A stretch of 64,000 nt of DNA from Thioalkalivibrio sp. AKL19 (GTDB lineage: Bacteria; Pseudomonadota; Gammaproteobacteria; Ectothiorhodospirales; Ectothiorhodospiraceae). This document shows, in pieces, positions 1-64,000 of the stretch. The notes below the pieces were generated by a model. That model ran no database searches and was not told where the DNA came from. It saw nothing but the letters and a program-made list of their open reading frames with translations. The first letter of the stretch is position 1; each line of letters begins with the position of its first letter. The DNA lies in assembly GCF_000420165.1 (NCBI RefSeq), contig NZ_ATUK01000010.1, forward strand, positions 248,001-312,000, written 5' to 3'. Both the position numbers and the translations under genes were made by a program.

Positions 1-1
1 G

Positions 2-730
2 CGCTGGGTACGCTGGGGCGGCACGCTGGACGATCACCTGTGGCAGCGCCTGCGGCGCCTGGTCGAGTCCGCCAAGACCGAATGGAAAAACCCCGACCAC
101 GGGATCTGGGAAGTGCGCACGGCCGGACGACCGTTTACCTACTCCGCCGCCCTGTGCGCGGTGGCGCTGGAGCGCGGAGCCGCGCTGGCCGAGCACAATG
201 GCATGGGCGGGGACAGCGCCCTCTGGCGCGCCGAGGCGCGGCAGATCCACGAGGCGATCCTGGAACAGGCCTGGGACCCCGAGCTCCAGAGCCTGACCGA
301 ACATCTGGGCGGCGGCGGCATCGACGCAAGCCTGCTGGCACTACCCGGACGCGGCGTCATTCCCGCGGATCACCCGAAGATGGTCGCCACGACCGAGGCG
401 GTCGTGCGGCGCCTGGGCGCGGGGAACGGCCTGCTCTACCGCTATCTGCCGCAGGAATCCCCGGATGGACTGCCCGGACACGAGGGTGCGTTTGTGCTGT
501 GCAGCTTCTGGCTGGTGGACAACCTGCTGGGGCAGGGCCGCCTGGACGAGGCCCAAGCCCTGTATGACTCCCTGTGCGCACGGACCAACCACCTCGGCCT
601 GCTGCCGGAACAGATCGATCCGGCCAGCGGGACATTCCTCGGCAACTTCCCGCAGGCGTTCAGCCACGTCGGCCTGATCTCCACGGGCATCAAGCTGGCG
701 CGGGCACTGGAGCGAGACGCGGAGAGCTGA
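2..730 (+). CDS. Glycoside hydrolase family 15 (glucoamylase-like), C-terminal part
   Basis: The reading frame is open from the left edge, so only the last ~242 residues are visible. The protein should hydrolyse alpha-glucosidic bonds in an (alpha/alpha)6 barrel. Visible GH15 landmarks are the NPDHGIWEVR segment followed by FTYSAALCAVALERG, and the C-terminal LLPEQIDPASGTFLGNFPQAFSHVGLI block, which in this family holds the second catalytic glutamate (LLPEQ). An internal ATG at 113 is not the start, because conserved family sequence continues upstream of it. The substrate cannot be told from this fragment; trehalose or other alpha-glucans are possible. It lies 3'-to-3' against the carbonic anhydrase gene on the opposite strand, with 67 bp between them. 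Confidence 0.85.
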   Translation, partial: RWVRWGGTLDDHLWQRLRRLVESAKTEWKNPDHGIWEVRTAGRPFTYSAALCAVALERGAALAEHNGMGGDSALWRAEARQIHEAILEQAWDPELQSLTEHLGGGGIDASLLALPGRGVIPADHPKMVATTEAVVRRLGAGNGLLYRYLPQESPDGLPGHEGAFVLCSFWLVDNLLGQGRLDEAQALYDSLCARTNHLGLLPEQIDPASGTFLGNFPQAFSHVGLISTGIKLARALERDAES

Positions 731-797
731 GCGCCGTCTCCCCGTACCGGAGCGACCCCCGGTCCGAACGACGTCCGGGCCGGGGGAGAGAGCCCGT

Positions 798-1364
798 TCA
801 GTCGGTCGGCATCATCGACGAGTGGTGATGCACGATCTTCCACTCCCCGTCGCGGTTTTCGTACACGAAGGTGTAACGCGCGGGGACATCCTTGGTCTCG
901 CCGCCGTCGGTGACACGAAAGGTGTAGGTGCCGGCGTCGGTGAGCTTGTTGCAGCCGAGCTTCACGTTGCGGGTGTTGATCGTCCCAAAGGGCTTCTTCT
1001 CGAGGAAGTGCTCGAAGTAGTCCTGGATCTCGGCGTGCGTGGTGCGCGGGACGTTGGAGACAGTCGGCAGCAGCACCGCGTCCTCGGCATAGCGCTCGGC
1101 GACCTTGCGCGCGTCACCCGTCTGCAGGGCGGCGTTCCAGCCCTCGAACAGCTCCTCGGCCAGGCGGCGGGTCGCCGGGGCGCAAACCACGCAGCTCTCG
1201 TTCGGCGGGGTATCGATCGCGCCAAATGCGGGATCGCCCCCGGTCCCGGTGACCGGGTGGTGCTGGTCGCGATGCGAGGCACTCAGGCTCAGACGCGCCC
1301 GCGGCGCCTGATCGGCGTTGATGAACTGGGTGCCGCTGATGCGCGGCCGGCTGCTCGTGGTCAC
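798..1364 (-). CDS. Iota-class carbonic anhydrase with a CsoS2-like N-terminal extension
   Basis: This 188-residue protein has a CaMKII-association/NTF2-like domain from about residue 65 (CAPATRRLAEELFEGWNAAL) to a C-terminal WKIVHHHSSMMP. The HHHSSxMP ending, the LLPTVSN segment and the TYTFRV...ARYTFVYE strands are signatures of bacterial iota carbonic anhydrases (SgcJ/EcaC annotation group), which hydrate CO2. The GTG start is supported by GGAG 9 nt upstream; the longer frame runs back into cbbR and is not coding. Bacterial relatives usually begin with a signal peptide. Here the first ~60 residues are hydrophilic and contain RISGTQF and HPVTGTGG, resembling the VSGT/ITGT motifs of CsoS2 in the same locus. 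It sits 91 bp after cbbR, in the carboxysome orientation. Cytoplasmic, probably carboxysomal, placement is inference; family membership is fairly sure. Confidence 0.85.
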   Translation of the reverse strand: MTTSSRPRISGTQFINADQAPRARLSLSASHRDQHHPVTGTGGDPAFGAIDTPPNESCVVCAPATRRLAEELFEGWNAALQTGDARKVAERYAEDAVLLPTVSNVPRTTHAEIQDYFEHFLEKKPFGTINTRNVKLGCNKLTDAGTYTFRVTDGGETKDVPARYTFVYENRDGEWKIVHHHSSMMPTD

Positions 1365-1455
1365 TGCCTGATCTCCGAGTTCGGCCGTTAGCGGCCGGGT
1401 AATCCGTGAATTGTAAGGTACGCTCCCGGGCCTGTCATGCTCGCGACGGCGCCCG

Positions 1456-2490
1456 TCAAGTGGCCTGCGCCTTGAAGGCAGCGAGCAGGTCCTCGACCTG
1501 CCCGCGCACTCGCGCCTCGTCCTGAATGGCAAAGTCGAGGAAGGTCTGGGCGACGACCGACAGCACCTTCTGCTTGGGATGGACGATGTGCCACTGGCGG
1601 TGGATCGGGAAGTGCTCCACATCCAGCAGCGCCACCGGGCCACCCGCGCCTTCGGCGCTGAGGGTGTGCAACGACAGCACCGCGATCCCCAGACCACCGA
1701 TGACCGCCTGCTTGATCGCCTCGTTGGAGCCCAGCTCCATGCGCACGGTGGGGTTGATACCGTGTTCCTGGAACAGTTTAAGAGTCGCCTCGCGAATGCC
1801 GGACCCCGGCTCGCGCATCAGGAAGGTCTCCCGCTCCAGGTGCTCGATCGGGATGTTGCGCTGCCCGGCAAGTGGGTGATCGCGACTGGCCATCACCACC
1901 AGCGGGTTCGGCGCGAACGGGTACACGGCGATATCGGTCAGCCGTTCGGGTACGTGCCCGATGATGTACAGATCGTCATCGTTGTTGGCCAGGCGCTGCA
2001 GCACACGGTCGAAGTTGCTGACCTCCAGCGACAACTCGATATCCGGATAGCGCTTGGCGAACTGTCCCAGGATGGTCGGCGCGAAATACTGCGCGGTGGT
2101 GATGACCGCCAGGCGCAGGCGTCCGCGCTTCAGCCCGTGCATCTCCGCGAGCTTCATTTCCAGGTTGGTCAGGGCCCCCAGCATCTCGCGACAGGTGTCG
2201 TACAGCAGCAGGCCGACCTCGGTGGGGAAGGCCTTGCGCCCGACGTACTCGAACAGCGGCAGGCCAAGCGCGCCGGAGAGCTTCTTGATCTGGATGGAAA
2301 CGGTGGGCTGGGTCAGGTACAGCTCTTCCGCGGCGCGGGTGAAGCTGCCCAGGCGCACGATCGCCTCGAACACCTGCAACTGGCGGAGGGTCGCATGCCG
2401 GATCAGATGCGCCGGCAGCTCGGATTTCAGCATTACCTGTGGAAGGCTGGACTCCTTCGCCGGTGTCGAGCTGCTCCCCTTTTTGGCCAT
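1456..2490 (-). CDS. cbbR: LysR-type regulator of CO2 fixation, CbbR
   Basis: This 344-residue LysR family protein has its winged helix-turn-helix at about residues 30-90 (ATLRQLQVFEAIVRLGSFTRAAEELYLTQPTVSIQIKKL) and then a periplasmic-binding-like effector domain. CbbR proteins activate RubisCO operons in response to metabolites such as RuBP or NADPH. The HLIRHATLRQLQVFEAI stretch and the position directly behind cbbO support the assignment over other LysR proteins. The ATG at 2490 (MAKKGSS) is chosen; a longer frame begins at 2535 inside an inverted-repeat element and is unlikely. Unlike many cbbR genes it is not divergent from cbbL but lies at the far end of the cluster on the same strand, so it must act on the cbbL promoter 13 kb away. 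Confidence 0.9.
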   Translation of the reverse strand: MAKKGSSSTPAKESSLPQVMLKSELPAHLIRHATLRQLQVFEAIVRLGSFTRAAEELYLTQPTVSIQIKKLSGALGLPLFEYVGRKAFPTEVGLLLYDTCREMLGALTNLEMKLAEMHGLKRGRLRLAVITTAQYFAPTILGQFAKRYPDIELSLEVSNFDRVLQRLANNDDDLYIIGHVPERLTDIAVYPFAPNPLVVMASRDHPLAGQRNIPIEHLERETFLMREPGSGIREATLKLFQEHGINPTVRMELGSNEAIKQAVIGGLGIAVLSLHTLSAEGAGGPVALLDVEHFPIHRQWHIVHPKQKVLSVVAQTFLDFAIQDEARVRGQVEDLLAAFKAQAT

Positions 2491-2497
2491 GCTAGTC

Positions 2498-2709
2498 CCG
2501 TGACCCCTCGAGTTCGACGCATCCAGAGTTGCCACGATGCGCCATGAGGGTGTGGCGGCGCTTCATGGGCGCTTCCTCCGGACGAGCCACCCACCGGCCA
2601 TCAGCGGCGTTGCACGTGCCTGCAAGGAGACCCACCCTTCCCGCACAAGCGCGCCTTGCATCTGATTGGGCAGCGACTCGCTGGTCGTGTCGGACTCGAG
2701 GGGTCACGG
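2498..2709. repeat. 212-bp element with terminal inverted repeats between cbbO and cbbR
   Basis: Positions 2498-2513 and 2694-2709 are perfect 16-bp inverted copies, and pairing continues with a few mismatches to about 29 bp. The element fills nearly the whole cbbO-cbbR gap, ending 6 bp from the cbbO stop and 8 bp from the cbbR start. No coding capacity was recognised and no clear target duplication is seen. It could be a MITE-like remnant or a large hairpin that ends cbbO transcripts and carries the cbbR leader. Confidence 0.6.
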
Positions 2710-2715
2710 TACGCC

Positions 2716-5037
2716 CTACCGGGTGAGGCCTGCGTACAGCATGGGCAGCTTTTCCGGTAGCCGCTCGATATGGTCCAGCACCATGAAGTGCTGTGCGCCG
2801 AAGATGCGCTCCACGTACTCGTCCGCCTTCGGATCCAGGCTGATGCAGAAGCTGTAGACGCCGTTCTTGCCGACCTCTTCCACCGCACGCTTGGCATCCT
2901 GGCGCAGGTATTGCGGGTCGCGCACATCGGTGTCCGCCGGCTCGCCATCGGTCACAATCAGCAGCAGCTTCTTCTGCGTGCCCTGCTGATGCAGCAGGTG
3001 GCCGGCATGCCGGATGGCCGCGCCCATGCGGGTGGAGAGCTGCCCCTTCATCCCGGCCAGGCGGGCGCGGGCATGATCGTCATAGGGGGCATCGAAATCC
3101 TTGAAGCGGTAGTACTCGACGTCGTGGCGCCCGTCGGACGCAAAGCCATGAATGGCGAAGGGATCACCGATCTTCGAGATCGCCCCGCCCAGCAGCGCGG
3201 TGGCCTCGCGGGCCAGCTGCACCACGGTCGTCTCGCCATCGGCCAGGGTCTCGTTGGTCGACTCCGACAGGTCCAACAGCACCAGCACCGAGAGATCCCG
3301 CACCTGGCGGATATTGCGCACGTAGATGCGCTCGTCCGGCTGGCGCCGCATGCGCAGGTCAATCTGCGCCTCGACCAGGGCGTTCACGTCCAATTCGTCG
3401 CCCTCGGCCTGCTTGCGCAGGCGCTGCACGCCCTGCGGCTGCATCGCCTCGATCAGAAACTTCAGACGCGAGATCAGCGGCTTGTGCTTTTCGTTGATCG
3501 CGTCGATCTCTTCCACGTCGCCCTTCTTCGGGCGCCGCTCGAGCAGGGTCACCCAGTGCGGGCGCTCCAGCTGCATCTGGTAGTCCCACTCGTGGTAGTG
3601 GTACGGCAGCGAGAGCGGCTCCTTGCCCTCCTGCTGGTTGATGCTTTCCTCTTCGCCATCCCGGAACCATTCGGTCGCCAGCACCATGATCATCTGGGCG
3701 TCATCCCCGGCAAACGGGACATCCAGGGTGTTGATCATCTCCATGGGACTGACGTAGACGCGCTCCTGATTCGTACCGCTGGCCATCAGCGTCTCGAAAT
3801 CGTCTTCCTCGCGGCCAAACGCCCAGATGTAGCGGTTGTCGTCACGGTAGAGCACATCCGGCGCGACCTGACGCGGGTTCATGTACCCCTTTTCCGGGAA
3901 CTCGGGCGCCAGGGCCTCCGCCAGCTCGCGCGCCAGCCCCGGGGCCTCCAGATCGTCCGCCCGTTCGGCAAGGGCCGCCCGGGCCTTGCCCACGAACGCA
4001 TGGTCATCGCGGTAGTCGGGATCCAGCAGGGCCCGCGCGGTGCGGGCCAGCAGGGCCTGCGGCGCGTCGCCGTCGTCCGGGGTCGCGGTATGCAGGGGTG
4101 TCCAGAGGTTGCGCAAACCCGGGAAACCCCGGCTGGCCAGGGCCTCCACGCGGGCATCCTCGAACAACTCGGTCAGCACGCCGGTCACGCCGCGCGGCGC
4201 CTCCTCCGGCTGCATTTCGCGCGTGTAGACCACATGGGCCGCCGCATGGGCCGCCGCCGCACGGTAGAGATCCAGCCCGGTAAGGCCTTCCCAGTCATCG
4301 AAGGCATCCGGCAGGAAGATCGTGAAGCCCTCGATGTAGGGCTTGTAGCCTTCGCGCGACTCGAAATCGCCACTGGTCGGCCGCATGAAGAAGTCGCGCG
4401 CCCACAACGAACGCAGGTACAGGTTGATGCGGCGCTGGACGTCCACGAACAGCGTGCCACGGCGTTCCTTCTGGAAGACCGAGCGCGACTCGGGCGATTC
4501 CAGCCCGAAATACGCAATCTGCGCCTCAAGGTCGGTGCGATGGGCCTGTGCCCCCCAGCTTGCCCAGCGGCGCAGGCCGCCAAGGGTCAGGTGGGTCAGG
4601 AGCTCGTCCAGGTGTTCCAGCATCGGGCGAACGCCACGCGGCGCCTGCCCCAGCAGGTTGTCGACCAGGCGCAGATACCCGGAGAAAAGGCCCTGGTCTC
4701 CCAGGCGGCGGGCGGCGACCGGGCTGGTCGAGATCAGCAGCGTGATCACCGCGGCACTGGTCTTCGAGTACATCTTGATCGCCGAGCTCACCAGCTCGCC
4801 GACCGCGTCCTCGCCCAGTTCCTGCGCCACGTCCGGCGTCTCCTGGACGAAGGCGATGACCATCTCGGAGCCGCGACCGAGGGAATGCAGGCTGCGCGCG
4901 CCCTCCAGGTAGTAGCGCTTCAACCCCCCTGCACTGAACGCGCGCGAGGCCTCCTGCCACGACGCCTCGAGGACCTCGGCGGCCTGGTCCCCGAGGTCTT
5001 CGAGGAGGTCCTGATAGTCCTCCAGATGGATGCTCAT
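2716..5037 (-). CDS. cbbO: RubisCO activase adaptor CbbO (VWA domain)
   Basis: CbbO pairs with the AAA+ ring CbbQ to release inhibitory sugar phosphates from RubisCO. The 773-residue length fits the family. The C-terminal third is a von Willebrand A domain with a MIDAS of DLSES form (LDLSESTNET) and a later VTDGEPADTD segment, which binds RubisCO in characterised CbbQO systems. The N-terminal part is the helical CbbO-specific region. It starts 19 bp after the cbbQ stop and is the last gene of the carboxysome operon before the inverted-repeat element and cbbR. Confidence 0.93.
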   Translation of the reverse strand: MSIHLEDYQDLLEDLGDQAAEVLEASWQEASRAFSAGGLKRYYLEGARSLHSLGRGSEMVIAFVQETPDVAQELGEDAVGELVSSAIKMYSKTSAAVITLLISTSPVAARRLGDQGLFSGYLRLVDNLLGQAPRGVRPMLEHLDELLTHLTLGGLRRWASWGAQAHRTDLEAQIAYFGLESPESRSVFQKERRGTLFVDVQRRINLYLRSLWARDFFMRPTSGDFESREGYKPYIEGFTIFLPDAFDDWEGLTGLDLYRAAAAHAAAHVVYTREMQPEEAPRGVTGVLTELFEDARVEALASRGFPGLRNLWTPLHTATPDDGDAPQALLARTARALLDPDYRDDHAFVGKARAALAERADDLEAPGLARELAEALAPEFPEKGYMNPRQVAPDVLYRDDNRYIWAFGREEDDFETLMASGTNQERVYVSPMEMINTLDVPFAGDDAQMIMVLATEWFRDGEEESINQQEGKEPLSLPYHYHEWDYQMQLERPHWVTLLERRPKKGDVEEIDAINEKHKPLISRLKFLIEAMQPQGVQRLRKQAEGDELDVNALVEAQIDLRMRRQPDERIYVRNIRQVRDLSVLVLLDLSESTNETLADGETTVVQLAREATALLGGAISKIGDPFAIHGFASDGRHDVEYYRFKDFDAPYDDHARARLAGMKGQLSTRMGAAIRHAGHLLHQQGTQKKLLLIVTDGEPADTDVRDPQYLRQDAKRAVEEVGKNGVYSFCISLDPKADEYVERIFGAQHFMVLDHIERLPEKLPMLYAGLTR

Positions 5038-5056
5038 CGTGATCCGGCGCAGGCGC

Positions 5057-5860
5057 CTAGAAGAACGTCGTCACGGCGGCGTCAAGGGCGTCGCGCATGT
5101 CGGGGTCGTCCGTGATCGGACGGACCAGCGTCATGCGGCAGGCGGCCAGCGGTGCAACCCCCTTCGCAATCAGGGAGGCGGCATACACCAGCATACGGGT
5201 CGAGATACCCTCGTCGAGTCCATGCCCCTTCAGGTTGCGTGCGCGTTCCGCCACGCTGACCAGTTTCCCGGCCATCTCCTCGTTCACGCCACCCTCATGG
5301 GCGACGATTCGCGCCTCGGTCTCGTGTCCGGGATAGTTGAAGTCCAGTGCGCCGAAGCGCTGCTTGGTGGACTCCTTGAGATCTTTCATCAGGCTCTGGT
5401 AGCCGGGGTTGTAGGAGATCACCACCTGGAAGTCGGGGTGCGCCTCGACCATCTCGCCCTTTTTCTCCAGCGGCAGCACGCGACGGTTGTCCGTCAGCGG
5501 GTGGATCACCACCGTGGTGTCCTGGCGCGCCTCGACAATTTCGTCGAGATAGCAGATGGCCCCGTGACGGGCGGCCTGGGTCAGCGGACCGTCCTGCCAG
5601 CGGGTCCCGTCGGCATCCAGCAGATAACGACCGACCAGATCCGAGGCCGTCATGTCTTCGTTGCAGGCCACGGTGATCAGGGGCTTGCCCAGCTTCCACG
5701 CCATGTGCTCGACAAAGCGCGTCTTGCCACACCCGGTCGGGCCCTTGAGCATCATCGGCATGCGCACCGAATAGGCCGCCTCGTACAGCTCCACCTCGTC
5801 GGCGGTCGGCTGGTAGTACGGTTCTGCGGTGATCAGGTGATCGCGTAACTCGTCCTGCAT
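5057..5860 (-). CDS. cbbQ: RubisCO activase AAA+ motor CbbQ
   Basis: This 267-residue MoxR-type AAA+ ATPase has Walker A GPTGCGKT near residue 40 and Walker [11 protein letters not shown] near residue 100. It forms hexamers that hydrolyse ATP and, through CbbO, remodel inhibited RubisCO. The N-terminal [19 protein letters not shown] segment and the C-terminal region are typical of CbbQ rather than the denitrification protein NorQ, and the neighbours (mcdB upstream, cbbO downstream) agree. In alpha-carboxysome bacteria this pair can associate with the shell. Confidence 0.95.
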
Positions 5861-5919
5861 CTGTTCGACTCCTCAATCAGAAAGGCCGGGGCAAACCCCG
5901 GCCGCCGGCACCGCCGCCC

Positions 5920-6312
5920 TCAGTCGGGCCAGATCCGCTCGGGATGCAGCTCGTTCCCGGTATTGTCCGCCTTGGACGACTTCTTCGCCGCCGGCTTCTT
6001 CGCGGCCGGGCTCTTCTTGGCCTGGGAGGAGGCCGCCGTGCCCGCCGTCTTCCGGGCCGTCGCCGGCTTCTTGCGCGCAGTCGTACGCTTGCGCGCAGGC
6101 GCCTTGCGAGTCGTCGTCGCCGCCTTCTTGGTGGCGGCCGTCTTGGTGCTGGCCGCGGCCCGCGGCTGGCTGCTCGCTGGCTCCTGGCTCGTGTCCTTCT
6201 GGGCCTCGGCCTGCGCGTCGGCCTTGGCTGGGGTTTCCTGGCTCTTGTCCTTGTCCTGGTCCTCGCGCGCACTGCGCACGCCGGCTGCCAGCTTGTCTTG
6301 CAGATTGCTCAT
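5920..6312 (-). CDS. mcdB: Carboxysome positioning adaptor McdB (alpha type)
   Basis: McdB links carboxysomes to the ParA-type ATPase McdA so that they are spaced over the nucleoid. This 130-residue protein has a short N-terminal segment (MSNLQDKLAAGVRSAR), a long low-complexity middle rich in Ala, Lys, Arg and Thr, and a C-terminus ELHPERIWPD. A conserved tryptophan near the C-terminal end is the hallmark of alpha-McdB proteins. The ATG overlaps the mcdA stop (ATGA at 6309-6312), so the two are translationally coupled. The lysine/alanine-rich middle resembles histone H1-like tails and may touch DNA. The assignment rests on context and the C-terminal signature, because the middle is too biased to compare. 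Confidence 0.82.
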   Translation of the reverse strand: MSNLQDKLAAGVRSAREDQDKDKSQETPAKADAQAEAQKDTSQEPASSQPRAAASTKTAATKKAATTTRKAPARKRTTARKKPATARKTAGTAASSQAKKSPAAKKPAAKKSSKADNTGNELHPERIWPD

Positions 6313-6944
6313 TGCGACACCTCCTCGATGATGGCTTCGATCTCCGCCGCCGCGGCCTCGCCGGGCTTGCCAAGATCAAAGACGGAACAGCCCTCGAGTG
6401 CCGAGCGCCGGTAGATGGCCCGCCGGCGCAGCGTCTGCTCCAGGGCGGGGATGTCGATCTCCATCAGTGCGTGCTTCATCGCGCGCGACAGGGCACTGCG
6501 GACCTCGAGCTGATTGACAACGATAAACGGCCGCAGGCCGGGGTTCCTGAGCCGCGCCTCTTCCAGGCCGCGCCCCATCCGGACACTGCCCCACAGATCA
6601 ACGGGGGACGGCAGGACCGGGATGAGAACCTCGTCGGAGGCCCCCAGCGCACCATTGACCGCGCCGCCTTCCAGGGTTGGCGGACAGTCGACCACGATGT
6701 ACTCGTAATCCTTGCGCAGCGCCTGGAGCTCGCGATCAAGCGGACCGGCCACCGCGAACACCGAAGCCGGGAACGGACGTTCGTCGGAGGCCATACGGGC
6801 CCATTGCCCCGCCGAGCCCTGCGGATCCGCATCCACCACGAGGGTTCGTCCGCGCCGCGCGAGCCCGGCGGCCAGGTTCATGGTCAGGGTGGTCTTGCCC
6901 GTCCCACCCTTTTGATTGACTACCGCGATTACCCTCGAACCCAC
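6309..6944 (-). CDS. mcdA: ParA-family carboxysome positioning ATPase McdA
   Basis: This 211-residue ParA/MinD-like ATPase carries a deviant Walker A (KGGTGKTT with the signature lysine) at the N-terminus and a VVDCPP switch segment. McdA binds nucleoid DNA as an ATP dimer, and McdB on carboxysomes stimulates its ATPase to create gradients that distribute the organelles. The short length without an N-terminal DNA-binding domain fits McdA rather than a chromosomal ParA. It overlaps mcdB by 4 bp and follows the acRAF gene. Confidence 0.9.
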   Translation of the reverse strand: MGSRVIAVVNQKGGTGKTTLTMNLAAGLARRGRTLVVDADPQGSAGQWARMASDERPFPASVFAVAGPLDRELQALRKDYEYIVVDCPPTLEGGAVNGALGASDEVLIPVLPSPVDLWGSVRMGRGLEEARLRNPGLRPFIVVNQLEVRSALSRAMKHALMEIDIPALEQTLRRRAIYRRSALEGCSVFDLGKPGEAAAAEIEAIIEEVSQ

Positions 6945-7004
6945 GCAACAGCCTCCTGCGGAAGGGGGCCGGGATGACCCCGGCCCGTCAAGTATGCCTC
7001 CGGC

Positions 7005-7286
7005 TCAGCCGGTGGTGGCATCGGCCAGGCGGTCGACCTCCAGGGCAAAGGCCTTGTCGCCCTCCCCGAGCTGCTCGCCGTCACGGGCGTCGATCGTGAT
7101 GTTCACGTATGTCGTCCCGAAGCTGATGTTCGGGTGATACCCGTCCTGCTCCGACAGCTCGGCCACGCGGTCGAGAAACTCCCGCGTGATCCCGTAGCGG
7201 TCGAACGTGAACTGCTTGCTCATGGACGCCGAGGACCCCTTCCCGGGTTCCCAGCCGGCCGGCACCACCAGATCGGTATCCGCCAT
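7005..7286 (-). CDS. RubisCO assembly factor acRAF (pterin dehydratase-like)
   Basis: This 93-residue protein has a pterin-4a-carbinolamine dehydratase fold. Where true dehydratases show an EHHP-type active site, this one has DGYHPNISFGTTYVNITI, so one catalytic histidine is missing. That is the known state of acRAF, the alpha-carboxysome RubisCO assembly chaperone. A second gene at 37595 keeps the intact EDHHPDM motif, which makes the contrast within this genome clear. It lies between the ferritin-like gene and mcdA in the standard alpha-carboxysome order. Confidence 0.9.
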   Translation of the reverse strand: MADTDLVVPAGWEPGKGSSASMSKQFTFDRYGITREFLDRVAELSEQDGYHPNISFGTTYVNITIDARDGEQLGEGDKAFALEVDRLADATTG

Positions 7287-7321
7287 TGCCTACTCCGCTC
7301 GTATTGCCGCGTCCGCGTTCG

Positions 7322-7744
7322 TCACGCGGGATTGCCCTGGGCATCGATCTCGCGCACGTGTTCCAGCTCGTCCTCGAGAATGCTCTCGAACAGCGCTGCG
7401 TCGTCCACCGCACCCACACGCCGGCAGTAGACGGCCGCCTCGTCATACAGGCGAACCGCCTCCATTTCCAGCTCGCGGTTGCGCGCCAGGAGCTCGGCCA
7501 TGGAGCGCCCGAGCCGGACCGGCGCCAGCTGGCTGCCGTTCGGGGCCACCCCATAGTGGAACATGCGGGTCATGAACCGGTCCGCATGGTCCAGTTCTTC
7601 CTGGGCGTCGCGACGCAGGCATTCGCTTACGTCATTCATGCCCCACATCGCGGTCAACCGCGCCTGGGCCAGGTACTGCTGAACCGCCGAGAGCTCGTGC
7701 GCGACCGCGCGGTTCAGGTATCCCACGATCCGTGGATCGGACAT
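7322..7744 (-). CDS. Bacterioferritin-like protein of the carboxysome operon
   Basis: This 140-residue four-helix ferritin-like protein has diiron-type ligands in AHELSAVQQYL, AQEELDHADRF and ILEDELEHVREID. Genes of this kind sit in most alpha-carboxysome operons between csoS1 and acRAF; their exact role (iron storage or peroxide handling near the carboxysome) is not settled. The start at 7744 (MSDPRIVGYLNRAVAHELSA) is chosen; the longer frame overlaps csoS1B and is a shadow. The next gene upstream, csoS1B, ends 10 bp before it. Confidence 0.88.
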   Translation of the reverse strand: MSDPRIVGYLNRAVAHELSAVQQYLAQARLTAMWGMNDVSECLRRDAQEELDHADRFMTRMFHYGVAPNGSQLAPVRLGRSMAELLARNRELEMEAVRLYDEAAVYCRRVGAVDDAALFESILEDELEHVREIDAQGNPA

Positions 7745-7754
7745 GGATGTCGCC

Positions 7755-8069
7755 TCAGCTGGCCGAACCGTTGGCGCTCGGGGCCGTCGGCAGGATGCCT
7801 TCCACTTCGGAATGCACGCGCGCAATGATGTGCGCAGCCACCAGGCCGTCACCGACACGCTCGCAGGAATCCGCACCGGCACGCACGGCGGCGTTCACGG
7901 CGCCGGTTTCGCCACGGACCAGCACGGTCACGTAGCCGCCACCCACGAACTGACGACCGATCAGGCGCACTTCGGAGGCCTTGGTCATCGCATCCGCGGC
8001 TTCAATCGCCGGCACCAGACCGCGGGTCTCGATCATGCCGAGGGCCACACCAGAAATTTCGCTAGCCAT
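7755..8069 (-). CDS. csoS1B: Carboxysome shell hexamer protein CsoS1 (CsoS1B position)
   Basis: This 104-residue single BMC-domain protein builds the hexameric facets of the alpha-carboxysome shell. It is almost identical to its two neighbours over the BMC core (ALGMIETRGLVPAIEAADAM, then KASEVRLIGRQFVGGGYVTV), including the conserved GG pore region, but has a slightly longer tail (EGILPTAPSANGSAS). Naming follows gene order (1C, 1A, 1B). The ATG at 8069 is preferred over the one at 8072. A terminator-like hairpin lies just upstream, so this gene and those after it may be transcribed less than the other shell genes. Confidence 0.93.
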   Translation of the reverse strand: MASEISGVALGMIETRGLVPAIEAADAMTKASEVRLIGRQFVGGGYVTVLVRGETGAVNAAVRAGADSCERVGDGLVAAHIIARVHSEVEGILPTAPSANGSAS

Positions 8070-8085
8070 CATCTACCTCTTCTTG

Positions 8086-8120
8086 AAAAAAGCCGCCGGG
8101 GCCCGCTGGGACCCGACGGC
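8086..8120 (-). terminator. Intra-operon terminator-like hairpin between csoS1A and csoS1B
   Basis: On the minus strand, 8120-8108 pairs with 8104-8092 (13 positions with one mismatch and one G-T), followed directly by six T at 8091-8086. This is the form of an intrinsic terminator, yet it stands between genes of one operon, so partial termination or a 3'-end processing point is more likely than a full stop. Confidence 0.75.
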
Positions 8121-8136
8121 GTTCGACTACCGCGAG

Positions 8137-8430
8137 TTACGGCTTTTCCGGGAGGATGTTTTCCACCTCGGAATGGACGCGAGCAATGATGTGCGCGGCC
8201 ACCAGGCCGTCACCCACCCGTTCGCAGGAATCCGCACCGGCACGCACGGCGGCGTTCACGGCACCGGTTTCGCCACGGACCAGCACGGTCACGTAACCGC
8301 CACCCACGAACTGACGACCAATCAGGCGCACCTCGGAGGCCTTGGTCATCGCGTCGGCGGCTTCGATCGCCGGCACCAGACCGCGGGTCTCGATCATGCC
8401 GAGGGCCACACCAAAGTTTTCGCTAGCCAT
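8137..8430 (-). CDS. csoS1A: Carboxysome shell hexamer protein CsoS1 (CsoS1A position)
   Basis: This 97-residue BMC-domain shell protein differs from the other two copies mainly at the N-terminus (MASENFGVALGMIETRGLVP) and the C-terminal tail (EVENILPEKP). The body, from ETRGLVPAIEAADAM to VGDGLVAAHIIARVHSEVE, is the same as in its neighbours, which points to recent duplication or gene conversion. It forms hexamers with a central pore thought to pass bicarbonate and sugar phosphates. The hairpin at 8086-8120 follows it. Confidence 0.95.
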   Translation of the reverse strand: MASENFGVALGMIETRGLVPAIEAADAMTKASEVRLIGRQFVGGGYVTVLVRGETGAVNAAVRAGADSCERVGDGLVAAHIIARVHSEVENILPEKP

Positions 8431-8461
8431 TACTCAACTCCTATCAAGCGTTACAGATGAA

Positions 8462-8761
8462 TTACTTTTCAACCTGCTCGGGCAGGATGCTTTCCACTTC
8501 GGAATGCACGCGGGCGATGATGTGCGCGGCCACCAGGCCGTCACCCACGCGCTCGCAGGAATCCGCACCGGCACGCACGGCGGCGTTCACGGCGCCGGTT
8601 TCGCCACGGACCAGCACGGTCACGTAACCGCCACCGACGAACTGACGACCGATCAGGCGCACTTCGGAGGCCTTGGTCATCGCATCGGCCGCTTCAATCG
8701 CCGGAACCAGACCACGGGTCTCGATCATGCCCAGCGCCACACCAAAACGTTCAGTTGCCAT
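8462..8761 (-). CDS. csoS1C: Carboxysome shell hexamer protein CsoS1 (CsoS1C position)
   Basis: This 99-residue BMC-domain protein is the first of three csoS1 paralogues and follows csoS4B. The N-terminus is MATERFGVALGMIETRGLVP and the tail ends EVESILPEQVEK. The BMC core is the same as in the next two genes. It forms hexameric tiles of the shell facets and is a docking surface for the [IV][ST]G motifs of CsoS2. Confidence 0.95.
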   Translation of the reverse strand: MATERFGVALGMIETRGLVPAIEAADAMTKASEVRLIGRQFVGGGYVTVLVRGETGAVNAAVRAGADSCERVGDGLVAAHIIARVHSEVESILPEQVEK

Positions 8762-8802
8762 TGTCTTCTCTCCTGGATTTACAGTTTTTCAAAAAATGAC
8801 GC

Positions 8803-9135
8803 TCACGCCGCCTTGCGGGAACCAGCAGAGCGCTGTGCATCGGTCTGGTCTCGTCCTGCTTCGTCCTTCGACCCTTCCGTCTTCTTTCCACCATCGTCCC
8901 AGTGGTCGATGATGCCGCCGATCGTGAGATCGGTCTGAATGCTGTTGTCGTCGAGCGCGTAGCGTGCCGCCGAACCACTGATCGTGAACACCCAGTTACC
9001 CGGATGGGCCCCGACCGTATCGACCGCGACGTTCAGCGCCCCCTTCTGGTCCACCAGCACGCGCAGCGACATGGTCTTCAGCCCGTCGACGCGACGGGTC
9101 ACCACCAGTTCGTCCTGCACCTGCATGATTTCCAT
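8803..9135 (-). CDS. csoS4B: Carboxysome shell pentamer protein CsoS4B
   Basis: This 110-residue BMV-fold (EutN/CcmL-type) protein caps shell vertices as pentamers. The core MQVQDELVVTRRVDGLKTMS...GNWVFTISGSAARYA...LTIGGIIDHWDD is shared with csoS4A next to it. The charged C-terminal tail (GGKKTEGSKDEAGRDQTDA) is longer than in CsoS4A. The start at 9135 (MEIMQVQDEL) is chosen because it aligns with CsoS4A and lies just past the csoS4A stop; the upstream in-frame extension reads through csoS4A. Confidence 0.92.
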   Translation of the reverse strand: MEIMQVQDELVVTRRVDGLKTMSLRVLVDQKGALNVAVDTVGAHPGNWVFTISGSAARYALDDNSIQTDLTIGGIIDHWDDGGKKTEGSKDEAGRDQTDAQRSAGSRKAA

Positions 9136-9139
9136 GGAG

Positions 9140-9391
9140 CTACTGCTCCTCCCAGTAATCGATGATCCCCACGATCGTCGCGTCACTGGGGTAGGACTTG
9201 TCACCGGCCGCTTCGCGCGCCGCCGAACTGCCCACCACGATCACCCAGTCCCCGGGTACGCAGCCAACCGCGTCCACCGCGACCGTCCGCGGGCCACCGG
9301 CCTTCTCCTGGACCACCAACAACGGCCGGTGGCCCAGATCGCGGATGCGGTTGGTCGAAACCAGCGTCTTCTCAACCTTGCAGATCTTCAT
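9140..9391 (-). CDS. csoS4A: Carboxysome shell pentamer protein CsoS4A
   Basis: This 83-residue vertex protein of the CcmL/EutN fold has MKICKVEKTLVSTNRIRDLGHRPLLVV at the N-terminus and a GDWVIVVGSSAAREA segment where pentamer loops form, ending IVGIIDYWEEQ. It precedes csoS4B by 4 bp and follows csoSCA by 17 bp. CsoS4A and CsoS4B close the 12 vertices and keep the shell tight to CO2 leakage. Confidence 0.95.
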   Translation of the reverse strand: MKICKVEKTLVSTNRIRDLGHRPLLVVQEKAGGPRTVAVDAVGCVPGDWVIVVGSSAAREAAGDKSYPSDATIVGIIDYWEEQ

Positions 9392-9408
9392 TCCCGTTCC
9401 CGTGTGCG

Positions 9409-10962
9409 TCAGGCGGCCAGCGGTTCCAGACGGCTTCCGCTACGCTTGTCGCGGATCACCATGTGGCAACCGATCAGGCCCTTCTCTGCCAGGTCGCGAT
9501 AGCGATCCATGATCTGGTCGCGGATGCGGCGGCAACGCGCCTCCACCCGTTCCCGCGATCCCGGCACCTTGCGGTCATAGCGGTAATGGATCACCACCGG
9601 CACCGGCAGGCCGCGCTCGACATTCAACTTCCGAAAAATCTTGTTGACCCCGACGTCCGTGCCTTCGGAGCCCTCTTCCATCGTCTCCAGGTGAGCGAAG
9701 TACCCGAAATTGCGTACCTGCATCTCCTCGATCTCCTGACCGACGATGATCACGCGTTCCCGGTGGCCGACATCGACGTAATGCCCACCGTGGTAGCGCG
9801 CGACATAATCCAGCTGCGAAATATTGTTCAGCAGCAGCCGCGAGATCAGTCGCAGCATCCCTTCGTGCGGCGCTCCGTTGCCGCGCCCCCAGCCCTGCTG
9901 GTGGATGGCGTCCTGGATCGCCTGGTATACCCGCAGTGACGCGGCCTGTTCGTCCAGGCCCTGCGTCGCGCGATACAGCTCCGCGCTGTCGACGAAGCGG
10001 TACAGGCTCATCCGCGTATCGGCGTCCGGAATGTGGATCTTCACCGCATCCGTGTCCGTATCCACGCCGATCAGCAGGGTGTCGACCGAGGCCCCACAGC
10101 AGTAGGTGTTCTCGATCGCCTGGCGGAACGCGCGCAACTGGTGCAAGGCCCCGTCCGCCGCGTCGCGTTCGCTGTTGCCGTGTGCCGCGCAACCCTGGTG
10201 CAGCGGGTCGGCGCCACTGTAGTGGTACGCCGCGATCTTCAGATAGCGGCTCGGGACATCGGCCGTCGTCGGCCGCCCCTCGCGGAATCGCAACAACTCC
10301 CGCTTGGTCCAGTGGCGCACGTCCTCCTCGATGTCGAACTGCGCGCCCGCGTAGCTCTTCACCCGCACCGCCAGATCCGGCAGCCGCAGGATGAAGCGCC
10401 GCAGCCCCAGCAGCCGCCCGTCCGAGCACGGCGAGATGTCCACCTCGTGAAAGTCGCAGTCGAGGAAATACGCGATCGCGCTTTCCGCTTCCGCCACCAG
10501 GTCATCACGCCCGGCCCAGTACTCGTTGACCACCTGATCGAACAGCTCGAACGTCCCGTGCAGGTACAGCTCGCGCGTGTCCAGATCATTGATCCAGGCG
10601 TCCTCCAGGGCCTTCTCCGGAAGCCGGTACCCCAGTTGTTCCTGGACAATCGCCTGCGCCCGTTCCTCGAAGTCGCGTTCGTGCTGTAGCGCGTGCACTT
10701 CCTTCAACACCGGCACCAGCTGCGCGAAACGCTCCCGGAACCCTCGTTCGAAGGCATGCAGGCGTTCGTTCATCGCGACATCGGCCAGCGGATGCCCGGG
10801 TTGCAGCTCCCGCGTCAGCTCCGAATCCGAAGCGCCACGCTTGGCCGGCGGGACAGCGGACACGGGCGCCGACGGCGCCGGGCTCGCCGCGCGCGCAGCC
10901 ACAGCCCGGGACTTCGCGAAACGCGAGCCCAGGGGACTGTTCTTGCGGCGACCTCGCACCAT
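9409..10962 (-). CDS. csoSCA: Carboxysomal carbonic anhydrase CsoSCA (CsoS3)
   Basis: CsoSCA dehydrates bicarbonate to CO2 inside the shell next to RubisCO. The 517 residues contain a basic, disordered N-terminus (~50 residues) that in known systems binds RubisCO, then a helical domain, the catalytic domain and a C-terminal domain. Likely zinc ligands are Cys179 (DISPCSDGR), His247 (AAYHYSG) and Cys258 (HQGCAAHG); their spacing matches the characterised enzyme. It lies between csoS2 and csoS4A as in the standard order. With the iota enzyme at 798-1364 the locus encodes two unrelated carbonic anhydrases. Confidence 0.96.
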   Translation of the reverse strand: MVRGRRKNSPLGSRFAKSRAVAARAASPAPSAPVSAVPPAKRGASDSELTRELQPGHPLADVAMNERLHAFERGFRERFAQLVPVLKEVHALQHERDFEERAQAIVQEQLGYRLPEKALEDAWINDLDTRELYLHGTFELFDQVVNEYWAGRDDLVAEAESAIAYFLDCDFHEVDISPCSDGRLLGLRRFILRLPDLAVRVKSYAGAQFDIEEDVRHWTKRELLRFREGRPTTADVPSRYLKIAAYHYSGADPLHQGCAAHGNSERDAADGALHQLRAFRQAIENTYCCGASVDTLLIGVDTDTDAVKIHIPDADTRMSLYRFVDSAELYRATQGLDEQAASLRVYQAIQDAIHQQGWGRGNGAPHEGMLRLISRLLLNNISQLDYVARYHGGHYVDVGHRERVIIVGQEIEEMQVRNFGYFAHLETMEEGSEGTDVGVNKIFRKLNVERGLPVPVVIHYRYDRKVPGSRERVEARCRRIRDQIMDRYRDLAEKGLIGCHMVIRDKRSGSRLEPLAA

Positions 10963-10986
10963 GGCGTCCAGTGTCCTCTCCCGGCC

Positions 10987-13900
10987 TTAGCCGCGCGCCC
11001 CGCCGGACAGCGTCACCAGAGAACCGGCGTCGCTGTTCCCGGAGGAACCGGTGATTCGGCTCGGGGGCACATCCTTGCGCTCCAGTTCCCGGTTCACATA
11101 GGCGCTACGGCCTTCACCCCGGGGATTCCCCTTCTGCGTAGCGTTGCGCCGGGTGGACATCCCTTCGGTACCAGTCACCCGGTCCCCGCGTCCCCAGTCA
11201 TCGCCGGTAATGGAAATACCATTGCTGCTGCCATTCACCGTCACGCGGTCCGCGCCGACCTTCTGGCTTTCGTCGACCGGCGCGGCAGCCACCTGCTGCT
11301 GTCCGCCGTTGTAGCGGAACTCCTCGGTACCGGAGACCAGGCCCATCGCTTTGTTGATCGAACCCGTCAGTCGCCCACTCGTGCCATAGGCCGTCCCGGT
11401 GACGCGTTCGCGGCGTTCAGCCGCCGACCGGGCCGGCGTCGCCACGCTGAAGCCCGCGTTCGGCATCGGACGCTCCTGCGCCTGCGGGGCCACCTGAGCC
11501 GGGGCGGCCTGCATCCCTTCCGGCCGCAGACGCGGATGAAGGTTACTGGCGGCACTGGCGCAGGACTGGGCGAACTCGTTCGCGCCGACATACGGGGCAC
11601 CGGAGACGTCCTGGCACGCACCGCGCTCGGTACCGGTCACACGCTCGTCGTAGCCCGGCTGGCTCCCGGAGATCGCATGGCCCGGGGTCGAATGGCGCTC
11701 GGCCACGCGGGTCTCCGCCACCCGGGAATCCTGTGTTTCGCAGAACTGATCGTACTGATCCGGGCCGATGTAGGCGGTGCCGCTAACCGGTTTGCAGGCG
11801 CCGTACTCGTCACCCGTCACCCGGGTCGAACGGCCGACTGCCGTACCTGAGACGGACTGGTGGTTCCAGGTGCGGCCCACGGTGACCTTCTCGGGCGCCG
11901 CTTCCGGGCGCTGGCCACCGCAGAACGCGTCGTAGTGCTCGGAACCGGCGTATTCGGTCCCGGTAATCGGTTTGCAGCCGCCGTACTCGTCGCCGGTGAC
12001 GTGGATGGAATGATCCACTTGGGTCCCCGAAACTTCCCGGCCACGCAGGGTGTGCATCACCCCGACCTTGGGCACCCCGCCGGCGGCGGGCTGCTCACAC
12101 AGATCGCCGAAATCCGACTTGTTGTAATACGGGGTCCCGGTCAGCGACTTGCAGGAGCCGCTCTCGTTGCCGGTCACCTTCGAGCTGCGGCCCACGGCCA
12201 CGCCGGTAACGGTCTGGTCTTCCATCGTATGGGATTCCTGCACCTTGGCCGGCGTCGGCTCCGGGCGCGTACCGCAAAAGCCCTGGAACTGTTCCGTGCC
12301 GAGATATTCGGTCCCGGTGACCGGCTTGCAGCTGCCGTATTCGTCACCGGTGACATGGACGGAGCGCCCGACTTCGGTACCGGTCAGTTCACGACCGCGA
12401 AGCGTGTGCATCACGCCGACCTTCATCGGCGCTCCGTTGGACTTTCCCGAGTTGCAGGGCACCTCACTGGCGGCCGTGTTCAGGTACTCGGTACCCGTCA
12501 CGTCACGGCAGGAGCCCGATTCGTCGCCGGTCACCTTCGGGCTGCGCCCGACCGAGGTGCCCGAGACGCCTTCGCCCTGCCGCGTCATCATTACGCTGGT
12601 GCGCGCCGGGCCCGCCTGCGGACGGGTGCCGCAGAAGCCTTCGTACTGTTCGGTACTCAGGTATTCCGTGCCGGTAATCGTCTCGCAGGATCCCCGCTCG
12701 TCACCGGTCACGCGCGACGAACGTCCAACTTCGGTTCCGCTGACGGACTGGCCGTGCGCCGTGTGCGAGGCACCCACCTTGGGCGGATTGCCCGAGGGGC
12801 GAACGCCGCAGTACCGATCGTAATGCTCGGCGCCCAGATATTCGGTTCCGGTTATGGACGAGCAGCTGCCCGCCTCCGTGCCGGTCACGCTGGAGGTGCG
12901 CTCCACCTGCGTGCCACTGACGTGGCTGCCGGCCAGCGTGGTGCCTTCCTCGACCTTGGGCGGGGCATCGCCCTCGGCCGGACGCGGACGACCGCAGGGA
13001 CGGCCCGGTTCGGAGGAGCCGCGGCCCAGCTTGCAGAGTTCTTCGCGCCGCTGGCGGGCCACTTCGCGCGTGGACATGCCCTTGCGCTTGGCGGCCTTCC
13101 AGGCGCCTTCTTGCGGCAGCGTGCCGCGGGCCTGCCCGCTCTTGAAGCGGCGGCGCAGGGCCTGCTTGCCGTTCTGGGCCATCGCATCGCGGCGGGCCAT
13201 GCAGATCGCCCGAACCTCGGAGATCATCGGATGCGGACCGGCGGCCTCGCCCCCGGACTCGACCTTGTCACACAGCTGGTCCAGGCCGCTCTCGACCACC
13301 GGATCCCCCTGGGTCGGGGGGGTATCGAAGGTCTCGTTACGCCCGGACTTGTCGCCCTTGCAGCCACAGCCGCAGTCCTTCTTCGCTTCCTCGCGGCCGG
13401 CCGCGACCGGCTCGGTCCCCTTGAGGCGATCTTCGCGCCGGGGCTCGGGCGCCATGGCCTTCTTACCGTCCGTGGACAGGGCTTGACGCCGCAGGCGGCA
13501 GATCTCGCGACCGCTCATGTTCGAGCAGTCGACCTCGACGTTCTGCGACTGGGCCAGCGCCTCGAGCTGGCGCGAGCGATCGGCACCCGCGCGGGCCATG
13601 CCGCCGGAAACCTGCGCCCGCGTATTGCTACGGCCCACGGCTTTCTTGCCCTGGCGCGCCATCTTCTGGCGACGCTCGAGGGCCGCCTGGCGGCCGTTGG
13701 AGGCCCCCGCGTGCGCGCCCGGTTGCGGACGCCGCTCGGGGGTGGTATCGCGGGTCTCAACCGAGACCGGCGACGTCGATTCACTGGAGTGCGTCTCCGG
13801 CTCCCGCGCCTGGGGTGCCGGGGCGGGTTCCGCTTTCGCCTGGCGCGCCTGTTGCGCGGCCGCGGCGGAACGGCTGTTCCCCTTGTTTTGGCCGGTCGAC

Positions 13901-13998
13901 TTCACGGCAGCCTTGCCATTGCGAGACATGGCCTTGCGCCGTTCCAGGGCACGTTCACGCCCCGAGAGACCTTCAGACGCAGATGTCGGATTACTCAT
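10987..13998 (-). CDS. csoS2: Carboxysome scaffold protein CsoS2, long form
   Basis: CsoS2 is the disordered organiser that joins RubisCO to the shell. At 1003 residues it is longer than the usual ~800-900. The N-terminal region has about five basic RubisCO-binding repeats (such as RERALERRKAMSRNGKAAV, near residues 12, 101, 162, 259 and 307). The middle region (about 350-815) has eight repeats of the pattern VSGTxVGRSxxVTGDExGSC-xxITGTEY-...C. The C-terminal region carries further VTGT/ITG motifs and ends with RITGSSGNSDAGSLVTLSGG, the conserved shell-binding peptide. Cysteine pairs recur in each middle repeat. Whether a frameshifted short form is made was not resolved. Confidence 0.96.
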   Translation of the reverse strand: MSNPTSASEGLSGRERALERRKAMSRNGKAAVKSTGQNKGNSRSAAAAQQARQAKAEPAPAPQAREPETHSSESTSPVSVETRDTTPERRPQPGAHAGASNGRQAALERRQKMARQGKKAVGRSNTRAQVSGGMARAGADRSRQLEALAQSQNVEVDCSNMSGREICRLRRQALSTDGKKAMAPEPRREDRLKGTEPVAAGREEAKKDCGCGCKGDKSGRNETFDTPPTQGDPVVESGLDQLCDKVESGGEAAGPHPMISEVRAICMARRDAMAQNGKQALRRRFKSGQARGTLPQEGAWKAAKRKGMSTREVARQRREELCKLGRGSSEPGRPCGRPRPAEGDAPPKVEEGTTLAGSHVSGTQVERTSSVTGTEAGSCSSITGTEYLGAEHYDRYCGVRPSGNPPKVGASHTAHGQSVSGTEVGRSSRVTGDERGSCETITGTEYLSTEQYEGFCGTRPQAGPARTSVMMTRQGEGVSGTSVGRSPKVTGDESGSCRDVTGTEYLNTAASEVPCNSGKSNGAPMKVGVMHTLRGRELTGTEVGRSVHVTGDEYGSCKPVTGTEYLGTEQFQGFCGTRPEPTPAKVQESHTMEDQTVTGVAVGRSSKVTGNESGSCKSLTGTPYYNKSDFGDLCEQPAAGGVPKVGVMHTLRGREVSGTQVDHSIHVTGDEYGGCKPITGTEYAGSEHYDAFCGGQRPEAAPEKVTVGRTWNHQSVSGTAVGRSTRVTGDEYGACKPVSGTAYIGPDQYDQFCETQDSRVAETRVAERHSTPGHAISGSQPGYDERVTGTERGACQDVSGAPYVGANEFAQSCASAASNLHPRLRPEGMQAAPAQVAPQAQERPMPNAGFSVATPARSAAERRERVTGTAYGTSGRLTGSINKAMGLVSGTEEFRYNGGQQQVAAAPVDESQKVGADRVTVNGSSNGISITGDDWGRGDRVTGTEGMSTRRNATQKGNPRGEGRSAYVNRELERKDVPPSRITGSSGNSDAGSLVTLSGGARG

Positions 13999-14048
13999 GG
14001 CACTTCCTTACAGTTGGCGGCAGCAACGGTAAATAACGCTGTACTGAA

Positions 14049-14076
14049 CTGCCGGGCCCCCAATCGGGCCCGGCAG
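14049..14076 (-). promoter_or_regulatory. Hairpin between cbbS and csoS2
   Basis: Positions 14049-14059 and 14066-14076 form a perfect 11-bp GC-rich stem with a 6-nt loop, directly after cbbS and without a T run. Such a structure can protect the cbbLS message or slow transcription into csoS2, giving more RubisCO than scaffold. Confidence 0.7.
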
Positions 14077-14089
14077 GCACCGGGGTCTG

Positions 14090-14422
14090 TTAGCGACCGC
14101 GGTCGACCACGAAGGCCATGCCCTGGCTCTGGGCGTAGTTATCGTAGGCAATGAAGCGCACCATCATGCCCGGATTGGCACGGCGGCATTCTTCGATTTC
14201 CTGAAGGACGGCTTCCACGGACTGCTCGCCGAAGAACGGCAGCTTCCACATGTACCAGTAGTGGGCCATGGCGTTTTCCTTCTCGCTGTACTCGATGGCC
14301 GGGTTCCAGCCCTGGGCGAGGCAGTATTCGATCTGCTTGCGCACCTGGTCGGCGTTCATCTCCGGCAGGTAGGAGAAGGTCTCGTACTTCTGCGACTGCT
14401 TGAAGTTCTGGATATCAGACAT
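14090..14422 (-). CDS. cbbS: RubisCO small subunit, form IA
   Basis: This 110-residue small subunit caps the L8 core of RubisCO. It starts [20 protein letters not shown] and contains [21 protein letters not shown] and the [18 protein letters not shown]-terminal segment, which match form IA small subunits of carboxysome-bearing proteobacteria. It follows cbbL by 68 bp, and that gap also contains a hairpin. Confidence 0.97.
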
Positions 14423-14453
14423 GTCGGTAATCCTGTGCTCTTGTTCTGTCAGG

Positions 14454-14482
14454 GTGCGGGCGACCGTTCAGGCCGCCCGCAC
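14454..14482 (-). promoter_or_regulatory. Hairpin between cbbL and cbbS
   Basis: Positions 14454-14462 and 14474-14482 are perfect 9-bp inverted copies with an 11-nt loop just after the cbbL stop. There is no T run, so mRNA stabilisation is more likely than termination. Confidence 0.5.
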
Positions 14483-14490
14483 TCGGGCGA

Positions 14491-15912
14491 TCACTTGTGC
14501 TGGGTGTCCAGCTTGTCGACGGTATCGAACTCGAACTTGATCTCCTTCCAGGTCTCCATCGCCACCTTCAGCTCGGGGCTGTGCTGGGCGGCCTGGGTAA
14601 GGATCTCCTTGCCTTCCTTCTCGAGATCGCGGCCTTCGTTACGCGCCTGCACACAGGCTTCCAGCGCGACTCGGTTGGCCGCCGCGCCCGGGGCGTTGCC
14701 CCACGGGTGGCCCAGCGTACCGCCACCGAACTGCAGCACGGAGTCGTCGCCGAAGATGGTGACCAGGGCCGGCATGTGCCAGACGTGGATACCACCGGAG
14801 GCCACGGCGAACACACCCGGCATGGAGCCCCAGTCCTGATCGAAGAAGATGCCGCGCGAGCGATCTTCCGGCACGAACGATTCGCGCAGCAGGTCGATCC
14901 AGCCCATGGTCGCGGCGCGGTCGCCTTCCAGCTTGCCGACCACGGTACCGGTGTGCAGGTGGTCACCACCGGACAGACGCAGAATCTTGGCCAGCACGCG
15001 GAAGTGGATACCGTGCTTGGGATGGCGGTCGAGCACCGCGTGCATGGCGCGGTGGATGTGCAGCAGCACGCCGTTGTCGCGGCACCAGTTGGCCAGGCCC
15101 GTGTTGGCGCAGAAGCCGCCGGTGATGTAGTCGTGCATGATGATCGGCGCGCCAATTTCCTTGGCGAACTCGGCACGCTTGTACATCTCTTCCGGGGTCG
15201 GCGCGGTGACGTTCAGGTAGTGACCCTTGCGCTCGCCGGTTTCGGCTTCGGCCTTTTCGGTCGCTTCCTGCACGAACTCGAAGCGGTCACGCCAGCGCAT
15301 GAACGGCTGCGAGTTGATGTTCTCGTCGTCCTTGGTGAAGTCGAGGCCACCACGCAGGCACTCGTACACGGCACGGCCGTAGTTCTTCGCGGACAGGCCC
15401 AGCTTCGGCTTGATGGTGCAACCCAGCATCGGGCGGCCGTACTTGTTCAGCTTGTCGCGCTCGACCTGGATACCGGAGGGCGGACCACCGCAGGTCTTCA
15501 CGTAGGCGATCGGGAAGCGCACGTCTTCCAGACGCAGGGCGCGGATGGCCTTGAAGCCGAACACGTTGCCGACCAGCGAGGTGAACACGTTCACCATCGA
15601 GCCTTCTTCGAACAGGTCGATCGGGTAGGCGATGAACGCGTAGAAGGACTCGTCGTCACCCGGGACGTCCTCGATCATGTACGCCCGACCCTTGTAGTAA
15701 TCCATGTCGGTCAGGAGGTCGGTCCACACCGTGGTCCAGGTACCGGTGGACGACTCGGCCGCCACAGCGGCTGCCGCTTCTTCGCGGTCGATGCCCGGCT
15801 GCGGGGTGATCTTGAAACATGCCAGCAGATCGGTATCCAGCGGCATGTATTCCGGCATCCAGTATGTTTCGCGGTAATCCTTGACACCCGCGGAGTACTT
15901 CTTGGCGGCCAT
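14491..15912 (-). CDS. cbbL: RubisCO large subunit, form IA
   Basis: This 473-residue large subunit carboxylates ribulose bisphosphate in the Calvin cycle. The active-site loop [17 protein letters not shown] and the carbamylated lysine in [11 protein letters not shown] (Lys194 here) are present, as are [28 protein letters not shown] (loop 6 region) and the C-terminal FEFDTVDKL. The sequence type is the carboxysomal form IA (IAc). It is the first gene of the operon and is preceded by an AT-rich leader with a probable CbbR operator. Confidence 0.98.
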
Positions 15913-16239
15913 GTGGCTTTCTCCTACGCGTTGGTTAATCGTGACGGTCGCCTAGATTAGGGAGGGTAATCACTAATAACAAATAAATAATCTAGATACG
16001 ACCAATAGACTATCGTTTATATAAAAGCCGGGCAGCGGGAGGGCCGCTGACCAGCAGGGGTTCGGGTTCGCAAGGGCGCGGCCAGGCTCGGCTTCGTCGG
16101 TCGCGCCGGAATGCGGACGTCGATTGTAGTCCAAGACCGTAGTCGTTGCATGCCTTTGGCGCGATGGACTGCACAACGCCCCAGCACGGCGCATTCGTCA
16201 ATGGCTCGCGCCTGCCGGCTCCGGCCTGGCGCCCGGTTG
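15913..16239 (-). promoter_or_regulatory. cbb/cso promoter region with a CbbR-type dyad
   Basis: This 327-bp gap separates the RND gene end from cbbL. It contains an AT-rich block (about 15952-16025) that stands out from the GC-rich surroundings. Within it, 15952-15959 and 15988-15995 are perfect 8-bp inverted copies (ctagatta/taatctag), and short T-N11-A dyads typical of LysR sites are possible. A weak -35/-10 pair reading toward cbbL (TTGTTA, 17 nt, TAATCT) overlaps the dyad. The remainder up to 16239 holds no gene that I recognise. Confidence 0.6.
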
Positions 16240-19200
16240 TCAGGACGCCGGGGCGATCGCTGGCTCTCCGCTGCCCGACGCGCGATGGTCGCGCGCGAGG
16301 TAGAGGTAGATGGCCGGCACGACGAACAGCGTGAAGAGCGTGCCGATGGCCATGCCACTGGCGATCACGAGACCCATGGCGAAACGCGAGCCGGCGCCGG
16401 CCCCGGCAGCCAGCAACAGGGGCACCATCGCCACCACGGTCGCGGTGGTGGTCATCAGGATCGGGCGCAGACGCAACGATGCCGCCTCCTCGATGGCCTC
16501 GCGCAACGTGCGTCCCTGGCGCTGGAGCTGGTTGGCGAACTCCACGATCAGGATGCCGTGCTTGGCGATCAGGCCAATCAGGGTCAGCAGGCCCACCTGC
16601 GTATAGATGTTCAGCGAGGTCACGCCGAGGCTGATGAAGATCAGCGCGCCGGCGATGGACATCGGCACCGTGGTGAGGATGATCAGCGGGTCGCGGAAGG
16701 ACTCGAACTGGGCGGCCAGCACCAGGAAGATCACCAGGAGCGCGAAGAAGAAGGTGACCACCAGCTCGCCCCCTTCGGCCTTCAGCTGGCGCGACTGCCC
16801 GGCGTAATCGACATTGACGTCCGGCGGCAGGACCTCCGCGGCGATCTCGTCGATGATGTCCAGCGCCTCGCCGAGGGTCACGCCCGGGCGCGGCACGCCG
16901 GACAGGGTCACGGCGTTGAGCTGCTGGAACCGCTTCAGCGACCGCGGCGTGACGGTCTCCTCCAGCGTCACGATGCTGGACAGGGGGATCGGCTCGCCGT
17001 CGCGGGTGCGGGTGAACAGCTCTTCCAGCTGCTCCGGATTCAGGCGCTCGCTGCGCTGGACCTGTGGGATCACGCGGTAACTGCGGTTCTCCATCGCGAA
17101 CCGGCCGGCGAAGCCGCCGGAGAGCATGGTGGCGAGATCCGCATTGAGCGTGGCCATGTCGATGCCGAGCTGCGCGGCCCGCTCGCGGTCGATCTTCAGG
17201 TCCACCTGGGGCTGGTCGAAGTCGAGGTCGGTGTCCATGAAGATGAAGCGCCCGGTCGCCATCGCGCGCTCCTGGATCTCGCTGGCGAACTGCTCGAGCT
17301 CCTCGAACGAGCCGGTGGAACCCAGCACCACGCTGACCGGCGCACCGTCCCCCGGGGTGGGCAACTGCGGTGGCTGAATGGCGAACACCTCCAGCGCCGG
17401 GATGCGGTCCAGACGCGGCTGCAGGTCCTGCTCGAGGATGGTCTCGGTGTCGCGGTCGCGCTGGTCCCAGGGCGCCAGGACAAAGCCGCCCAGCGCCTGG
17501 TTCCCGGCACCGGCAAGGCCCGGGCCGCCGCCGAAGCCGTTGACGATGAAGATGTTCTCGAGCTCGGGGATCTCGTCGAAGAAGCGGTCCGTCAGCGCGG
17601 TGTTGCGCTCCAGCCAGTCCAGTCCCATGTAGGCGTCACCCTCCATGATGGAAAAGGCGAAGCCCTGGTCCTCCGGCGGTTCCAGTTCGCTTTGCGAGGT
17701 CACGAACAGGAAGTAGCAGGACACCAGCACGATGGCGCCGAACACGGCGATGGTGAAGCGGTCGTTCAAGGCCCCGTGCAGACGCCGCCGGTAGCGCTGC
17801 TGGAGGGAGTCGAAGCGCGCATCCAGCCAGCCTTCGATCCGTCCACGTTTCTCGGTGGCGCCGTCGCGCAGGATCTTCGAACACATCATCGGCGACAGCG
17901 TGATCGCGACAATGCCGGAGATCACCACGGTCGCCGCCAGGGTAAAGGCGAACTCGATGAAGAGCGTCCCGGTCAGCCCGCCAATGAAGCCCAGTGGCAG
18001 AAACACCGCCACCAGCGTAGTCGACATGGCGACGATCGGCCAGGCCAGCTCGCGCGCCCCCTGGATCGCCGCATCCATGCGCGACATGCCCTCCTCGATA
18101 TGACGGGAGATGTTCTCCAGCATGATGATGGCGTCATCCACCACGATGCCGATCGCCAGCACCATCGCCAGCAGGGTCAGCAGGTTCAGCGAGAACCCCA
18201 TCAGCAGCATCAACATGAAGGTGCCCACCAGCGATAACGGCACCGCCACGGCCGGGATGATCACGCTGCGCAGCGAGCCGAGGAACAGGTAGATGACCAC
18301 CAGCACGATCGCCAGGGCGAGGCCGATGGTCACCAGCACCTCGTCGATCGCACTCTGGATGTAGTCGGTGGAGTCATAGACGATCTCGCCCTCCAACCCC
18401 GACGGCAGCCGCGGCAGGATGCGCTCGTCGAATACGTCGCGGACTTCGGCGATCACGTCCAGGGCATTGGCGTCCGGCGCCAGCTCGATGCCGACGAAGG
18501 TCGCGGCCTGGCCATTGAACCGCACCGAGGTATCGTAGCTCTCGGAGCCCAGTTCGACCTCGGCCACGTCGCCCAGGCGCACCAGGTCGCCGTCGGTCTC
18601 GAACAGGATCAGCTGCTCGAATTCCTCCGGCCGGCTGAGATCGGTGTCGGCGGTAAGGTCCAGCCCGACCATGGAGCCGCGCGTCTGACCCACGGCCGAG
18701 AGCACGTTGTTGCGCTCCAGCGCCTCGCGCACGTCGCGCCCGGTGACCCCGAAGGACGCCATGCGGTCGGCATCCAGCCAGGCGCGCATCGCGAAGCTCT
18801 GGGCCCCGAGGATCTCGGCGCGCTGCACGCCATTGACGGTGGCCAGCTCGGGCTGCACCTCGCGGATCAGGTAGTCGGTCGTCTGGTTGTTGGACAGGCG
18901 TTCGGAATAAAACGACATGTACATCGCCGCCACGTCCTGCCCGACCGAGAGGTCCACGACCGGGTCCTCGGCCTCGGACGGCAGGTCGCTGCGAATCTTG
19001 TCGACCTGCGCCGAGATCTGGGTCAGGGCCTCGTTCGGGTCGTAGTCCAGCTCCAGGTGGGCCTCGACGATGCTGATTCCCGCGCGGCTGGTGGAGACGA
19101 GGTAATCGATCCCTTCGGCCTCGGCGACCTCGCGCTCCATCGGGGTCGTGATGAAGCCCTGTACCAGATCCGCGTCGGCGCCGATGTACGCAGTGCTGAT

Positions 19201-19338
19201 GGTCACCACCGCATTCTGCACCTCGGGGAACTGGCGCACGTTCAGGTCGAACACCGCGCGCACCCCGAACAGCAGGATGAACAGGCTCACCACCGTGGCG
19301 AGCACCGGCTTCTGGATAAAGATGTCGGTGAAGCGCAT
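16240..19338 (-). CDS. RND family multidrug efflux permease (HAE-1 type)
   Basis: This 1032-residue inner-membrane proton antiporter resembles AcrB/MexF. It has the N-terminal membrane helix (FIQKPVLATVVSLFILLFGV), a first large periplasmic loop, the TM4 proton-relay aspartates (GIVVDDAIIMLENISRH), a second periplasmic loop, and the relay lysine in GLIAKHGILIVEFANQL. It exports hydrophobic or amphipathic compounds through a trimeric complex with the adaptor encoded 12 bp upstream and a TolC-type channel that is not in this window. The tetR gene at the head of the operon is its likely regulator. The substrate is unknown. Confidence 0.95.
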   Translation of the reverse strand: MRFTDIFIQKPVLATVVSLFILLFGVRAVFDLNVRQFPEVQNAVVTISTAYIGADADLVQGFITTPMEREVAEAEGIDYLVSTSRAGISIVEAHLELDYDPNEALTQISAQVDKIRSDLPSEAEDPVVDLSVGQDVAAMYMSFYSERLSNNQTTDYLIREVQPELATVNGVQRAEILGAQSFAMRAWLDADRMASFGVTGRDVREALERNNVLSAVGQTRGSMVGLDLTADTDLSRPEEFEQLILFETDGDLVRLGDVAEVELGSESYDTSVRFNGQAATFVGIELAPDANALDVIAEVRDVFDERILPRLPSGLEGEIVYDSTDYIQSAIDEVLVTIGLALAIVLVVIYLFLGSLRSVIIPAVAVPLSLVGTFMLMLLMGFSLNLLTLLAMVLAIGIVVDDAIIMLENISRHIEEGMSRMDAAIQGARELAWPIVAMSTTLVAVFLPLGFIGGLTGTLFIEFAFTLAATVVISGIVAITLSPMMCSKILRDGATEKRGRIEGWLDARFDSLQQRYRRRLHGALNDRFTIAVFGAIVLVSCYFLFVTSQSELEPPEDQGFAFSIMEGDAYMGLDWLERNTALTDRFFDEIPELENIFIVNGFGGGPGLAGAGNQALGGFVLAPWDQRDRDTETILEQDLQPRLDRIPALEVFAIQPPQLPTPGDGAPVSVVLGSTGSFEELEQFASEIQERAMATGRFIFMDTDLDFDQPQVDLKIDRERAAQLGIDMATLNADLATMLSGGFAGRFAMENRSYRVIPQVQRSERLNPEQLEELFTRTRDGEPIPLSSIVTLEETVTPRSLKRFQQLNAVTLSGVPRPGVTLGEALDIIDEIAAEVLPPDVNVDYAGQSRQLKAEGGELVVTFFFALLVIFLVLAAQFESFRDPLIILTTVPMSIAGALIFISLGVTSLNIYTQVGLLTLIGLIAKHGILIVEFANQLQRQGRTLREAIEEAASLRLRPILMTTTATVVAMVPLLLAAGAGAGSRFAMGLVIASGMAIGTLFTLFVVPAIYLYLARDHRASGSGEPAIAPAS

Positions 19339-19350
19339 GCCCGCCCCCGC

Positions 19351-20460
19351 TCAGCGATTGGCCGGGCGCGGGTCACGCTCGGCGTCGGGCTGGGCGTCCT
19401 CGGTAATCTCCACCGGGGTATCGTTCTGCAGCTTCAGCAGGCCGCTGGCGGCGATACGCTCGCCCGGCTCGAGCCCATCCAGGACGCGGACCAGGTCACC
19501 GCGGCGCTCGCCGGTCTCGACCAGGCGCTGCTCCACCCGCAACTGGCCCTCGTCATCCTCCTGGATCACGAAAACCGACTGCCCCCAGGGGGCGAAGCGG
19601 ATCGCGGTCTGAGGGGCCACCAGGGCCTCCTCGGCATCCCCGCGATCCAGGGTCACACGGGCGAACTGCCCGGAGCGCAGGCGACCCTGCTCGTTCGCAA
19701 GCACGGCCTGTACGCGGAACATGCGCGAGGCCGCACGCACCCGCGGTTCGATGGCGGTCACCTCGCCGCTGAACGCCTCGTCGAAGGCATCCACCTGCAC
19801 GCTGACTTCCTGGCCCAGGGCGATCTCGCCCAGCCGGCGTTCCGGCAGGGTGAAGTTCACGTACAACGGCTGCAGGGCCTCCAGCACGACGATGGGCTCG
19901 CCCGGGCCGACGAACTGCCCAACGCTCACCTCGCGAATCCCCAGCTCCCCGGCAAACGGCGCACGCAGGCTTTTCTGTCGAATGCGGGCCTCCTGGGCCT
20001 TCACCGAGGCCGAGGCCTGTTCGGCCTCCGCCACCCGGCGCTGGAACTCGGAATCGGAGATATCATTGCGCTCGATCAGCCCCCGCGCCCGCCGCAGCTC
20101 GCGCTGGGCCAGGCGCTCGGCGGCGCGCAGATTCTCCAGCTCGGCCTGGTCGAGGGTGGTGTCCAGGTCGACCAGGGGGTCCCCGGCCTCGACCCGGGCG
20201 CCATTCTCGAAATGGATGGCCTGCACGATGCCCTGCGCCTCGAAGCTCAGGGTCGCGCCCTGCACCGCCTCCAGGCTGCCGATGGCGCGTACGCGGGGCG
20301 TCCAGGTGTCGGTGGCGACCTCGGCGGCATTGATCGTCACCACCGGCTCCGGCATGTCCTCGAAGTACTCCGCGATCTGCTGGTCGACGAAGGCCTTGAA
20401 GCCGAAGATACCGCCAAGCACGACGGCTACTGCCACCAGCATCAGGATGAATCGCTTCAT
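19351..20460 (-). CDS. RND efflux periplasmic adaptor (membrane fusion protein)
   Basis: This 369-residue adaptor begins MKRFILMLVAVAVVLGGIFGFK, a single signal anchor, followed by the barrel-sandwich (lipoyl-like) halves, a coiled-coil hairpin (LENLRAAERLAQRELRRARGLIERN...QRRVAEAEQASASV), and the beta-barrel and membrane-proximal domains. The start at 20460 is preferred because of GGGAGATATTG just upstream; the longer frame has no signal. It bridges the RND pump to the outer-membrane channel. Confidence 0.93.
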   Translation of the reverse strand: MKRFILMLVAVAVVLGGIFGFKAFVDQQIAEYFEDMPEPVVTINAAEVATDTWTPRVRAIGSLEAVQGATLSFEAQGIVQAIHFENGARVEAGDPLVDLDTTLDQAELENLRAAERLAQRELRRARGLIERNDISDSEFQRRVAEAEQASASVKAQEARIRQKSLRAPFAGELGIREVSVGQFVGPGEPIVVLEALQPLYVNFTLPERRLGEIALGQEVSVQVDAFDEAFSGEVTAIEPRVRAASRMFRVQAVLANEQGRLRSGQFARVTLDRGDAEEALVAPQTAIRFAPWGQSVFVIQEDDEGQLRVEQRLVETGERRGDLVRVLDGLEPGERIAASGLLKLQNDTPVEITEDAQPDAERDPRPANR

Positions 20461-20521
20461 CAATATCTCCCGGGGCCAACGGGGCCCTTGCCCGCCGGCG
20501 AATAGCGTTGAGAGGGGCGGT

Positions 20522-21283
20522 CTACCCCGCCGCGGATTCTTCTCGATCGGCAGCCGCGTCGCCGATCCCGGCCTCCCGCAGCACGGCGCGCACACGCTCG
20601 GTCTCCGCGCGCACCACCGAGGGCTCGTCCGGGTCCAGGCGCGGCTCCCAGCGCCAGCCGGTCATCAGCGCATGGAAGTGCCGGATCAGGTGGTCATAGG
20701 GTCGATGGATGTCGTAGGCATCCAGCAGGCCCTGCGCATTGGCCAGGCTCTGCATCCCCACGTTCAGGGCCCAGGGTCCCAGCCCCATTTCCTCCTCGGA
20801 GATCTCGCACGCCGGCGGCAGGTCGCCCTGCTTGCGCGCCTCGGCCACCACTGCGTGCACGGCCTCGCTGATCGGCTGTCCGGCCTCCAGCAGGGCCGCG
20901 CGGCGCGGCGCCGAGACATTCGCCCAGACCACCTCGGTCACGAGGTACTGGGTCAGGCGGTAGTAGTCCGGATTGTGTGCGGCGAAATCGATATCGGTCA
21001 GCACGATCGCCAGCATCCGCGAGCGTGTACCAAGGTCGAGCGCCGGAATGGCCCGGAACCGTGCCGCCCGCTCGCGCGTGGTGCGCGCCGCCACCGCCGC
21101 CAGCAGGTCCTCGCGGGACGCGAAGTGCTGGTACAGCGTGCCCGTCGCGTACTCGCAGTCCGCCGCCAGCTTCGACATCTGCAGGCCCAGCAGGCCGTCC
21201 TCGCGGATGCGCTCGTGCGCCCGTTCGATGAACAGCGCCTCGCGCGCCTCGCGCTCGCGCTTCCTGCGATCCTCGGTGCTCAT
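20522..21283 (-). CDS. TetR-family regulator of the RND operon
   Basis: This 253-residue protein has an N-terminal TetR helix-turn-helix (RAHERIREDGLLGLQMSKLAADCEYATGTLYQHFASREDLLAAV) and a helical ligand domain. It lies 61 bp upstream of the adaptor gene on the same strand, so it probably represses its own operon and is induced by pump substrates. ATG at 21283 is chosen over 21292 because AGGA stands 8 nt before it. The ligand is unknown. Confidence 0.9.
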   Translation of the reverse strand: MSTEDRRKREREAREALFIERAHERIREDGLLGLQMSKLAADCEYATGTLYQHFASREDLLAAVAARTTRERAARFRAIPALDLGTRSRMLAIVLTDIDFAAHNPDYYRLTQYLVTEVVWANVSAPRRAALLEAGQPISEAVHAVVAEARKQGDLPPACEISEEEMGLGPWALNVGMQSLANAQGLLDAYDIHRPYDHLIRHFHALMTGWRWEPRLDPDEPSVVRAETERVRAVLREAGIGDAAADREESAAG

Positions 21284-21383
21284 GAGCGCCATCCTATCGA
21301 ACCTGTACCGATTTTTGAACCCGATTCATATTTCGGCACAGGAGGACCGGGGCCTCATCCACCCCGGCCCGGTTCCGGGGAGC

Positions 21384-22058
21384 TCAGCCCGTCTCGCGCA
21401 AAAGCCGCACGATGGCGTCGGCAACGCTCTTGCTGGACTGCGGGTTCTGGCCGGTCACCAGCTTGCCGTCAACCACCACGTGATCGGCCCAGTCATCGGC
21501 GGTATCCACCTCGCCGCCCAGCTCCTGCAGCTTGTCCTGCAGCAGGAACGGCATTGCACTGTCCAGCTGCACGGCCTTTTCCTCGCTGTTGGTGAAGGCC
21601 GCGACCTTGCGCCCCTTCACTGCGGAGCTGCCGTCCGCCAGCATCGCGCCCACCAGGCAAGCGGGCCCGTGGCAGACCGCCCCCATGACCTTGTCGTTTT
21701 CCATGAACTCCGCGACCAGGCGCTGAACGTGCGGGTTTTCCGGCAGATCGAACATGGTCCCGTGCCCGCCGGGGAAGAAGATCGCGGCGTAGGACCCGTG
21801 GTTCATGTCCGCATCCAGGCGGATGGTGTCGTCCAGGGCCTCCTGCGCGGCAACGGCTGCGGGCCCCGCATGGCTGGCCTCCAGGCTCTTCGGGTCCAGC
21901 GGAACCGGCCCGCCCTTCGGGCTGGCGACCTTGACCTCGAAACCGGCCTTGCGAAAGCGATCATACGGCTCCGCGAACTCGTCGAACCACACGCCGGTGG
22001 CCTGACCGGGGCCGATCTCGCCGTGACTGGTCACCACCATCAGAACTGTCTGGCTCAT
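21384..22058 (-). CDS. DJ-1/PfpI family protein (type 1 glutamine amidotransferase-like)
   Basis: This 224-residue class I glutamine-amidotransferase-like protein has the nucleophile elbow GAVCHGPACLVGA with a cysteine and the FPGGHGTMFDLPENP segment. Relatives act as glyoxalase III/deglycase-like enzymes or chaperones in carbonyl stress. GEIGPGQATGVWFDEFAEPYD at the N-terminus is typical of the Hsp31-like ThiJ branch. The start at 22058 is chosen; the extension to 22136 has no family sequence. It stands alone between the tetR gene and the epimerase. Confidence 0.88.
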   Translation of the reverse strand: MSQTVLMVVTSHGEIGPGQATGVWFDEFAEPYDRFRKAGFEVKVASPKGGPVPLDPKSLEASHAGPAAVAAQEALDDTIRLDADMNHGSYAAIFFPGGHGTMFDLPENPHVQRLVAEFMENDKVMGAVCHGPACLVGAMLADGSSAVKGRKVAAFTNSEEKAVQLDSAMPFLLQDKLQELGGEVDTADDWADHVVVDGKLVTGQNPQSSKSVADAIVRLLRETG

Positions 22059-22231
22059 CCCGATACCTCCGTATGCATCCGTGTCTCCGGTGGACTCGCG
22101 GGCCCGCCACAGGTTCCGGGCCCCGGCCCGATTCACGCACGGGTACCGGAACCGGCCCGGGCCGATGGTCAGGGGCGGGACGGGTCAACGAAGGGCACAC
22201 GGACCCGGCGACAGCTGCCGCCGGGCCGGAA

Positions 22232-23239
22232 TCAGGCGCGGTAGTAGTCGCGATACCACTCGACGAAGCGGGCGATGCCGTCTTCCACGCGGGTGGCGGG
22301 GGCATAGCCCACGTCCTGGCGCAGGGCCTCGACGTCGGCATAGGTGTCCGGCACGTCGCCCGGCTGCAGCGGCAGGAGATTCTTCTCGGCCTTCTTGCCG
22401 AGGCAGTCCTCGAGCACCTCGATGTAGCGCATCAGTTCCACCGGCTCCTGGTTGCCGATGTTGTACAGGCGGTAGGGGGCTGCGCTGGTGGCCGAGTCTG
22501 GCTCGGCCCCGCTCCAGTCGGGGTTGCGCGGGGCCACGTGATCCAGGGTGCGGATCACGCCCTCGACGATGTCGTCGATGTAGGTGAAGTCGCGCCGGTG
22601 GTGACCGTAGTTGAAGACGTCGATCGGCTCGCCCGCGAGGATCTTTCGGGTGAACATGAACAGCGCCATGTCCGGGCGGCCCCAGGGGCCGTAAACAGTG
22701 AAGAAGCGCAGCCCGGTCACCGGCAGGTCATAGAGGTGGCTGTAGGTATGCGCCATCAGCTCGTTGGCCTTCTTGCTGGCGGCGTACAGGCTCAGCGGGT
22801 GATCGACGTTGTCGTGCACCGAGAACGGCATGGTGGTGTTGGCGCCGTAGACGGAACTGGAGCTGGCAAAGACCAGGTGCTCGACACCGTTGTGGCGGCA
22901 GCCCTCCAGGATATTGCCGAAACCGACCAGGTTGGTATCGACATAGGCCGCCGGGTTCTCCAGCGAGTAGCGCACCCCGGCCTGGGCGGCCAGGTTCACC
23001 ACCCGCTGCGGGCGGTGCTCGCGGAACACCCGCTCCATCGCGGCGCGATCGGCGATGTCCTCGCGCACCTCGGTGTAGTTCGGGTGGTCCTGGGTGCGCG
23101 CCAGGCGCGCCTCCTTCAGCGAGACGTCGTAGTAGTCGTTCAGGTTGTCGACACCGATCACCTCGTCGCCACGCTCCAGCAGGCGCAGGCTCAGGGTGCT
23201 GCCAATAAAGCCGGCCGAGCCGGTCACAAGCACTTTCAT
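22232..23239 (-). CDS. NAD-dependent UDP-sugar epimerase (UDP-glucuronate 4-epimerase type)
   Basis: This 335-residue short-chain dehydrogenase has the Rossmann GSAGFIG at the N-terminus and the catalytic YxxxK in [11 protein letters not shown], with SSSSVYG supplying the serine. The [17 protein letters not shown] and [19 protein letters not shown] segments are typical of UDP-glucuronate/galacturonate 4-epimerases (CapI/LpsL group), which supply surface polysaccharide sugars. It begins 4 bp after the minE stop, so it is probably cotranscribed with minCDE, an unusual companion. Confidence 0.9.
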
Positions 23240-23243
23240 CGCT

Positions 23244-23501
23244 CTAGTCCTTGTCGTCCGGCAGGGTGATGTTCAGCTCGAGGACCTCGCAGTCCCCCTC
23301 GCGATCCACGTTCATCTGCACCGCCTCGTCGTCCACCTGGACGTATTTGCGGATCACCTGCAGCAGTTCCTGCTGCATCGCCGGGAGATAGTCGGGCCCG
23401 GAGCGCGCCGCGCGCTCGCGCGCCACGATGATCTGCAGACGCTCCTTGGCGACGCTGGCACTCTTCTGCCGCGGCTGACGGAAGTAATCGAAAATCCCCA
23501 T
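23244..23501 (-). CDS. minE: Cell division topological specificity factor MinE
   Basis: MinE binds MinD at the membrane and stimulates its ATPase, driving pole-to-pole oscillation. The 85-residue protein begins [32 protein letters not shown], containing the membrane-targeting and MinD-binding segments, and ends in the dimerisation domain ([28 protein letters not shown]). The ATG at 23501 lies 2 bp after the minD stop. A TTG two codons upstream is less likely. Confidence 0.97.
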
Positions 23502-23503
23502 GA

Positions 23504-24313
23504 TCAACCCTTGAACAGGCGCCCGAAGAAGCCCTTCTTCGGTACGTCCACAAAGCGCAGCGGGCGCTCCTCGCCCAGAAAGCGGTCCACCGCGTCCTGG
23601 TAGGCCTGCCCGGCATCGGATTCCTCGTCCAGCACCACCGGCTGACCGGCGTTGGAGGCATTGAGCACCGCCTGGGATTCCGGGATCACGCCCAGGAGCT
23701 CGATGGCCAGGATCTCCCCGACGTCCTCGATGCTGAGCATCTCCCCGCGTTCGGCGCGCTCGGCGGAGTAGCGCGTCAGCAGCAGCTTGCCCTCGATCGG
23801 CTCGCCGCCCTGCTCCACCTTGCGCGTCTTGCTCGCGAGGATGCCGAGGATACGATCGGAGTCGCGCACCGAGGAGACCTCGGGGTTGGTCACCACGATC
23901 GCCTCGTCGGCAAAGTACGCGGCCATCAGTGCGCCACGCTCGATCCCCGCCGGGCTGTCGCAGACGATGAAGTCGAAATCCTCGGACAGCTCGTTCAGCA
24001 CGCGCTCCACGCCATCCTGGGTCAGGGCGTCCTTGTCGCGCGTCTGGGACGCCGGAAGGATGTACAGGTTGTCCACCCGCTTGTCGCGAATCAGTGCCTG
24101 CTTCAGGTTCGCATCGCCGTTGATCACGTTGACGAAGTCGTACACCACGCGCCGCTCGCAGCCCATGATCAGGTCGAGGTTGCGCAGACCCACGTCAAAG
24201 TCGATCACGGCGGTCCGGTGACCGCGCAGGGCCAGGCCAGTGGCAATCGCGGCCGAGGTGGTGGTCTTGCCCACCCCGCCCTTGCCCGAGGTAATCACTA
24301 CGATACGTGCCAT
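23504..24313 (-). CDS. minD: Septum site-determining ATPase MinD
   Basis: This 269-residue ParA/MinD ATPase has the deviant Walker [10 protein letters not shown] at residues 10-18 and [13 protein letters not shown] as the switch region. The C-terminal FFGRLFKG is the amphipathic membrane-targeting helix. MinD recruits MinC to block Z-ring formation at the poles. The ATG at 24313 ([10 protein letters not shown]) is the family start; the longer frame has a nonsense leader. Confidence 0.98.
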
Positions 24314-24416
24314 GTTGGCTGCAGCTCCTTGTCGTCTTGCCGGTACCCGGCGGCGCCGGGGACAGGCGGACGGGTTCCTGTCATGTCGTGATCGGGCGCC
24401 CCACACGGGCGGCCAA

Positions 24417-25187
24417 TCAGATCTCCGCGATCTTGAGGCTTTCGCCGTCCAGTGTCACCAGCCGATTCTCGCCGCGTTCGGCTTCCGTGATGTCCTCGGC
24501 GATCCGGTAATGCCCGGCGATGGACAACAGCTCGGCGTCCAGGCGCCGACAGAAGATACGCGCCGTCACCAGGCCACGCACCCCGGCCAGCGCACGCCCA
24601 CGTAACGGGCCGAGAACATGTATATGCCCGTCCGCCAGCAGCTCCGCCCCTGGCGAGACCGCCCCGGTCACGATCAGGTCGCCGCCACGGGCATAGATCT
24701 GCTGCCCGGAACGCACCGGCTGGTCGACGATGCGAGTCGAACTGTGTACAGCGGCCACTGCGGTCGGGGGGTTGTCCTCGGCCGGCTGGTCGGGCTTGCC
24801 GGCCACCGGGGGCTCGTCCTCCAGCGGCACCTCGCCGGTGGGCGCGCCGCCACGCCCACCCAGCTGCAGCACCGGCAGGACATCGAACAGTTCGGCAAAG
24901 CTCTGCAGGCGCTGGGCGGCGGCGCCCGCCTGCAGGCCGATCAACTTGAAGCCCTCGGCGCGCACGCGCTCGATGGTCGCTTGCAGATCCGACTCCGGGC
25001 TCTCGGCGACCGCCTCCAGGTCGAGCACGATGGGCATGTCGCGCATCAGGTCCGGGGCCTGCTCGCGACGCGCCGCCAGCTCCTGGGCCAGGAGCTGCGG
25101 ATCGGTCTGATACACACGCAGCACCGAGACCAGCATCATGCGCCCTTTCAGTTCAATGGCCTGGACGGAACTCGGGGTCGCACTCAT
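24417..25187 (-). CDS. minC: Septum site-determining protein MinC
   Basis: This 256-residue inhibitor of FtsZ assembly has an N-terminal domain (VQAIELKGRMMLVSVLRVYQ), a proline-rich linker (about residues 120-150) and the beta-helical C-terminal domain (RSGQQIYARGGDLIVTGAVSPGAELLADGHIHVLGPLRGRA), which binds MinD. It is the first gene of minCDE. ATG at 25187 is chosen; an in-frame TTG at 25223 would add 12 residues. Confidence 0.95.
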   Translation of the reverse strand: MSATPSSVQAIELKGRMMLVSVLRVYQTDPQLLAQELAARREQAPDLMRDMPIVLDLEAVAESPESDLQATIERVRAEGFKLIGLQAGAAAQRLQSFAELFDVLPVLQLGGRGGAPTGEVPLEDEPPVAGKPDQPAEDNPPTAVAAVHSSTRIVDQPVRSGQQIYARGGDLIVTGAVSPGAELLADGHIHVLGPLRGRALAGVRGLVTARIFCRRLDAELLSIAGHYRIAEDITEAERGENRLVTLDGESLKIAEI

Positions 25188-25325
25188 CGGGTCGGCTGGC
25201 TCGCTGGCGGTGACGGACGTCAAAAGGAACGGCGCCCGGAATCCGGGGCGCCGTGCTGGATGTGCGCTTTATAGCGCGGAGGGGGAAAGCGCGGCAAGGG
25301 AGCGAGGCCTCGCGCGCCCGATTCT

Positions 25326-26099
25326 TCAGTCGCGTGGCGGGCCCGGAATCAGCGTGTTGGTGCGCCGTACGTAGTCCGCGTACCCCGGACGGGACACCTG
25401 CAGGCGTCTTTCCAGCAACGTGACACCGGACACACGCAGGATCAGCAGGATCATCAGCACCGCCGAAGGCACGGCCCACCAAGCGCCCGCGGCCAGGGCC
25501 AGCAGGGCAAACCCGATCCAGACCACGATCTCCCCGAAGTAGTTGGGGTGGCGGCTGTAGCGCCACAGGCCGCGGTCCATCACCTGCCCGCGACTCGCGG
25601 GATCGGCGCGGAACCGCGCCATCTGCGCATCGGCCACGGCCTCGAGGAACAAGCCGCCCGCCCAGGCCACAATCCCGGCGGCGGCCAGCGGCCACCACAA
25701 GCCCTCGGCCTGTATCACCGCCAGCATGGGCAGGCCGATCACCGCCACCAGCCCCCCCTGCAGCCAGAAGATCGTCACCAGGCTGCGCGCGGCGAAGGCG
25801 CCGGCGCTGCGCCCGGCGCGCATGTCGGTATAGCGTCCGTCCTCGCCGTGGCCCCAGTTGCGCCAGCTGATGAAGGCCGACAGGCGCAGCCCCCACAGCA
25901 GGACCGGGATCACGATCCAGAGCGCCTGCGGTGGCCAGCCGGACAGCCCCCACCAGACCAGCGTGACCAGCACGAACCCGAGCCCCCAGTAGCGATCCAC
26001 CAGGCTCGCATCGCGGCGGACGACACTCGCCGCCCAGACCCCCGTCATCAGCACCAGGAGCGCAGCCAGTCCGGCCAGAAACAGTTCCCCGCCGGCCAC
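25326..26099 (-). CDS. DUF1295 family membrane protein (steroid 5-alpha-reductase fold)
   Basis: This 257-residue integral membrane protein has about seven hydrophobic segments. The C-terminal GLWRYSRHPNYFGEIVVWIGF and PGYADYVRRTNTLIPGPPRD are hallmarks of DUF1295/steroid dehydrogenase-like enzymes related to isoprenylcysteine methyltransferases and steroid reductases. GTG start. It begins 3 bp before the end of the upstream methyltransferase gene; DUF1295 and cyclopropane-synthase-like genes often travel together, so a lipid-modification role is likely but unproven. Confidence 0.88.
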   Translation of the reverse strand: MAGGELFLAGLAALLVLMTGVWAASVVRRDASLVDRYWGLGFVLVTLVWWGLSGWPPQALWIVIPVLLWGLRLSAFISWRNWGHGEDGRYTDMRAGRSAGAFAARSLVTIFWLQGGLVAVIGLPMLAVIQAEGLWWPLAAAGIVAWAGGLFLEAVADAQMARFRADPASRGQVMDRGLWRYSRHPNYFGEIVVWIGFALLALAAGAWWAVPSAVLMILLILRVSGVTLLERRLQVSRPGYADYVRRTNTLIPGPPRD

Positions 26100-26102
26100 G
26101 CG

Positions 26103-27140
26103 CTAGGCCTCCGGACGCCGGAACAGGATGTGCGACACGAACCACTCGTTCCCGCCGCGATAATCGAACAATTCGGCGCAGGCCATGTAGAACATGCGCC
26201 AGCGCTGGAACCACAGCGCGGCATCCTGCGCGCCGTAGGTCTGTTCGAACAATGGCATCAGCTCGTCCCGCGCGGCGTCCTGGCGCGCCAGCCAGGCGTT
26301 CAGGGTGCGCGCGTAGTGGTGGCCGTTCACCCGCCACTGGCGCACCACGCGCAGATCCTCCTGAAAATGCCGCGCCAGATCATCCGATGGCATCAACCCG
26401 TCGCGGAAGAAGTACTGCCCCATCCAGTCGTGTTTGCCCTCGCTCTCGAAGAAGTAGGCGAACTCGCGATGGGCGAAGACATGCATGAACAACTGCCCGC
26501 CTGGACGCAACCAGGTCGCCACGCGCCGCAGCAGCTCGGGCCAGTTACGCATGTGCTCGAACATCTCCACCGAGACCACCCGATCGAATCCGGTCTGGTC
26601 CGGCGCAAAGGTGTTCATGTCCGCGGTCATGATCGTCAGGTTCTCCAGCCCGCGCGCATCCCGCCGGGCCTCGATCGAGGCCCGCTGGGTCGCCGAGTTG
26701 GACACCGAGACGATGCGCGACCGCGGGTACTGCTCCGCCATCCACAGCGACAGCGAACCCCAGCCACAGCCCAGCTCCAGCACCTGCTGCCCGTTCTCGA
26801 GGCCCGCCCGTTCGCAGGTCAGCTGCAGCATGGCCGCCTCCGCCCCGCGCAGGTCATCCACGCCCTCCGGCCACCAGGCGCAGGAGTATTTCAGCCACGG
26901 CCCGAGGCAACGCTCGAAATATTCGGTCGGCACCTCGTAGTGCTGCTCGTTCGCGACCTCGGTGGATAGCGCCACGGGCGCGGCGCGCATCGCCTCGATC
27001 AACGCATAGCGCCGCTCCATCGCCTCCTCGGCCGGGGCCCCGCTCTCGCGCAACCGCTCCGCCAGCAGCCGCCGGATCCCGGCCCGCACCAGCGGATCCG
27101 GCAGCCGTCCCTGTTCCGCCCACTCGATCATCCGCTGCAT
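26103..27140 (-). CDS. Cyclopropane-fatty-acid-synthase-like SAM methyltransferase
   Basis: This 345-residue protein has the SAM-binding motif VLELGCGWGSLSLWMAEQYP and the CFA-type HYEVPTEYFERCLGPWLKYSCAWW segment, with VSVEMFEHMRNW later. Family members methylate or cyclopropanate unsaturated acyl chains in membrane phospholipids. It is shorter than E. coli Cfa and lacks its N-terminal extension, so the exact reaction is uncertain. The start at 27140 (MQRMIEWAEQ) is chosen. It forms an operon with the DUF1295 gene. Confidence 0.88.
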   Translation of the reverse strand: MQRMIEWAEQGRLPDPLVRAGIRRLLAERLRESGAPAEEAMERRYALIEAMRAAPVALSTEVANEQHYEVPTEYFERCLGPWLKYSCAWWPEGVDDLRGAEAAMLQLTCERAGLENGQQVLELGCGWGSLSLWMAEQYPRSRIVSVSNSATQRASIEARRDARGLENLTIMTADMNTFAPDQTGFDRVVSVEMFEHMRNWPELLRRVATWLRPGGQLFMHVFAHREFAYFFESEGKHDWMGQYFFRDGLMPSDDLARHFQEDLRVVRQWRVNGHHYARTLNAWLARQDAARDELMPLFEQTYGAQDAALWFQRWRMFYMACAELFDYRGGNEWFVSHILFRRPEA

Positions 27141-27474
27141 CTGTCCGCCTCTGTTGCAATGGTCAGGGAGACGCGGCCCCGTACCTACGTTGCGCTCGCG
27201 GCGGGGTGCCTGTTGCCCGGCCCCGCTTGCGTCGCGCCGCGTAACAGTCACCCCCGGAACCATTGACCGCATTGACTGCGACGTCGCCCGACGCCCCGAG
27301 TCCTGCAACCGAAAAAGCGATCAACCCCACCCTGCGAGTGAACCCGCGTCAACCTCGTTGACCCGGGGCCCGGCGCGCGGTTCCCCGTCAGGCCCGGGAA
27401 AGGTCGTGAAGGGCTGACACCTTTGGTGGCCAGGGTGCTAGATTGGCAACCCTGACCTCAGCTGCTGAACCGAC
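27141..27474. promoter_or_regulatory. Divergent promoter region between the CFA-like and DUF1631 genes
   Basis: This 334-bp gap separates divergent genes. It contains a small palindrome gtcaac-ctc-gttgac at 27348-27362 that could be an operator. The stretch gtgaacccgcgtcaacct (about 27339-27356) resembles two sites at 43536 and 46209. No RNA or coding feature is recognised. Confidence 0.4.
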
Positions 27475-29586
27475 ATGGCGCAACCCCAACGGATCCCGGC
27501 CCGCACCCTGCACCGTATCTGGGCACCTTTCTTCAATGCGGTCCAGGAGCGGCACGACGCCTTCCTGAACGACCTGGACGACCGCCTGATGGAGGCGTCC
27601 GAACGGGCCATCGATTCGCAGCGGGCGGCGCAGAACTTCGCCCTGTCGCGACAGGTTCGACTGGGGAGTGCAACGATCCGGCAGCACTTCCGCGAGCGCC
27701 TGTATGCAGCCTTGATCTCCGGGGACGAAACCGAGGGAACTGGCGACCTTGCCGGTGCCGGCCTGGAACTGTCCCTGATGGATGACGCCGACACCGAGCG
27801 CGAAGTCGCCCTGCGCAAGCTCGTCAACAGCGCGCGCTCCAGCCTGTCCGAGGAGATCGACGCGCTGGAGACCGTCACCCGTGACTATGAACTGGCCACA
27901 CCGCCCGAAGCCGCGCCCTGGCACCCCCATGCACTGGGCGAGGCGTTCCTCGAGGCGGTCGAGGCCGTCCCGCTGCCCGCCGACGAATGCCTGTTGCTCC
28001 TGCACTGGTTCGATCGTGACATGCTCCGGGAAATGCAGCCCGAAATGCAGGCGCTGCTCCAGGGCTTCCGCGAGGCTGGCTTCACGGTTCCCGAAGTGCG
28101 CCAGCCAGCACACAACAGGCCCGCAACCCGCGGCGATGCCACCCCGGGACAAACAGCCCCCACCAACGCCCCGCCGGGGGCTGATTCGCCCGGGACCGGC
28201 GCCCCTTCGGGCCACTGGGGCCAGTTCGGGTATCAGGTTCCGGCCGCCGGCCAGGTAACGACCGCAACCGCACAGGTGCCCGCCGGCAGCCCGGTCGAGG
28301 CCATCACGACCGTGTTGAACACATCCCCGGCCAGCACGCTGGAACCGTTCATCATGGATCTGCTGCAGGGCCTGTTCGACCTGATCCTGAAGCGGGACGA
28401 CCTCAACCCGGCCCTGCGCGAACCGCTTTCCGATCTGCAGCTGCCGCTGGTACGTATCGCCATGCGCGAGACCCACTTCTTCCGTGATCGCACACACCCG
28501 GCACGCCAGATGACCGGCCTGCTGCTGAACATCGCGTTGCGCATCGACCCCGACCTGCCCCTGGACGAGGCCCGAAAACTGCCGCTCACCCGCCTGGTCT
28601 TCGAGAACGTGGAGCGCGTGCGCAACGGTGGGCTCAGCGACAGCGCGGCCTTTGACGAGGCCCTGAACCGACTGCGCAACGAACTCGCGACGGCCGAGGA
28701 CCAGATCGCCCACCAGGCCGCGAGCGAGCAGGCCGATGCGCAGCAGGAAGAACGCACGCTGGAGATCCGTTACAGCGTCGAAACCACGGTGGAGCGCACC
28801 GTGATCTCCATGGGCCAGGACATCCCCGACGAGGCCCGCGAGCAGCTGATGGATGCCTGGGTACCCCTGATGACGGCCCAGAAGACCGCTGACGCCGAGG
28901 CTTCGGCGGCCGGCGATACGCCCCCGGACCCGGCGACCCCGGACAACGATGGCATGGCTCTGCTGCACGAACTGCTGGCGCTGATGCAGAAGGAGCCGGA
29001 CTTCCAGTCCTCCGCCCCGCTCCTGGCCCGCATCCGCGCCTTCCTCGATCGCGCCCCGCTGTCGAAGGAGGACCGCGCCCGCATCAAGCAGGACCTGGTC
29101 AGCGCCCACCTGGTCGCCGCCGGGAAACGCCGTTCCGCCGCCGCCGATCGGCAGTCGTCAGCCGAACAGGCGCCGACTGGGCCAACCGGCGAGTCTGGCA
29201 CCAGCGAAGAACGGTCCGAGCCGGCGCGCAAGCGAGCCAGCGCCCGCCCGGGTTCCATCTTCGGCAGTTCACCGCGCCATGTGGATGACGATCCGTCCCT
29301 GATGCGCGACCACGACGACGAGCATGTCGAGCATGCCGACAACCTGATCTCCGGCACCTGGATCCAGTTCACCTCCCCCGCCGGCACCAAGGTCACGCGT
29401 ATGAAGCTGGTGTGGCGCGGCAGTCACGCCGGACGCTTGCTGTTCACCGATGCCGCCGGGCGCGCCAAGCGCCAGCACAGCATTCAGGGTCTCGCCCACG
29501 AATTCCGCAGCGGGCGCGCCCAGATCATTCCGGAAGAATCGCTGTTCGATCACCTGATGGACCAGCGCCTCGGCCAGACCGCCTGA
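27475..29586 (+). CDS. DUF1631 family protein
   Basis: This 703-residue mostly helical, acidic protein matches the DUF1631 family by its N-terminus (ARTLHRIWAPFFNAVQERHDAFLNDLDDRLMEASERA) and the C-terminal domain (DNLISGTWIQFTSPAGTKVTRMKLVWRG...RLLFTDAAGRAKRQHSIQGLAHEFRSG), a small beta-rich module reminiscent of PilZ-type folds. Function is not established; relatives are cytoplasmic and sometimes linked to cell division or c-di-GMP signalling. A disordered Pro/Gly-rich linker is present at about residues 205-265. No signal peptide. It stands alone. Confidence 0.85.
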   Translation: MAQPQRIPARTLHRIWAPFFNAVQERHDAFLNDLDDRLMEASERAIDSQRAAQNFALSRQVRLGSATIRQHFRERLYAALISGDETEGTGDLAGAGLELSLMDDADTEREVALRKLVNSARSSLSEEIDALETVTRDYELATPPEAAPWHPHALGEAFLEAVEAVPLPADECLLLLHWFDRDMLREMQPEMQALLQGFREAGFTVPEVRQPAHNRPATRGDATPGQTAPTNAPPGADSPGTGAPSGHWGQFGYQVPAAGQVTTATAQVPAGSPVEAITTVLNTSPASTLEPFIMDLLQGLFDLILKRDDLNPALREPLSDLQLPLVRIAMRETHFFRDRTHPARQMTGLLLNIALRIDPDLPLDEARKLPLTRLVFENVERVRNGGLSDSAAFDEALNRLRNELATAEDQIAHQAASEQADAQQEERTLEIRYSVETTVERTVISMGQDIPDEAREQLMDAWVPLMTAQKTADAEASAAGDTPPDPATPDNDGMALLHELLALMQKEPDFQSSAPLLARIRAFLDRAPLSKEDRARIKQDLVSAHLVAAGKRRSAAADRQSSAEQAPTGPTGESGTSEERSEPARKRASARPGSIFGSSPRHVDDDPSLMRDHDDEHVEHADNLISGTWIQFTSPAGTKVTRMKLVWRGSHAGRLLFTDAAGRAKRQHSIQGLAHEFRSGRAQIIPEESLFDHLMDQRLGQTA

Positions 29587-29684
29587 GTCCAACCCTGGCC
29601 CGGTTCGGCACGCGACCTGCCACCCCAGCCGGACCTTTTCCGCCGCGACGCGGTCCATCTCTCGAACCCCTTTGGGATGCATCG

Positions 29685-30218
29685 ATGACACGCACACTGG
29701 CGGCCCTGTTCGCGGGCCTGGTACTGGGAATCCTGATGACCGGATGCAGCAGCCCGCAGAAGATGCCGACCGTGGACCACGTCGACCTCGATCGCTACAT
29801 GGGCGACTGGTACGTGATCGCGAACATCCCCACCTTCCTCGAGCGCGATGCCTACAACGCGCTGGAGCAGTACGCGCTGAACGACGACGGCACCATCGCC
29901 ACCACCTTCTCGTTCAACAAGGGCAGCTTTGACGGGCCGCGCCGCGAGTACAACCCCACGGGCTTCGTACAGAGCGAGGACAACGCCGAATGGGGCATGC
30001 GCTTCCTGTGGCCGTTCAAGGCCGAGTTCCTGATCGTCTACCTCGACGAGGCCTACAGCCAGACGGTGATCGGCCGCAGCAAGCGCGACTACGTCTGGAT
30101 CATGGCGCGGGAGCCGGAGATGCCCGAGGACGACTACCAGGCCATCCTCGCCTACCTCGACGAACTCGGCTACGACACCGACGAGATCCAGCGTGTACCC
30201 CAGCGCTGGGACGACTGA
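29685..30218 (+). CDS. Outer-membrane lipocalin lipoprotein (Blc-like)
   Basis: This 177-residue protein has a lipoprotein signal with lipobox LMTGC (cysteine at about residue 21) and the lipocalin motif LDRYMGDWYVIANIPTFLER, followed by strands ending PEMPEDDYQAILAYLDELGYD. Bacterial lipocalins bind lysophospholipids or fatty acids at the outer membrane under stress. The ATG at 29685 gives the signal peptide; upstream extensions are shadows. An inverted-repeat element follows, 10 bp after the stop. Confidence 0.93.
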   Translation: MTRTLAALFAGLVLGILMTGCSSPQKMPTVDHVDLDRYMGDWYVIANIPTFLERDAYNALEQYALNDDGTIATTFSFNKGSFDGPRREYNPTGFVQSEDNAEWGMRFLWPFKAEFLIVYLDEAYSQTVIGRSKRDYVWIMAREPEMPEDDYQAILAYLDELGYDTDEIQRVPQRWDD

Positions 30219-30228
30219 CGTCCCCTTG

Positions 30229-30510
30229 GGAAACACTGATCAATGCACACGCTCGCGCTCGAGTCGCTTTTGCGTACGAACAAGGCGCGGCGACCGCCGT
30301 GCAGTCATTCTGCACAAGGGAGCCGCAACGCCGTGCGCGCGCCCGTTTTTGATCAACAACGGGCGGCCGAGCCCCTCAGGGGTTGGCATCCCAGGTTCCC
30401 CGATCCGGCGTTGCGCCGCTTGCGGGTAGAACCACTACCCGCTGCACGACGCGTCTTGTCTCGGAAAACCTGGGGTGCCAACGCGAGCGCGTACATTGAT
30501 CAGTGTTTCC
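30229..30510. mobile_element. MITE-like element with 17-bp inverted ends and a CTTG target duplication
   Basis: Positions 30229-30245 and 30494-30510 are perfect inverted copies (ggaaacactgatcaatg and its complement), and weaker pairing continues inward. The sequence CTTG stands directly outside both ends (30225-30228 and 30511-30514), as expected for a 4-bp target-site duplication. The 282-bp interior has a nested inverted pair around 30382-30400 and 30463-30481 and no gene. It fills the space between two convergent genes. Confidence 0.75.
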
Positions 30511-30525
30511 CTTGCTGCGGCGGGC

Positions 30526-33500
30526 CTAATCCCTGACGCGCCCGTAGCCGCCGCCACCCGGAGTCCGGATCTCCACCGCATCCCCCGGCGCCACCGACTG
30601 GCGATCACAGCCTCCCATCGGCTCGCGCGTGCCATCCGCGCGCAGGATGGCATCCTCGCCCAGCGCCCCCGGCTCGCCATCCGCCAGCCCGAATGGAGGA
30701 ACGCGGCGGCGATTGGCCAGTAGCACTACCTCCATCGCCGCATCAAAACCCAACCGCCGGATCACGCCGTCACCCCCCCGGCGCTGCCCCCGGCCGCCGG
30801 AGCCCCGGCGATAGCCGAACTGCTCCACCCGAACCGGGAAACGACTCTCCAGCACCTCCGGGTCGGTCAGGCGCGAATTGGTCATGTGCGTCTGTACGGC
30901 GCTGGCCCCGTCATAGCCGGGTCCGGCCCCGGCGCCACCGGCGATGGTCTCGTAGTACTGCCGCTCGGCATCGCCGAAGGTCAGGTTGTTCATCGTGCCC
31001 TGGGCCGCGGCCTGCACCCCGAGGGCGCCGAACAGCGCGTCGGTCACGACCTGCGAGGTCTCGACGTTGCCCGCCACCACGGCAGCGGGTGGGGACGGGT
31101 TCAGCAGGCACCCCTCCGGGATCGCCAGGTCCACCGGCGCCAGGCAGCCATCGTTCAGGGGAATCTCGTCCTCCAGTAGCGTGCGCAGCACGTACAGCAC
31201 CGCCGCACGGACGATGGAGCCCGGGGCGTTGAAGTTGTCCTCGCGGGCGGGCGAGGTCCCCGCGAAATCAATCCGCAGGCGGCGCGCTCCCGGATCGGGG
31301 TTCACGGCCACCTGGATTTCGGCACCATTGTCCAGCGCATAGCGGAACGTACCGCCCCCCAGTCCCACGATCAGCCGCTGGACCGCCTCGGTGGCATTGT
31401 CCTGCACATGCTGCATGTAGGCCGTCACCGTGGCCGCCCCGTACTCGTCCAGCAGCCGGCCCAGCTCCTCCAGCCCCTTGCGATTGGCCGCCACCTGGGC
31501 CTCCAGGTCCGCCAGGTTCTGATCCGGGTTGCGCGCCGGCCAGTCACCCGAGCCCAGGAGCGTGCGGATGCGCGCCGTGGCAAATTGCCCGTCGCGCACC
31601 AGCCGGGTCGGAGCGATCAACACGCCCTCTTCCTCCAGCCGCCGCGAGAAGGCGGGCATGGAACCCGGCGTGATACCGCCGACATCCGCATGGTGCCCGC
31701 GCGAGGCCACGAAGAATGCCGGGGCGGCAACCCCGGCCTCCGGGTCCTCGGTCACCACACCGCCGGGCGCCACGAACACCGGCGTGACCACCGTGATGTC
31801 CGGCAGGTGGGTGCCGCCGTTGTAGGGATCGTTCAGTACCCAGGCGTCCCCCGGGCGCAGATCATCGCCGGCGGCCGCGACCACCGCACGCACGCTGGCG
31901 CCCATCGAGCCCAGGTGCACCGGCATGTGGGGAGCATTGGCGACCAGGTTGCCGTGGGCATCGAACAGCGCGCAGGAGAAATCCAGGCGCTCCTTGATGT
32001 TCACCGAATGGGCGGTATTGCGCAGGGTGAACCCCATCTGGTCGGCGATCGCCATGAAGCGATTATTGAACACCTCCAGCAGGACCGGATCGCGCGGAAT
32101 CGCGTCCACATCGGTGGTCGCAGGCATCACCCGCCGCCCGGCCCCCGTCTCGCGCTCCAGGCGCAGCGTGTCCTCGTGCTCGATCCGGCCGCGCCAGCCC
32201 GGCTCCAGCACCAGCGTGGCGGTAGCCTCGATCACCAGTGCCGGCCCTGCCAGCGTCATCCCGGGGCTCAGGGCCTCGCGCCGGTACAGGGGTACGTCGC
32301 GCATCTCGCCCGCCACGACCATCGCGACCGTATCCGCCTCCGGTGCGGGACGCTCGACCATCGTTTCCGGTACCCGATCCGGCGGAAACTCGGTACCGGT
32401 CGCGATGGCCTCGGCCGCCGCGACCGCCACCACCAGCTCGCGATCCGGCGGGGCGAAGCCGTAGCGCCCGCGATAGACTGCAGCGAAGGCCTCCATCAGA
32501 GCATCGAAGGGTCCGGCCGGAACCTCCAGCGCGGTATCGGAACCGGCGAGCCGCAGATGCAGCCGGCGCTCGATGCGCATGGCCCCGCGCTCTACCCCTT
32601 GTTCCGCCAGGGCCTCAGCGGCGGCCTCGGCCTGATCCTCCAGCGCGGCGTCGATCGCCACGGCATGTTCGTCGTCCAGTGGCCATTCCAGGCTCCGCTC
32701 GCGCAGAGCTCGCAGTTCCCCCAGCCCCATCCCGTAGGCGGACAGCACGCCTCCCAGCGGATGGAACAGGATGTGGCGCATGCCCAATTGCTCCGCGACC
32801 CGGCAAGCATGCTGCCCACCCGCCCCGCCAAAGCAGACCAGGGCATAGCGCGACACGTCATGGCCCCGCTGCACCGAGATGGTCTTGATCGCCTGGGCCA
32901 TGTGCTCGACTGCGATCTGCAGCAGCCCCTCGGCCAGCGCCTCCGGTGTCACCTCCTCGGCCGTCATCGACATGATCTGAACGGCCAGCTCATCAAACTG
33001 CTTCCGGACCGGCTCCGGGTCCAGCGGCCGGTCGCGACCGGGACCGAACACGGCCGGGAAATACTCCGGTCGCAAGCGCCCCAGCAGCACATTGCAGTCA
33101 GTCACCGTCAATGGCCCGCCCTGGCCGTAGCAGGCCGGGCCGGGTTGCGCGCCGGCAGACTCCGGCCCGACCCGCAGGCGGATCCCGTCGAAGCGGCAGA
33201 CCGACCCACCGCCAGCGGCCACGGTATGGATATCCAGCATCGGCACGCGCAGGCGTGCGCCGGCCACCTCGCTCTCCTGGCGGCGTTCCAGTTCCCCGGC
33301 CAGATGCGCGACATCGGTGGAGGTCCCGCCCATGTCGAAGGTGATCAGACGCTCGAACCCCAGGGGCGTGGCGGTCTTCAGCGCGCCGACGATGCCGCCG
33401 GCTGGCCCGGACAGGATCGCGTCACGGCCCCGAAAATGCGCCGCGTCCACCAGCCCGCCATGCGACTGCATGAAACGCAGCGGCACATCCCCGAGTTCGC

Positions 33501-34197
33501 CGGCCACCTGATCGACATAGCGGCGCAGCACGGGCGACAGGTAGGCATCCACCACCGTGGTCTCGCCGCGCGGCACCAGCTTGATCAGCGGGCTGGTCGC
33601 GTGGCTGGTCGCCACCTCGGCAAAGCCCATCTCGCGGGCGAGTCCGGCGATCGCCTGTTCATGCGCGGGATAGCGATAGCCGTGCACGCAGACCACGGCC
33701 ACCGCCCGTATCCCGTCCTCGAGGGCCGCCTGCAGACGCGGCCGCAGTGCCTCGAGATCCACCGCCTGGAGGACCTCGCCGGCCGCGCTCACCCGTTCGC
33801 ACACCGGTTCCACGCGGGCGTACACCGGCGGCGGCAAACGGATGGCCCGCGCGAACAGGTCCGGCCGGGCCTGATGCCCGATCGCCAGTGCATCCTCCAG
33901 TCCCTCGGTGATCACCAGCAAAGTCGGCTCGCCCTTGCGCTCCAGCAGCGCGTTGGTCGCCACCGTGGTGCCCATGCGGACCTCGCGGATCACCCCGTCC
34001 GGGATCGGTTCCTCGGCGACGAGGCCCAGCAGGTCGCGGATCCCCTGCACCGCGGCATCGGCATAGGCCCGCGGGTTCTCGGACAGCAACTTGCGGGTGT
34101 GCAGTCGACCGCCCGGGTCGCAGGCCACCAGGTCGGTAAAGGTACCGCCCCGGTCCACCCAGAATTGCCACTGGTTGTCGTGTCCGGCTTGAGTCAT
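30526..34197 (-). CDS. Hydantoinase/5-oxoprolinase, fused HyuA-HyuB
   Basis: This 1223-residue protein joins a HyuA half (residues 1-~690; [46 protein letters not shown]) to a HyuB half (from about 710; [21 protein letters not shown]...[16 protein letters not shown]...[15 protein letters not shown]). The fused form is typical of ATP-dependent 5-oxoprolinases, which open 5-oxo-L-proline to glutamate in glutathione turnover, but hydantoinases share the fold, so the substrate is not certain. The start at 34197 ([10 protein letters not shown]) is chosen. No partner genes lie nearby. Confidence 0.92.
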
Positions 34198-34280
34198 GTC
34201 TGCCGCTCTGTTCAGATCGCTTGAACCCGGGCGCCGGACGCCGGTCACAGGCGCGTCAACGCACAAGGAAATCGTTTCAC

Positions 34281-35360
34281 ATGGATCCCGTTACCCAAGC
34301 CAGCCTGGGCGCCGTCGTCGGCGGACTGACCCTCGGATCGCGCCTGGGCCGCAAGGCCGTACTGCTGGGCGCCGCCGTGGCCATCGTCCCGGATCTCGAT
34401 GTGCTCATAGCCTACGGGGATGACGTCTCCGATTTCATCTATCACCGTGGCTTCAGTCACTCCCTGCTGCTGCATCTGCTGGTCGCAACCGGCGTGGCGG
34501 GCCTGCTCGCGCGCATCCCGGCGACCCGCGAGATCGGCTTCGGGCACTGGTGGTGGTTCCTGTTCCTGGTACTGTCCACCCACGTACTGCTGGACGCCCT
34601 GACCACCTATGGCACGCAGATCCTGTGGCCCTTCATGGGCCCGGTCGGGACGGCCTCGATCTTCGTCATCGACCCTCTCTACACCCTGCCCCTGCTGGTG
34701 GCCGCCATTGGCGCAATGTTCTACCACTTCGCACCACGGCTGCTGGTTGCCGGGCTCGTCCTGTCCACCGCCTATGCCGGATCGGGGCTGGCCCTGAAGG
34801 CCTGGCTCGACCACCGGATCCACCCCGTGCTGATCGCGATGGAGCTGCAGGATCAGCCGCGCATGGTGCAGCCTACCCCGTTCAACCTGCTGCTGTGGCG
34901 TGTCACCGTGGTGGACGATGACCGCTTTCTGGAGGCCTGGGTGGGTATCCTCGATCAGCCCATCCGCCCCGACTTCGAGGTCTTCGAGCGCGGTGCACAC
35001 CTGCAGGACGAGGCCCTGGCCCTGGAGGACGGGCAGCGTCTGCAATGGTTCGCCGGCGACTTCCTGCGCTTTCACCGCGCCGAGCCCGCCGACGGCCCCG
35101 ACCGGCTGGTCGTCACCGACCTGCGCCTCGGCGCACCCGGCTACTTCCCCTTCGGCTTCGAGATCGCCGAGGAACGCGACGGCGACTGGGAGCCGATCAC
35201 CAGCCGCCAGGTCCGCGAGACGGGTCCGCGTGGAGACGCGATCCGTGCCATCGCCACGCGCATCATTGATCCGGAGGGCGCGCCCTGCCTGATGGACCTG
35301 GCCGAACCCGACTACGCCGTCACCCGGCCGCCGCCGCGCTGCCGCCTGCGGACGCCGTGA
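34281..35360 (+). CDS. Membrane-bound metal-dependent hydrolase (YdjM/LexA-induced DUF457 type)
   Basis: This 359-residue protein has about five membrane helices in its first 200 residues and the conserved [15 protein letters not shown] and [15 protein letters not shown] motifs, whose His/Asp residues are thought to bind metal in this family. The C-terminal half (from about residue 200) is soluble. The activity is unknown. ATG at 34281 is preceded by a weak AAGGA. The gene overlaps the GTG of the HNH gene by 4 bp. Confidence 0.85.
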
Positions 35361-35683
35361 TCGGATCCGGCATGGTTGAACCGGGACTGGCGGCCGCCTG
35401 CGAACTGTGTGGCCGCAAGATGGACGCGCTGACCCGCCACCACCTGATCCCGCGCAAGCAGCACCGGCGCAAGCGCATCCGCCGACGATTCAGCCGCGCC
35501 GAGCGCGAGGGCCGCATCCTGTGGGTCTGCCGCCCCTGCCATGATCACGTCCACAAGCACTTCGACGAGCAAACCCTGGCGGAACGCCTGAACACCCGCG
35601 AGGCACTCCTCACCGAACCAGTGGTACAGGATTTTATCGCCTGGATCGCCCGCCACCCACCCGGCTTCAAGCCGCGTAGCTAG
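35357..35683 (+). CDS. Small HNH-type zinc protein
   Basis: This 108-residue protein shows the pattern CELCGRKMDALTRHHLIPRK followed by CRPCHDHVHKHF, that is, two CxxC pairs with HH and H-x3-H in the order of HNH nucleases. Such small proteins are often annotated as HNH endonucleases, but many are of unknown function. The GTG at 35357 overlaps the stop of the preceding gene; an ATG at 35372 is an alternative start. It is probably cotranscribed with the membrane hydrolase. Confidence 0.75.
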   Translation: MIGSGMVEPGLAAACELCGRKMDALTRHHLIPRKQHRRKRIRRRFSRAEREGRILWVCRPCHDHVHKHFDEQTLAERLNTREALLTEPVVQDFIAWIARHPPGFKPRS

Positions 35684-36590
35684 CGCGCGTGGACCGCGGC
35701 GGGCCTGACCAGGCTCGATTCGTCGTCGGTGTCTTCGGCGCGTTTGGCTGTCCGCCTGCCTTGTGGTGGCTGGTCCTGGTTCGTCGCCCGGTGTTTCCGG
35801 TGCCTTCGGTCTGCCGCCTGCCAGGCGCTGACTCGCCAGCGCACCCCGAGGTCCTTTCTTGCTTGCCCAAGAAAGGACCCTTCGAGGCGCACCCGGATTC
35901 CGCCCGGGAACCTTGCTCCAGGGCCCTCGGGCCGGCGGCGCTGAACTCGCTACGCTGCGCTTCGCTCAGACATCCAGCGCCTTGTTCCGGCCCATCACGC
36001 CCTCCGCGAGGGGCTCCATACGGGAGGAGAAGGTCAAAACCGACCGTATCCCGACGCTTCCGCCTAACCATAGGCATCGCCGCCCGAAAGCCCCCGGCGC
36101 TCGCTTCGCGGGCGCGGCACGCAACGGCCAAAGGCCGAGCGTGCCCAAGATGGCCGAAGACCTCGCCATCATCCACTGGCAATAACGCCGGGACAGCCGT
36201 TGTCTTGACCTGCCTCCCCGTTGTCGTCGCGCCGAGTGGAGAGGCTTTTCGCGGGAGAAGAGGCGCTGGATGTCTGAGCGGAGCCGCAGGCGCAGCGAGT
36301 TCAGCGCCGCCCGCGAAAAGCCTCGGAGCGAGGGAAACCCCGGCTCGCGCAGCGGGCCGGGGTCGCGGCAGTCGGGCGTGTTTCGTGGGTACTTCTTTGC
36401 ACGAGCAAAGAAGTACCTCGCGGTGCGCTGGCGAGTCAGCGCCGGGCAGTATGTGGACCGAAGGCACGTAAACACCCGAAGACGAACCGGGACCAGCCAC
36501 CACGAGGCAGGCGGCTGTATAGAACCACTGGATAGCGTCCTGTTCCCAGCTAACAATCAAAAGCGGGCATGCAGAATGCCCGGGGCCGGA
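35684..36590. repeat. Non-coding repeat island with a long imperfect palindrome
   Basis: Outer arms at about 35750-35880 and 36390-36515 are inverted copies with scattered mismatches, including the shared core gcgctgactcgccagcgcacc and, next to it, hairpins of the form tttcttgc-ttgccc-aagaaag. Inner arms at about 35934-35990 and 36258-36310 are a second inverted pair. All reading frames here lack family sequence. The unit looks like a multi-copy extragenic repeat. Confidence 0.7.
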
Positions 36591-37154
36591 TCAGTGCTGC
36601 GAGGCGGGCGGCAGCTGGATAAAGCGCTCGCGATACAGGCGCAGTTCGTCGATGGAGTCGCGGATATCCTGCAGTGCCTGATGCGACGCGTTCTTGCGCA
36701 GCTGCGCGATCACGTCCGGCGCCCAGCGCCGCGCCAGTTCCTTGAGCGTCGAGACATCCAGATTGCGGTAGTGGAAGTACTGCTCCAGCTCCGGCATCAA
36801 CCGCGCCATAAAACGACGATCCTGGCAGATGGAATTGCCGCACATCGGCGAGGCGCCCTTCGGCACGTACTGCGCTAGGAACTCCAGGGTGGCCTGCTCC
36901 GCGTCCCGCGTTTCAGCCGAGCTGTTGCGTACCCGCTCGACCAGGCCCGAAGTCCCGTGGGTCCGCTGGTTCCATTCATCCATCGCCTCCAGCACCTCGG
37001 CTGGCTGGTAGATGGCAATGACCGGACCCTCGGCCAGAATGTTCAGCTCCTTGTCGGTGACGATGGTCGCCACCTCCAGGATCCGGTCGGTCTGCGGCTC
37101 CAGCCCCGTCATCTCGAGATCGATCCAGATCAGGTTTTCGGCGTTCACGGCCAT
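36591..37154 (-). CDS. orn: Oligoribonuclease
   Basis: This 187-residue DEDDh exonuclease degrades 2-5 nt RNA, including pGpG from c-di-GMP breakdown. The first acidic pair is in [12 protein letters not shown], with [37 protein letters not shown] and the C-terminal [21 protein letters not shown] holding the later catalytic Asp/His residues. The start is ATG at 37154 ([10 protein letters not shown]). The neighbourhood with rsgA is the common gammaproteobacterial one. Confidence 0.97.
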
Positions 37155-37281
37155 GTGTGCACTCCTTGGCGGGCAGGCCACGCATGCGTGACGGCTGCCC
37201 TTTCATCTGTCGCGGGAGTCTATCATCATGGTTGCAGGGTCCGTGTCCACGGACCCGAACCCCCGGAACAAGGAGGGAAGC

Positions 37282-37602
37282 ATGCGACATCCCAATGCAA
37301 CGATTGCCACCGGCGCGGCCTTACTGGCCCTGGGTCTGGGTGGCGCCAGCACGGCGCTGGCCGACGACATCCGCGCGGGACAGGAACTGCACGGCGACAA
37401 CTGCATCAGCTGCCATGCCGACATGGTCGGGGGCGATGGCTCCGGACTCTACACACGCGACAATCGCATGGTCGGCTCGCACGACGAGCTGGTCGCGCAG
37501 GTCAACAACTGCAACGTCAACCTTGGTACCAACTGGTTCGACGACGAAGTGAATGCCGTGGTCGCCTACCTCAATGCGGAGTACTACCAGTTCGATGAGT
37601 GA
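37282..37602 (+). CDS. Periplasmic class I cytochrome c
   Basis: This 106-residue protein has a Sec signal peptide (cleavage after ALA, residue ~27) and a single haem site CISCH, with an axial Met candidate in DNRMVGSHDEL. It is a small soluble electron carrier. AAGGAGGGAAGC gives a strong ribosome site before ATG 37282. Its last 8 bp overlap the pterin dehydratase start (ATGAGTGA), an unusual coupling. Confidence 0.9.
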   Translation: MRHPNATIATGAALLALGLGGASTALADDIRAGQELHGDNCISCHADMVGGDGSGLYTRDNRMVGSHDELVAQVNNCNVNLGTNWFDDEVNAVVAYLNAEYYQFDE

Positions 37603-37930
37603 TCTCAAGACCCGACACTGCCAGTCCTGCGAAGGCTTCACCGAGCCGATGCCGCGCGAGGACGCGGAACGTGCCCTGCGGCAACTGCACGACGCCTGGG
37701 GCATCGACGAAGCCGGCAAGAGCATCCAGCGCAGCTTCAAGTTCAAGAACTTCCACGAAACCATGGCGTTCGTGAACGCCGTGGCCTGGATCGCCCACGT
37801 CGAGGATCACCACCCCGACATGGCGGTCGGCTTCAATCGTTGCGCGGTGGAGTTCTCGACCCATGCCATCGGTGGCCTGAGCGAGAACGACTTCATCTGC
37901 GCCGCGCGCATCGATGCGCTGTTTGACTGA
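37595..37930 (+). CDS. phhB: Pterin-4a-carbinolamine dehydratase
   Basis: This 111-residue protein has the intact active site EDHHPDM within WIAHVEDHHPDMAVGFNRCAVEF. It dehydrates 4a-hydroxytetrahydropterin and can act as a DcoH-like cofactor. It differs from the carboxysomal acRAF at 7005, which has lost a catalytic histidine. It overlaps the cytochrome gene by 8 bp. No phenylalanine hydroxylase is visible nearby, so its pterin substrate is open. Confidence 0.9.
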   Translation: MSDLKTRHCQSCEGFTEPMPREDAERALRQLHDAWGIDEAGKSIQRSFKFKNFHETMAFVNAVAWIAHVEDHHPDMAVGFNRCAVEFSTHAIGGLSENDFICAARIDALFD

Positions 37931-37951
37931 CCCTCTCCCCGGAGCCCTGGC

Positions 37952-38848
37952 TTGAGCCGGATAGCCCGGGTCTTCGCCCGCCACAACCAGATGGCCGACG
38001 TCGCGGAGGCCGACCAGCCCCCGCGACGCCTCCGGCTGCACCGGCGTTTCCGGGACCTCGCCTGCGGCGACCAGGTGGAGCTGGATGACACGGGCGAGCA
38101 GGTCGCGCGCCAGCTCGAGCGTGACAATGTGCTGGTACGCCGCGACGGCTTCGGTCGGCGCAAGGTCATTGCGGCCAACATCGACTGCGTGTGGATCGTA
38201 ATCGCGCCGGAGCCGGCTCCCTCGCGCAACCTGATCGACCGCTTCCTGGTGGCCATCCTCAACCTGCCCGCCCGTCCCCGGCTGCTAGTCAACAAGCAGG
38301 ACACCGGCTCCGCGGACCCTCCCGAATGGCTGGAGGCCTACCGCGGCCTGGAGCTGGACCCGCTGTTCGTCAGCGCGAGGACCGGCTACGGGCTAGACGA
38401 CCTGGCGGCGGCTGCGGCCGGCCAGACCAACATCCTGGTCGGTCAGTCCGGCGTCGGAAAGTCCTCGCTGGTGGCGGCCCTGCTCGAGCAGTACGGCATC
38501 GCCGATGCGATCGCGCCCGCGACGGACGATCTTGCGGCCTCCGGCGAGGGCCGCCACACCACCGTCACCGCCCAGTGGTATCCCCTGGCCAACGGCGGTG
38601 CGTGGATCGACTCGCCGGGCGTGCGCGATTTCACCCCGGAGATCCCGTCACTGGATACCCTGGAGCGGGGCTTCCCGGACATCGCGGAGCGCGGCGATCA
38701 ATGCCGCTTTCGCGACTGCCGCCACCAGCGCGAGCCGGGCTGCGCGGTACTGGCCGCGATCGCGGCCGGTGAACTTCCCGCCGCCCGCCTGCAGGCCTGG
38801 CACGACCTGGCCGCGGAAATCCCTACCCAGGCCCGCGCCCGCGGGTAA
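37952..38848 (+). CDS. rsgA: Ribosome small subunit GTPase RsgA
   Basis: RsgA helps mature the 30S subunit. This 298-residue protein has an N-terminal OB-fold, a circularly permuted GTPase with NKQD before the P-loop (VGQSGVGKSSL), the switch segment RHTTV and DSPGVRDF, and a C-terminal zinc domain (CRFRDCRHQREPGCAV). The TTG start at 37952 gives the usual MSRIARVFARH start. It lies near orn as in related genomes. Confidence 0.95.
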   Translation: MSRIARVFARHNQMADVAEADQPPRRLRLHRRFRDLACGDQVELDDTGEQVARQLERDNVLVRRDGFGRRKVIAANIDCVWIVIAPEPAPSRNLIDRFLVAILNLPARPRLLVNKQDTGSADPPEWLEAYRGLELDPLFVSARTGYGLDDLAAAAAGQTNILVGQSGVGKSSLVAALLEQYGIADAIAPATDDLAASGEGRHTTVTAQWYPLANGGAWIDSPGVRDFTPEIPSLDTLERGFPDIAERGDQCRFRDCRHQREPGCAVLAAIAAGELPAARLQAWHDLAAEIPTQARARG

Positions 38849-38869
38849 CGGTTCCACCACGGAGCGCAC

Positions 38870-39042
38870 AAGAAACCCAAAAAATCGATTTACAGAAAGA
38901 AGGGAAGACTGGAAGGGGAAAGGGATTGAAAACCGCTTGTTCGATTAAGCCCTGCGAACGGTCCCGGCGCCGCTCAGCGCATTAAAACTGGCATTTCTTC
39001 CAACCTTCCCAACTTCCCGTTACCGCTCTTGAAGGGTTTCTT
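38870..39042. repeat. Imperfect inverted-repeat region after rsgA
   Basis: The ends aagaaaccc (38870-38878) and gggtttctt (39034-39042) are perfect 9-bp inverted copies. The flanking purine-rich stretch near 38900-38930 is loosely complementary to 38995-39025. There is no gene in this 232-bp space. Confidence 0.4.
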
Positions 39043-39080
39043 CGTACTCGCGCAGGGGTGGTGTCGCGGTGGGACCGGGA

Positions 39081-39884
39081 TCAGAAAGTCAGACCCATCT
39101 CGACGCCGATGACCGAAGAGGCCGGATCACGGCTTGCACCGTCGAATTCAAGACGATCGGCCAGCCAGTCATCAGCCGAATTCAACGAGTAGTCGTCGTA
39201 GTACAGACTCAGGGACAGCTCGGACTGGTTCTGCAGACGCAGCCGCCCGTCCAGGCTCAGATAGCCGGCGGTGCGGCTGATGTCGCGGTTGCGGTCGCCG
39301 TAGCCGAAGCCCATCCCGCGATCGTCGCTGGACAGGGGCTGACGCACCCCCACCCGGAACTGGCTGTCGAAGCGGCCGGTGGCGAAGGTCGGCCCAAAGC
39401 TGAAATCGGTGAAATAGGAGGTGGACTCGCTCGTGGGTCCCAGATCGTTCCACTCCGGACGGGTTTCCATGCCGAAGCCCAGGTTCAGGCCATACCCAAA
39501 GCCACCCCCCAGGTCCTGGTGGTAGCCACCCACGGCCTCGAACAGGCGCGGGCTGGCAAAGGCATTGTCGGTCGCGTCCAGGGCCGGGGCATCTCCGGTA
39601 CTGCGCACCGACAGACGGTAGGGAGACGCGTCTTCGCGATCGGCTTCCGCCTCGCCGCGCGATACCGAAACCGCCGGGCCCACCCCCGCGAATCCGTCAG
39701 CCTGAGGCGCCGGCGACAGCGAATAGCGATCGTCCGCACTGACCGGTCCGGCGACGAGCGCGAACGAACCCACCAGCAGCGCAACCGCGAGCAGGGGCCC
39801 GCGCGGCGCGCACACGCGAACCCGCCGCAGGGTTTGCACCTGCGGCGGGTTCGGGGCTGCACCGTTCAGTCCGTATCGCGTCAC
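39081..39884 (-). CDS. Predicted outer-membrane beta-barrel protein
   Basis: This up to 267-residue protein has a signal peptide (PLLAVALLVGSFALVAGPVSA then DDRYSL) and alternating hydrophobic/polar strands rich in Gly, Tyr and Phe (FGYGLNLGFGMETRPEW, QFRVGVRQPLSSDDRGMGFGYGDRN, SELSLSLYYDDYSL) ending in GVEMGLTF with the terminal Phe typical of outer-membrane proteins. Function unknown. GTG at 39884 gives the full frame; GTG at 39839 would place the signal peptide closer to the start and leave a perfect 12-bp hairpin (39819-39851) at the beginning of the message. Confidence 0.75.
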   Translation of the reverse strand: MTRYGLNGAAPNPPQVQTLRRVRVCAPRGPLLAVALLVGSFALVAGPVSADDRYSLSPAPQADGFAGVGPAVSVSRGEAEADREDASPYRLSVRSTGDAPALDATDNAFASPRLFEAVGGYHQDLGGGFGYGLNLGFGMETRPEWNDLGPTSESTSYFTDFSFGPTFATGRFDSQFRVGVRQPLSSDDRGMGFGYGDRNRDISRTAGYLSLDGRLRLQNQSELSLSLYYDDYSLNSADDWLADRLEFDGASRDPASSVIGVEMGLTF

Positions 39885-39917
39885 GCCAGTGATCCGTGTT
39901 GTTGTTCGTTATCGGCT

Positions 39918-40262
39918 CTAGCCGGGAGGCCAGCTCAACGCTCGCCCGGCGAGGACATGCATGTGTATATGGTAGACCGTCTGCCCACCGTGTTCGTTGC
40001 AATTCATCACGGTTCGATAACCGTTTTCCGCAAATCCGCGATCGCGCGCGATCTGCGCGGCCACCCGGCTCATCTGGCCGATCACCGGGGCATCGGCCTC
40101 ACCCAGATCGTTCAGTGTGGCGATGTGCTTTTTCGGGATCACCAGCACGTGCTCGGGTGCCTGCGGGTTCAGGTCCTCGAAGGCCACTACGGCATCGTCC
40201 TCGAACACCACCTTGGCCGGGATCTCGCCCGCCACGATCTTGCAGAACACGCAATCGGTCAT
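39918..40262 (-). CDS. hinT: HIT-family nucleotide hydrolase (HinT-like)
   Basis: This 114-residue protein has the histidine triad HIHMHVL near the C-terminus and CVFCKIVAGEIPAKVVFEDD at the N-terminus. HinT hydrolyses adenosine phosphoramidates. The start at 40262 (MTDCVFCK) is the family start. It lies 37 bp after the recR stop on the same strand. Confidence 0.95.
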   Translation of the reverse strand: MTDCVFCKIVAGEIPAKVVFEDDAVVAFEDLNPQAPEHVLVIPKKHIATLNDLGEADAPVIGQMSRVAAQIARDRGFAENGYRTVMNCNEHGGQTVYHIHMHVLAGRALSWPPG

Positions 40263-40299
40263 GCCGCTACTCCTGCGTTTATCCAAATATTACCACGCA

Positions 40300-40890
40300 T
40301 CAATACTCTCGCCGACCCGACAGGGCGTGCGCCAGGGTGCCGGCGTCGATGTACTCCAGTTCGCCGCCGCTGGGGATTCCCTGGGCAATCCGGGTCGTGC
40401 GCACACCGTGGCGTGCCGCCATCTCCGCCAGGTAATGGGCGGTGACCTCGCCCTCGACCGATGTATTCGTGGCCAGGATCAGTTCTTCCACGCCCTCCGC
40501 CTGCAAACGCGCTTCCAGGCGGTCCAACCCGAGCTCCTCGGGGCCAATGCCGTCCAGCGGCGACAGGCGCCCGAGGAGCACATGGAAGCGCCCGCCGAAC
40601 TCGGTCGCCGACTCGATGGCGAGCACATCGCCGGGGCTCTCCACGACGCAGACCACGCGCGAATCGCGTTCCGGATCGGCACAACGGCTGCAGGTCTCGG
40701 ACGCGGTCAGCGTCCGGCACACCGAGCAGTGGCCGATGCGGGCCACCGCATTGTCCACGGCCCGAGCAAGGCGGCGGGCACCGTCGCGGTCACGCTCCAG
40801 CAGGTGCAGCGCCATGCGCCGCGCCGACTTCGCCCCGACACCGGGGAGGCAGCGCAACGCCTGGACCAGTTCGTCCAGTTCCGCTTCCAT
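40300..40890 (-). CDS. recR: Recombination mediator RecR
   Basis: This 196-residue protein has an N-terminal helix-hairpin-helix ([20 protein letters not shown]), a four-cysteine zinc finger (CSVCRTL...CSRC), a Toprim domain ([20 protein letters not shown]) and a C-terminal Walker-like tail (GRREY). It loads RecA at gaps with RecFO. It is the last gene of dnaX-ybaB-recR. Confidence 0.97.
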
Positions 40891-40912
40891 CAGGGAGGTC
40901 CGGCCCGCCGAC

Positions 40913-41239
40913 TCAGAACGGGAGCTTCATGCCGGCCGGCAGCCCCATGCCTTCGGTCAGGCTGCCCATGCGCTCCTGCGTCGTGGATTCGACCTTCTGC
41001 ACCGCGTCATTGATGGCGGCGGCCACCAGGTCCTCGATCATGTCGCGGTCATCCTCGAACAGGCTGGGGTCGATCTTGACCCGCCGCGCCGCGTACTTGC
41101 CGGTCAGGACCACGCTGACCAGCCCGCCGCCGGCCTGACCCTCGATCTCCATTTCGGCCAGTTCCGCCTGCACCTTCTGCATGTCTTCCTGCATCTTCTG
41201 GGCCTGCTTCATCAGGCCACCCATGCCACCTTTCATCAT
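40913..41239 (-). CDS. ybaB: YbaB/EbfC nucleoid-associated protein
   Basis: This 108-residue DNA-binding dimer starts [39 protein letters not shown] and ends [13 protein letters not shown], which is highly typical of the family. It coats or bends DNA and is regularly encoded between dnaX and recR, as here (22 bp before recR). Confidence 0.97.
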
Positions 41240-41476
41240 CGGTTCGATCTCCTGCCCCGCAGCACAGCGGGTATTGGTTCAGTTGAATCAGCGTGGGGCC
41301 GGCGACGCGTCGCCCGCTAACCGGGGGGCGCTGATTGACTCCCACGTCCGTCCGCGACGGTGCCCCATCGTACCCGCTGACTGCGCCGCGGCTGGCTTGT
41401 GCAGCTCGGCGACACGGCGCTCACGGCACCTTGGTCCGCGAGCAAAATCGACTCGAGCGCGGACCACGCGGATTCA

Positions 41477-43285
41477 TCAGCGGCTCCCTGCATTGTCCTC
41501 GTTCGTCTCGCGAATGCGCACGGCCCCCAGTTCGGCCCCGAACTCCTGGCCCAGAGCCTGGACCACCGGGTCCTCGCGCATGGTCGTCTCGGCGCTTGCC
41601 TGGCGTTCCGCGGAAGCCGCCGCAAGCCGCGCCGCGGGCGTCGCTTCCGACGGTTCCGACTGGTTGACGATCTCCAGCCGCAGGGCGTGGCCCAGCGCCT
41701 TCTCCAGGGCTTCCTTCAGCCGCGTCTTGGCCCGGTCGGTGCACAGCGTACCCGGGGCCACCGCGATCACCACACGCTCGGCGTCATGCTTGCGCAGTTC
41801 GGCATGCAGGGCGAGTTCGCGCACCGTCCCCATGGGCAGACCCTCGGCGAAGCGGTGCCAGTCGAACATTCCGTCCGCCGCCACGCTCGGTGCGGCCGGC
41901 CCGGGCATGCCGCTGGCCGTGGCCGCGGCCGGTTGTGGCGACGATTCGGGAGGCGCGGATTCCGCGGCCCGTGGATCGGCTGCGGGGGGTTCCGGTGCCG
42001 GTGGCGGTTCGTTCACCTCGTCCCGGGGACGTGACGGCACCTCGCCAGACCGATCGGTCGGTTGCGGCGGCGGCTCCGGAGCCGCCGCCGGGGATACGGC
42101 GGACGCGCCCCCGGCCGCGGTGTTCGCGGGTCGCGCCGCGGCCGGGGCGGACGGACGTCGCACGGTGTCGTCACTCGTCGACCCGGCGCCATCCGGGGTC
42201 GGTTCCGGACGAAAGGCCAGCAGGCGCAACAGGGTCATCTCCACACCCATGCGCGCATCCGGGGCATAGGGAAGATCCCGCACCCCGTGGATCAGGATCT
42301 GATAGGCCAGCTGAATCGTCTCCGGGTCGACCCGGTCAGCCGCCTCGTGGGCCCAGACCAGGGCTTCCTCGCCGGCACCCGGCACGGACCCGGCCACCTG
42401 CTGCACCGCAACCTGGTGTACCAGCGCGGCCAGCTCGTCCAGCAGCCGCGACCAGTCGGGGCCCAGCGTCTCGAGCTCCGCCAGGCCCGCCAGCAGACCG
42501 GGGCCGTCACCGGTAAACACCGCATCCAGCAACCCGGCCAGGCGCGTGCGCGGCAACAACCCGAGCATGTCACAGGCATCGGACTCGCTCAGGTGGTCGC
42601 CGCCATAGGCGATCGCCTGATCGGTCAGACTCAGCGCATCGCGCATCGAGCCCTCGGCGGCCTCGCCCAGGCGCAGCAGCGCACCCGGCTCCGCCTCGAC
42701 CCCTTCGGCGGCCAGGATGCGCGTGAGGTGCTCGGCGATCATCGCCGGCGGCATCGGTTTCAGGTTGAACTGGAGACAGCGCGACAGCACCGTGACCGGC
42801 AGCTTCTGCGGGTCCGTGGTCGCCAGCAGGAATTTCACGTGCTCCGGCGGCTCCTCCAACGTCTTCAGCAACGCGTTGAAGCTCTTCTCGGAGAGCATGT
42901 GCACCTCGTCGATCAGGTACACCTTGAAGCGCCCGGTGGTCGGGGCGTAGGAGACGTTGTCCAGCAGCTCGCGGGTGTCATCGACCCGCGTGCGCGAGGC
43001 GGCATCCACCTCGATCAGATCCAGATGGCGGCCCTCGGCGATCTCGACACAGGAGCGGCACTCGCCGCAGGGCGTGGCGGTCACGCCGGTTTCGCAGTTC
43101 AGGCAGCGCGCGAGGATCCGCGCGATGGTGGTCTTGCCCACACCGCGGGTGCCGGCAAACAGATAGGCATGATGCAGGCGGTCGCCACTCAGGGCATTGG
43201 CCAGGGCGCGCACCACATGCGGCTGCCCGACCAGGTCCTCGAAGCGCGAGGGACGCCACTTGCGGGCCAGAACCTGGTGACTCAT
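41477..43285 (-). CDS. dnaX: DNA polymerase III tau (and possibly gamma) subunit DnaX
   Basis: This 602-residue clamp-loader ATPase has Walker A GTRGVGKTT, the zinc cluster CLNCETGVTATPCGECRSC, Walker B VYLIDEVHMLS and sensor 1 LLATTDPQKLPVTVLSRC. A Pro/Ala-rich linker (about residues 365-470) precedes the C-terminal tau domain, which binds polymerase and helicase. It heads dnaX-ybaB-recR with the SRP RNA just upstream. Whether a short gamma form is made by frameshifting was not judged. Confidence 0.97.
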   Translation of the reverse strand: MSHQVLARKWRPSRFEDLVGQPHVVRALANALSGDRLHHAYLFAGTRGVGKTTIARILARCLNCETGVTATPCGECRSCVEIAEGRHLDLIEVDAASRTRVDDTRELLDNVSYAPTTGRFKVYLIDEVHMLSEKSFNALLKTLEEPPEHVKFLLATTDPQKLPVTVLSRCLQFNLKPMPPAMIAEHLTRILAAEGVEAEPGALLRLGEAAEGSMRDALSLTDQAIAYGGDHLSESDACDMLGLLPRTRLAGLLDAVFTGDGPGLLAGLAELETLGPDWSRLLDELAALVHQVAVQQVAGSVPGAGEEALVWAHEAADRVDPETIQLAYQILIHGVRDLPYAPDARMGVEMTLLRLLAFRPEPTPDGAGSTSDDTVRRPSAPAAARPANTAAGGASAVSPAAAPEPPPQPTDRSGEVPSRPRDEVNEPPPAPEPPAADPRAAESAPPESSPQPAAATASGMPGPAAPSVAADGMFDWHRFAEGLPMGTVRELALHAELRKHDAERVVIAVAPGTLCTDRAKTRLKEALEKALGHALRLEIVNQSEPSEATPAARLAAASAERQASAETTMREDPVVQALGQEFGAELGAVRIRETNEDNAGSR

Positions 43286-43365
43286 GCCTCCCCCGTCGAT
43301 CGAGTCATTTGCGTGCCCGGGCGCGGGCCATCACCGCAGGACTCCGGGCCGCAGGGAATAAGGGT

Positions 43366-43477
<112 letters not shown>

Positions 43478-43604
43478 ATAACGCGGTCCGCGATTCGGTG
43501 TTTCCGAACCGGGGCGGCAAGCTTCCGCATTTCCGGCGAACGCGTCAACCTTGGAGGGCACTAAAGGGGCGCAACCGGCTCTACCCCCGGCGGCCGGCCC
43601 ATTG

Positions 43605-43641
43605 ATAGCCTAAGGCTAACACTTAAATAGAAAACAAACAC
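43605..43641 (+). promoter_or_regulatory. Putative OxyR binding site upstream of garA
   Basis: ATAG occurs at 43605-43608 and again at 43627-43630, exactly 22 bp apart, with CTAA and ACAC at the two partner positions. This is the spacing of the OxyR consensus ATAG-N7-CTAT-N7-ATAG-N7-CTAT. It lies about 110 bp upstream of a peroxidase gene. It is weak as sequence alone but strong in context. Confidence 0.5.
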
Positions 43642-43751
43642 TGGATCAATCGACAGCCAGGCCTTATCTTGAGTCCCGTAGTCGGGCTTCGGCCCGGCCG
43701 GAAAACCCATTTTCTCTCTGACAATCAACATTCAATACAGGAGTACGACAC

Positions 43752-44501
43752 ATGGAACTTGAAAATCGCGAAGGCCAGCGCGTCCCGGAAGTCACCTTCC
43801 GCTGCCGCAAGGACAACGACTGGAACGACGTGCGCTCGGAAGACCTGTTCAAGGGTCGCAACGTGGTCGTGTTCGCCCTGCCGGGCGCGTTCACCCCGAC
43901 CTGCTCGTCCGCCCACGTGCCGCGCTACAACGAGCTGGCGCCGGTGCTCAAGCAGCACGGCATCGACGAGATCGTCTGCATCTCGGTCAACGACGGCTTC
44001 GTCATGGAGGCCTGGCAGGCCGATCAGCAGGCCGACCGCGTGACCTTCATCGCCGACGGCAACGGCGAGTTCACCGAACAGATGGGCATGCTGGTCGACA
44101 AGAGCGACCTCGGCTTCGGCTGGCGCTCCTGGCGCTACTCCATGCTGGTGCGCGACGGCGTGATCGAGAAGCAGTTCATCGAGCCGGACGAGCCGGGCGA
44201 CCCCTTCGTGGTCTCCGACGCCGACACGATGCTGGCTCACGTCGCCCCGGATGCGGCCTGCCCCGAAGACGTGGTGGTCTTCACCAAGCCGGGCTGCCCG
44301 TACTGCGCCAGCGCCAAGGAGATGCTGGAGAGCGCCGGTCTCGACTACGAGGAGATCGTCCTGGGCCGCGACGCCAGCCTGCGCAGCCTGCGCGCCGCCA
44401 CCGGCGCGATGACGGTCCCGCAGGTGTTCGTCGGCGGCCACCGCATCGGCGGTTCGGAAGAGCTGCAGGAATGGATCTCGCGCGAAAAGAAGGCGGCGTA
44501 A
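43752..44501 (+). CDS. garA: Peroxiredoxin-glutaredoxin hybrid (glutathione amide-dependent peroxidase type)
   Basis: This 249-residue protein has an N-terminal Prx5-like domain with the peroxidatic cysteine in [19 protein letters not shown] (about residue 50) and a C-terminal glutaredoxin with CPYC in [18 protein letters not shown]. It reduces peroxides with electrons from glutathione or glutathione amide. The fused form next to a garB-type reductase is the arrangement described in purple sulfur bacteria. It is probably controlled by the OxyR-like site upstream. The ATG at 43752 follows AGGAG. Confidence 0.93.
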
Positions 44502-44562
44502 GCGCCTGCCCGCCGGGACGGGTCCTCGCGACCCGTCCCCGGTGGTCACCTCGACCGGGTGG

Positions 44563-44610
44563 CCATTCGTGTCCGGACCCCGCCCGTTCCGGACGTCCGG
44601 ACACGAATGG
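44563..44610. repeat. Inverted repeat between garA and garB
   Basis: Positions 44563-44577 and 44596-44610 are perfect 15-bp inverted copies (ccattcgtgtccgga and its complement) with an 18-nt loop. No T run follows, so it may be an attenuating or message-stabilising hairpin between the two genes. Confidence 0.6.
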
Positions 44611-44679
44611 CAGACCCCCGCGGCCGCACCGCGTGCGGTCGTTATGCAACACTTTCACCGAAACCTTCGAGGAATCGAC

Positions 44680-46074
44680 ATGGAACACTACGACATCATC
44701 GTGATTGGCGGCGGCAGCGGCGGTCTGGCCGTGGCGGAGCGCGTCGCCCCGCACGGCGCCCGCGTCGCCGTGTTCGACCCCAAGCCGCTGGGCGGCACCT
44801 GCGTGAACGAGGGCTGCGTGCCCAAGAAGCTCACCTGGTACGCGGCGGAGCATCTCGCGCACGCCCGCGAGGCCGGCGAGTTCGGCGTGGACGTCGAGAT
44901 CAAGGGCATCCGCTACGCCGACCTGGCGCACAAGCGCCAGGCGATGCTGAAGGACCTCAACCAGTTCTGGTCCGGGTACCTGGCGAAGCTGGGCGTGACC
45001 CACATCCCGGAACGGGCCCGCTTGACCGACAAGAACAAGGTGGTCGGCGAAAGCGGCACCGAGTACACCGCCGAGCGCATCGTGTTGGCCATGGGTGGCG
45101 CCCCGCTCGTGCCGCCGCTGGAGGGTGCCGAGCTGGGTGACACCTCCGACGACTTCTTCGAGTGGACCGAGCTGCCGGAATCCATCGCCGTAATCGGCGG
45201 CGGCTACATCGGGCTGGAAATGGCCGGCATGCTGCGCTCCATGGGCGTAAAGACCGACGTCGTCGCGATGGAGGACCGCGTGCTGGAGATCGCCGACCCG
45301 ATGATCTCGCAGGTGCTGGACCAGCACATGGAGCACCAGGGCATCGAACGCCACCTGGGCATGAAGGCTGCGGGTCTGGGCGGCAAGCCCGGCGCGGTCA
45401 CCGTCCAACTGGAAGGCGGCAAGGAACTGGGCCCGTACGAGAAGGTGCTGTGGGCCGTCGGCCGCAAGCCGGCCACCAGTGACATGGGCCTGGAAGAGGT
45501 CGGCGTCGAGATCGCCCGGGACGGGACGATCCCGGTCGACGAATGGCAGGCGACCAATGTCGAGGGCATCTACGCCCTCGGCGATATCATCGGCAAGGGT
45601 CCGCTGACCCCGGTGGCCATCGCCGCCGGCCGCCGCCTGGCCGCACACTGGTATGCCCCGGAGACGAATCCCGTACCGGTGGACTACGACCAGATCCCCA
45701 CGGTCACCTTTACACACCCGACCGCAGGCATGGTCGGCCTGACCGAGCCGCAGGCGGTGGAGAAGTACGGGGACACGGTGCGTATCTACGAGACCCAGTT
45801 CGGCGGCCTGAACCGCGCCTTCGCCGAGGGCGAGGTGCCGCCGGTGGCCATGAAGCTGGTCTGCGCCGGGGACGACGAAAAGGTCGTCGGTATTCACATG
45901 ATCGGCGCCAGTGTCGACGAGATGCTGCAGGGCTTCGCCGTGGCCGTGCGCATGGGCGCGACCAAGCGCGACCTGGACCTGACCATCCCGCTGCACCCGA
46001 CCAGCGCCGAGGAACTGGTCACCCTGAAGGAAGGGCGCCCGGGCCGCCAGGACGGCATGGCCAAGGCCGCCTGA
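44680..46074 (+). CDS. garB: Glutathione(-amide) disulfide reductase
   Basis: This 464-residue flavoprotein disulfide reductase begins MEHYDIIVIGGGSGGLAVAERVA (FAD site), has the redox pair in GGTCVNEGCVPKKLTWYAAEHL, a second Rossmann GGGYIGLEMAGML and the C-terminal HPTSAEELVTL with the catalytic His/Glu. The VNxGCVPKK signature is that of glutathione reductases, not lipoamide dehydrogenases. After the second Rossmann motif the sequence runs VVAMEDRVLEIADP, without the arginine pair that binds the NADPH phosphate, so NADH use as in GarB is likely. It lies behind garA. Confidence 0.9.
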   Translation: MEHYDIIVIGGGSGGLAVAERVAPHGARVAVFDPKPLGGTCVNEGCVPKKLTWYAAEHLAHAREAGEFGVDVEIKGIRYADLAHKRQAMLKDLNQFWSGYLAKLGVTHIPERARLTDKNKVVGESGTEYTAERIVLAMGGAPLVPPLEGAELGDTSDDFFEWTELPESIAVIGGGYIGLEMAGMLRSMGVKTDVVAMEDRVLEIADPMISQVLDQHMEHQGIERHLGMKAAGLGGKPGAVTVQLEGGKELGPYEKVLWAVGRKPATSDMGLEEVGVEIARDGTIPVDEWQATNVEGIYALGDIIGKGPLTPVAIAAGRRLAAHWYAPETNPVPVDYDQIPTVTFTHPTAGMVGLTEPQAVEKYGDTVRIYETQFGGLNRAFAEGEVPPVAMKLVCAGDDEKVVGIHMIGASVDEMLQGFAVAVRMGATKRDLDLTIPLHPTSAEELVTLKEGRPGRQDGMAKAA

Positions 46075-46102
46075 GGGGCGCCGCGCCCGCACCAGGCAAA
46101 AA

Positions 46103-46145
46103 CCGCCCCGGGGAACTCCACCGGGGCGGCTTCACCAGCTTTCCT
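46103..46145 (+). terminator. Terminator-like hairpin after garB
   Basis: Positions 46103-46111 and 46121-46129 form a perfect 9-bp GC-rich stem with a 9-nt loop, 29 bp after the garB stop, with a weak T-rich tail. It probably ends the garAB transcript. Confidence 0.6.
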
Positions 46146-46520
46146 CGCGGGCCCTCTGTGCCCGCTTGTTCAGGCCCGGGTGACCAGGATCGCCAGCCGA
46201 CCGATGCGGTGAACGCGTCGACCTTGGGAGACACTATCGAAGGCACGGCATTCTTATTCGGAACGAATCAGAATGTAAAATTTACTGACTACCCTGAAGA
46301 CGCCCGCGATTCTCCCGAAAGACCCGGGATCAGCAAAGAAAACATGCGTGGTTCATTTTCGATCACTTGGAAACCGCGCGCACCCGCGGAACCGGAAAAG
46401 GCTGATGGGCGAGCCGCCATCCGCTCATGGCAACCCACCCACCAGCCTTTTGTTTCCTGATCGCGGTGTCCGATTGAACGAATGCCTTGCCGAACCGACC
46501 CAGACGCATGGCGCACCTGA
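46146..46520. other. Gap without a recognised gene
   Basis: This stretch has an AT-richer block at about 46240-46360 and, at 46209-46236, a 28-bp sequence that matches 43536-43563 at 23 of 28 positions, so the two copies flank the garAB unit. No gene or RNA is recognised. Confidence 0.5.
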
Positions 46521-46820
46521 TCAATCCATGTCGCGCGCCGGAGCCTCCTCGTGGAACGCGTCGTCATGCCCCTGGGGACCGCGTCCGCCGTCTTGCGGCT
46601 CGTCCTCGCGCAGGTCCTCAACCCAGCCACGCAGGTCGTCCTCCACCTCTTCTACGGTCTCGTCGCCCGCCTCGCCGGCCTCCTCCGCCGGACCCGGGTC
46701 GGAGCACGCTGCCAGCAGACCTGCAGCCACCAGCAACAGGGCCATCCGGTACAGCGGAAAGCCCGCGAAACCGATCCCACCCTCACGGGTCCTGTGGGGT
46801 TTTCGCATTGCGCCAGTCAT
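46521..46820 (-). CDS. Small acidic lipoprotein, unknown function
   Basis: This ~99-residue protein has a hydrophobic signal (FPLYRMALLLVAAGLLAAC) whose lipobox LLAAC predicts lipid attachment, followed by a very acidic tail (GPAEEAGEAGDETVEEVEDD) and a Glu/Asp/His-rich C-terminus. I do not recognise the family. The ATG at 46820 is chosen because GGAG lies upstream; starts at 46835 and 46808 are possible. The acidic tail is in keeping with a salt-adapted envelope protein. Confidence 0.6.
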   Translation of the reverse strand: MTGAMRKPHRTREGGIGFAGFPLYRMALLLVAAGLLAACSDPGPAEEAGEAGDETVEEVEDDLRGWVEDLREDEPQDGGRGPQGHDDAFHEEAPARDMD

Positions 46821-47114
46821 CTCGTGTTTCTCCATGGATTGTCTCGGACACTCGGCACTCGGCCCGCAAAACCCCAATGCACTACCTATCGAAAATGCGA
46901 AATGAATCGCCACTCTTGCCACCACCCGGACGTTATCCTGAAGGGGTTAAAAGGCGTCGATCAGCACGCTCAGTTTGTCCCTCCCCAGGCGATCCAGTCT
47001 CGAATTGCATTCCAGAACTGAGAACGAGTTCGCCAAGCACAATCAAAGCATAGACCCGAAACACGAAATCCGGCCTACACTTGATCATTCAATAGATTTG
47101 CAAGGAGTGACATC

Positions 47115-47279
47115 ATGCTGGGATGGGCATTGCTATTTCTGATCGTCGCGATCGTCGCGGGCGCGCTGGGGCTGAGCGGGATTGCCGGGGCTGCCACGCA
47201 AATCGCCTGGATCCTGTTTGTCGTGGGCCTGATCCTGGCGGTGGTGTTCTTCGTCACCGGGAGGCGCCCCCCGGTGTAA
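47115..47279 (+). CDS. DUF1328 small membrane protein (YtjA-like)
   Basis: This 54-residue protein reads [22 protein letters not shown], then [20 protein letters not shown] and [12 protein letters not shown], with two membrane helices. It matches the DUF1328/YtjA family of small stress-associated inner-membrane proteins of unknown function. AAGGAG stands 8 nt before the ATG. A perfect hairpin follows 16 bp after the stop. Confidence 0.9.
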
Positions 47280-47295
47280 CGAAGGCTTGCTGACG

Positions 47296-47333
47296 ACCGG
47301 GGCGAATGCGAACAGGTCGGCATTCGCCCCGGT
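47296..47333 (+). terminator. Hairpin after the DUF1328 gene
   Basis: Positions 47296-47309 and 47320-47333 form a perfect 14-bp stem with a 10-nt loop. There is no T run, but the position fits a transcript end. Confidence 0.6.
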
Positions 47334-47369
47334 TACGCCGCGGGCCGGTGTAACGAGAAGAAACACGCA

Positions 47370-47386
47370 CGTTACGCAACGTAACG
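47370..47386. promoter_or_regulatory. Operator-like palindrome upstream of the first DUF294 gene
   Basis: cgttacgcaacgtaacg is a perfect 7-bp dyad with a 3-nt centre, 118 bp upstream of the CBS/DUF294 gene. A related taacg occurs just upstream. It may bind a regulator of the acetate module. Confidence 0.45.
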
Positions 47387-47504
47387 CACGGAACAGACCG
47401 CTTGGCCACAACCTGCTGATTCGCGGGGGCCAAAGAATTGGCGTGCAACTTGCAGTAGACCCCCGAGACGTGAACACCATCACTTTGGGGATGCCGCTAC
47501 CGCC

Positions 47505-49382
47505 ATGTCCGACGCGCTCGACAGCACCCGGGAGTTCCTCGGCGCCCACGCCCCGTTCGACCAGCTCGAGACGGATGCGCTGGAGTTCCTGCTGCCCCGC
47601 CTGGAGAGCCGCTTCTACGCGCGTGGCGCGCGCATCACCGACCCCGAGGCCGGTCCGGCCCAGCGTTTCCACATCATCCGCCAGGGCCGCATCCGCGGCG
47701 AGACCCCCAGCGAGGACGAACAGCTCTCCGGCAAGGCCTGGGAGCTGATCCCCGGCGAATGCTTCCCGATCGGCGCCCTCCTCGGCCGCCGCGCGGTACA
47801 TACCGTGCATCGCGCGGCGGAGGACACCGTCTGCCTGGAACTGAGCCTGGAGGACTTCGACCGCCTGCGCGCCCGCTCGCGCGTCTTTAACGACTTCTGC
47901 ACCCGGCGCCTGGCCAACCTGCTGGACCGCCTGCAGCAGGGCCTCGACACGCTGTCCGCCCGCGACGGCGGATCGGCCGGGCAATTGAACACGCCACTGG
48001 CCCTGCGCATTGCCCGCGAGCCGGTCACCTGTTCGCCCGACACACGCCTGCGCGATGTCCTGAGCACCATGCGCGACGAGCGCGTCGGCTCCATCGTCGC
48101 CGTTGACGGCAACCACCACCCGGTCGGCATCTTCACGCTGCATGACCTGCTTGCGCGCGTCGCGCTCGCCGATGTGGGCCTCGACACCGCGGTGCAGGCC
48201 GTGATGACCCCGGACCCGGTCGCGCTGGCCGAAAGCGCGCCGGGCTTCGAGGGGATCGAGGCCATGACCGAGCACGGCATGACCCATCTGTGCGTGGTAC
48301 GCGATGGCCGCCTGGTCGGCGTACTGGGTGAACGCGACCTCCTCACCAGCCAGCCGCTGACGCTGGACGGCCTGGTGCGCGAAATCCGCCGCGCGGACTC
48401 GGTGGCGGCGATCGCCGAACGCCTGCGCCAGGTGCCACGCCTGATCGAGGCCGTGGCCGGCCAGGGCGCAGAAGCCGATCAGGTCCTGCGCCTGATCACG
48501 CGTCTCAACGAACACGCCACACGCCGCGTGCTGGCCCTGTTGCGGCCGCAGCACGAGGCCATCGAGGGCATCGACTTCACCTGGCTGGCGTTCGGCTCCC
48601 AGGCGCGCGAGGAGCAGGCCCTGGTCACGGACCAGGACAACGGCATCCTGTTCGACGCCGCGGCCAGCGACGCGGACGCAATCCGCGAGCGCCTGCTGCC
48701 GTACGCGAAGGACGTGAACCAGGCGCTGGCCGAGTGCGGGTTCATGCTGTGCCCCGGCAACATCATGGCCGGCAACCCGGAGTGCTGCCTGAGCGGCCCG
48801 GAGTGGGATCAGCGTTTCACCCGCTGGATCGAGCAAGGCACGCCGGAGCACCTGCTCAAGAGCAGCATCTTCTTCGATCTGCGCGCCGTGGACGGCGATG
48901 CCGGTCCGGTAGAGGCGCTGCGCACCCGCCTGCTGCAGAAGACCGCCTTCAACAGCCGCTTCCGCCGCCAGATGGCCGCCAACCAGCAGATGTTCCGCCC
49001 GCCGCTCGGGCTGTTCGGCGAGATCAAGAGCGGCGCCGAGGGGATCGACATCAAGAAACAGGGGCTGACGCCCTTCGTCGACGGCGCGCGGATCATCGCG
49101 CTGGCCGCCGAGCTCCCGGCCACGCGCACCCACGACCGCCTGGACCAGGCGGTCACCGCGGACGTCATGCGCGACGCCGACGCCCGGGACTACCACGCCG
49201 CCCTGCGCTACCTGCAGATGCTGCGCCTACGGGCCCAGCAAAAGGCCCTGCGCGAGGGGCGCGACGACGACAACCGAATCCGGCCGGAAGAGCTGGGTGC
49301 CCTGGAGGGACGGGTGCTCAAGGAGAGTTTCCGGCAGGCCCGCAAGCTGCAGGGGCAGCTTGAGGTGCAGTACCAGCTGTGA
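47505..49382 (+). CDS. CBS-domain/DUF294 nucleotidyltransferase-like signalling protein, copy 1
   Basis: This 625-residue protein has an N-terminal cyclic-nucleotide-binding-like domain (to about 150), two CBS domains (about 160-290), a DUF294 nucleotidyltransferase domain with the GS-x-D-x-D pattern (FGSQAREEQALVTDQDNGILFD) and a C-terminal DUF294-associated helical domain. Such GlnD-like proteins accompany the DUF4212/symporter pair and probably regulate acetate uptake or use. Copy 2 lies at 51683; the two flank the transporter. Confidence 0.9.
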   Translation: MSDALDSTREFLGAHAPFDQLETDALEFLLPRLESRFYARGARITDPEAGPAQRFHIIRQGRIRGETPSEDEQLSGKAWELIPGECFPIGALLGRRAVHTVHRAAEDTVCLELSLEDFDRLRARSRVFNDFCTRRLANLLDRLQQGLDTLSARDGGSAGQLNTPLALRIAREPVTCSPDTRLRDVLSTMRDERVGSIVAVDGNHHPVGIFTLHDLLARVALADVGLDTAVQAVMTPDPVALAESAPGFEGIEAMTEHGMTHLCVVRDGRLVGVLGERDLLTSQPLTLDGLVREIRRADSVAAIAERLRQVPRLIEAVAGQGAEADQVLRLITRLNEHATRRVLALLRPQHEAIEGIDFTWLAFGSQAREEQALVTDQDNGILFDAAASDADAIRERLLPYAKDVNQALAECGFMLCPGNIMAGNPECCLSGPEWDQRFTRWIEQGTPEHLLKSSIFFDLRAVDGDAGPVEALRTRLLQKTAFNSRFRRQMAANQQMFRPPLGLFGEIKSGAEGIDIKKQGLTPFVDGARIIALAAELPATRTHDRLDQAVTADVMRDADARDYHAALRYLQMLRLRAQQKALREGRDDDNRIRPEELGALEGRVLKESFRQARKLQGQLEVQYQL

Positions 49383-49425
49383 TGGATCACGGCAAACAAC
49401 AAAACCTTACGAGAGGAGCATCGTC

Positions 49426-49689
49426 ATGTCACAAGAAGACCTGAGCCGGCAGGCGTACTGGCGGGCGCACCTGCGCCTGCTGGGCATCTGCCTGGCCATC
49501 TGGTTCCTGGTGTCGTTCGTGCTGGGCATTCTCGTCGCCCAGCCCCTGAACGCGTTCCAGCTGGGGGGCTATCCGCTGGGCTTCTGGTTCGCGCAACAGG
49601 GGTCGATCTACACCTTCATCATCCTGATCTTCGTTTATGCCTGGCGCATGAACGTCCTGGATCGCAAGTTCAACGTCCACGAGGAGTAA
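49426..49689 (+). CDS. DUF4212 small subunit of a sodium/solute symporter
   Basis: This 87-residue protein has two membrane helices (LLGICLAIWFLVSFVLGIL and GSIYTFIILIFVYAWRMNVLD) and a conserved N-terminal YWRAHLRL. It is the small partner of the VC_2705-type symporter encoded 7 bp downstream. GAGAGGAG precedes the ATG. Confidence 0.93.
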   Translation: MSQEDLSRQAYWRAHLRLLGICLAIWFLVSFVLGILVAQPLNAFQLGGYPLGFWFAQQGSIYTFIILIFVYAWRMNVLDRKFNVHEE

Positions 49690-49696
49690 GCCTGTC

Positions 49697-51466
49697 ATGG
49701 ATCAACAGACTCTAAGCCTGCTCGTGGTCGGGGCGACCTTCGCCCTGTACATCGGCATCGCCATCTGGGCGCGCGCCGGTTCGACCAGCGAGTTCTACGT
49801 CGCCGGGCGCGGCGTCAACCCGATCGCCAACGGCATGGCCACGGCCGCGGACTGGATGTCCGCCGCGTCGTTCATTTCCATGGCCGGCCTGATCGCGTTC
49901 CTCGGCTTCACCGGGGGTGCCTACCTGATGGGCTGGACCGGCGGCTACGTGCTGATGGCGCTGCTGCTGGCCCCGTACCTGCGCAAGTTCGGGAAGTTCA
50001 CGGTGCCGGAATTCATCGGGGACCGTTACTACTCGAAGGCCGCGCGCATCATCGCCGTGATCTCCCTGATCGTGATGTCCGTGACCTACGTGATCGGGCA
50101 GATGCGCGGGGTCGGGATCGCCTTCTCCAACATCCTGGAGGTCCCGCTGGCCACCGGGCTGTTCGCCGGCATGGCGGTGGTGTTCATCTACGCCGTGCTC
50201 GGCGGGATGAAGGGCATCACCTACACCCAGATCGCGCAGTACGTGATCATGATCTTTGCCTACACGGTGCCGGCGGTCTTCATCGCCATCACCCTGACCG
50301 GCAACCCGATCCCGCAGCTGGGCCTGGGCTCGACCCTCGAGGGCTCCGACACCTTCCTGCTGGATGCGCTTGACCAGACCATGGTCGATCTGGGCTTCCA
50401 CGCCTATACCGAAGTGGGCGGCATGAGCCTGATGAACATGTTCCTGCTGACCCTGGCGCTGATGATCGGTACCGCGGGCCTGCCGCACGTGATCATCCGC
50501 TTCTTCACCGTTCCGCGCGTGCGCGATGCCCGCAAGTCCGCTGGCTGGGCGCTGGTGTTCATCGGCATCCTCTATACCACCGCCCCGGCGGTCGGTGCGA
50601 TGGCGATCTGGAACCTGGTGAACACCGTCCACCCGGGCGAGATCGGCACCGAGGAAGGCCACCTGGCCTACGAGGACAAGCCGGCCTGGATGGAGCGCTG
50701 GGAACAGACCGGTCTGCTCGCCTTCGAGGACAAGAACGAGGACGGCGTCATCCAGTACTACAACGACGGCAACGAAGAGTTCGCCGCGATGGCGGAAGAG
50801 GAATACGGCTGGGAAGGTTCCGAGATCGTGACCCTCGACCGCGACATCATGGTACTGGCCAACCCCGAGATCGCCGGGCTTCCCGGCTGGGTGATCGCAC
50901 TGGTCGCAGCGGGGGGTATCGCCGCCGCACTGTCGACCGCGGCGGGACTGCTGCTCGCGATATCGTCGGCCATCTCGCACGACTTGCTGAAGGGCGTGTT
51001 CATGCCAAGGATCAGCGAGAAGAGGGAGCTACTGGCCGGACGAATTGCCATGGCGGTCGCCATCCTGTTCGCGGGGTATCTGGGGCTTAACCCACCCGGC
51101 TTCGCGGCCGAGGTGGTGGCCCTGGCCTTTGGCCTCGCCGCGGCCTCCCTGTTCCCGACCCTGATGATGGGCATCTTCATGAAGAAGATGAACAAGGAAG
51201 GCGCGATCGCCGGCATGCTGGTGGGTCTGGGTACCACCCTGCTGTACATCTTCACGTACAAGGGCTGGTTCTTCTTCTCCGGCACCGCCATGCTCCCGGA
51301 CACCCCGGAAGGCTGGCTGCTGGGCGTGAACCCGACCGGCTTCGGCGCCATCGGTGCGGTGTTCAACTTTGTCACTGCCTACATCGTGATGAAGCTGACC
51401 CGGGAGCCGCCGAAGGAGATCCAGGATCTGGTGGAAAGCGTGCGCGTACCGCGTACCGAAGGCTGA
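49697..51466 (+). CDS. Sodium:solute symporter, acetate/ActP-related (VC_2705 type)
   Basis: This 589-residue SSS-family permease has about 13 membrane helices. FYVAGRGVNPIANGMATAADWMSAASFISMAG at the N-terminus is typical of the ActP branch. An acidic insert at about residues 320-390 lies between helices. Position beside acs and the DUF294/exonuclease genes indicates uptake of acetate or a similar short carboxylate with Na+, suited to a sodium-rich habitat. The substrate itself is inference. Confidence 0.92.
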   Translation: MDQQTLSLLVVGATFALYIGIAIWARAGSTSEFYVAGRGVNPIANGMATAADWMSAASFISMAGLIAFLGFTGGAYLMGWTGGYVLMALLLAPYLRKFGKFTVPEFIGDRYYSKAARIIAVISLIVMSVTYVIGQMRGVGIAFSNILEVPLATGLFAGMAVVFIYAVLGGMKGITYTQIAQYVIMIFAYTVPAVFIAITLTGNPIPQLGLGSTLEGSDTFLLDALDQTMVDLGFHAYTEVGGMSLMNMFLLTLALMIGTAGLPHVIIRFFTVPRVRDARKSAGWALVFIGILYTTAPAVGAMAIWNLVNTVHPGEIGTEEGHLAYEDKPAWMERWEQTGLLAFEDKNEDGVIQYYNDGNEEFAAMAEEEYGWEGSEIVTLDRDIMVLANPEIAGLPGWVIALVAAGGIAAALSTAAGLLLAISSAISHDLLKGVFMPRISEKRELLAGRIAMAVAILFAGYLGLNPPGFAAEVVALAFGLAAASLFPTLMMGIFMKKMNKEGAIAGMLVGLGTTLLYIFTYKGWFFFSGTAMLPDTPEGWLLGVNPTGFGAIGAVFNFVTAYIVMKLTREPPKEIQDLVESVRVPRTEG

Positions 51467-51548
51467 TGGACGGCCCCGCCATGACCGGCAGCATCGGCAT
51501 GGCGGGGTCCCCGTCACCATGACTGGATGGTTATTCAATAGGAGATAA

Positions 51549-51590
51549 GGCGGGGTCGGCTCGGATACACCGAGTCGGCCCCTTTTATCT
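51549..51590 (+). terminator. Intrinsic terminator after the symporter gene
   Basis: ggggtcggctcgg pairs with ccgagtcggcccc (two G-T pairs) around a short loop and is followed by cttttat. The stem and T run fit a rho-independent terminator about 85 bp after the symporter stop. Confidence 0.75.
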
Positions 51591-51608
51591 GGCACATTGT
51601 CCATGGGC

Positions 51609-51647
51609 CAACCGGCAATCGACCCTACCCCGGTCGATTGCCGGTTG
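51609..51647. promoter_or_regulatory. Strong hairpin upstream of the second DUF294 gene
   Basis: Positions 51609-51624 and 51632-51647 form a perfect 16-bp stem with a 7-nt loop, ending 35 bp before the ATG at 51683. It could be a leader hairpin or an operator. Confidence 0.6.
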
Positions 51648-51682
51648 CCCCATTCAAGCTGCACACCCACACGGACCCACGC

Positions 51683-53533
51683 ATGAACGGCGAACTCGAA
51701 GAGATCCGCGAGTTTCTCGACCGCTGTCCGGACCTGGCCCCCCTGCCGGCGGCCAGCCGGGATGCCTTCGTGCGCCGACTCACCCTGCGCTACCTGCGCG
51801 AGGGGAGCACCTTCCCGCCGGAGAACGAACCGGGCCTCTGGATCGTGCGCACCGGCACCATCGAACTTCGCGACGATCGGGACACCCTGCGCGATCGCCT
51901 CGGCGAAGGCGATCTCGTCCATGTACCCGAGGCCCCTTCGCACCCGCTGGGCCCGGTCACCGAGGACGCCCTGATCTACCACCTGCCACTGGAACGCGCC
52001 CGGGAGCTGGCGGCACTCGACGGGTCCATCGCCCAGGTCCTCGCGGCCGATGCCCAGCGACCACTCTCCACCGACGGCGCCACGCACGGCCACGGGGGCG
52101 ACAACCGCCTGCTGACCACGCCGGTACGCGCCCTGATGACGCCCCATCCGGTATTGGCCGTCAGTACCCTCAGCCTGCGCGAGGCCGCACGCCTGATGGA
52201 CCGGGCCGACATCTCCGCACTGCTGCTGCACACCCCGGACCGGCCGGGCGAGCCCTGCGGGATCCTTACCGACACTGACCTGCGCCGCGCGATCGCCAAC
52301 GACATCGATCCCGAAACGCCCGTGGCCGACTCGATGGCCCACCCACTGACCACCGTGCACCGCGGTACGCCGGCCTTCGAGGCATTGCTGTGCATGGCAC
52401 GTCATGACATCCATCACCTCCCGGTCATCCGCGAGGCCGACGACACCCTGGCCGGCATCCTCTCCAGCACGGACCTGATCCGCCACCAGGGGACCAGCGC
52501 CGTCTACCTGGTGCGCGACCTGCGCCGGGCCGACGATCTCGAGGGTCTCAAGGGCATCATGCAGGCCCTGCCCCGGCTGCAGACCCAGCTGGTGGACTCC
52601 GGCGCGGACGCCCTGCAGATCACGCAGACGATCACCATGGTGATCGACACCCTTACCCAGCGCCTGATCGAGCTGTGCGAGCGTGACCAGGGATCGCCAC
52701 CCTGCGCCTATGCCTGGCTGGCCAGTGGCAGTCAGGGCCGCCACGAACAGACCGTGTTCACCGACCAGGACACCGCGATCATCATCGCCGACGACGGCCC
52801 GAAGGGCGCCGACGGCTGGTTCGAGGCGCTTGCGCGCAAGGTGACCGCCGGCCTCGATGCCTGCGGCATTCGCGCCTGCCCCGGCGATGTCGACCCCACC
52901 CACCCCGACTGGCGCCGCCCGGCGGCTGACTGGGCCCGCGAGATGGAACGCGTTCTGCAGCACCCCACTCCGCGCGACGCCATGCTGGCCACCCACTACC
53001 TGGACATGCGCGTGATCCACGGCGATGCGAGCCTGTTCGAGCCGCTGCACCAGCGCGCACTGGAGACCGGCGCCCGCCACGAGGCGCTTCTGAGCACCCT
53101 GGCCGACCAGGCACGCGACCTGCCCCCGCCGCTCGGATTCTTCCGCCAGTTCGTGCTGGAGGACAGCGGCGAGCACGCCGACACCCTGGATCTCAAAATG
53201 CGCGGCCTGCTGCCGATCGTCGCCATGGCGCGGGTATTCGCCCTGCACGCCGGCAGCGCGGCGCGCAACACGGTGGAGCGTCTGCGCGCGGCCGCCCGGG
53301 CGGGGGTGATCCACGAGGCGACAGCCGACAATCTGGTCGACGCCTGGCTCTTCATCGCCGGGCTGCGCGCCCGCCACCAGTCGAGCCAGGTCCGCAGCGG
53401 CCAGGCGCCGGACAACGCCCTGGACCCGGCCGGGCTGTCCACGCTCGAGCGCAGTCACCTGAAGACGGCCTTCCGCCTGGTCAGCGACGCCCGCAAGACG
53501 GCCCTGGCGGACGCCGAACGGGTCCACGGATGA
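51683..53533 (+). CDS. CBS-domain/DUF294 nucleotidyltransferase-like signalling protein, copy 2
   Basis: This 616-residue paralogue of the protein at 47505 has the same order: cNMP-binding-like domain, two CBS domains (VRALMTPHPVLAVSTLSLREAARLM; VADSMAHPLTTVHRGTPAFE), nucleotidyltransferase with SGSQGRHEQTVFTDQDTAIIIAD, and a C-terminal helical domain. It is more diverged at the N-terminus. The ATG at 51683 (MNGELEEIREFLDRCPDLA) is chosen. It is followed by the exonuclease gene, its usual partner. Confidence 0.9.
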   Translation: MNGELEEIREFLDRCPDLAPLPAASRDAFVRRLTLRYLREGSTFPPENEPGLWIVRTGTIELRDDRDTLRDRLGEGDLVHVPEAPSHPLGPVTEDALIYHLPLERARELAALDGSIAQVLAADAQRPLSTDGATHGHGGDNRLLTTPVRALMTPHPVLAVSTLSLREAARLMDRADISALLLHTPDRPGEPCGILTDTDLRRAIANDIDPETPVADSMAHPLTTVHRGTPAFEALLCMARHDIHHLPVIREADDTLAGILSSTDLIRHQGTSAVYLVRDLRRADDLEGLKGIMQALPRLQTQLVDSGADALQITQTITMVIDTLTQRLIELCERDQGSPPCAYAWLASGSQGRHEQTVFTDQDTAIIIADDGPKGADGWFEALARKVTAGLDACGIRACPGDVDPTHPDWRRPAADWAREMERVLQHPTPRDAMLATHYLDMRVIHGDASLFEPLHQRALETGARHEALLSTLADQARDLPPPLGFFRQFVLEDSGEHADTLDLKMRGLLPIVAMARVFALHAGSAARNTVERLRAAARAGVIHEATADNLVDAWLFIAGLRARHQSSQVRSGQAPDNALDPAGLSTLERSHLKTAFRLVSDARKTALADAERVHG

Positions 53534-53570
53534 CCCAGCCAAACCCGCACGGCCCGGCCACGACCCGTTG

Positions 53571-54308
53571 ATGGTCTGCGCGCTGCACAACGCCGACTGG
53601 CGCCGCCCACCCGGGCACTGGCGCTTCTGCCGCGCCCGCCGCCGCGCGGCGCGCCACGCCCCGGCGGGTCCCCTGCGCGCATGCCTGGAGGCGCCTCTGC
53701 CGCCGTCCGGGCAACCGGTAGCCGCCAGCCACTTCCTCGCGGTGGATCTGGAGACCACCGGCCTGGACCCGGAACACGATCGCATCCTCAGCATTGGCTG
53801 GGTGGCCATGGACGGCCCCCGGATCGACCTCGCCACCGCCGACCAGCGCCTGGTGCGTGCCGAGGGTCCGGTGCCGGAGGCCAGCGCCGTGATCCACCGC
53901 ATCACCGACCGGCGCGCGGCCAGCGGCGTACCCCTGGAAGAGGCCCTGGATGCCCTGTTCCAGGCGCTCGCCGGCCGCGTGATGGTCGCGCACCACGCGG
54001 CCCTGGAGATCGGCTTCCTCGAGCAGGCCTGCCAGCGGCTTTACGGCGTGCGCCCACCGCTGGCGATCGTGGACACCCTGCGCCTGGCGGAGACCGCCCT
54101 GCGCCGTGCCGGCCAGCCGATCCCGGCCCACGGGCTGCGCCTGCATACCCTGCGCGCGCGCTACAACCTGCCGGCCTATCGCGCGCACGACGCGCTGTTC
54201 GATGCCATCGCGGCCGGCGAGCTGTTTGCCGCGCTGCTCAGCCGGCAGTCGCCGGACGGAAAACTGCCGCTGGGGCGAGTGCTGTTCCGCCCGGCATGGC
54301 TCTGGTGA
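53571..54308 (+). CDS. DnaQ-like 3'-5' exonuclease domain protein
   Basis: This 245-residue protein has the exo I motif FLAVDLETTGLDPEHDRILSIGW and later motifs VMVAHHAALEIGFL and RAHDALFDAIAAGEL, that is, a DEDDh exonuclease. It is not the chromosomal epsilon subunit, which is longer and differently placed. It regularly accompanies DUF294 proteins in acetate loci; the link is unexplained. ATG at 53571 with a basic, Arg/Ala-rich N-terminus of ~50 residues. Confidence 0.85.
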   Translation: MVCALHNADWRRPPGHWRFCRARRRAARHAPAGPLRACLEAPLPPSGQPVAASHFLAVDLETTGLDPEHDRILSIGWVAMDGPRIDLATADQRLVRAEGPVPEASAVIHRITDRRAASGVPLEEALDALFQALAGRVMVAHHAALEIGFLEQACQRLYGVRPPLAIVDTLRLAETALRRAGQPIPAHGLRLHTLRARYNLPAYRAHDALFDAIAAGELFAALLSRQSPDGKLPLGRVLFRPAWLW

Positions 54309-54410
54309 GCGCGGCCCACAGGCGGTTCGCATGCTATCCTCGCATCCACAAAAGGGGCTGGCCGCAGGCCATTCCCGAACCCCTTGCCCAAAATCGATCT
54401 GGAGGCCCTG

Positions 54411-56369
<1,959 letters not shown>

Positions 56370-56677
56370 CCCCCAGGCCGGGGCCCCGTGCCCCGGCCCT
56401 TCTCCCGCCAACTCCTCCGCCCCCGTCATTGCGAGGAGCCGAAGGCGACGTGGCAATCTCTGTCCGGCACCACTAGCGTTCGACAGCCTGCGCAGTGCCA
56501 GCGGTGGGAGATTACTCGCTGCGCTCGCCCTTCGGGCCGGCCTTTGGCCGTTCAACGCAGCTTCGCTGCTTTTTGTGCTTCGTCGCTGCGCTCTTCGCAA
56601 TAACGGGGCGGGGGTATCATTCGCAATCGCCAGCCCTCCCCGGCACCATCACCGGTAAACCCCAGGCCCCACAACGC
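56370..56677. repeat. REP-like repeat region, first copy
   Basis: About 56510-56605 is an extragenic repeat with inner hairpins; an inverted copy of it lies at 58536-58632. Just before it, cgtcattgcgaggagccgaa (from about 56424) is the common proteobacterial REP-type sequence. The small frames here are shadows of the repeat. Confidence 0.8.
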
Positions 56678-57064
56678 ATGAGCACCCAACACTCCGGCAA
56701 CCCCAAGGACCACCCACAGGCCCCCCGCCTGCGCGTACTGCTGGGCGAGGTCACGGCCATGGGCCCGGGCAAGGCCATGCTGCTGGAGGCCATCCGCGAC
56801 AAGGGCTCGATCTCCGCGGCCGCGCGCAGCGTCGGCATGTCCTATCGCCGCGCCTGGGACCTGGTCGAGACCATGAACCAGAGCTTCCGCGAGCCCGTGG
56901 TGGCCACCGCCAAGGGCGGCGCTGGGGGTGGCGGGGCTCAGGTCACCGCATTCGGCGAGACGGTGCTGGCGCGCTACCGCGACATGGAACGCAAGGCCTG
57001 CGAGGCCCTGCGCGACGAACTGCACACCTTCGCCGACTTCCTCGCCGACGACTACGAACCCTGA
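56678..57064 (+). CDS. modE: ModE-like molybdate-responsive regulator, DNA-binding domain only
   Basis: This 128-residue protein has the LysR-type winged helix of ModE (GPGKAMLLEAIRDKGSISAAARSVGMSYRRAWDLVETMN) and a dimerisation helix, but lacks the C-terminal di-mop molybdate-binding half. Single-domain ModE proteins are known and may sense metal through other proteins or not at all. A glycine-rich stretch (GGAGGGGAQ) follows the HTH. It lies near modABC but is separated by nupC. Confidence 0.88.
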   Translation: MSTQHSGNPKDHPQAPRLRVLLGEVTAMGPGKAMLLEAIRDKGSISAAARSVGMSYRRAWDLVETMNQSFREPVVATAKGGAGGGGAQVTAFGETVLARYRDMERKACEALRDELHTFADFLADDYEP

Positions 57065-57169
57065 TCCGAGCGGGTCCTGACGGGTCCAGCGCGCGCCCGC
57101 ATTGGCATCCGGCCCAAAGCCGGTATCCTGTGCGGTTTTTGAACGCCGTCACAGACTAAAGGAAGGCGC

Positions 57170-58423
57170 ATGCTCGCACTGCAAGCCGGGCTGGGACTGC
57201 TCGCGTTCGTGGCCATCGCCTGGCTGCTGAGCGAACACAAGACACGCTTCCCCTGGCGCGAGGTGCTGGCCGGGCTGGCGCTGCAGTTCGGTATCGCCGT
57301 ACTGCTGTTGAGCGTCCCCGGCGCGCAGCATGCGTTCCTGTGGCTGAACCAGGCCGTGATCGCACTGACCGATGCCACTCAGGCCGGCACCTCGTTCGTG
57401 TTCGGCTATATCGGCGGGGACGACCCGCCGTTCGCGGTCGACGACCCGGCCAACAACTTCATCCTCGCGTTCCAGGCGCTGCCACTGGTGCTGGTGCTCT
57501 CGGCCCTGTCGGCGCTGCTGTTCTACTGGCGCGTGCTGCCGGTGCTGATCCGCGGGGCCTCGCTGGTGCTGCAGCGGGCGTTCGGCATTGGCGGGGCGCT
57601 GGGCGTCGGCACGGCGTCGAACGTGTTCCTCTCCATGGTCGAGTCGCCGCTGGTGATCCGCCCGTACCTGCGCCAGATGACCCGCAGCGAGCTGTTCGCG
57701 CTGATGAGTGTGGGCATGGCGACGCTGGCCGGCACCATGCTGGTGCTGTACTCGACCATCATCGGCACGGTGCTGGACGACGCGCTGGGCCACCTGATCG
57801 TCGCCTCGCTGATCAGCATGCCGGCCGCGTTGCTGATCGCCACCGTGATGATCCCGCCGACGGCGCCCTCCACCGCCGGCGATCTGCTCCCCGAGACCGA
57901 GGGTGCGACCAGCGCCATGGACGCGATTACCCGCGGCACCCTGCGCGGGCTGGAGCTGCTGCTGCAGATCATCGCGCTGCTGATCGTGGTGATCGCCCTG
58001 GTCGCGCTGGTCAACGTGATGCTCGGTGCGCTGCCCGAGGTCGCCGGGGCCGCGCTGAGCCTGGAGCGCATCCTCGGCTGGATCTTCGCCCCGGCGGCCT
58101 GGCTGATGGGCATCCCCTGGGCCGAGGCCACCACCGCCGGCTCGCTGCTGGGGGTCAAGACCATCCTCAACGAGATGGTCGCCTTCCTGCAGATGGCCGA
58201 GCTGAGGGACGACGCGCTGTCCGCGCGCAGCGAACTGATCCTGATCTATGCCCTGAGCGGCTTCGCCAACCTCGGCAGCCTCGGCATCCTGATCGGCGGC
58301 CTCGGCGCGCTGGTGCCGGAACGGCGCAGCGAGATCGTGAGCCTGGGCATCCGCGCCATCGTCGCCGGCACGCTGGCCACGCTGATGACCGGCGCCGTGG
58401 TCGGGATCGTGCACATCGCCTGA
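57170..58423 (+). CDS. nupC: Concentrative nucleoside transporter (NupC/CNT family)
   Basis: This 417-residue membrane protein has about ten hydrophobic segments and the CNT motifs GVGTASNVFLSMVESPLVIRPYL, MATLAGTMLVLYSTIIG and GVKTILNEMVAFLQM. It imports nucleosides with Na+ or H+. AAGGAAGGCGC precedes the ATG. It lies between modE and modA and is flanked by inverted repeat copies, which suggests later insertion into a mod locus. Confidence 0.93.
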   Translation: MLALQAGLGLLAFVAIAWLLSEHKTRFPWREVLAGLALQFGIAVLLLSVPGAQHAFLWLNQAVIALTDATQAGTSFVFGYIGGDDPPFAVDDPANNFILAFQALPLVLVLSALSALLFYWRVLPVLIRGASLVLQRAFGIGGALGVGTASNVFLSMVESPLVIRPYLRQMTRSELFALMSVGMATLAGTMLVLYSTIIGTVLDDALGHLIVASLISMPAALLIATVMIPPTAPSTAGDLLPETEGATSAMDAITRGTLRGLELLLQIIALLIVVIALVALVNVMLGALPEVAGAALSLERILGWIFAPAAWLMGIPWAEATTAGSLLGVKTILNEMVAFLQMAELRDDALSARSELILIYALSGFANLGSLGILIGGLGALVPERRSEIVSLGIRAIVAGTLATLMTGAVVGIVHIA

Positions 58424-58535
58424 CAGGCCGCTGAGTCTGAGAATCCGTTGGCAGCCGGAAGCCGTTCCGGTGTAGGCTTCTGCCTGGCGATATGTAAACT
58501 GAAATATAACGAACTGGCATACCCCAGCTTCACCG

Positions 58536-58632
58536 TCACTGCGAGGAGCACCGCGACGAAGCACAAAAGCAGCGAAGCTGCGTTGAACGGCCAAAGGCCG
58601 GCCCGAAGGGCGAGCGCAGCGAGTAATCGCGA
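58536..58632. repeat. REP-like repeat, inverted copy
   Basis: This stretch is the near-exact reverse complement of about 56510-56605, including the segment aacggccaaaggccggcccg. Together the two copies bracket modE and nupC. Confidence 0.85.
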
Positions 58633-58683
58633 ATGGAACCACGCGAGCCCACTTGGACCCAGCCACCGGGAAGAACCCCCACC

Positions 58684-59484
58684 ATGCACCTGCGCGCCCT
58701 CCTCCTGACCCTGCTCCTCCTGCTACCCGGCCTGGCCACCGCCAACGGCCCGCTGACCATCGCCGCCGCCTCCGACCTGCGCTTCGCCCTGGACGAGATC
58801 CTGGATACCTACCGCGAGGCGCACCCGGACGACGCCGTACGCGTCACCTACGGCTCCTCCGGCCGCATGACCACGCAGATCATGAACGGCGCCCCCTACG
58901 ACGTGTTCTTCTCCGCCGACATCGCCTACCCGCAGAAGCTGCACGCCGAGGGCCACGCGGTGACCGAACCCGAGGTCTACGCCATCGGCCGCATCGTGCT
59001 GTGGAGCAACCGCATGGATGCCTCCGAGATGACGCTGGAAGACCTGCTACGCGACGACATCCGCCGCGTCGCCATCGCCTCCCCCACCCACGCGCCCTAC
59101 GGCGTGCGCGCGATGGAAGCACTGAAGTCCGTCGGCATCTGGGACGACCTGCAGCCGAAGATCGTCAACGGCGACAACATCGCCCAGACCGCGCGCATGA
59201 TTCAGGCGGGCGGCGCGGAGATCGGCATCATCGCGCTGTCGCTGGCCGAGTTCCCGGACCTCGCCGAGCACAACTACCACCTGATCGACGACGCCCTGCA
59301 CGAGCCACTCACCCAGGGCTTCATCATCACCCGGCGCGGCGAACACAACGAGATGGCCCACCGCTTCGCCGAATACATGAACGGCGACACCGCCCGCGAC
59401 ATCATGCGCCGCTACGGGTTCGTGATGCCCGGCGAAGCACTCCCCGAAGACGAACCCGCCGACACGGCCACGGCAACCCCGTAA
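58684..59484 (+). CDS. modA: Molybdate-binding periplasmic protein
   Basis: This 266-residue protein has a signal peptide (MHLRALLLTLLLLLPGLATANG) and the ModA pattern LTIAAASDLRFALDEI, YGSSGRMTTQIMNGAPYDVFFSADIAYPQKL and GAEIGIIALS. It delivers molybdate (or tungstate) to ModBC. The acidic C-terminal tail (ALPEDEPADTATATP) is extra. ATG at 58684 is set by the signal peptide. Confidence 0.95.
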   Translation: MHLRALLLTLLLLLPGLATANGPLTIAAASDLRFALDEILDTYREAHPDDAVRVTYGSSGRMTTQIMNGAPYDVFFSADIAYPQKLHAEGHAVTEPEVYAIGRIVLWSNRMDASEMTLEDLLRDDIRRVAIASPTHAPYGVRAMEALKSVGIWDDLQPKIVNGDNIAQTARMIQAGGAEIGIIALSLAEFPDLAEHNYHLIDDALHEPLTQGFIITRRGEHNEMAHRFAEYMNGDTARDIMRRYGFVMPGEALPEDEPADTATATP

Positions 59485-59490
59485 CCGGCC

Positions 59491-60183
59491 ATGTTCGAGC
59501 TGAGCCCCACGGACTGGATGGCGATCGAGGTCACCCTCAAGCTGGCGATCTACACCACGCTGATCCTGCTGGTGATCGCCACGCCCATCGCTTGGTGGCT
59601 GGCCAATGGCCGCGCCCCCGGCGGCCTGCGCACCGCGGTGCAGGCATTGGTTGCCCTGCCGCTGGTGCTGCCGCCTACGGTGCTCGGCTTCTATCTGCTG
59701 GTACTGCTGGGCCCGGCCGGCCCGGTCGGCAGCACGCTGGAGAACCTGGGCCTCAACCACCTGGCGTTCACCTTCCAGGGCATCCTGATCGCCTCGGTGA
59801 TCTACTCCCTGCCGTTCGCCGTGCAGCCCCTGCAACAGGCCTTCGCCAACCTCGGCCGCCGGCCCACCGAGATCGCCGGATCGCTGGGCGCCGGGCGCAT
59901 GGATCGCTTCTTCACCGTGATCCTGCCGATGTCGCGCGGCGGCTTCATCGTCGCCGCCACGCTCGCCTTCGCCCACACCCTCGGCGAGTTCGGCGTGATC
60001 CTGATGCTCGGCGGCGCCATCCCCGGCGAGACCCAGGTCCTGTCCATCCTGATCTACGACCACGCCGAGGCGATGGATTTCACCTCCGCCCACCGCCTGT
60101 CCCTCGGGCTGCTGATCTTTGCCTTTGTCGTCCTGTTCGTCGTCTACGCGATCAACCGCCGCTTCGACACGGTGCGCCTGTGA
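59491..60183 (+). CDS. modB: Molybdate ABC permease
   Basis: This 230-residue permease has five or six membrane helices and the EAA-type loop RPTEIAGSLGAGRMDRFFTVILPMSRGG that couples to ModC. ALVALPLVLPPTVLGFYLLVLLG is typical of ModB. It begins 6 bp after modA and its stop overlaps the GTG of modC. Confidence 0.96.
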   Translation: MFELSPTDWMAIEVTLKLAIYTTLILLVIATPIAWWLANGRAPGGLRTAVQALVALPLVLPPTVLGFYLLVLLGPAGPVGSTLENLGLNHLAFTFQGILIASVIYSLPFAVQPLQQAFANLGRRPTEIAGSLGAGRMDRFFTVILPMSRGGFIVAATLAFAHTLGEFGVILMLGGAIPGETQVLSILIYDHAEAMDFTSAHRLSLGLLIFAFVVLFVVYAINRRFDTVRL

Positions 60184-61298
60184 GCCAGCCCGTGAGCCAG
60201 GCCGTCAGCAATGGGCTACGCATCCAGGCCCGCCTGGAGCGCTCCGGCTTCGCGCTGGACGTGGACACCACCATCCCGCTTGAGGGCGTGACCGCCCTGT
60301 TCGGCCGCTCCGGCTGCGGCAAGACCACGCTACTGCGCATCATCGCCGGGCTGGAGCACCCGCCGGGCGCCGAGGTGCACTTCGGCGACACCACCTGGCA
60401 GTCCGGCAAGACCTTTGTCCCGCTGCACCGCCGCCGCGTCGGCCTGGTATTCCAGGAATCCACCCTGCTCCCGCACCTCTCCGTACGCGGCAACCTGCTC
60501 TACGGCTACAAGCGCACGCCGGAGCCTCTACGCCGTCTGCACCTGGACGAGGTCGCCGACCTGCTCGGCATCACCGAACTGCTGGACCGCCGCGCCGACC
60601 AGCTCTCCGGCGGCCAGCGCCAGCGCGTGGCGCTGGGCCGCGCCCTGCTGATCAGCCCCGACTTGCTACTGCTCGACGAGCCGTTGAATGCCCTGGACAC
60701 CCAGACCAAGCGCGAGATCATGCCCTTCCTCGCCCGCCTGTCCGACAGGACCGGCATCCCCACGTTGCTGGTGACCCACGCCCCGGAAGAAGTCGAACGC
60801 CTGGCCCACCGCGTCGCCTTCATGCACGACGGCCAGCTCGAACGCCTGGAACCCCTGCGCGAAGCCCTGGCCCGCGCCGACTCCCCCCTGTTCCGCGAAG
60901 AAGGGGCCGTCTCCGTCCTCCAGGGCGAACTCGGCCCGCCCGACGAACACGGCCTGCACCCCTTCGGCCCACCCGAAGCCCGCTACCGCGTACCGTCCAC
61001 CCCCGGCGCCACCAACGGCGCCGGCCGCCCAGCCCGCCTGCGCATCGACGCCCGCGACGTCTCCATCGCCCTGTCCCCACCCCAGGACGTCTCCATCCTC
61101 AACATCATCCCCGTCACCATCGAGGCCCTGGACGAAGCCCCCGGCCACCACGGCCCCGCCCGCGTCCTTGCCGTGTGCCGGCAGCACGACGGCCAGACCC
61201 TGATGGCCGAACTCACCCGCCTCTCCACCGAACGCCTCGGCCTGAAGCCCGGCACCCGAGCCCACGCCCTCGTCAAATCCGTCGCCTTCCTCGACTGA
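60180..61298 (+). CDS. modC: Molybdate ABC transporter ATPase
   Basis: This 372-residue ATPase has Walker A GRSGCGKTT, Q-loop FQES, signature LSGGQRQR, Walker B LLLLDEPLNALD and H-loop THAPEE, then a C-terminal TOBE/mop domain (RLRIDARDVSIALSPPQDVSILNIIPV). The GTG start overlaps the modB stop. The 3' end from about 60999 is present a second time, diverged, at 63722-64000, on the far side of the cassette cluster. Confidence 0.96.
   Translation: MSQPVSQAVSNGLRIQARLERSGFALDVDTTIPLEGVTALFGRSGCGKTTLLRIIAGLEHPPGAEVHFGDTTWQSGKTFVPLHRRRVGLVFQESTLLPHLSVRGNLLYGYKRTPEPLRRLHLDEVADLLGITELLDRRADQLSGGQRQRVALGRALLISPDLLLLDEPLNALDTQTKREIMPFLARLSDRTGIPTLLVTHAPEEVERLAHRVAFMHDGQLERLEPLREALARADSPLFREEGAVSVLQGELGPPDEHGLHPFGPPEARYRVPSTPGATNGAGRPARLRIDARDVSIALSPPQDVSILNIIPVTIEALDEAPGHHGPARVLAVCRQHDGQTLMAELTRLSTERLGLKPGTRAHALVKSVAFLD
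60999..61271 (+). repeat. Left copy of the duplicated modC 3' end
   Basis: 60999-61271 and 63728-64000 align without gaps; at the protein level about 84% of residues agree. The offset is 2729 bp. The copies are direct repeats bracketing the cassette cluster. The right copy runs off the window. Confidence 0.85.
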
Positions 61299-61608
61299 AC
61301 GGCCCGCGCGTACACCGCCAATCCGACGCCCCACCGGCTCCTCTCGCAAACCCACAACGCCCGTGCCAGAATCCACCTGACGACCATGCTAGACGGCGCA
61401 GACCCGACCTGCCGCCTCCCGCAACCTGTCTACGCCGCAACATATCCAGGATCCATCGTCTCCCATGCACCGCAACTCGCTGACTACACGGCCATTCCTG
61501 ACGCCGCCTGAGCCGGGATATATAGCGCGCACGTTCAACCAATATCCGTGCGCGCTATCTAATCACTGTTAAAAGCATCAAAGTGACCCACTGTTTTAAA
61601 GGTGAAGC
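61299..61608. other. Gap and left boundary of the AT-rich cassette region
   Basis: The first ~220 bp are GC-rich and hold no gene that I recognise. Positions 61522-61533 and 61547-61558 form a perfect 12-bp hairpin, and the composition drops sharply in GC after it. The sequence taatcactg at 61560-61568 recurs at 63136-63144 at the end of the second attC-like site. Confidence 0.55.
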
Positions 61609-62529
61609 TTGAATCAATACAAGAATAGGCTGATATGTTTCTTAGATGTCCTGGGCTTTTCAGCGATGGCCGAAAAGGCGGGGATCGAAGAGATTTATAA
61701 TAAATATTCAGAGTTCGTCGATACTGCAAAAAACAAGGTCTTTTTTGGAGTTCCCGAGGACTACGAAGGGCCAAGCAACAATTTTGAGATATCTGAGATA
61801 GTTTCTGACTCAATACTCTTAGTTTCCTATGATATCGATAATGTGGCATCTGTTAATAATTTCATAGGCTCCATTAATTTCTTTTTAGAGCTCGGCTTAA
61901 AGAATGGATTTATGTTTCGTGGGTGCGTAAATCAGGGTGACATAATTTTTGACGATGAGCGGCGTATATTTCTAAGCAATGAGTTTAACGAGCTAGCAAG
62001 GTTTGAGCCGCAGATAAGTGCTCCCGTTTGCGTGATCTTTGAAAAGGCAAGAGCTACGGTTGTCTCCTCTTTGTTCGGAGACGAAATTTCCAGTCGTGGA
62101 GTGGCTCCCTCAAAGTCTTTGCCCGTAATTAAGTTTGATGTTCCTTTAAAATGTAAAAAAGAAGAATCCTATTGGTGCATCAATTACACATATTTTTGCA
62201 ATCAAAGCAATCTAAAAGAAGCGATTGAGTATCTCGAAGGTGATTCTGTAAAGAAAAGAAGTTTTATTCGCTATATTGATTTCCTAGATGCGTTGCCAGA
62301 AGATAGGTTGATGCCTAGTGAGGATAATATTGCTGGCACTTTTGTAAAGGTTATGAAGAGCAGAAGCGGAATGCGAGTAGCGATCACGAATGGCGATGGT
62401 GAAATCCTTCAAGGGGCTATTCACTGGGGGTTTCCTCAGATATTCATTAAGCCGCCAGAAGAAATAGAAATGAAAATAGATCCAACAACAGGACAAGTTA
62501 GTTTCAATGCAAAAGGGCGGTGGTATTAG
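61609..62529 (+). CDS. Cassette gene 1: nucleotidyl-cyclase-like protein of unknown function
   Basis: This 306-residue protein contains a pattern seen in class III nucleotidyl-cyclase-like proteins: RLICFLDVLGFS (first metal Asp position), VSDSILLVS (second), and FRGCVNQGDIIFDDERRIFLSNEFNELARFE, comparable to the RGGI-xxGE segment of that group. The rest (residues 170-306) is not recognised; the C-terminus has a beta-rich tail. Pycsar-type pyrimidine cyclases share the fold, but no typical effector is adjacent. TTG start at 61609 after AAGGTGA. The codon use and AT content mark it as foreign. The function is open. Confidence 0.65.
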   Translation: MNQYKNRLICFLDVLGFSAMAEKAGIEEIYNKYSEFVDTAKNKVFFGVPEDYEGPSNNFEISEIVSDSILLVSYDIDNVASVNNFIGSINFFLELGLKNGFMFRGCVNQGDIIFDDERRIFLSNEFNELARFEPQISAPVCVIFEKARATVVSSLFGDEISSRGVAPSKSLPVIKFDVPLKCKKEESYWCINYTYFCNQSNLKEAIEYLEGDSVKKRSFIRYIDFLDALPEDRLMPSEDNIAGTFVKVMKSRSGMRVAITNGDGEILQGAIHWGFPQIFIKPPEEIEMKIDPTTGQVSFNAKGRWY

Positions 62530-62556
62530 GTGTCCTTCCTGAGTTGGCGAAATAGC

Positions 62557-62628
62557 TTTTAACAAGGCGCTGTTGTCGGACCAATTCTCCGCTGCGCTAA
62601 AAATTGGCCGCAAAGCGCGGCGTTAAGC
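62557..62628 (+). other. attC-like recombination site 1
   Basis: The site starts TTTTAAC (62557-62563) and ends GTTAAGC (62622-62628), a perfect GTTRRRY. Between them gcgct pairs with agcgc, and ccaatt (62581-62586) pairs with aattgg (62602-62607), giving the usual two-part imperfect palindrome of 72 bp. It stands 27 bp after the stop of cassette gene 1. Confidence 0.85.
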
Positions 62629-62656
62629 GACAAAATACCCGAGGAGTTGATCGTCG

Positions 62657-63070
62657 ATGGAGAAGTTTAATTTACTAGTCGGTCTTTTATTCGGGAAACT
62701 CTATGAGGAGTTCCCAGTTGCTTTCCGAGTGACTCCGGAACAATTTCTTGAAGAGATAATCGAGAAGGAAGATTACGAGGGCTCATTCGATTTCACGGAG
62801 TACCTTGAAAGTACCGTAAGGTGGCTTGAAACTGCCGGATATATTTGGGTCAGTCAGGATCTTTCTGATGATGGAGGCGTGGAGTTCGATGTCGTGCTGA
62901 GCGAGAATGGTCTGGAGACTTTGCGCAAGGCTCCTAAATCACTTGAGGGAACAGCATCCATTGGTGAACGACTTTCGAATTTTGGTAAGTCAAAGGCTTC
63001 AGATGCCGTTGGCACTCTGGTTTCTCTTGCAATTACAAGCGCCGTCAGTAGTTCCGGAATTGCCTCTTAA
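62657..63070 (+). CDS. Cassette gene 2: small protein, possible winged helix with hydrophobic tail
   Basis: This 137-residue protein has a predicted winged-helix-like N-terminal part (FRVTPEQFLEEIIEKEDYEG...TVRWLETAGYIWVSQDLSDDGGVEFDVVLSENGLETLRKAPKSL) and a C-terminal hydrophobic stretch (SDAVGTLVSLAITSAVSSSG) that might insert in membranes. I do not recognise a named family. The stop codon lies inside attC site 2, as is common in cassettes. The ATG at 62657 follows GAGGAG. Confidence 0.65.
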   Translation: MEKFNLLVGLLFGKLYEEFPVAFRVTPEQFLEEIIEKEDYEGSFDFTEYLESTVRWLETAGYIWVSQDLSDDGGVEFDVVLSENGLETLRKAPKSLEGTASIGERLSNFGKSKASDAVGTLVSLAITSAVSSSGIAS

Positions 63071-63140
63071 CCAGTCGCAGCAGTACGCTGCCTTCGGCGC
63101 CGGACGCTCGTCCCTCGCGCCGCTGTGCTCTGCGTTAATC
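63065..63140 (+). other. attC-like recombination site 2
   Basis: The 76-bp site starts TCTTAAC and ends GTTAATC, close to RYYYAAC and GTTRRRY. Inside, cgcagcag... pairs loosely with ...ctgtgctctgcg and ggcgc with gcgcc near the centre. It is less regular than site 1 but in the right place. Confidence 0.7.
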
Positions 63141-63195
63141 ACTGAGAGCCCTGAAAATCGGTTTGTTGGGAGCCTATCTGTTGAAAGTTAGGGAG

Positions 63196-63663
63196 ATGAG
63201 TGAGTCCAAACGACTGGAATTAATAGCTGAGGCCGTTCGTTATTGTCAGCGAGTCAGTGCGATGGGTATGCCTGCTTCAGCCTTTTCCAAAGCGTTGCGA
63301 GAGCCCATCCACTTCTTGTGGGAGCGCAGAGCCGGATCGAAAACTGCGGCTGCACACTATCGTTCGAGATCTGCAGTGGGCCTATCATTTGGGAATGGAA
63401 CTCTGGTTTATGATCATGCGGTGCCATTCATTTATCTTCAGCGGCGTTTACTCGCCTTGGAGACTGTCGATGAGCCTTCAATTCGCGCTTTGCTACAGCA
63501 GCTTAACCTGATTGCGCTGATCACGAAGGACGAAGATCAGATGCTCAGATCGGTTGGTTTGAATAAGAGCATGCCAAAGGATTGGGATGGTAACGACCCG
63601 CTGGCGCGATATAAAGAAATTGGAATAGAGCTTATGCCAACCCGAGAAGCTGTAAATGTTTAA
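63196..63663 (+). CDS. Cassette gene 3: conserved-looking protein of unknown function
   Basis: This 155-residue protein reads MSESKRLELIAEAVRYCQRV at the N-terminus, has a motif LVYDHAVPFIYLQRRLLAL reminiscent of the EHxVP motif of some HNH-like proteins, and ends LARYKEIGIELMPTREAVNV. The family is not known to me. ATG at 63196 is chosen; a TTG at 63163 would add 11 residues. The stop overlaps the start of a truncated attC-like site. Confidence 0.6.
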   Translation: MSESKRLELIAEAVRYCQRVSAMGMPASAFSKALREPIHFLWERRAGSKTAAAHYRSRSAVGLSFGNGTLVYDHAVPFIYLQRRLLALETVDEPSIRALLQQLNLIALITKDEDQMLRSVGLNKSMPKDWDGNDPLARYKEIGIELMPTREAVNV

Positions 63664-63680
63664 CAAGTCATTCAAAAGTG
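63658..63680 (+). other. Truncated attC-like site 3
   Basis: GTTTAAC at 63658-63664 is a perfect RYYYAAC and is followed by aagtcattca, as in other attC starts, but there is no matching GTTRRRY end. The site breaks into two tandem copies of a short unit (cccacctttttccg, about 63694-63721) and then the second modC copy. Confidence 0.6.
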
Positions 63681-63721
63681 GAACAAGAGGACACCCACCT
63701 TTTTCCGCCCACCTTTTTCCG

Positions 63722-64000
63722 CCGGCCACCCCCGGCTCCACCAACGGCGCCGGAAGCCAGGCCCGCCTGCGCATCGACGCCCGCGACGTCTCCATCGCCC
63801 TGACCCCACCCCAGGACGTCTCCATCCTCAACATCATCCCCATCACCATCGAGTCCCTGGACGAGGCCCCCGGCCACCACGGCCCCGCTCGCATCCTCGC
63901 CACCTGCCGCCAGGACGACAGCCAGACCCTGATGGCCGAACTCACCCGCCTCTTCACCGAACGCCTTGCCCTCCAGCCCGGCGCCCGTGCCTACGCACTC
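63722..64000 (+). pseudogene. Second, diverged copy of the modC 3' end (partial)
   Basis: The frame from 63722 reads PATPGSTNGAG, then LRIDARDVSIALTPPQDVSI and so on to the window edge, aligning with modC residues from about 274 onward (roughly 84% identical). There is no start codon or ATPase core in front of it. It may be a fragment left by insertion of the cassette cluster, or part of an element end. Confidence 0.8.

Follow-up and report, generated by a model that had tools for sequence, protein, structure and literature searches.

How carbonic anhydrase (CA) enters alpha-carboxysomes is disputed, the choice lying between a Rubisco-mediated and a shell-mediated route. Rubisco reportedly recruits CsoSCA by way of an N-terminal peptide of the latter (PMC12918739). 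CsoS2 contacts His79 of the shell protein CsoS1A through (V/I)(T/S)G triplets, and both shell binding and growth in air depend on these (PMC10484944, PMC11365436). The classical BMC encapsulation peptides are short helical domains (PMC12339742). An iota-class CA has been identified in the carboxysomes of Thiomicrospira (PMC12628692), where CsoSCA is absent according to Wieschollek (2024) as cited (compare Ng et al., 2025; PMC12646314), and a 2026 review restates the presence of this carboxysomal iota-CA and raises a possible adaptation to alkaline conditions (PMC12918739).

The window analysed here, a stretch of 64,000 nucleotides from Thioalkalivibrio sp. AKL19, contains a gene for an iota-CA with an N-terminal extension (798..1364, minus strand; 188 aa, GTG start), which lies at the end of the cso cluster, 91 bases downstream of the LysR regulator gene cbbR (1456..2535, minus strand). 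The preliminary description had placed it on the same strand directly after cbbR at the end of the cluster, and the coordinates (1364..798 against 2535..1456) agree. The cluster continues upstream, all on the minus strand, with a cbbO-like gene (2716..5037; position and homologues), a cbbQ-like AAA+ gene (5057..5860; translation, profile match and homologues), and an mcdB-like (5920-6312) and a ParA/mcdA-like gene (6309-6944) that together occupy 5920..6944, the ParA product matching NF041546 at 6.4e-58. These are followed by three csoS1 shell genes (7755..8761; translations and homologues), whose products would offer the putative docking surface, by two csoS4-type pentamer genes (8803..9391), of which that at 8803-9204 matches PF03319 and the other was recognized from its translation, by an intact csoSCA ORF for the standard carboxysomal CA (9409..10962; 517 aa), and by csoS2 (10987..13998; 1003 aa with 28 [IV][ST]G triplets; PF12288, 8.6e-232). 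The names cbbO, cbbQ, mcd and csoS1, and the csoS4-type name of the second pentamer gene, are those that we presume to apply. Upstream of the iota-CA gene is a ribosome-binding-type sequence, GGAGA (1372..1376, minus strand), which, like the GTG start, is invariant in all 16 upstream regions that were aligned. A promoter-like ATGACA-17-TACAAT (1410..1438, minus strand) lies between cbbR and the iota-CA gene, and a similar pair of boxes was counted by eye in 11 of the 16 regions. Antisense to the gene is a long open frame (822-1391, plus strand; 189 aa) that is probably a high-GC artefact, and the converging gene beyond (2-730, plus strand) encodes the end of a glycosyl hydrolase family 15 protein (PF00723, 1e-32).

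The assignment of the product to the iota-CAs in the preliminary description is borne out. The domain (residues 63-188; 801..1178, minus strand) has the NTF2-like alpha+beta barrel of the CaMKII_AD type, with matches to Pfam CaMKII_AD over residues 71-186 (1.5e-21) and to TIGR02246 (3.5e-18), and the HHHSS signature is at residues 179-183 (816..830, minus strand). The metal-free iota-CAs 7C5V, 7C5X and 7C5Y share the NTF2-like fold, and their HHSS motif aligns, but they are 23-28% identical to the window protein, and no CsoS2-like tail is mentioned in the available text of their accounts.

It is the N-terminal extension that distinguishes the window protein, and here too the earlier observation stands as it was made: a segment of about 60 residues (residues 1-60; 1185..1364, minus strand), which we regard as a candidate shell-docking tag, contains ISGT within RISGTQF (residues 9-12; 1329..1340, minus strand) and VTGT within HPVTGTGG (residues 38-41; 1242..1253, minus strand), and has no signal peptide or other export signal. 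In the structure model residues 1-44 are predicted to be disordered (pLDDT < 50), and the extension contains only two 3-residue helical turns and no confident helix. Thus the tail is like the classical BMC encapsulation peptides in being fused to a would-be cargo enzyme, but lacks their short amphipathic helix.

Two such triplets are in themselves weak evidence, given the rate at which they arise and their recurrence elsewhere in the window. Among 54 window gene proxies, in which the iota-CA gene itself is displaced by the antisense frame, the frequency of [IV][ST]G with CsoS2 excluded is 0.0012 per residue; two in 60 residues would be expected by chance with P of about 0.0024 per protein, and one of the 54 proxies (56495-57064) also has two within its first 60 residues. 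It is conservation that counts, and on this ground we reject a chance origin of the motifs as highly improbable. The tagged class is defined by a first triplet near the N-terminus, so that its presence in 35 of 35 entries is by construction; a second [IV][ST]G, however, occupies the same position in 33 of the 35 (34 unique) tagged entries, which come from several families. The exceptions are L147, with VTQ at this position, and L156, with nothing there, both of them within 20 kb of cso genes. Even at 50-56% identity the triplets are retained, I alternating with V and S with T, and their glycine is constant save for the second motif in L147 and in L156. Close Thioalkalivibrio sequences were paired with the window in 10 comparisons, not mutually independent; in these, dN/dS of the tag is 0.04-0.21 and the two four-residue motifs have undergone no nonsynonymous change at all. 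In 11 more distant comparisons dN/dS of the tag reaches 0.53 where computable, and motif codons are altered in six (L052, L058, L059, L060, L061 and L131). The conserved positions of the tag comprise both triplets and a stretch, RxSLSxSxR, between them. The extension is thus conserved and under purifying selection, and it is specific within the family, since a tag profile run against 47 family genomes recovered 18 iota-CAs and no other protein below E 0.02.

The middle and C-terminal repeats of CsoS2 resemble the tag in carrying (V/I)(T/S)G triplets, the hallmark of CsoS2-type shell-binding chains, in a disordered chain, and the first tag motif, ISGTQFI, is of the CsoS2 ITGTEYL type with F replacing the conserved Y. 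There are also clear differences. The two triplets of the tag are separated by 29 residues, whereas CsoS2 has many at a spacing of about 8 residues, and that spacing with its conserved Tyr and Cys pairs is not found in the tag; given the wide spacing and the F for Y, we do not file the protein as a CsoS2 relative. Full-sequence scores of the tag profile, taken without composition correction, exceed at least 196 of 200 shuffles for 13 of 13 CsoS2 proteins (some of them partial), and reversing the triplets abolishes this excess in 11 of the 13, again without the correction. With the HMMER composition correction on, only 7 of the 13 pass the same threshold of 196 shuffles in 200, and the score of the window CsoS2 is reached by 139 of its own 200 shuffles. 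No single-segment match between tag and CsoS2 was significant, and best-domain scores lie mostly within those of the shuffles. Homology of the tail to a CsoS2 segment is unsupported, with an hhalign probability of 1.3% against the window CsoS2. The likeness does not go beyond the triplets, and this is what short motifs of independent origin would be expected to show.

What the tail would bind is a separate question. It could belong to a carboxysomal cargo and yet bind CsoS2 or Rubisco instead of the shell tiles; the reported recruitment of CsoSCA through its N-terminal peptide is a precedent for this, the conserved RxSLSxSxR stretch might serve such a contact, and the first motif was the only part that hhalign aligned with CsoS2. 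We consider this unlikely, given that both triplets are among the conserved positions and that such triplets are the shell contacts of CsoS2. Docking of the tail on the shell is, judging from the motifs, the fairly probable alternative, and that the tail is a native cargo-docking tag which copies the shell-binding triplet of CsoS2 we put at about an even chance. Thus, of the encapsulation tail proposed in the preliminary description, the association with the carboxysome is well supported, while shell binding by the tail is a plausible inference.

The Thiomicrospira and window systems have in common an iota-class CA, a host that is a sulfur chemolithoautotroph from an alkaline habitat, and, as seen in a Thiomicrospira-like genome, the gene order cbbR-iota-CA. 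They differ in that the iota-CA is taken as the carboxysomal CA in Thiomicrospira, CsoSCA being absent, whereas csoSCA is intact 8 kb away in the window. The Thiomicrospira enzyme was reportedly found in carboxysome enrichments, with growth at low CO2 lost on its disruption, and iota-CA is said to be distributed more widely among alkaliphilic autotrophs. In a Thiomicrospira-like genome (G180), which we take to be Thiomicrospira cyclica, cbbR is followed by iota-CA, a Ham1 gene, a gene for a BMC-domain protein that is probably CsoS1D, and a second, diverged iota-CA; at L172 (4340-6824), a Thiomicrospira-like cso locus, a Ham1 and a BMC-domain gene lie between two tagged iota-CA genes, the second copy lacking the second triplet. 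The tag of the G180 iota-CA, QITGTSGID...AITGSG, has two triplets, and the protein falls on the same branch as the window protein. In a tree of 88 domains, which does not include L105, L108 and L130 and in which some near-identical family members have no row, all 34 tagged rows are on this one branch, with support of 100/99. The window protein and that of the Thiomicrospira-like cso locus are therefore orthologues of common descent, and the window gene, positioned after cbbR, is encoded in a carboxysome locus as in the Thiomicrospira type. Since iota-CA in Thiomicrospira carboxysomes has already been published, the suggestion that no system of this kind had been described must be withdrawn.

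The same branch holds a single untagged row, the second copy of G039, which has a signal peptide instead. Since it shares the branch with the tagged rows, the tag was probably gained once and then swapped once for an export signal. The copy (L020, 1501-1890; also seen in L010) lies in tandem after the tagged gene, an arrangement that has the appearance of export after duplication.

The distribution of the tag follows that of CsoS2. Two short peptide patterns, run against GTDB genomes, yielded 68 loci (22 tagged and 46 tagless), to which were added the family of G051, with 9 of 27 genomes tagged (five of them new), and a class sample of 369 genomes searched at a cut-off of E 1e-20, which gave five further tagged genomes. 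Duplicates (G284 = G049, G394 = G105 and G487 = G106) and genomes reached twice were counted once, and G039, with one tagged and one untagged, exported copy, was counted as tagged. On this basis a tagged iota-CA is present in 36 distinct genomes, 35 of them with CsoS2; the exception is G185, 84% complete, in which CsoS2 was not found. A tagless homologue is present in 55 genomes (46 + 9), none with CsoS2. These 55 leave aside six distant homologues (G114, G116 and G118-G121; 28-33% identity), with which CsoS2 is found in 4 of 61, although L108, which at 33% is no closer, is counted among them. Fisher's test of 35/36 against 0/55 gives 2e-24, uncorrected for kinship, a value that is overstated because the distribution is clustered by kinship. 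Four of the distant, tagless homologues, L137, L136, L133 and L134 in the CsoS2 genomes G116, G119, G120 and G121, end in QHHSSQIP. Within the family of the window the tagged protein occurs in 18 of 47 genomes, all with CsoS2; CsoS2 itself is in 37 of the 47, and 19 of these 37, some of them incomplete, have no iota-CA gene. A nineteenth family genome (G011) has an untagged iota-CA with a signal peptide. The premise that bacterial iota-CAs are usually exported does not hold among these sequences: by a crude hydropathy test, with starts picked by script, a hydrophobic N-part is present in only 15 of 54 tagless homologues, and in 28 of the 54 the N-part is shorter than 15 residues.

As for the expectation that such extensions occur only near cso loci, it is nearly true at the level of the genome, as the CsoS2 counts indicate, but not by position. 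Genes of the cso cluster are within the flank at 16 of 22 tagged loci, with cbbR upstream in 14 of the 16, and the remaining six, from Halothiobacillus, Guyparkeria and two more lineages, are free of cso genes within the stretch examined, which in one case is only 5 kb. In the Halothiobacillus and Guyparkeria types there are no cso genes within 10 kb, and in three single-contig cases they are 0.5-0.7 Mb away. This separation, and the adjacency of the window gene to cbbR with its own promoter-like site, would suit a cytosolic or regulatory NTF2-like protein that is linked to cbbR and not encapsulated, its triplets serving something else. We regard this as quite improbable, in view of the co-occurrence with CsoS2 in all but one tagged genome, the branch shared with proteins of a Thiomicrospira-like locus when the Thiomicrospira iota-CA is reported as carboxysomal, and the harm that a free cytosolic CA would do to the CO2-concentrating mechanism (PMC10880623); encapsulation gains weight from this last point, since such an enzyme would short-circuit the mechanism. 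It is very likely, then, that the window iota-CA is associated with the carboxysome.

The enzyme would there have the company of CsoSCA, as the preliminary description supposed. With csoSCA intact in the window, replacement of CsoSCA by iota-CA in Thioalkalivibrio is rejected, and the window iota-CA represents a co-occurring variant. The two have the same proposed place and reaction and are encoded in the same cluster, but CsoSCA is a beta-class zinc enzyme and the iota-CA is NTF2-like, and CsoSCA is described as being recruited by Rubisco, or through shell contact of a nonspecific kind that involves no defined shell peptide. CsoSCA is present in 21 of 24 tagged genomes tested; in G180 and G243 CsoS2 is present while CsoSCA gave no match, and G185 has neither. 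In G467, a fragmented genome with a tagged iota-CA as well, CsoS2 is on both of two contigs (C7 and C206), and on C206 a CsoSCA frame runs with a stop at the contig end. Two papers on Thioalkalivibrio genomes and transcriptomes list CsoS3 (= CsoSCA), one adding other CAs, and in their available text we found no mention of an iota-CA gene (PMC5328954, PMC5744179).

One genome with both enzymes, G113, appears from its sequence to be that of Halothiobacillus neapolitanus, for from residue 2 to residue 514 its CsoSCA is identical to the solved HnCsoSCA. Its tagged iota-CA (L131 / L157; L131 protein, MIKPNPIRVSGTRF...) reads RVSGTRF...AITGE and is encoded about 0.7 Mb from CsoS2. Loss of the carboxysomal CA in alpha-carboxysomes leads to a high-CO2 requirement, and mutant carboxysomes lacking CA have been described in H. 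neapolitanus (Dou et al., 2008), from which it seems that, under the conditions used, the iota-CA of this organism does not replace CsoSCA. The same requirement, with the frequent presence of CsoSCA, lends some credit to the view that the iota-CA is encapsulated but minor, conditional or inactive, CsoSCA doing the work where both exist. The Anabaena and Bigelowiella iota-CAs are described as showing no obvious HCO3- dehydration, the direction needed in the carboxysome. The catalytic residues reported for all2909 are T106, Y124, H197 and S199; in 57 sequences, with residues equated by order and motif and not by superposed coordinates, T101, Y116, H181, S182 and S183 of the window protein are invariant and H180 is at least 90% conserved. 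This invariance and the strong purifying selection on the domain speak against a minor or inactive role, which we judge to be rather unlikely.

Our preferred reading is that the gene product is an iota-class, probably metal-free CA and a carboxysome cargo, whose CsoS2-like tail docks on the CsoS1 shell so that it works beside CsoSCA, and taken as a whole we hold this to be probable. The two (V/I)(T/S)G triplets of the disordered tail would imitate CsoS2 and attach the enzyme to the inner face of the CsoS1 tiles, and a dimer, if formed as in the solved iota-CAs, would present four triplets per particle. We infer that in Thioalkalivibrio the enzyme is active and inside the carboxysome, where it would convert HCO3- to CO2 for Rubisco next to CsoSCA. 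There may be a physiological reason for having two CAs, perhaps that the iota form is favoured at high pH or low metal.

While the kind of system has been described for Thiomicrospira, two aspects are apparently new: the co-occurrence of iota-CA with CsoSCA in most of the tagged genomes tested, what appears to be H. neapolitanus included, and the CsoS2-like [IV][ST]G tag as a candidate shell anchor. A search of the literature for a CsoS2-like tag on a CA, or for a tagged second CA, found neither, and this is weak support for novelty, as the search missed the Greek letter and did not cover Wieschollek (2024). Since the gene is present in what we take to be H. neapolitanus, a genetic model, the mass-spectrometry and mutant data already published can be re-examined without delay. 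The protein is not among the QconCAT targets listed in the available text of PMC9040747.

In summary, the tail motifs suggest how iota-CA enters the carboxysome, and a separate CA whose CsoS2-like tail is compact and conserved would provide a clean test of the route of entry. If the tail is a true shell tag, it would offer a small tag, already at hand, with which enzymes could be loaded into shells, and alpha-carboxysomes would gain a direct cargo-to-shell route besides those of CsoS2 and of CsoSCA through Rubisco. The number of cytoplasmic CA genes in carboxysome-bearing autotrophs has been called 'a bit alarming' in a review (PMC10880623), and a tagged carboxysomal CA would explain some of these puzzling genes. 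Many sulfur oxidisers, among them H. neapolitanus, would in that case have two unrelated CAs in the carboxysomes that they build.
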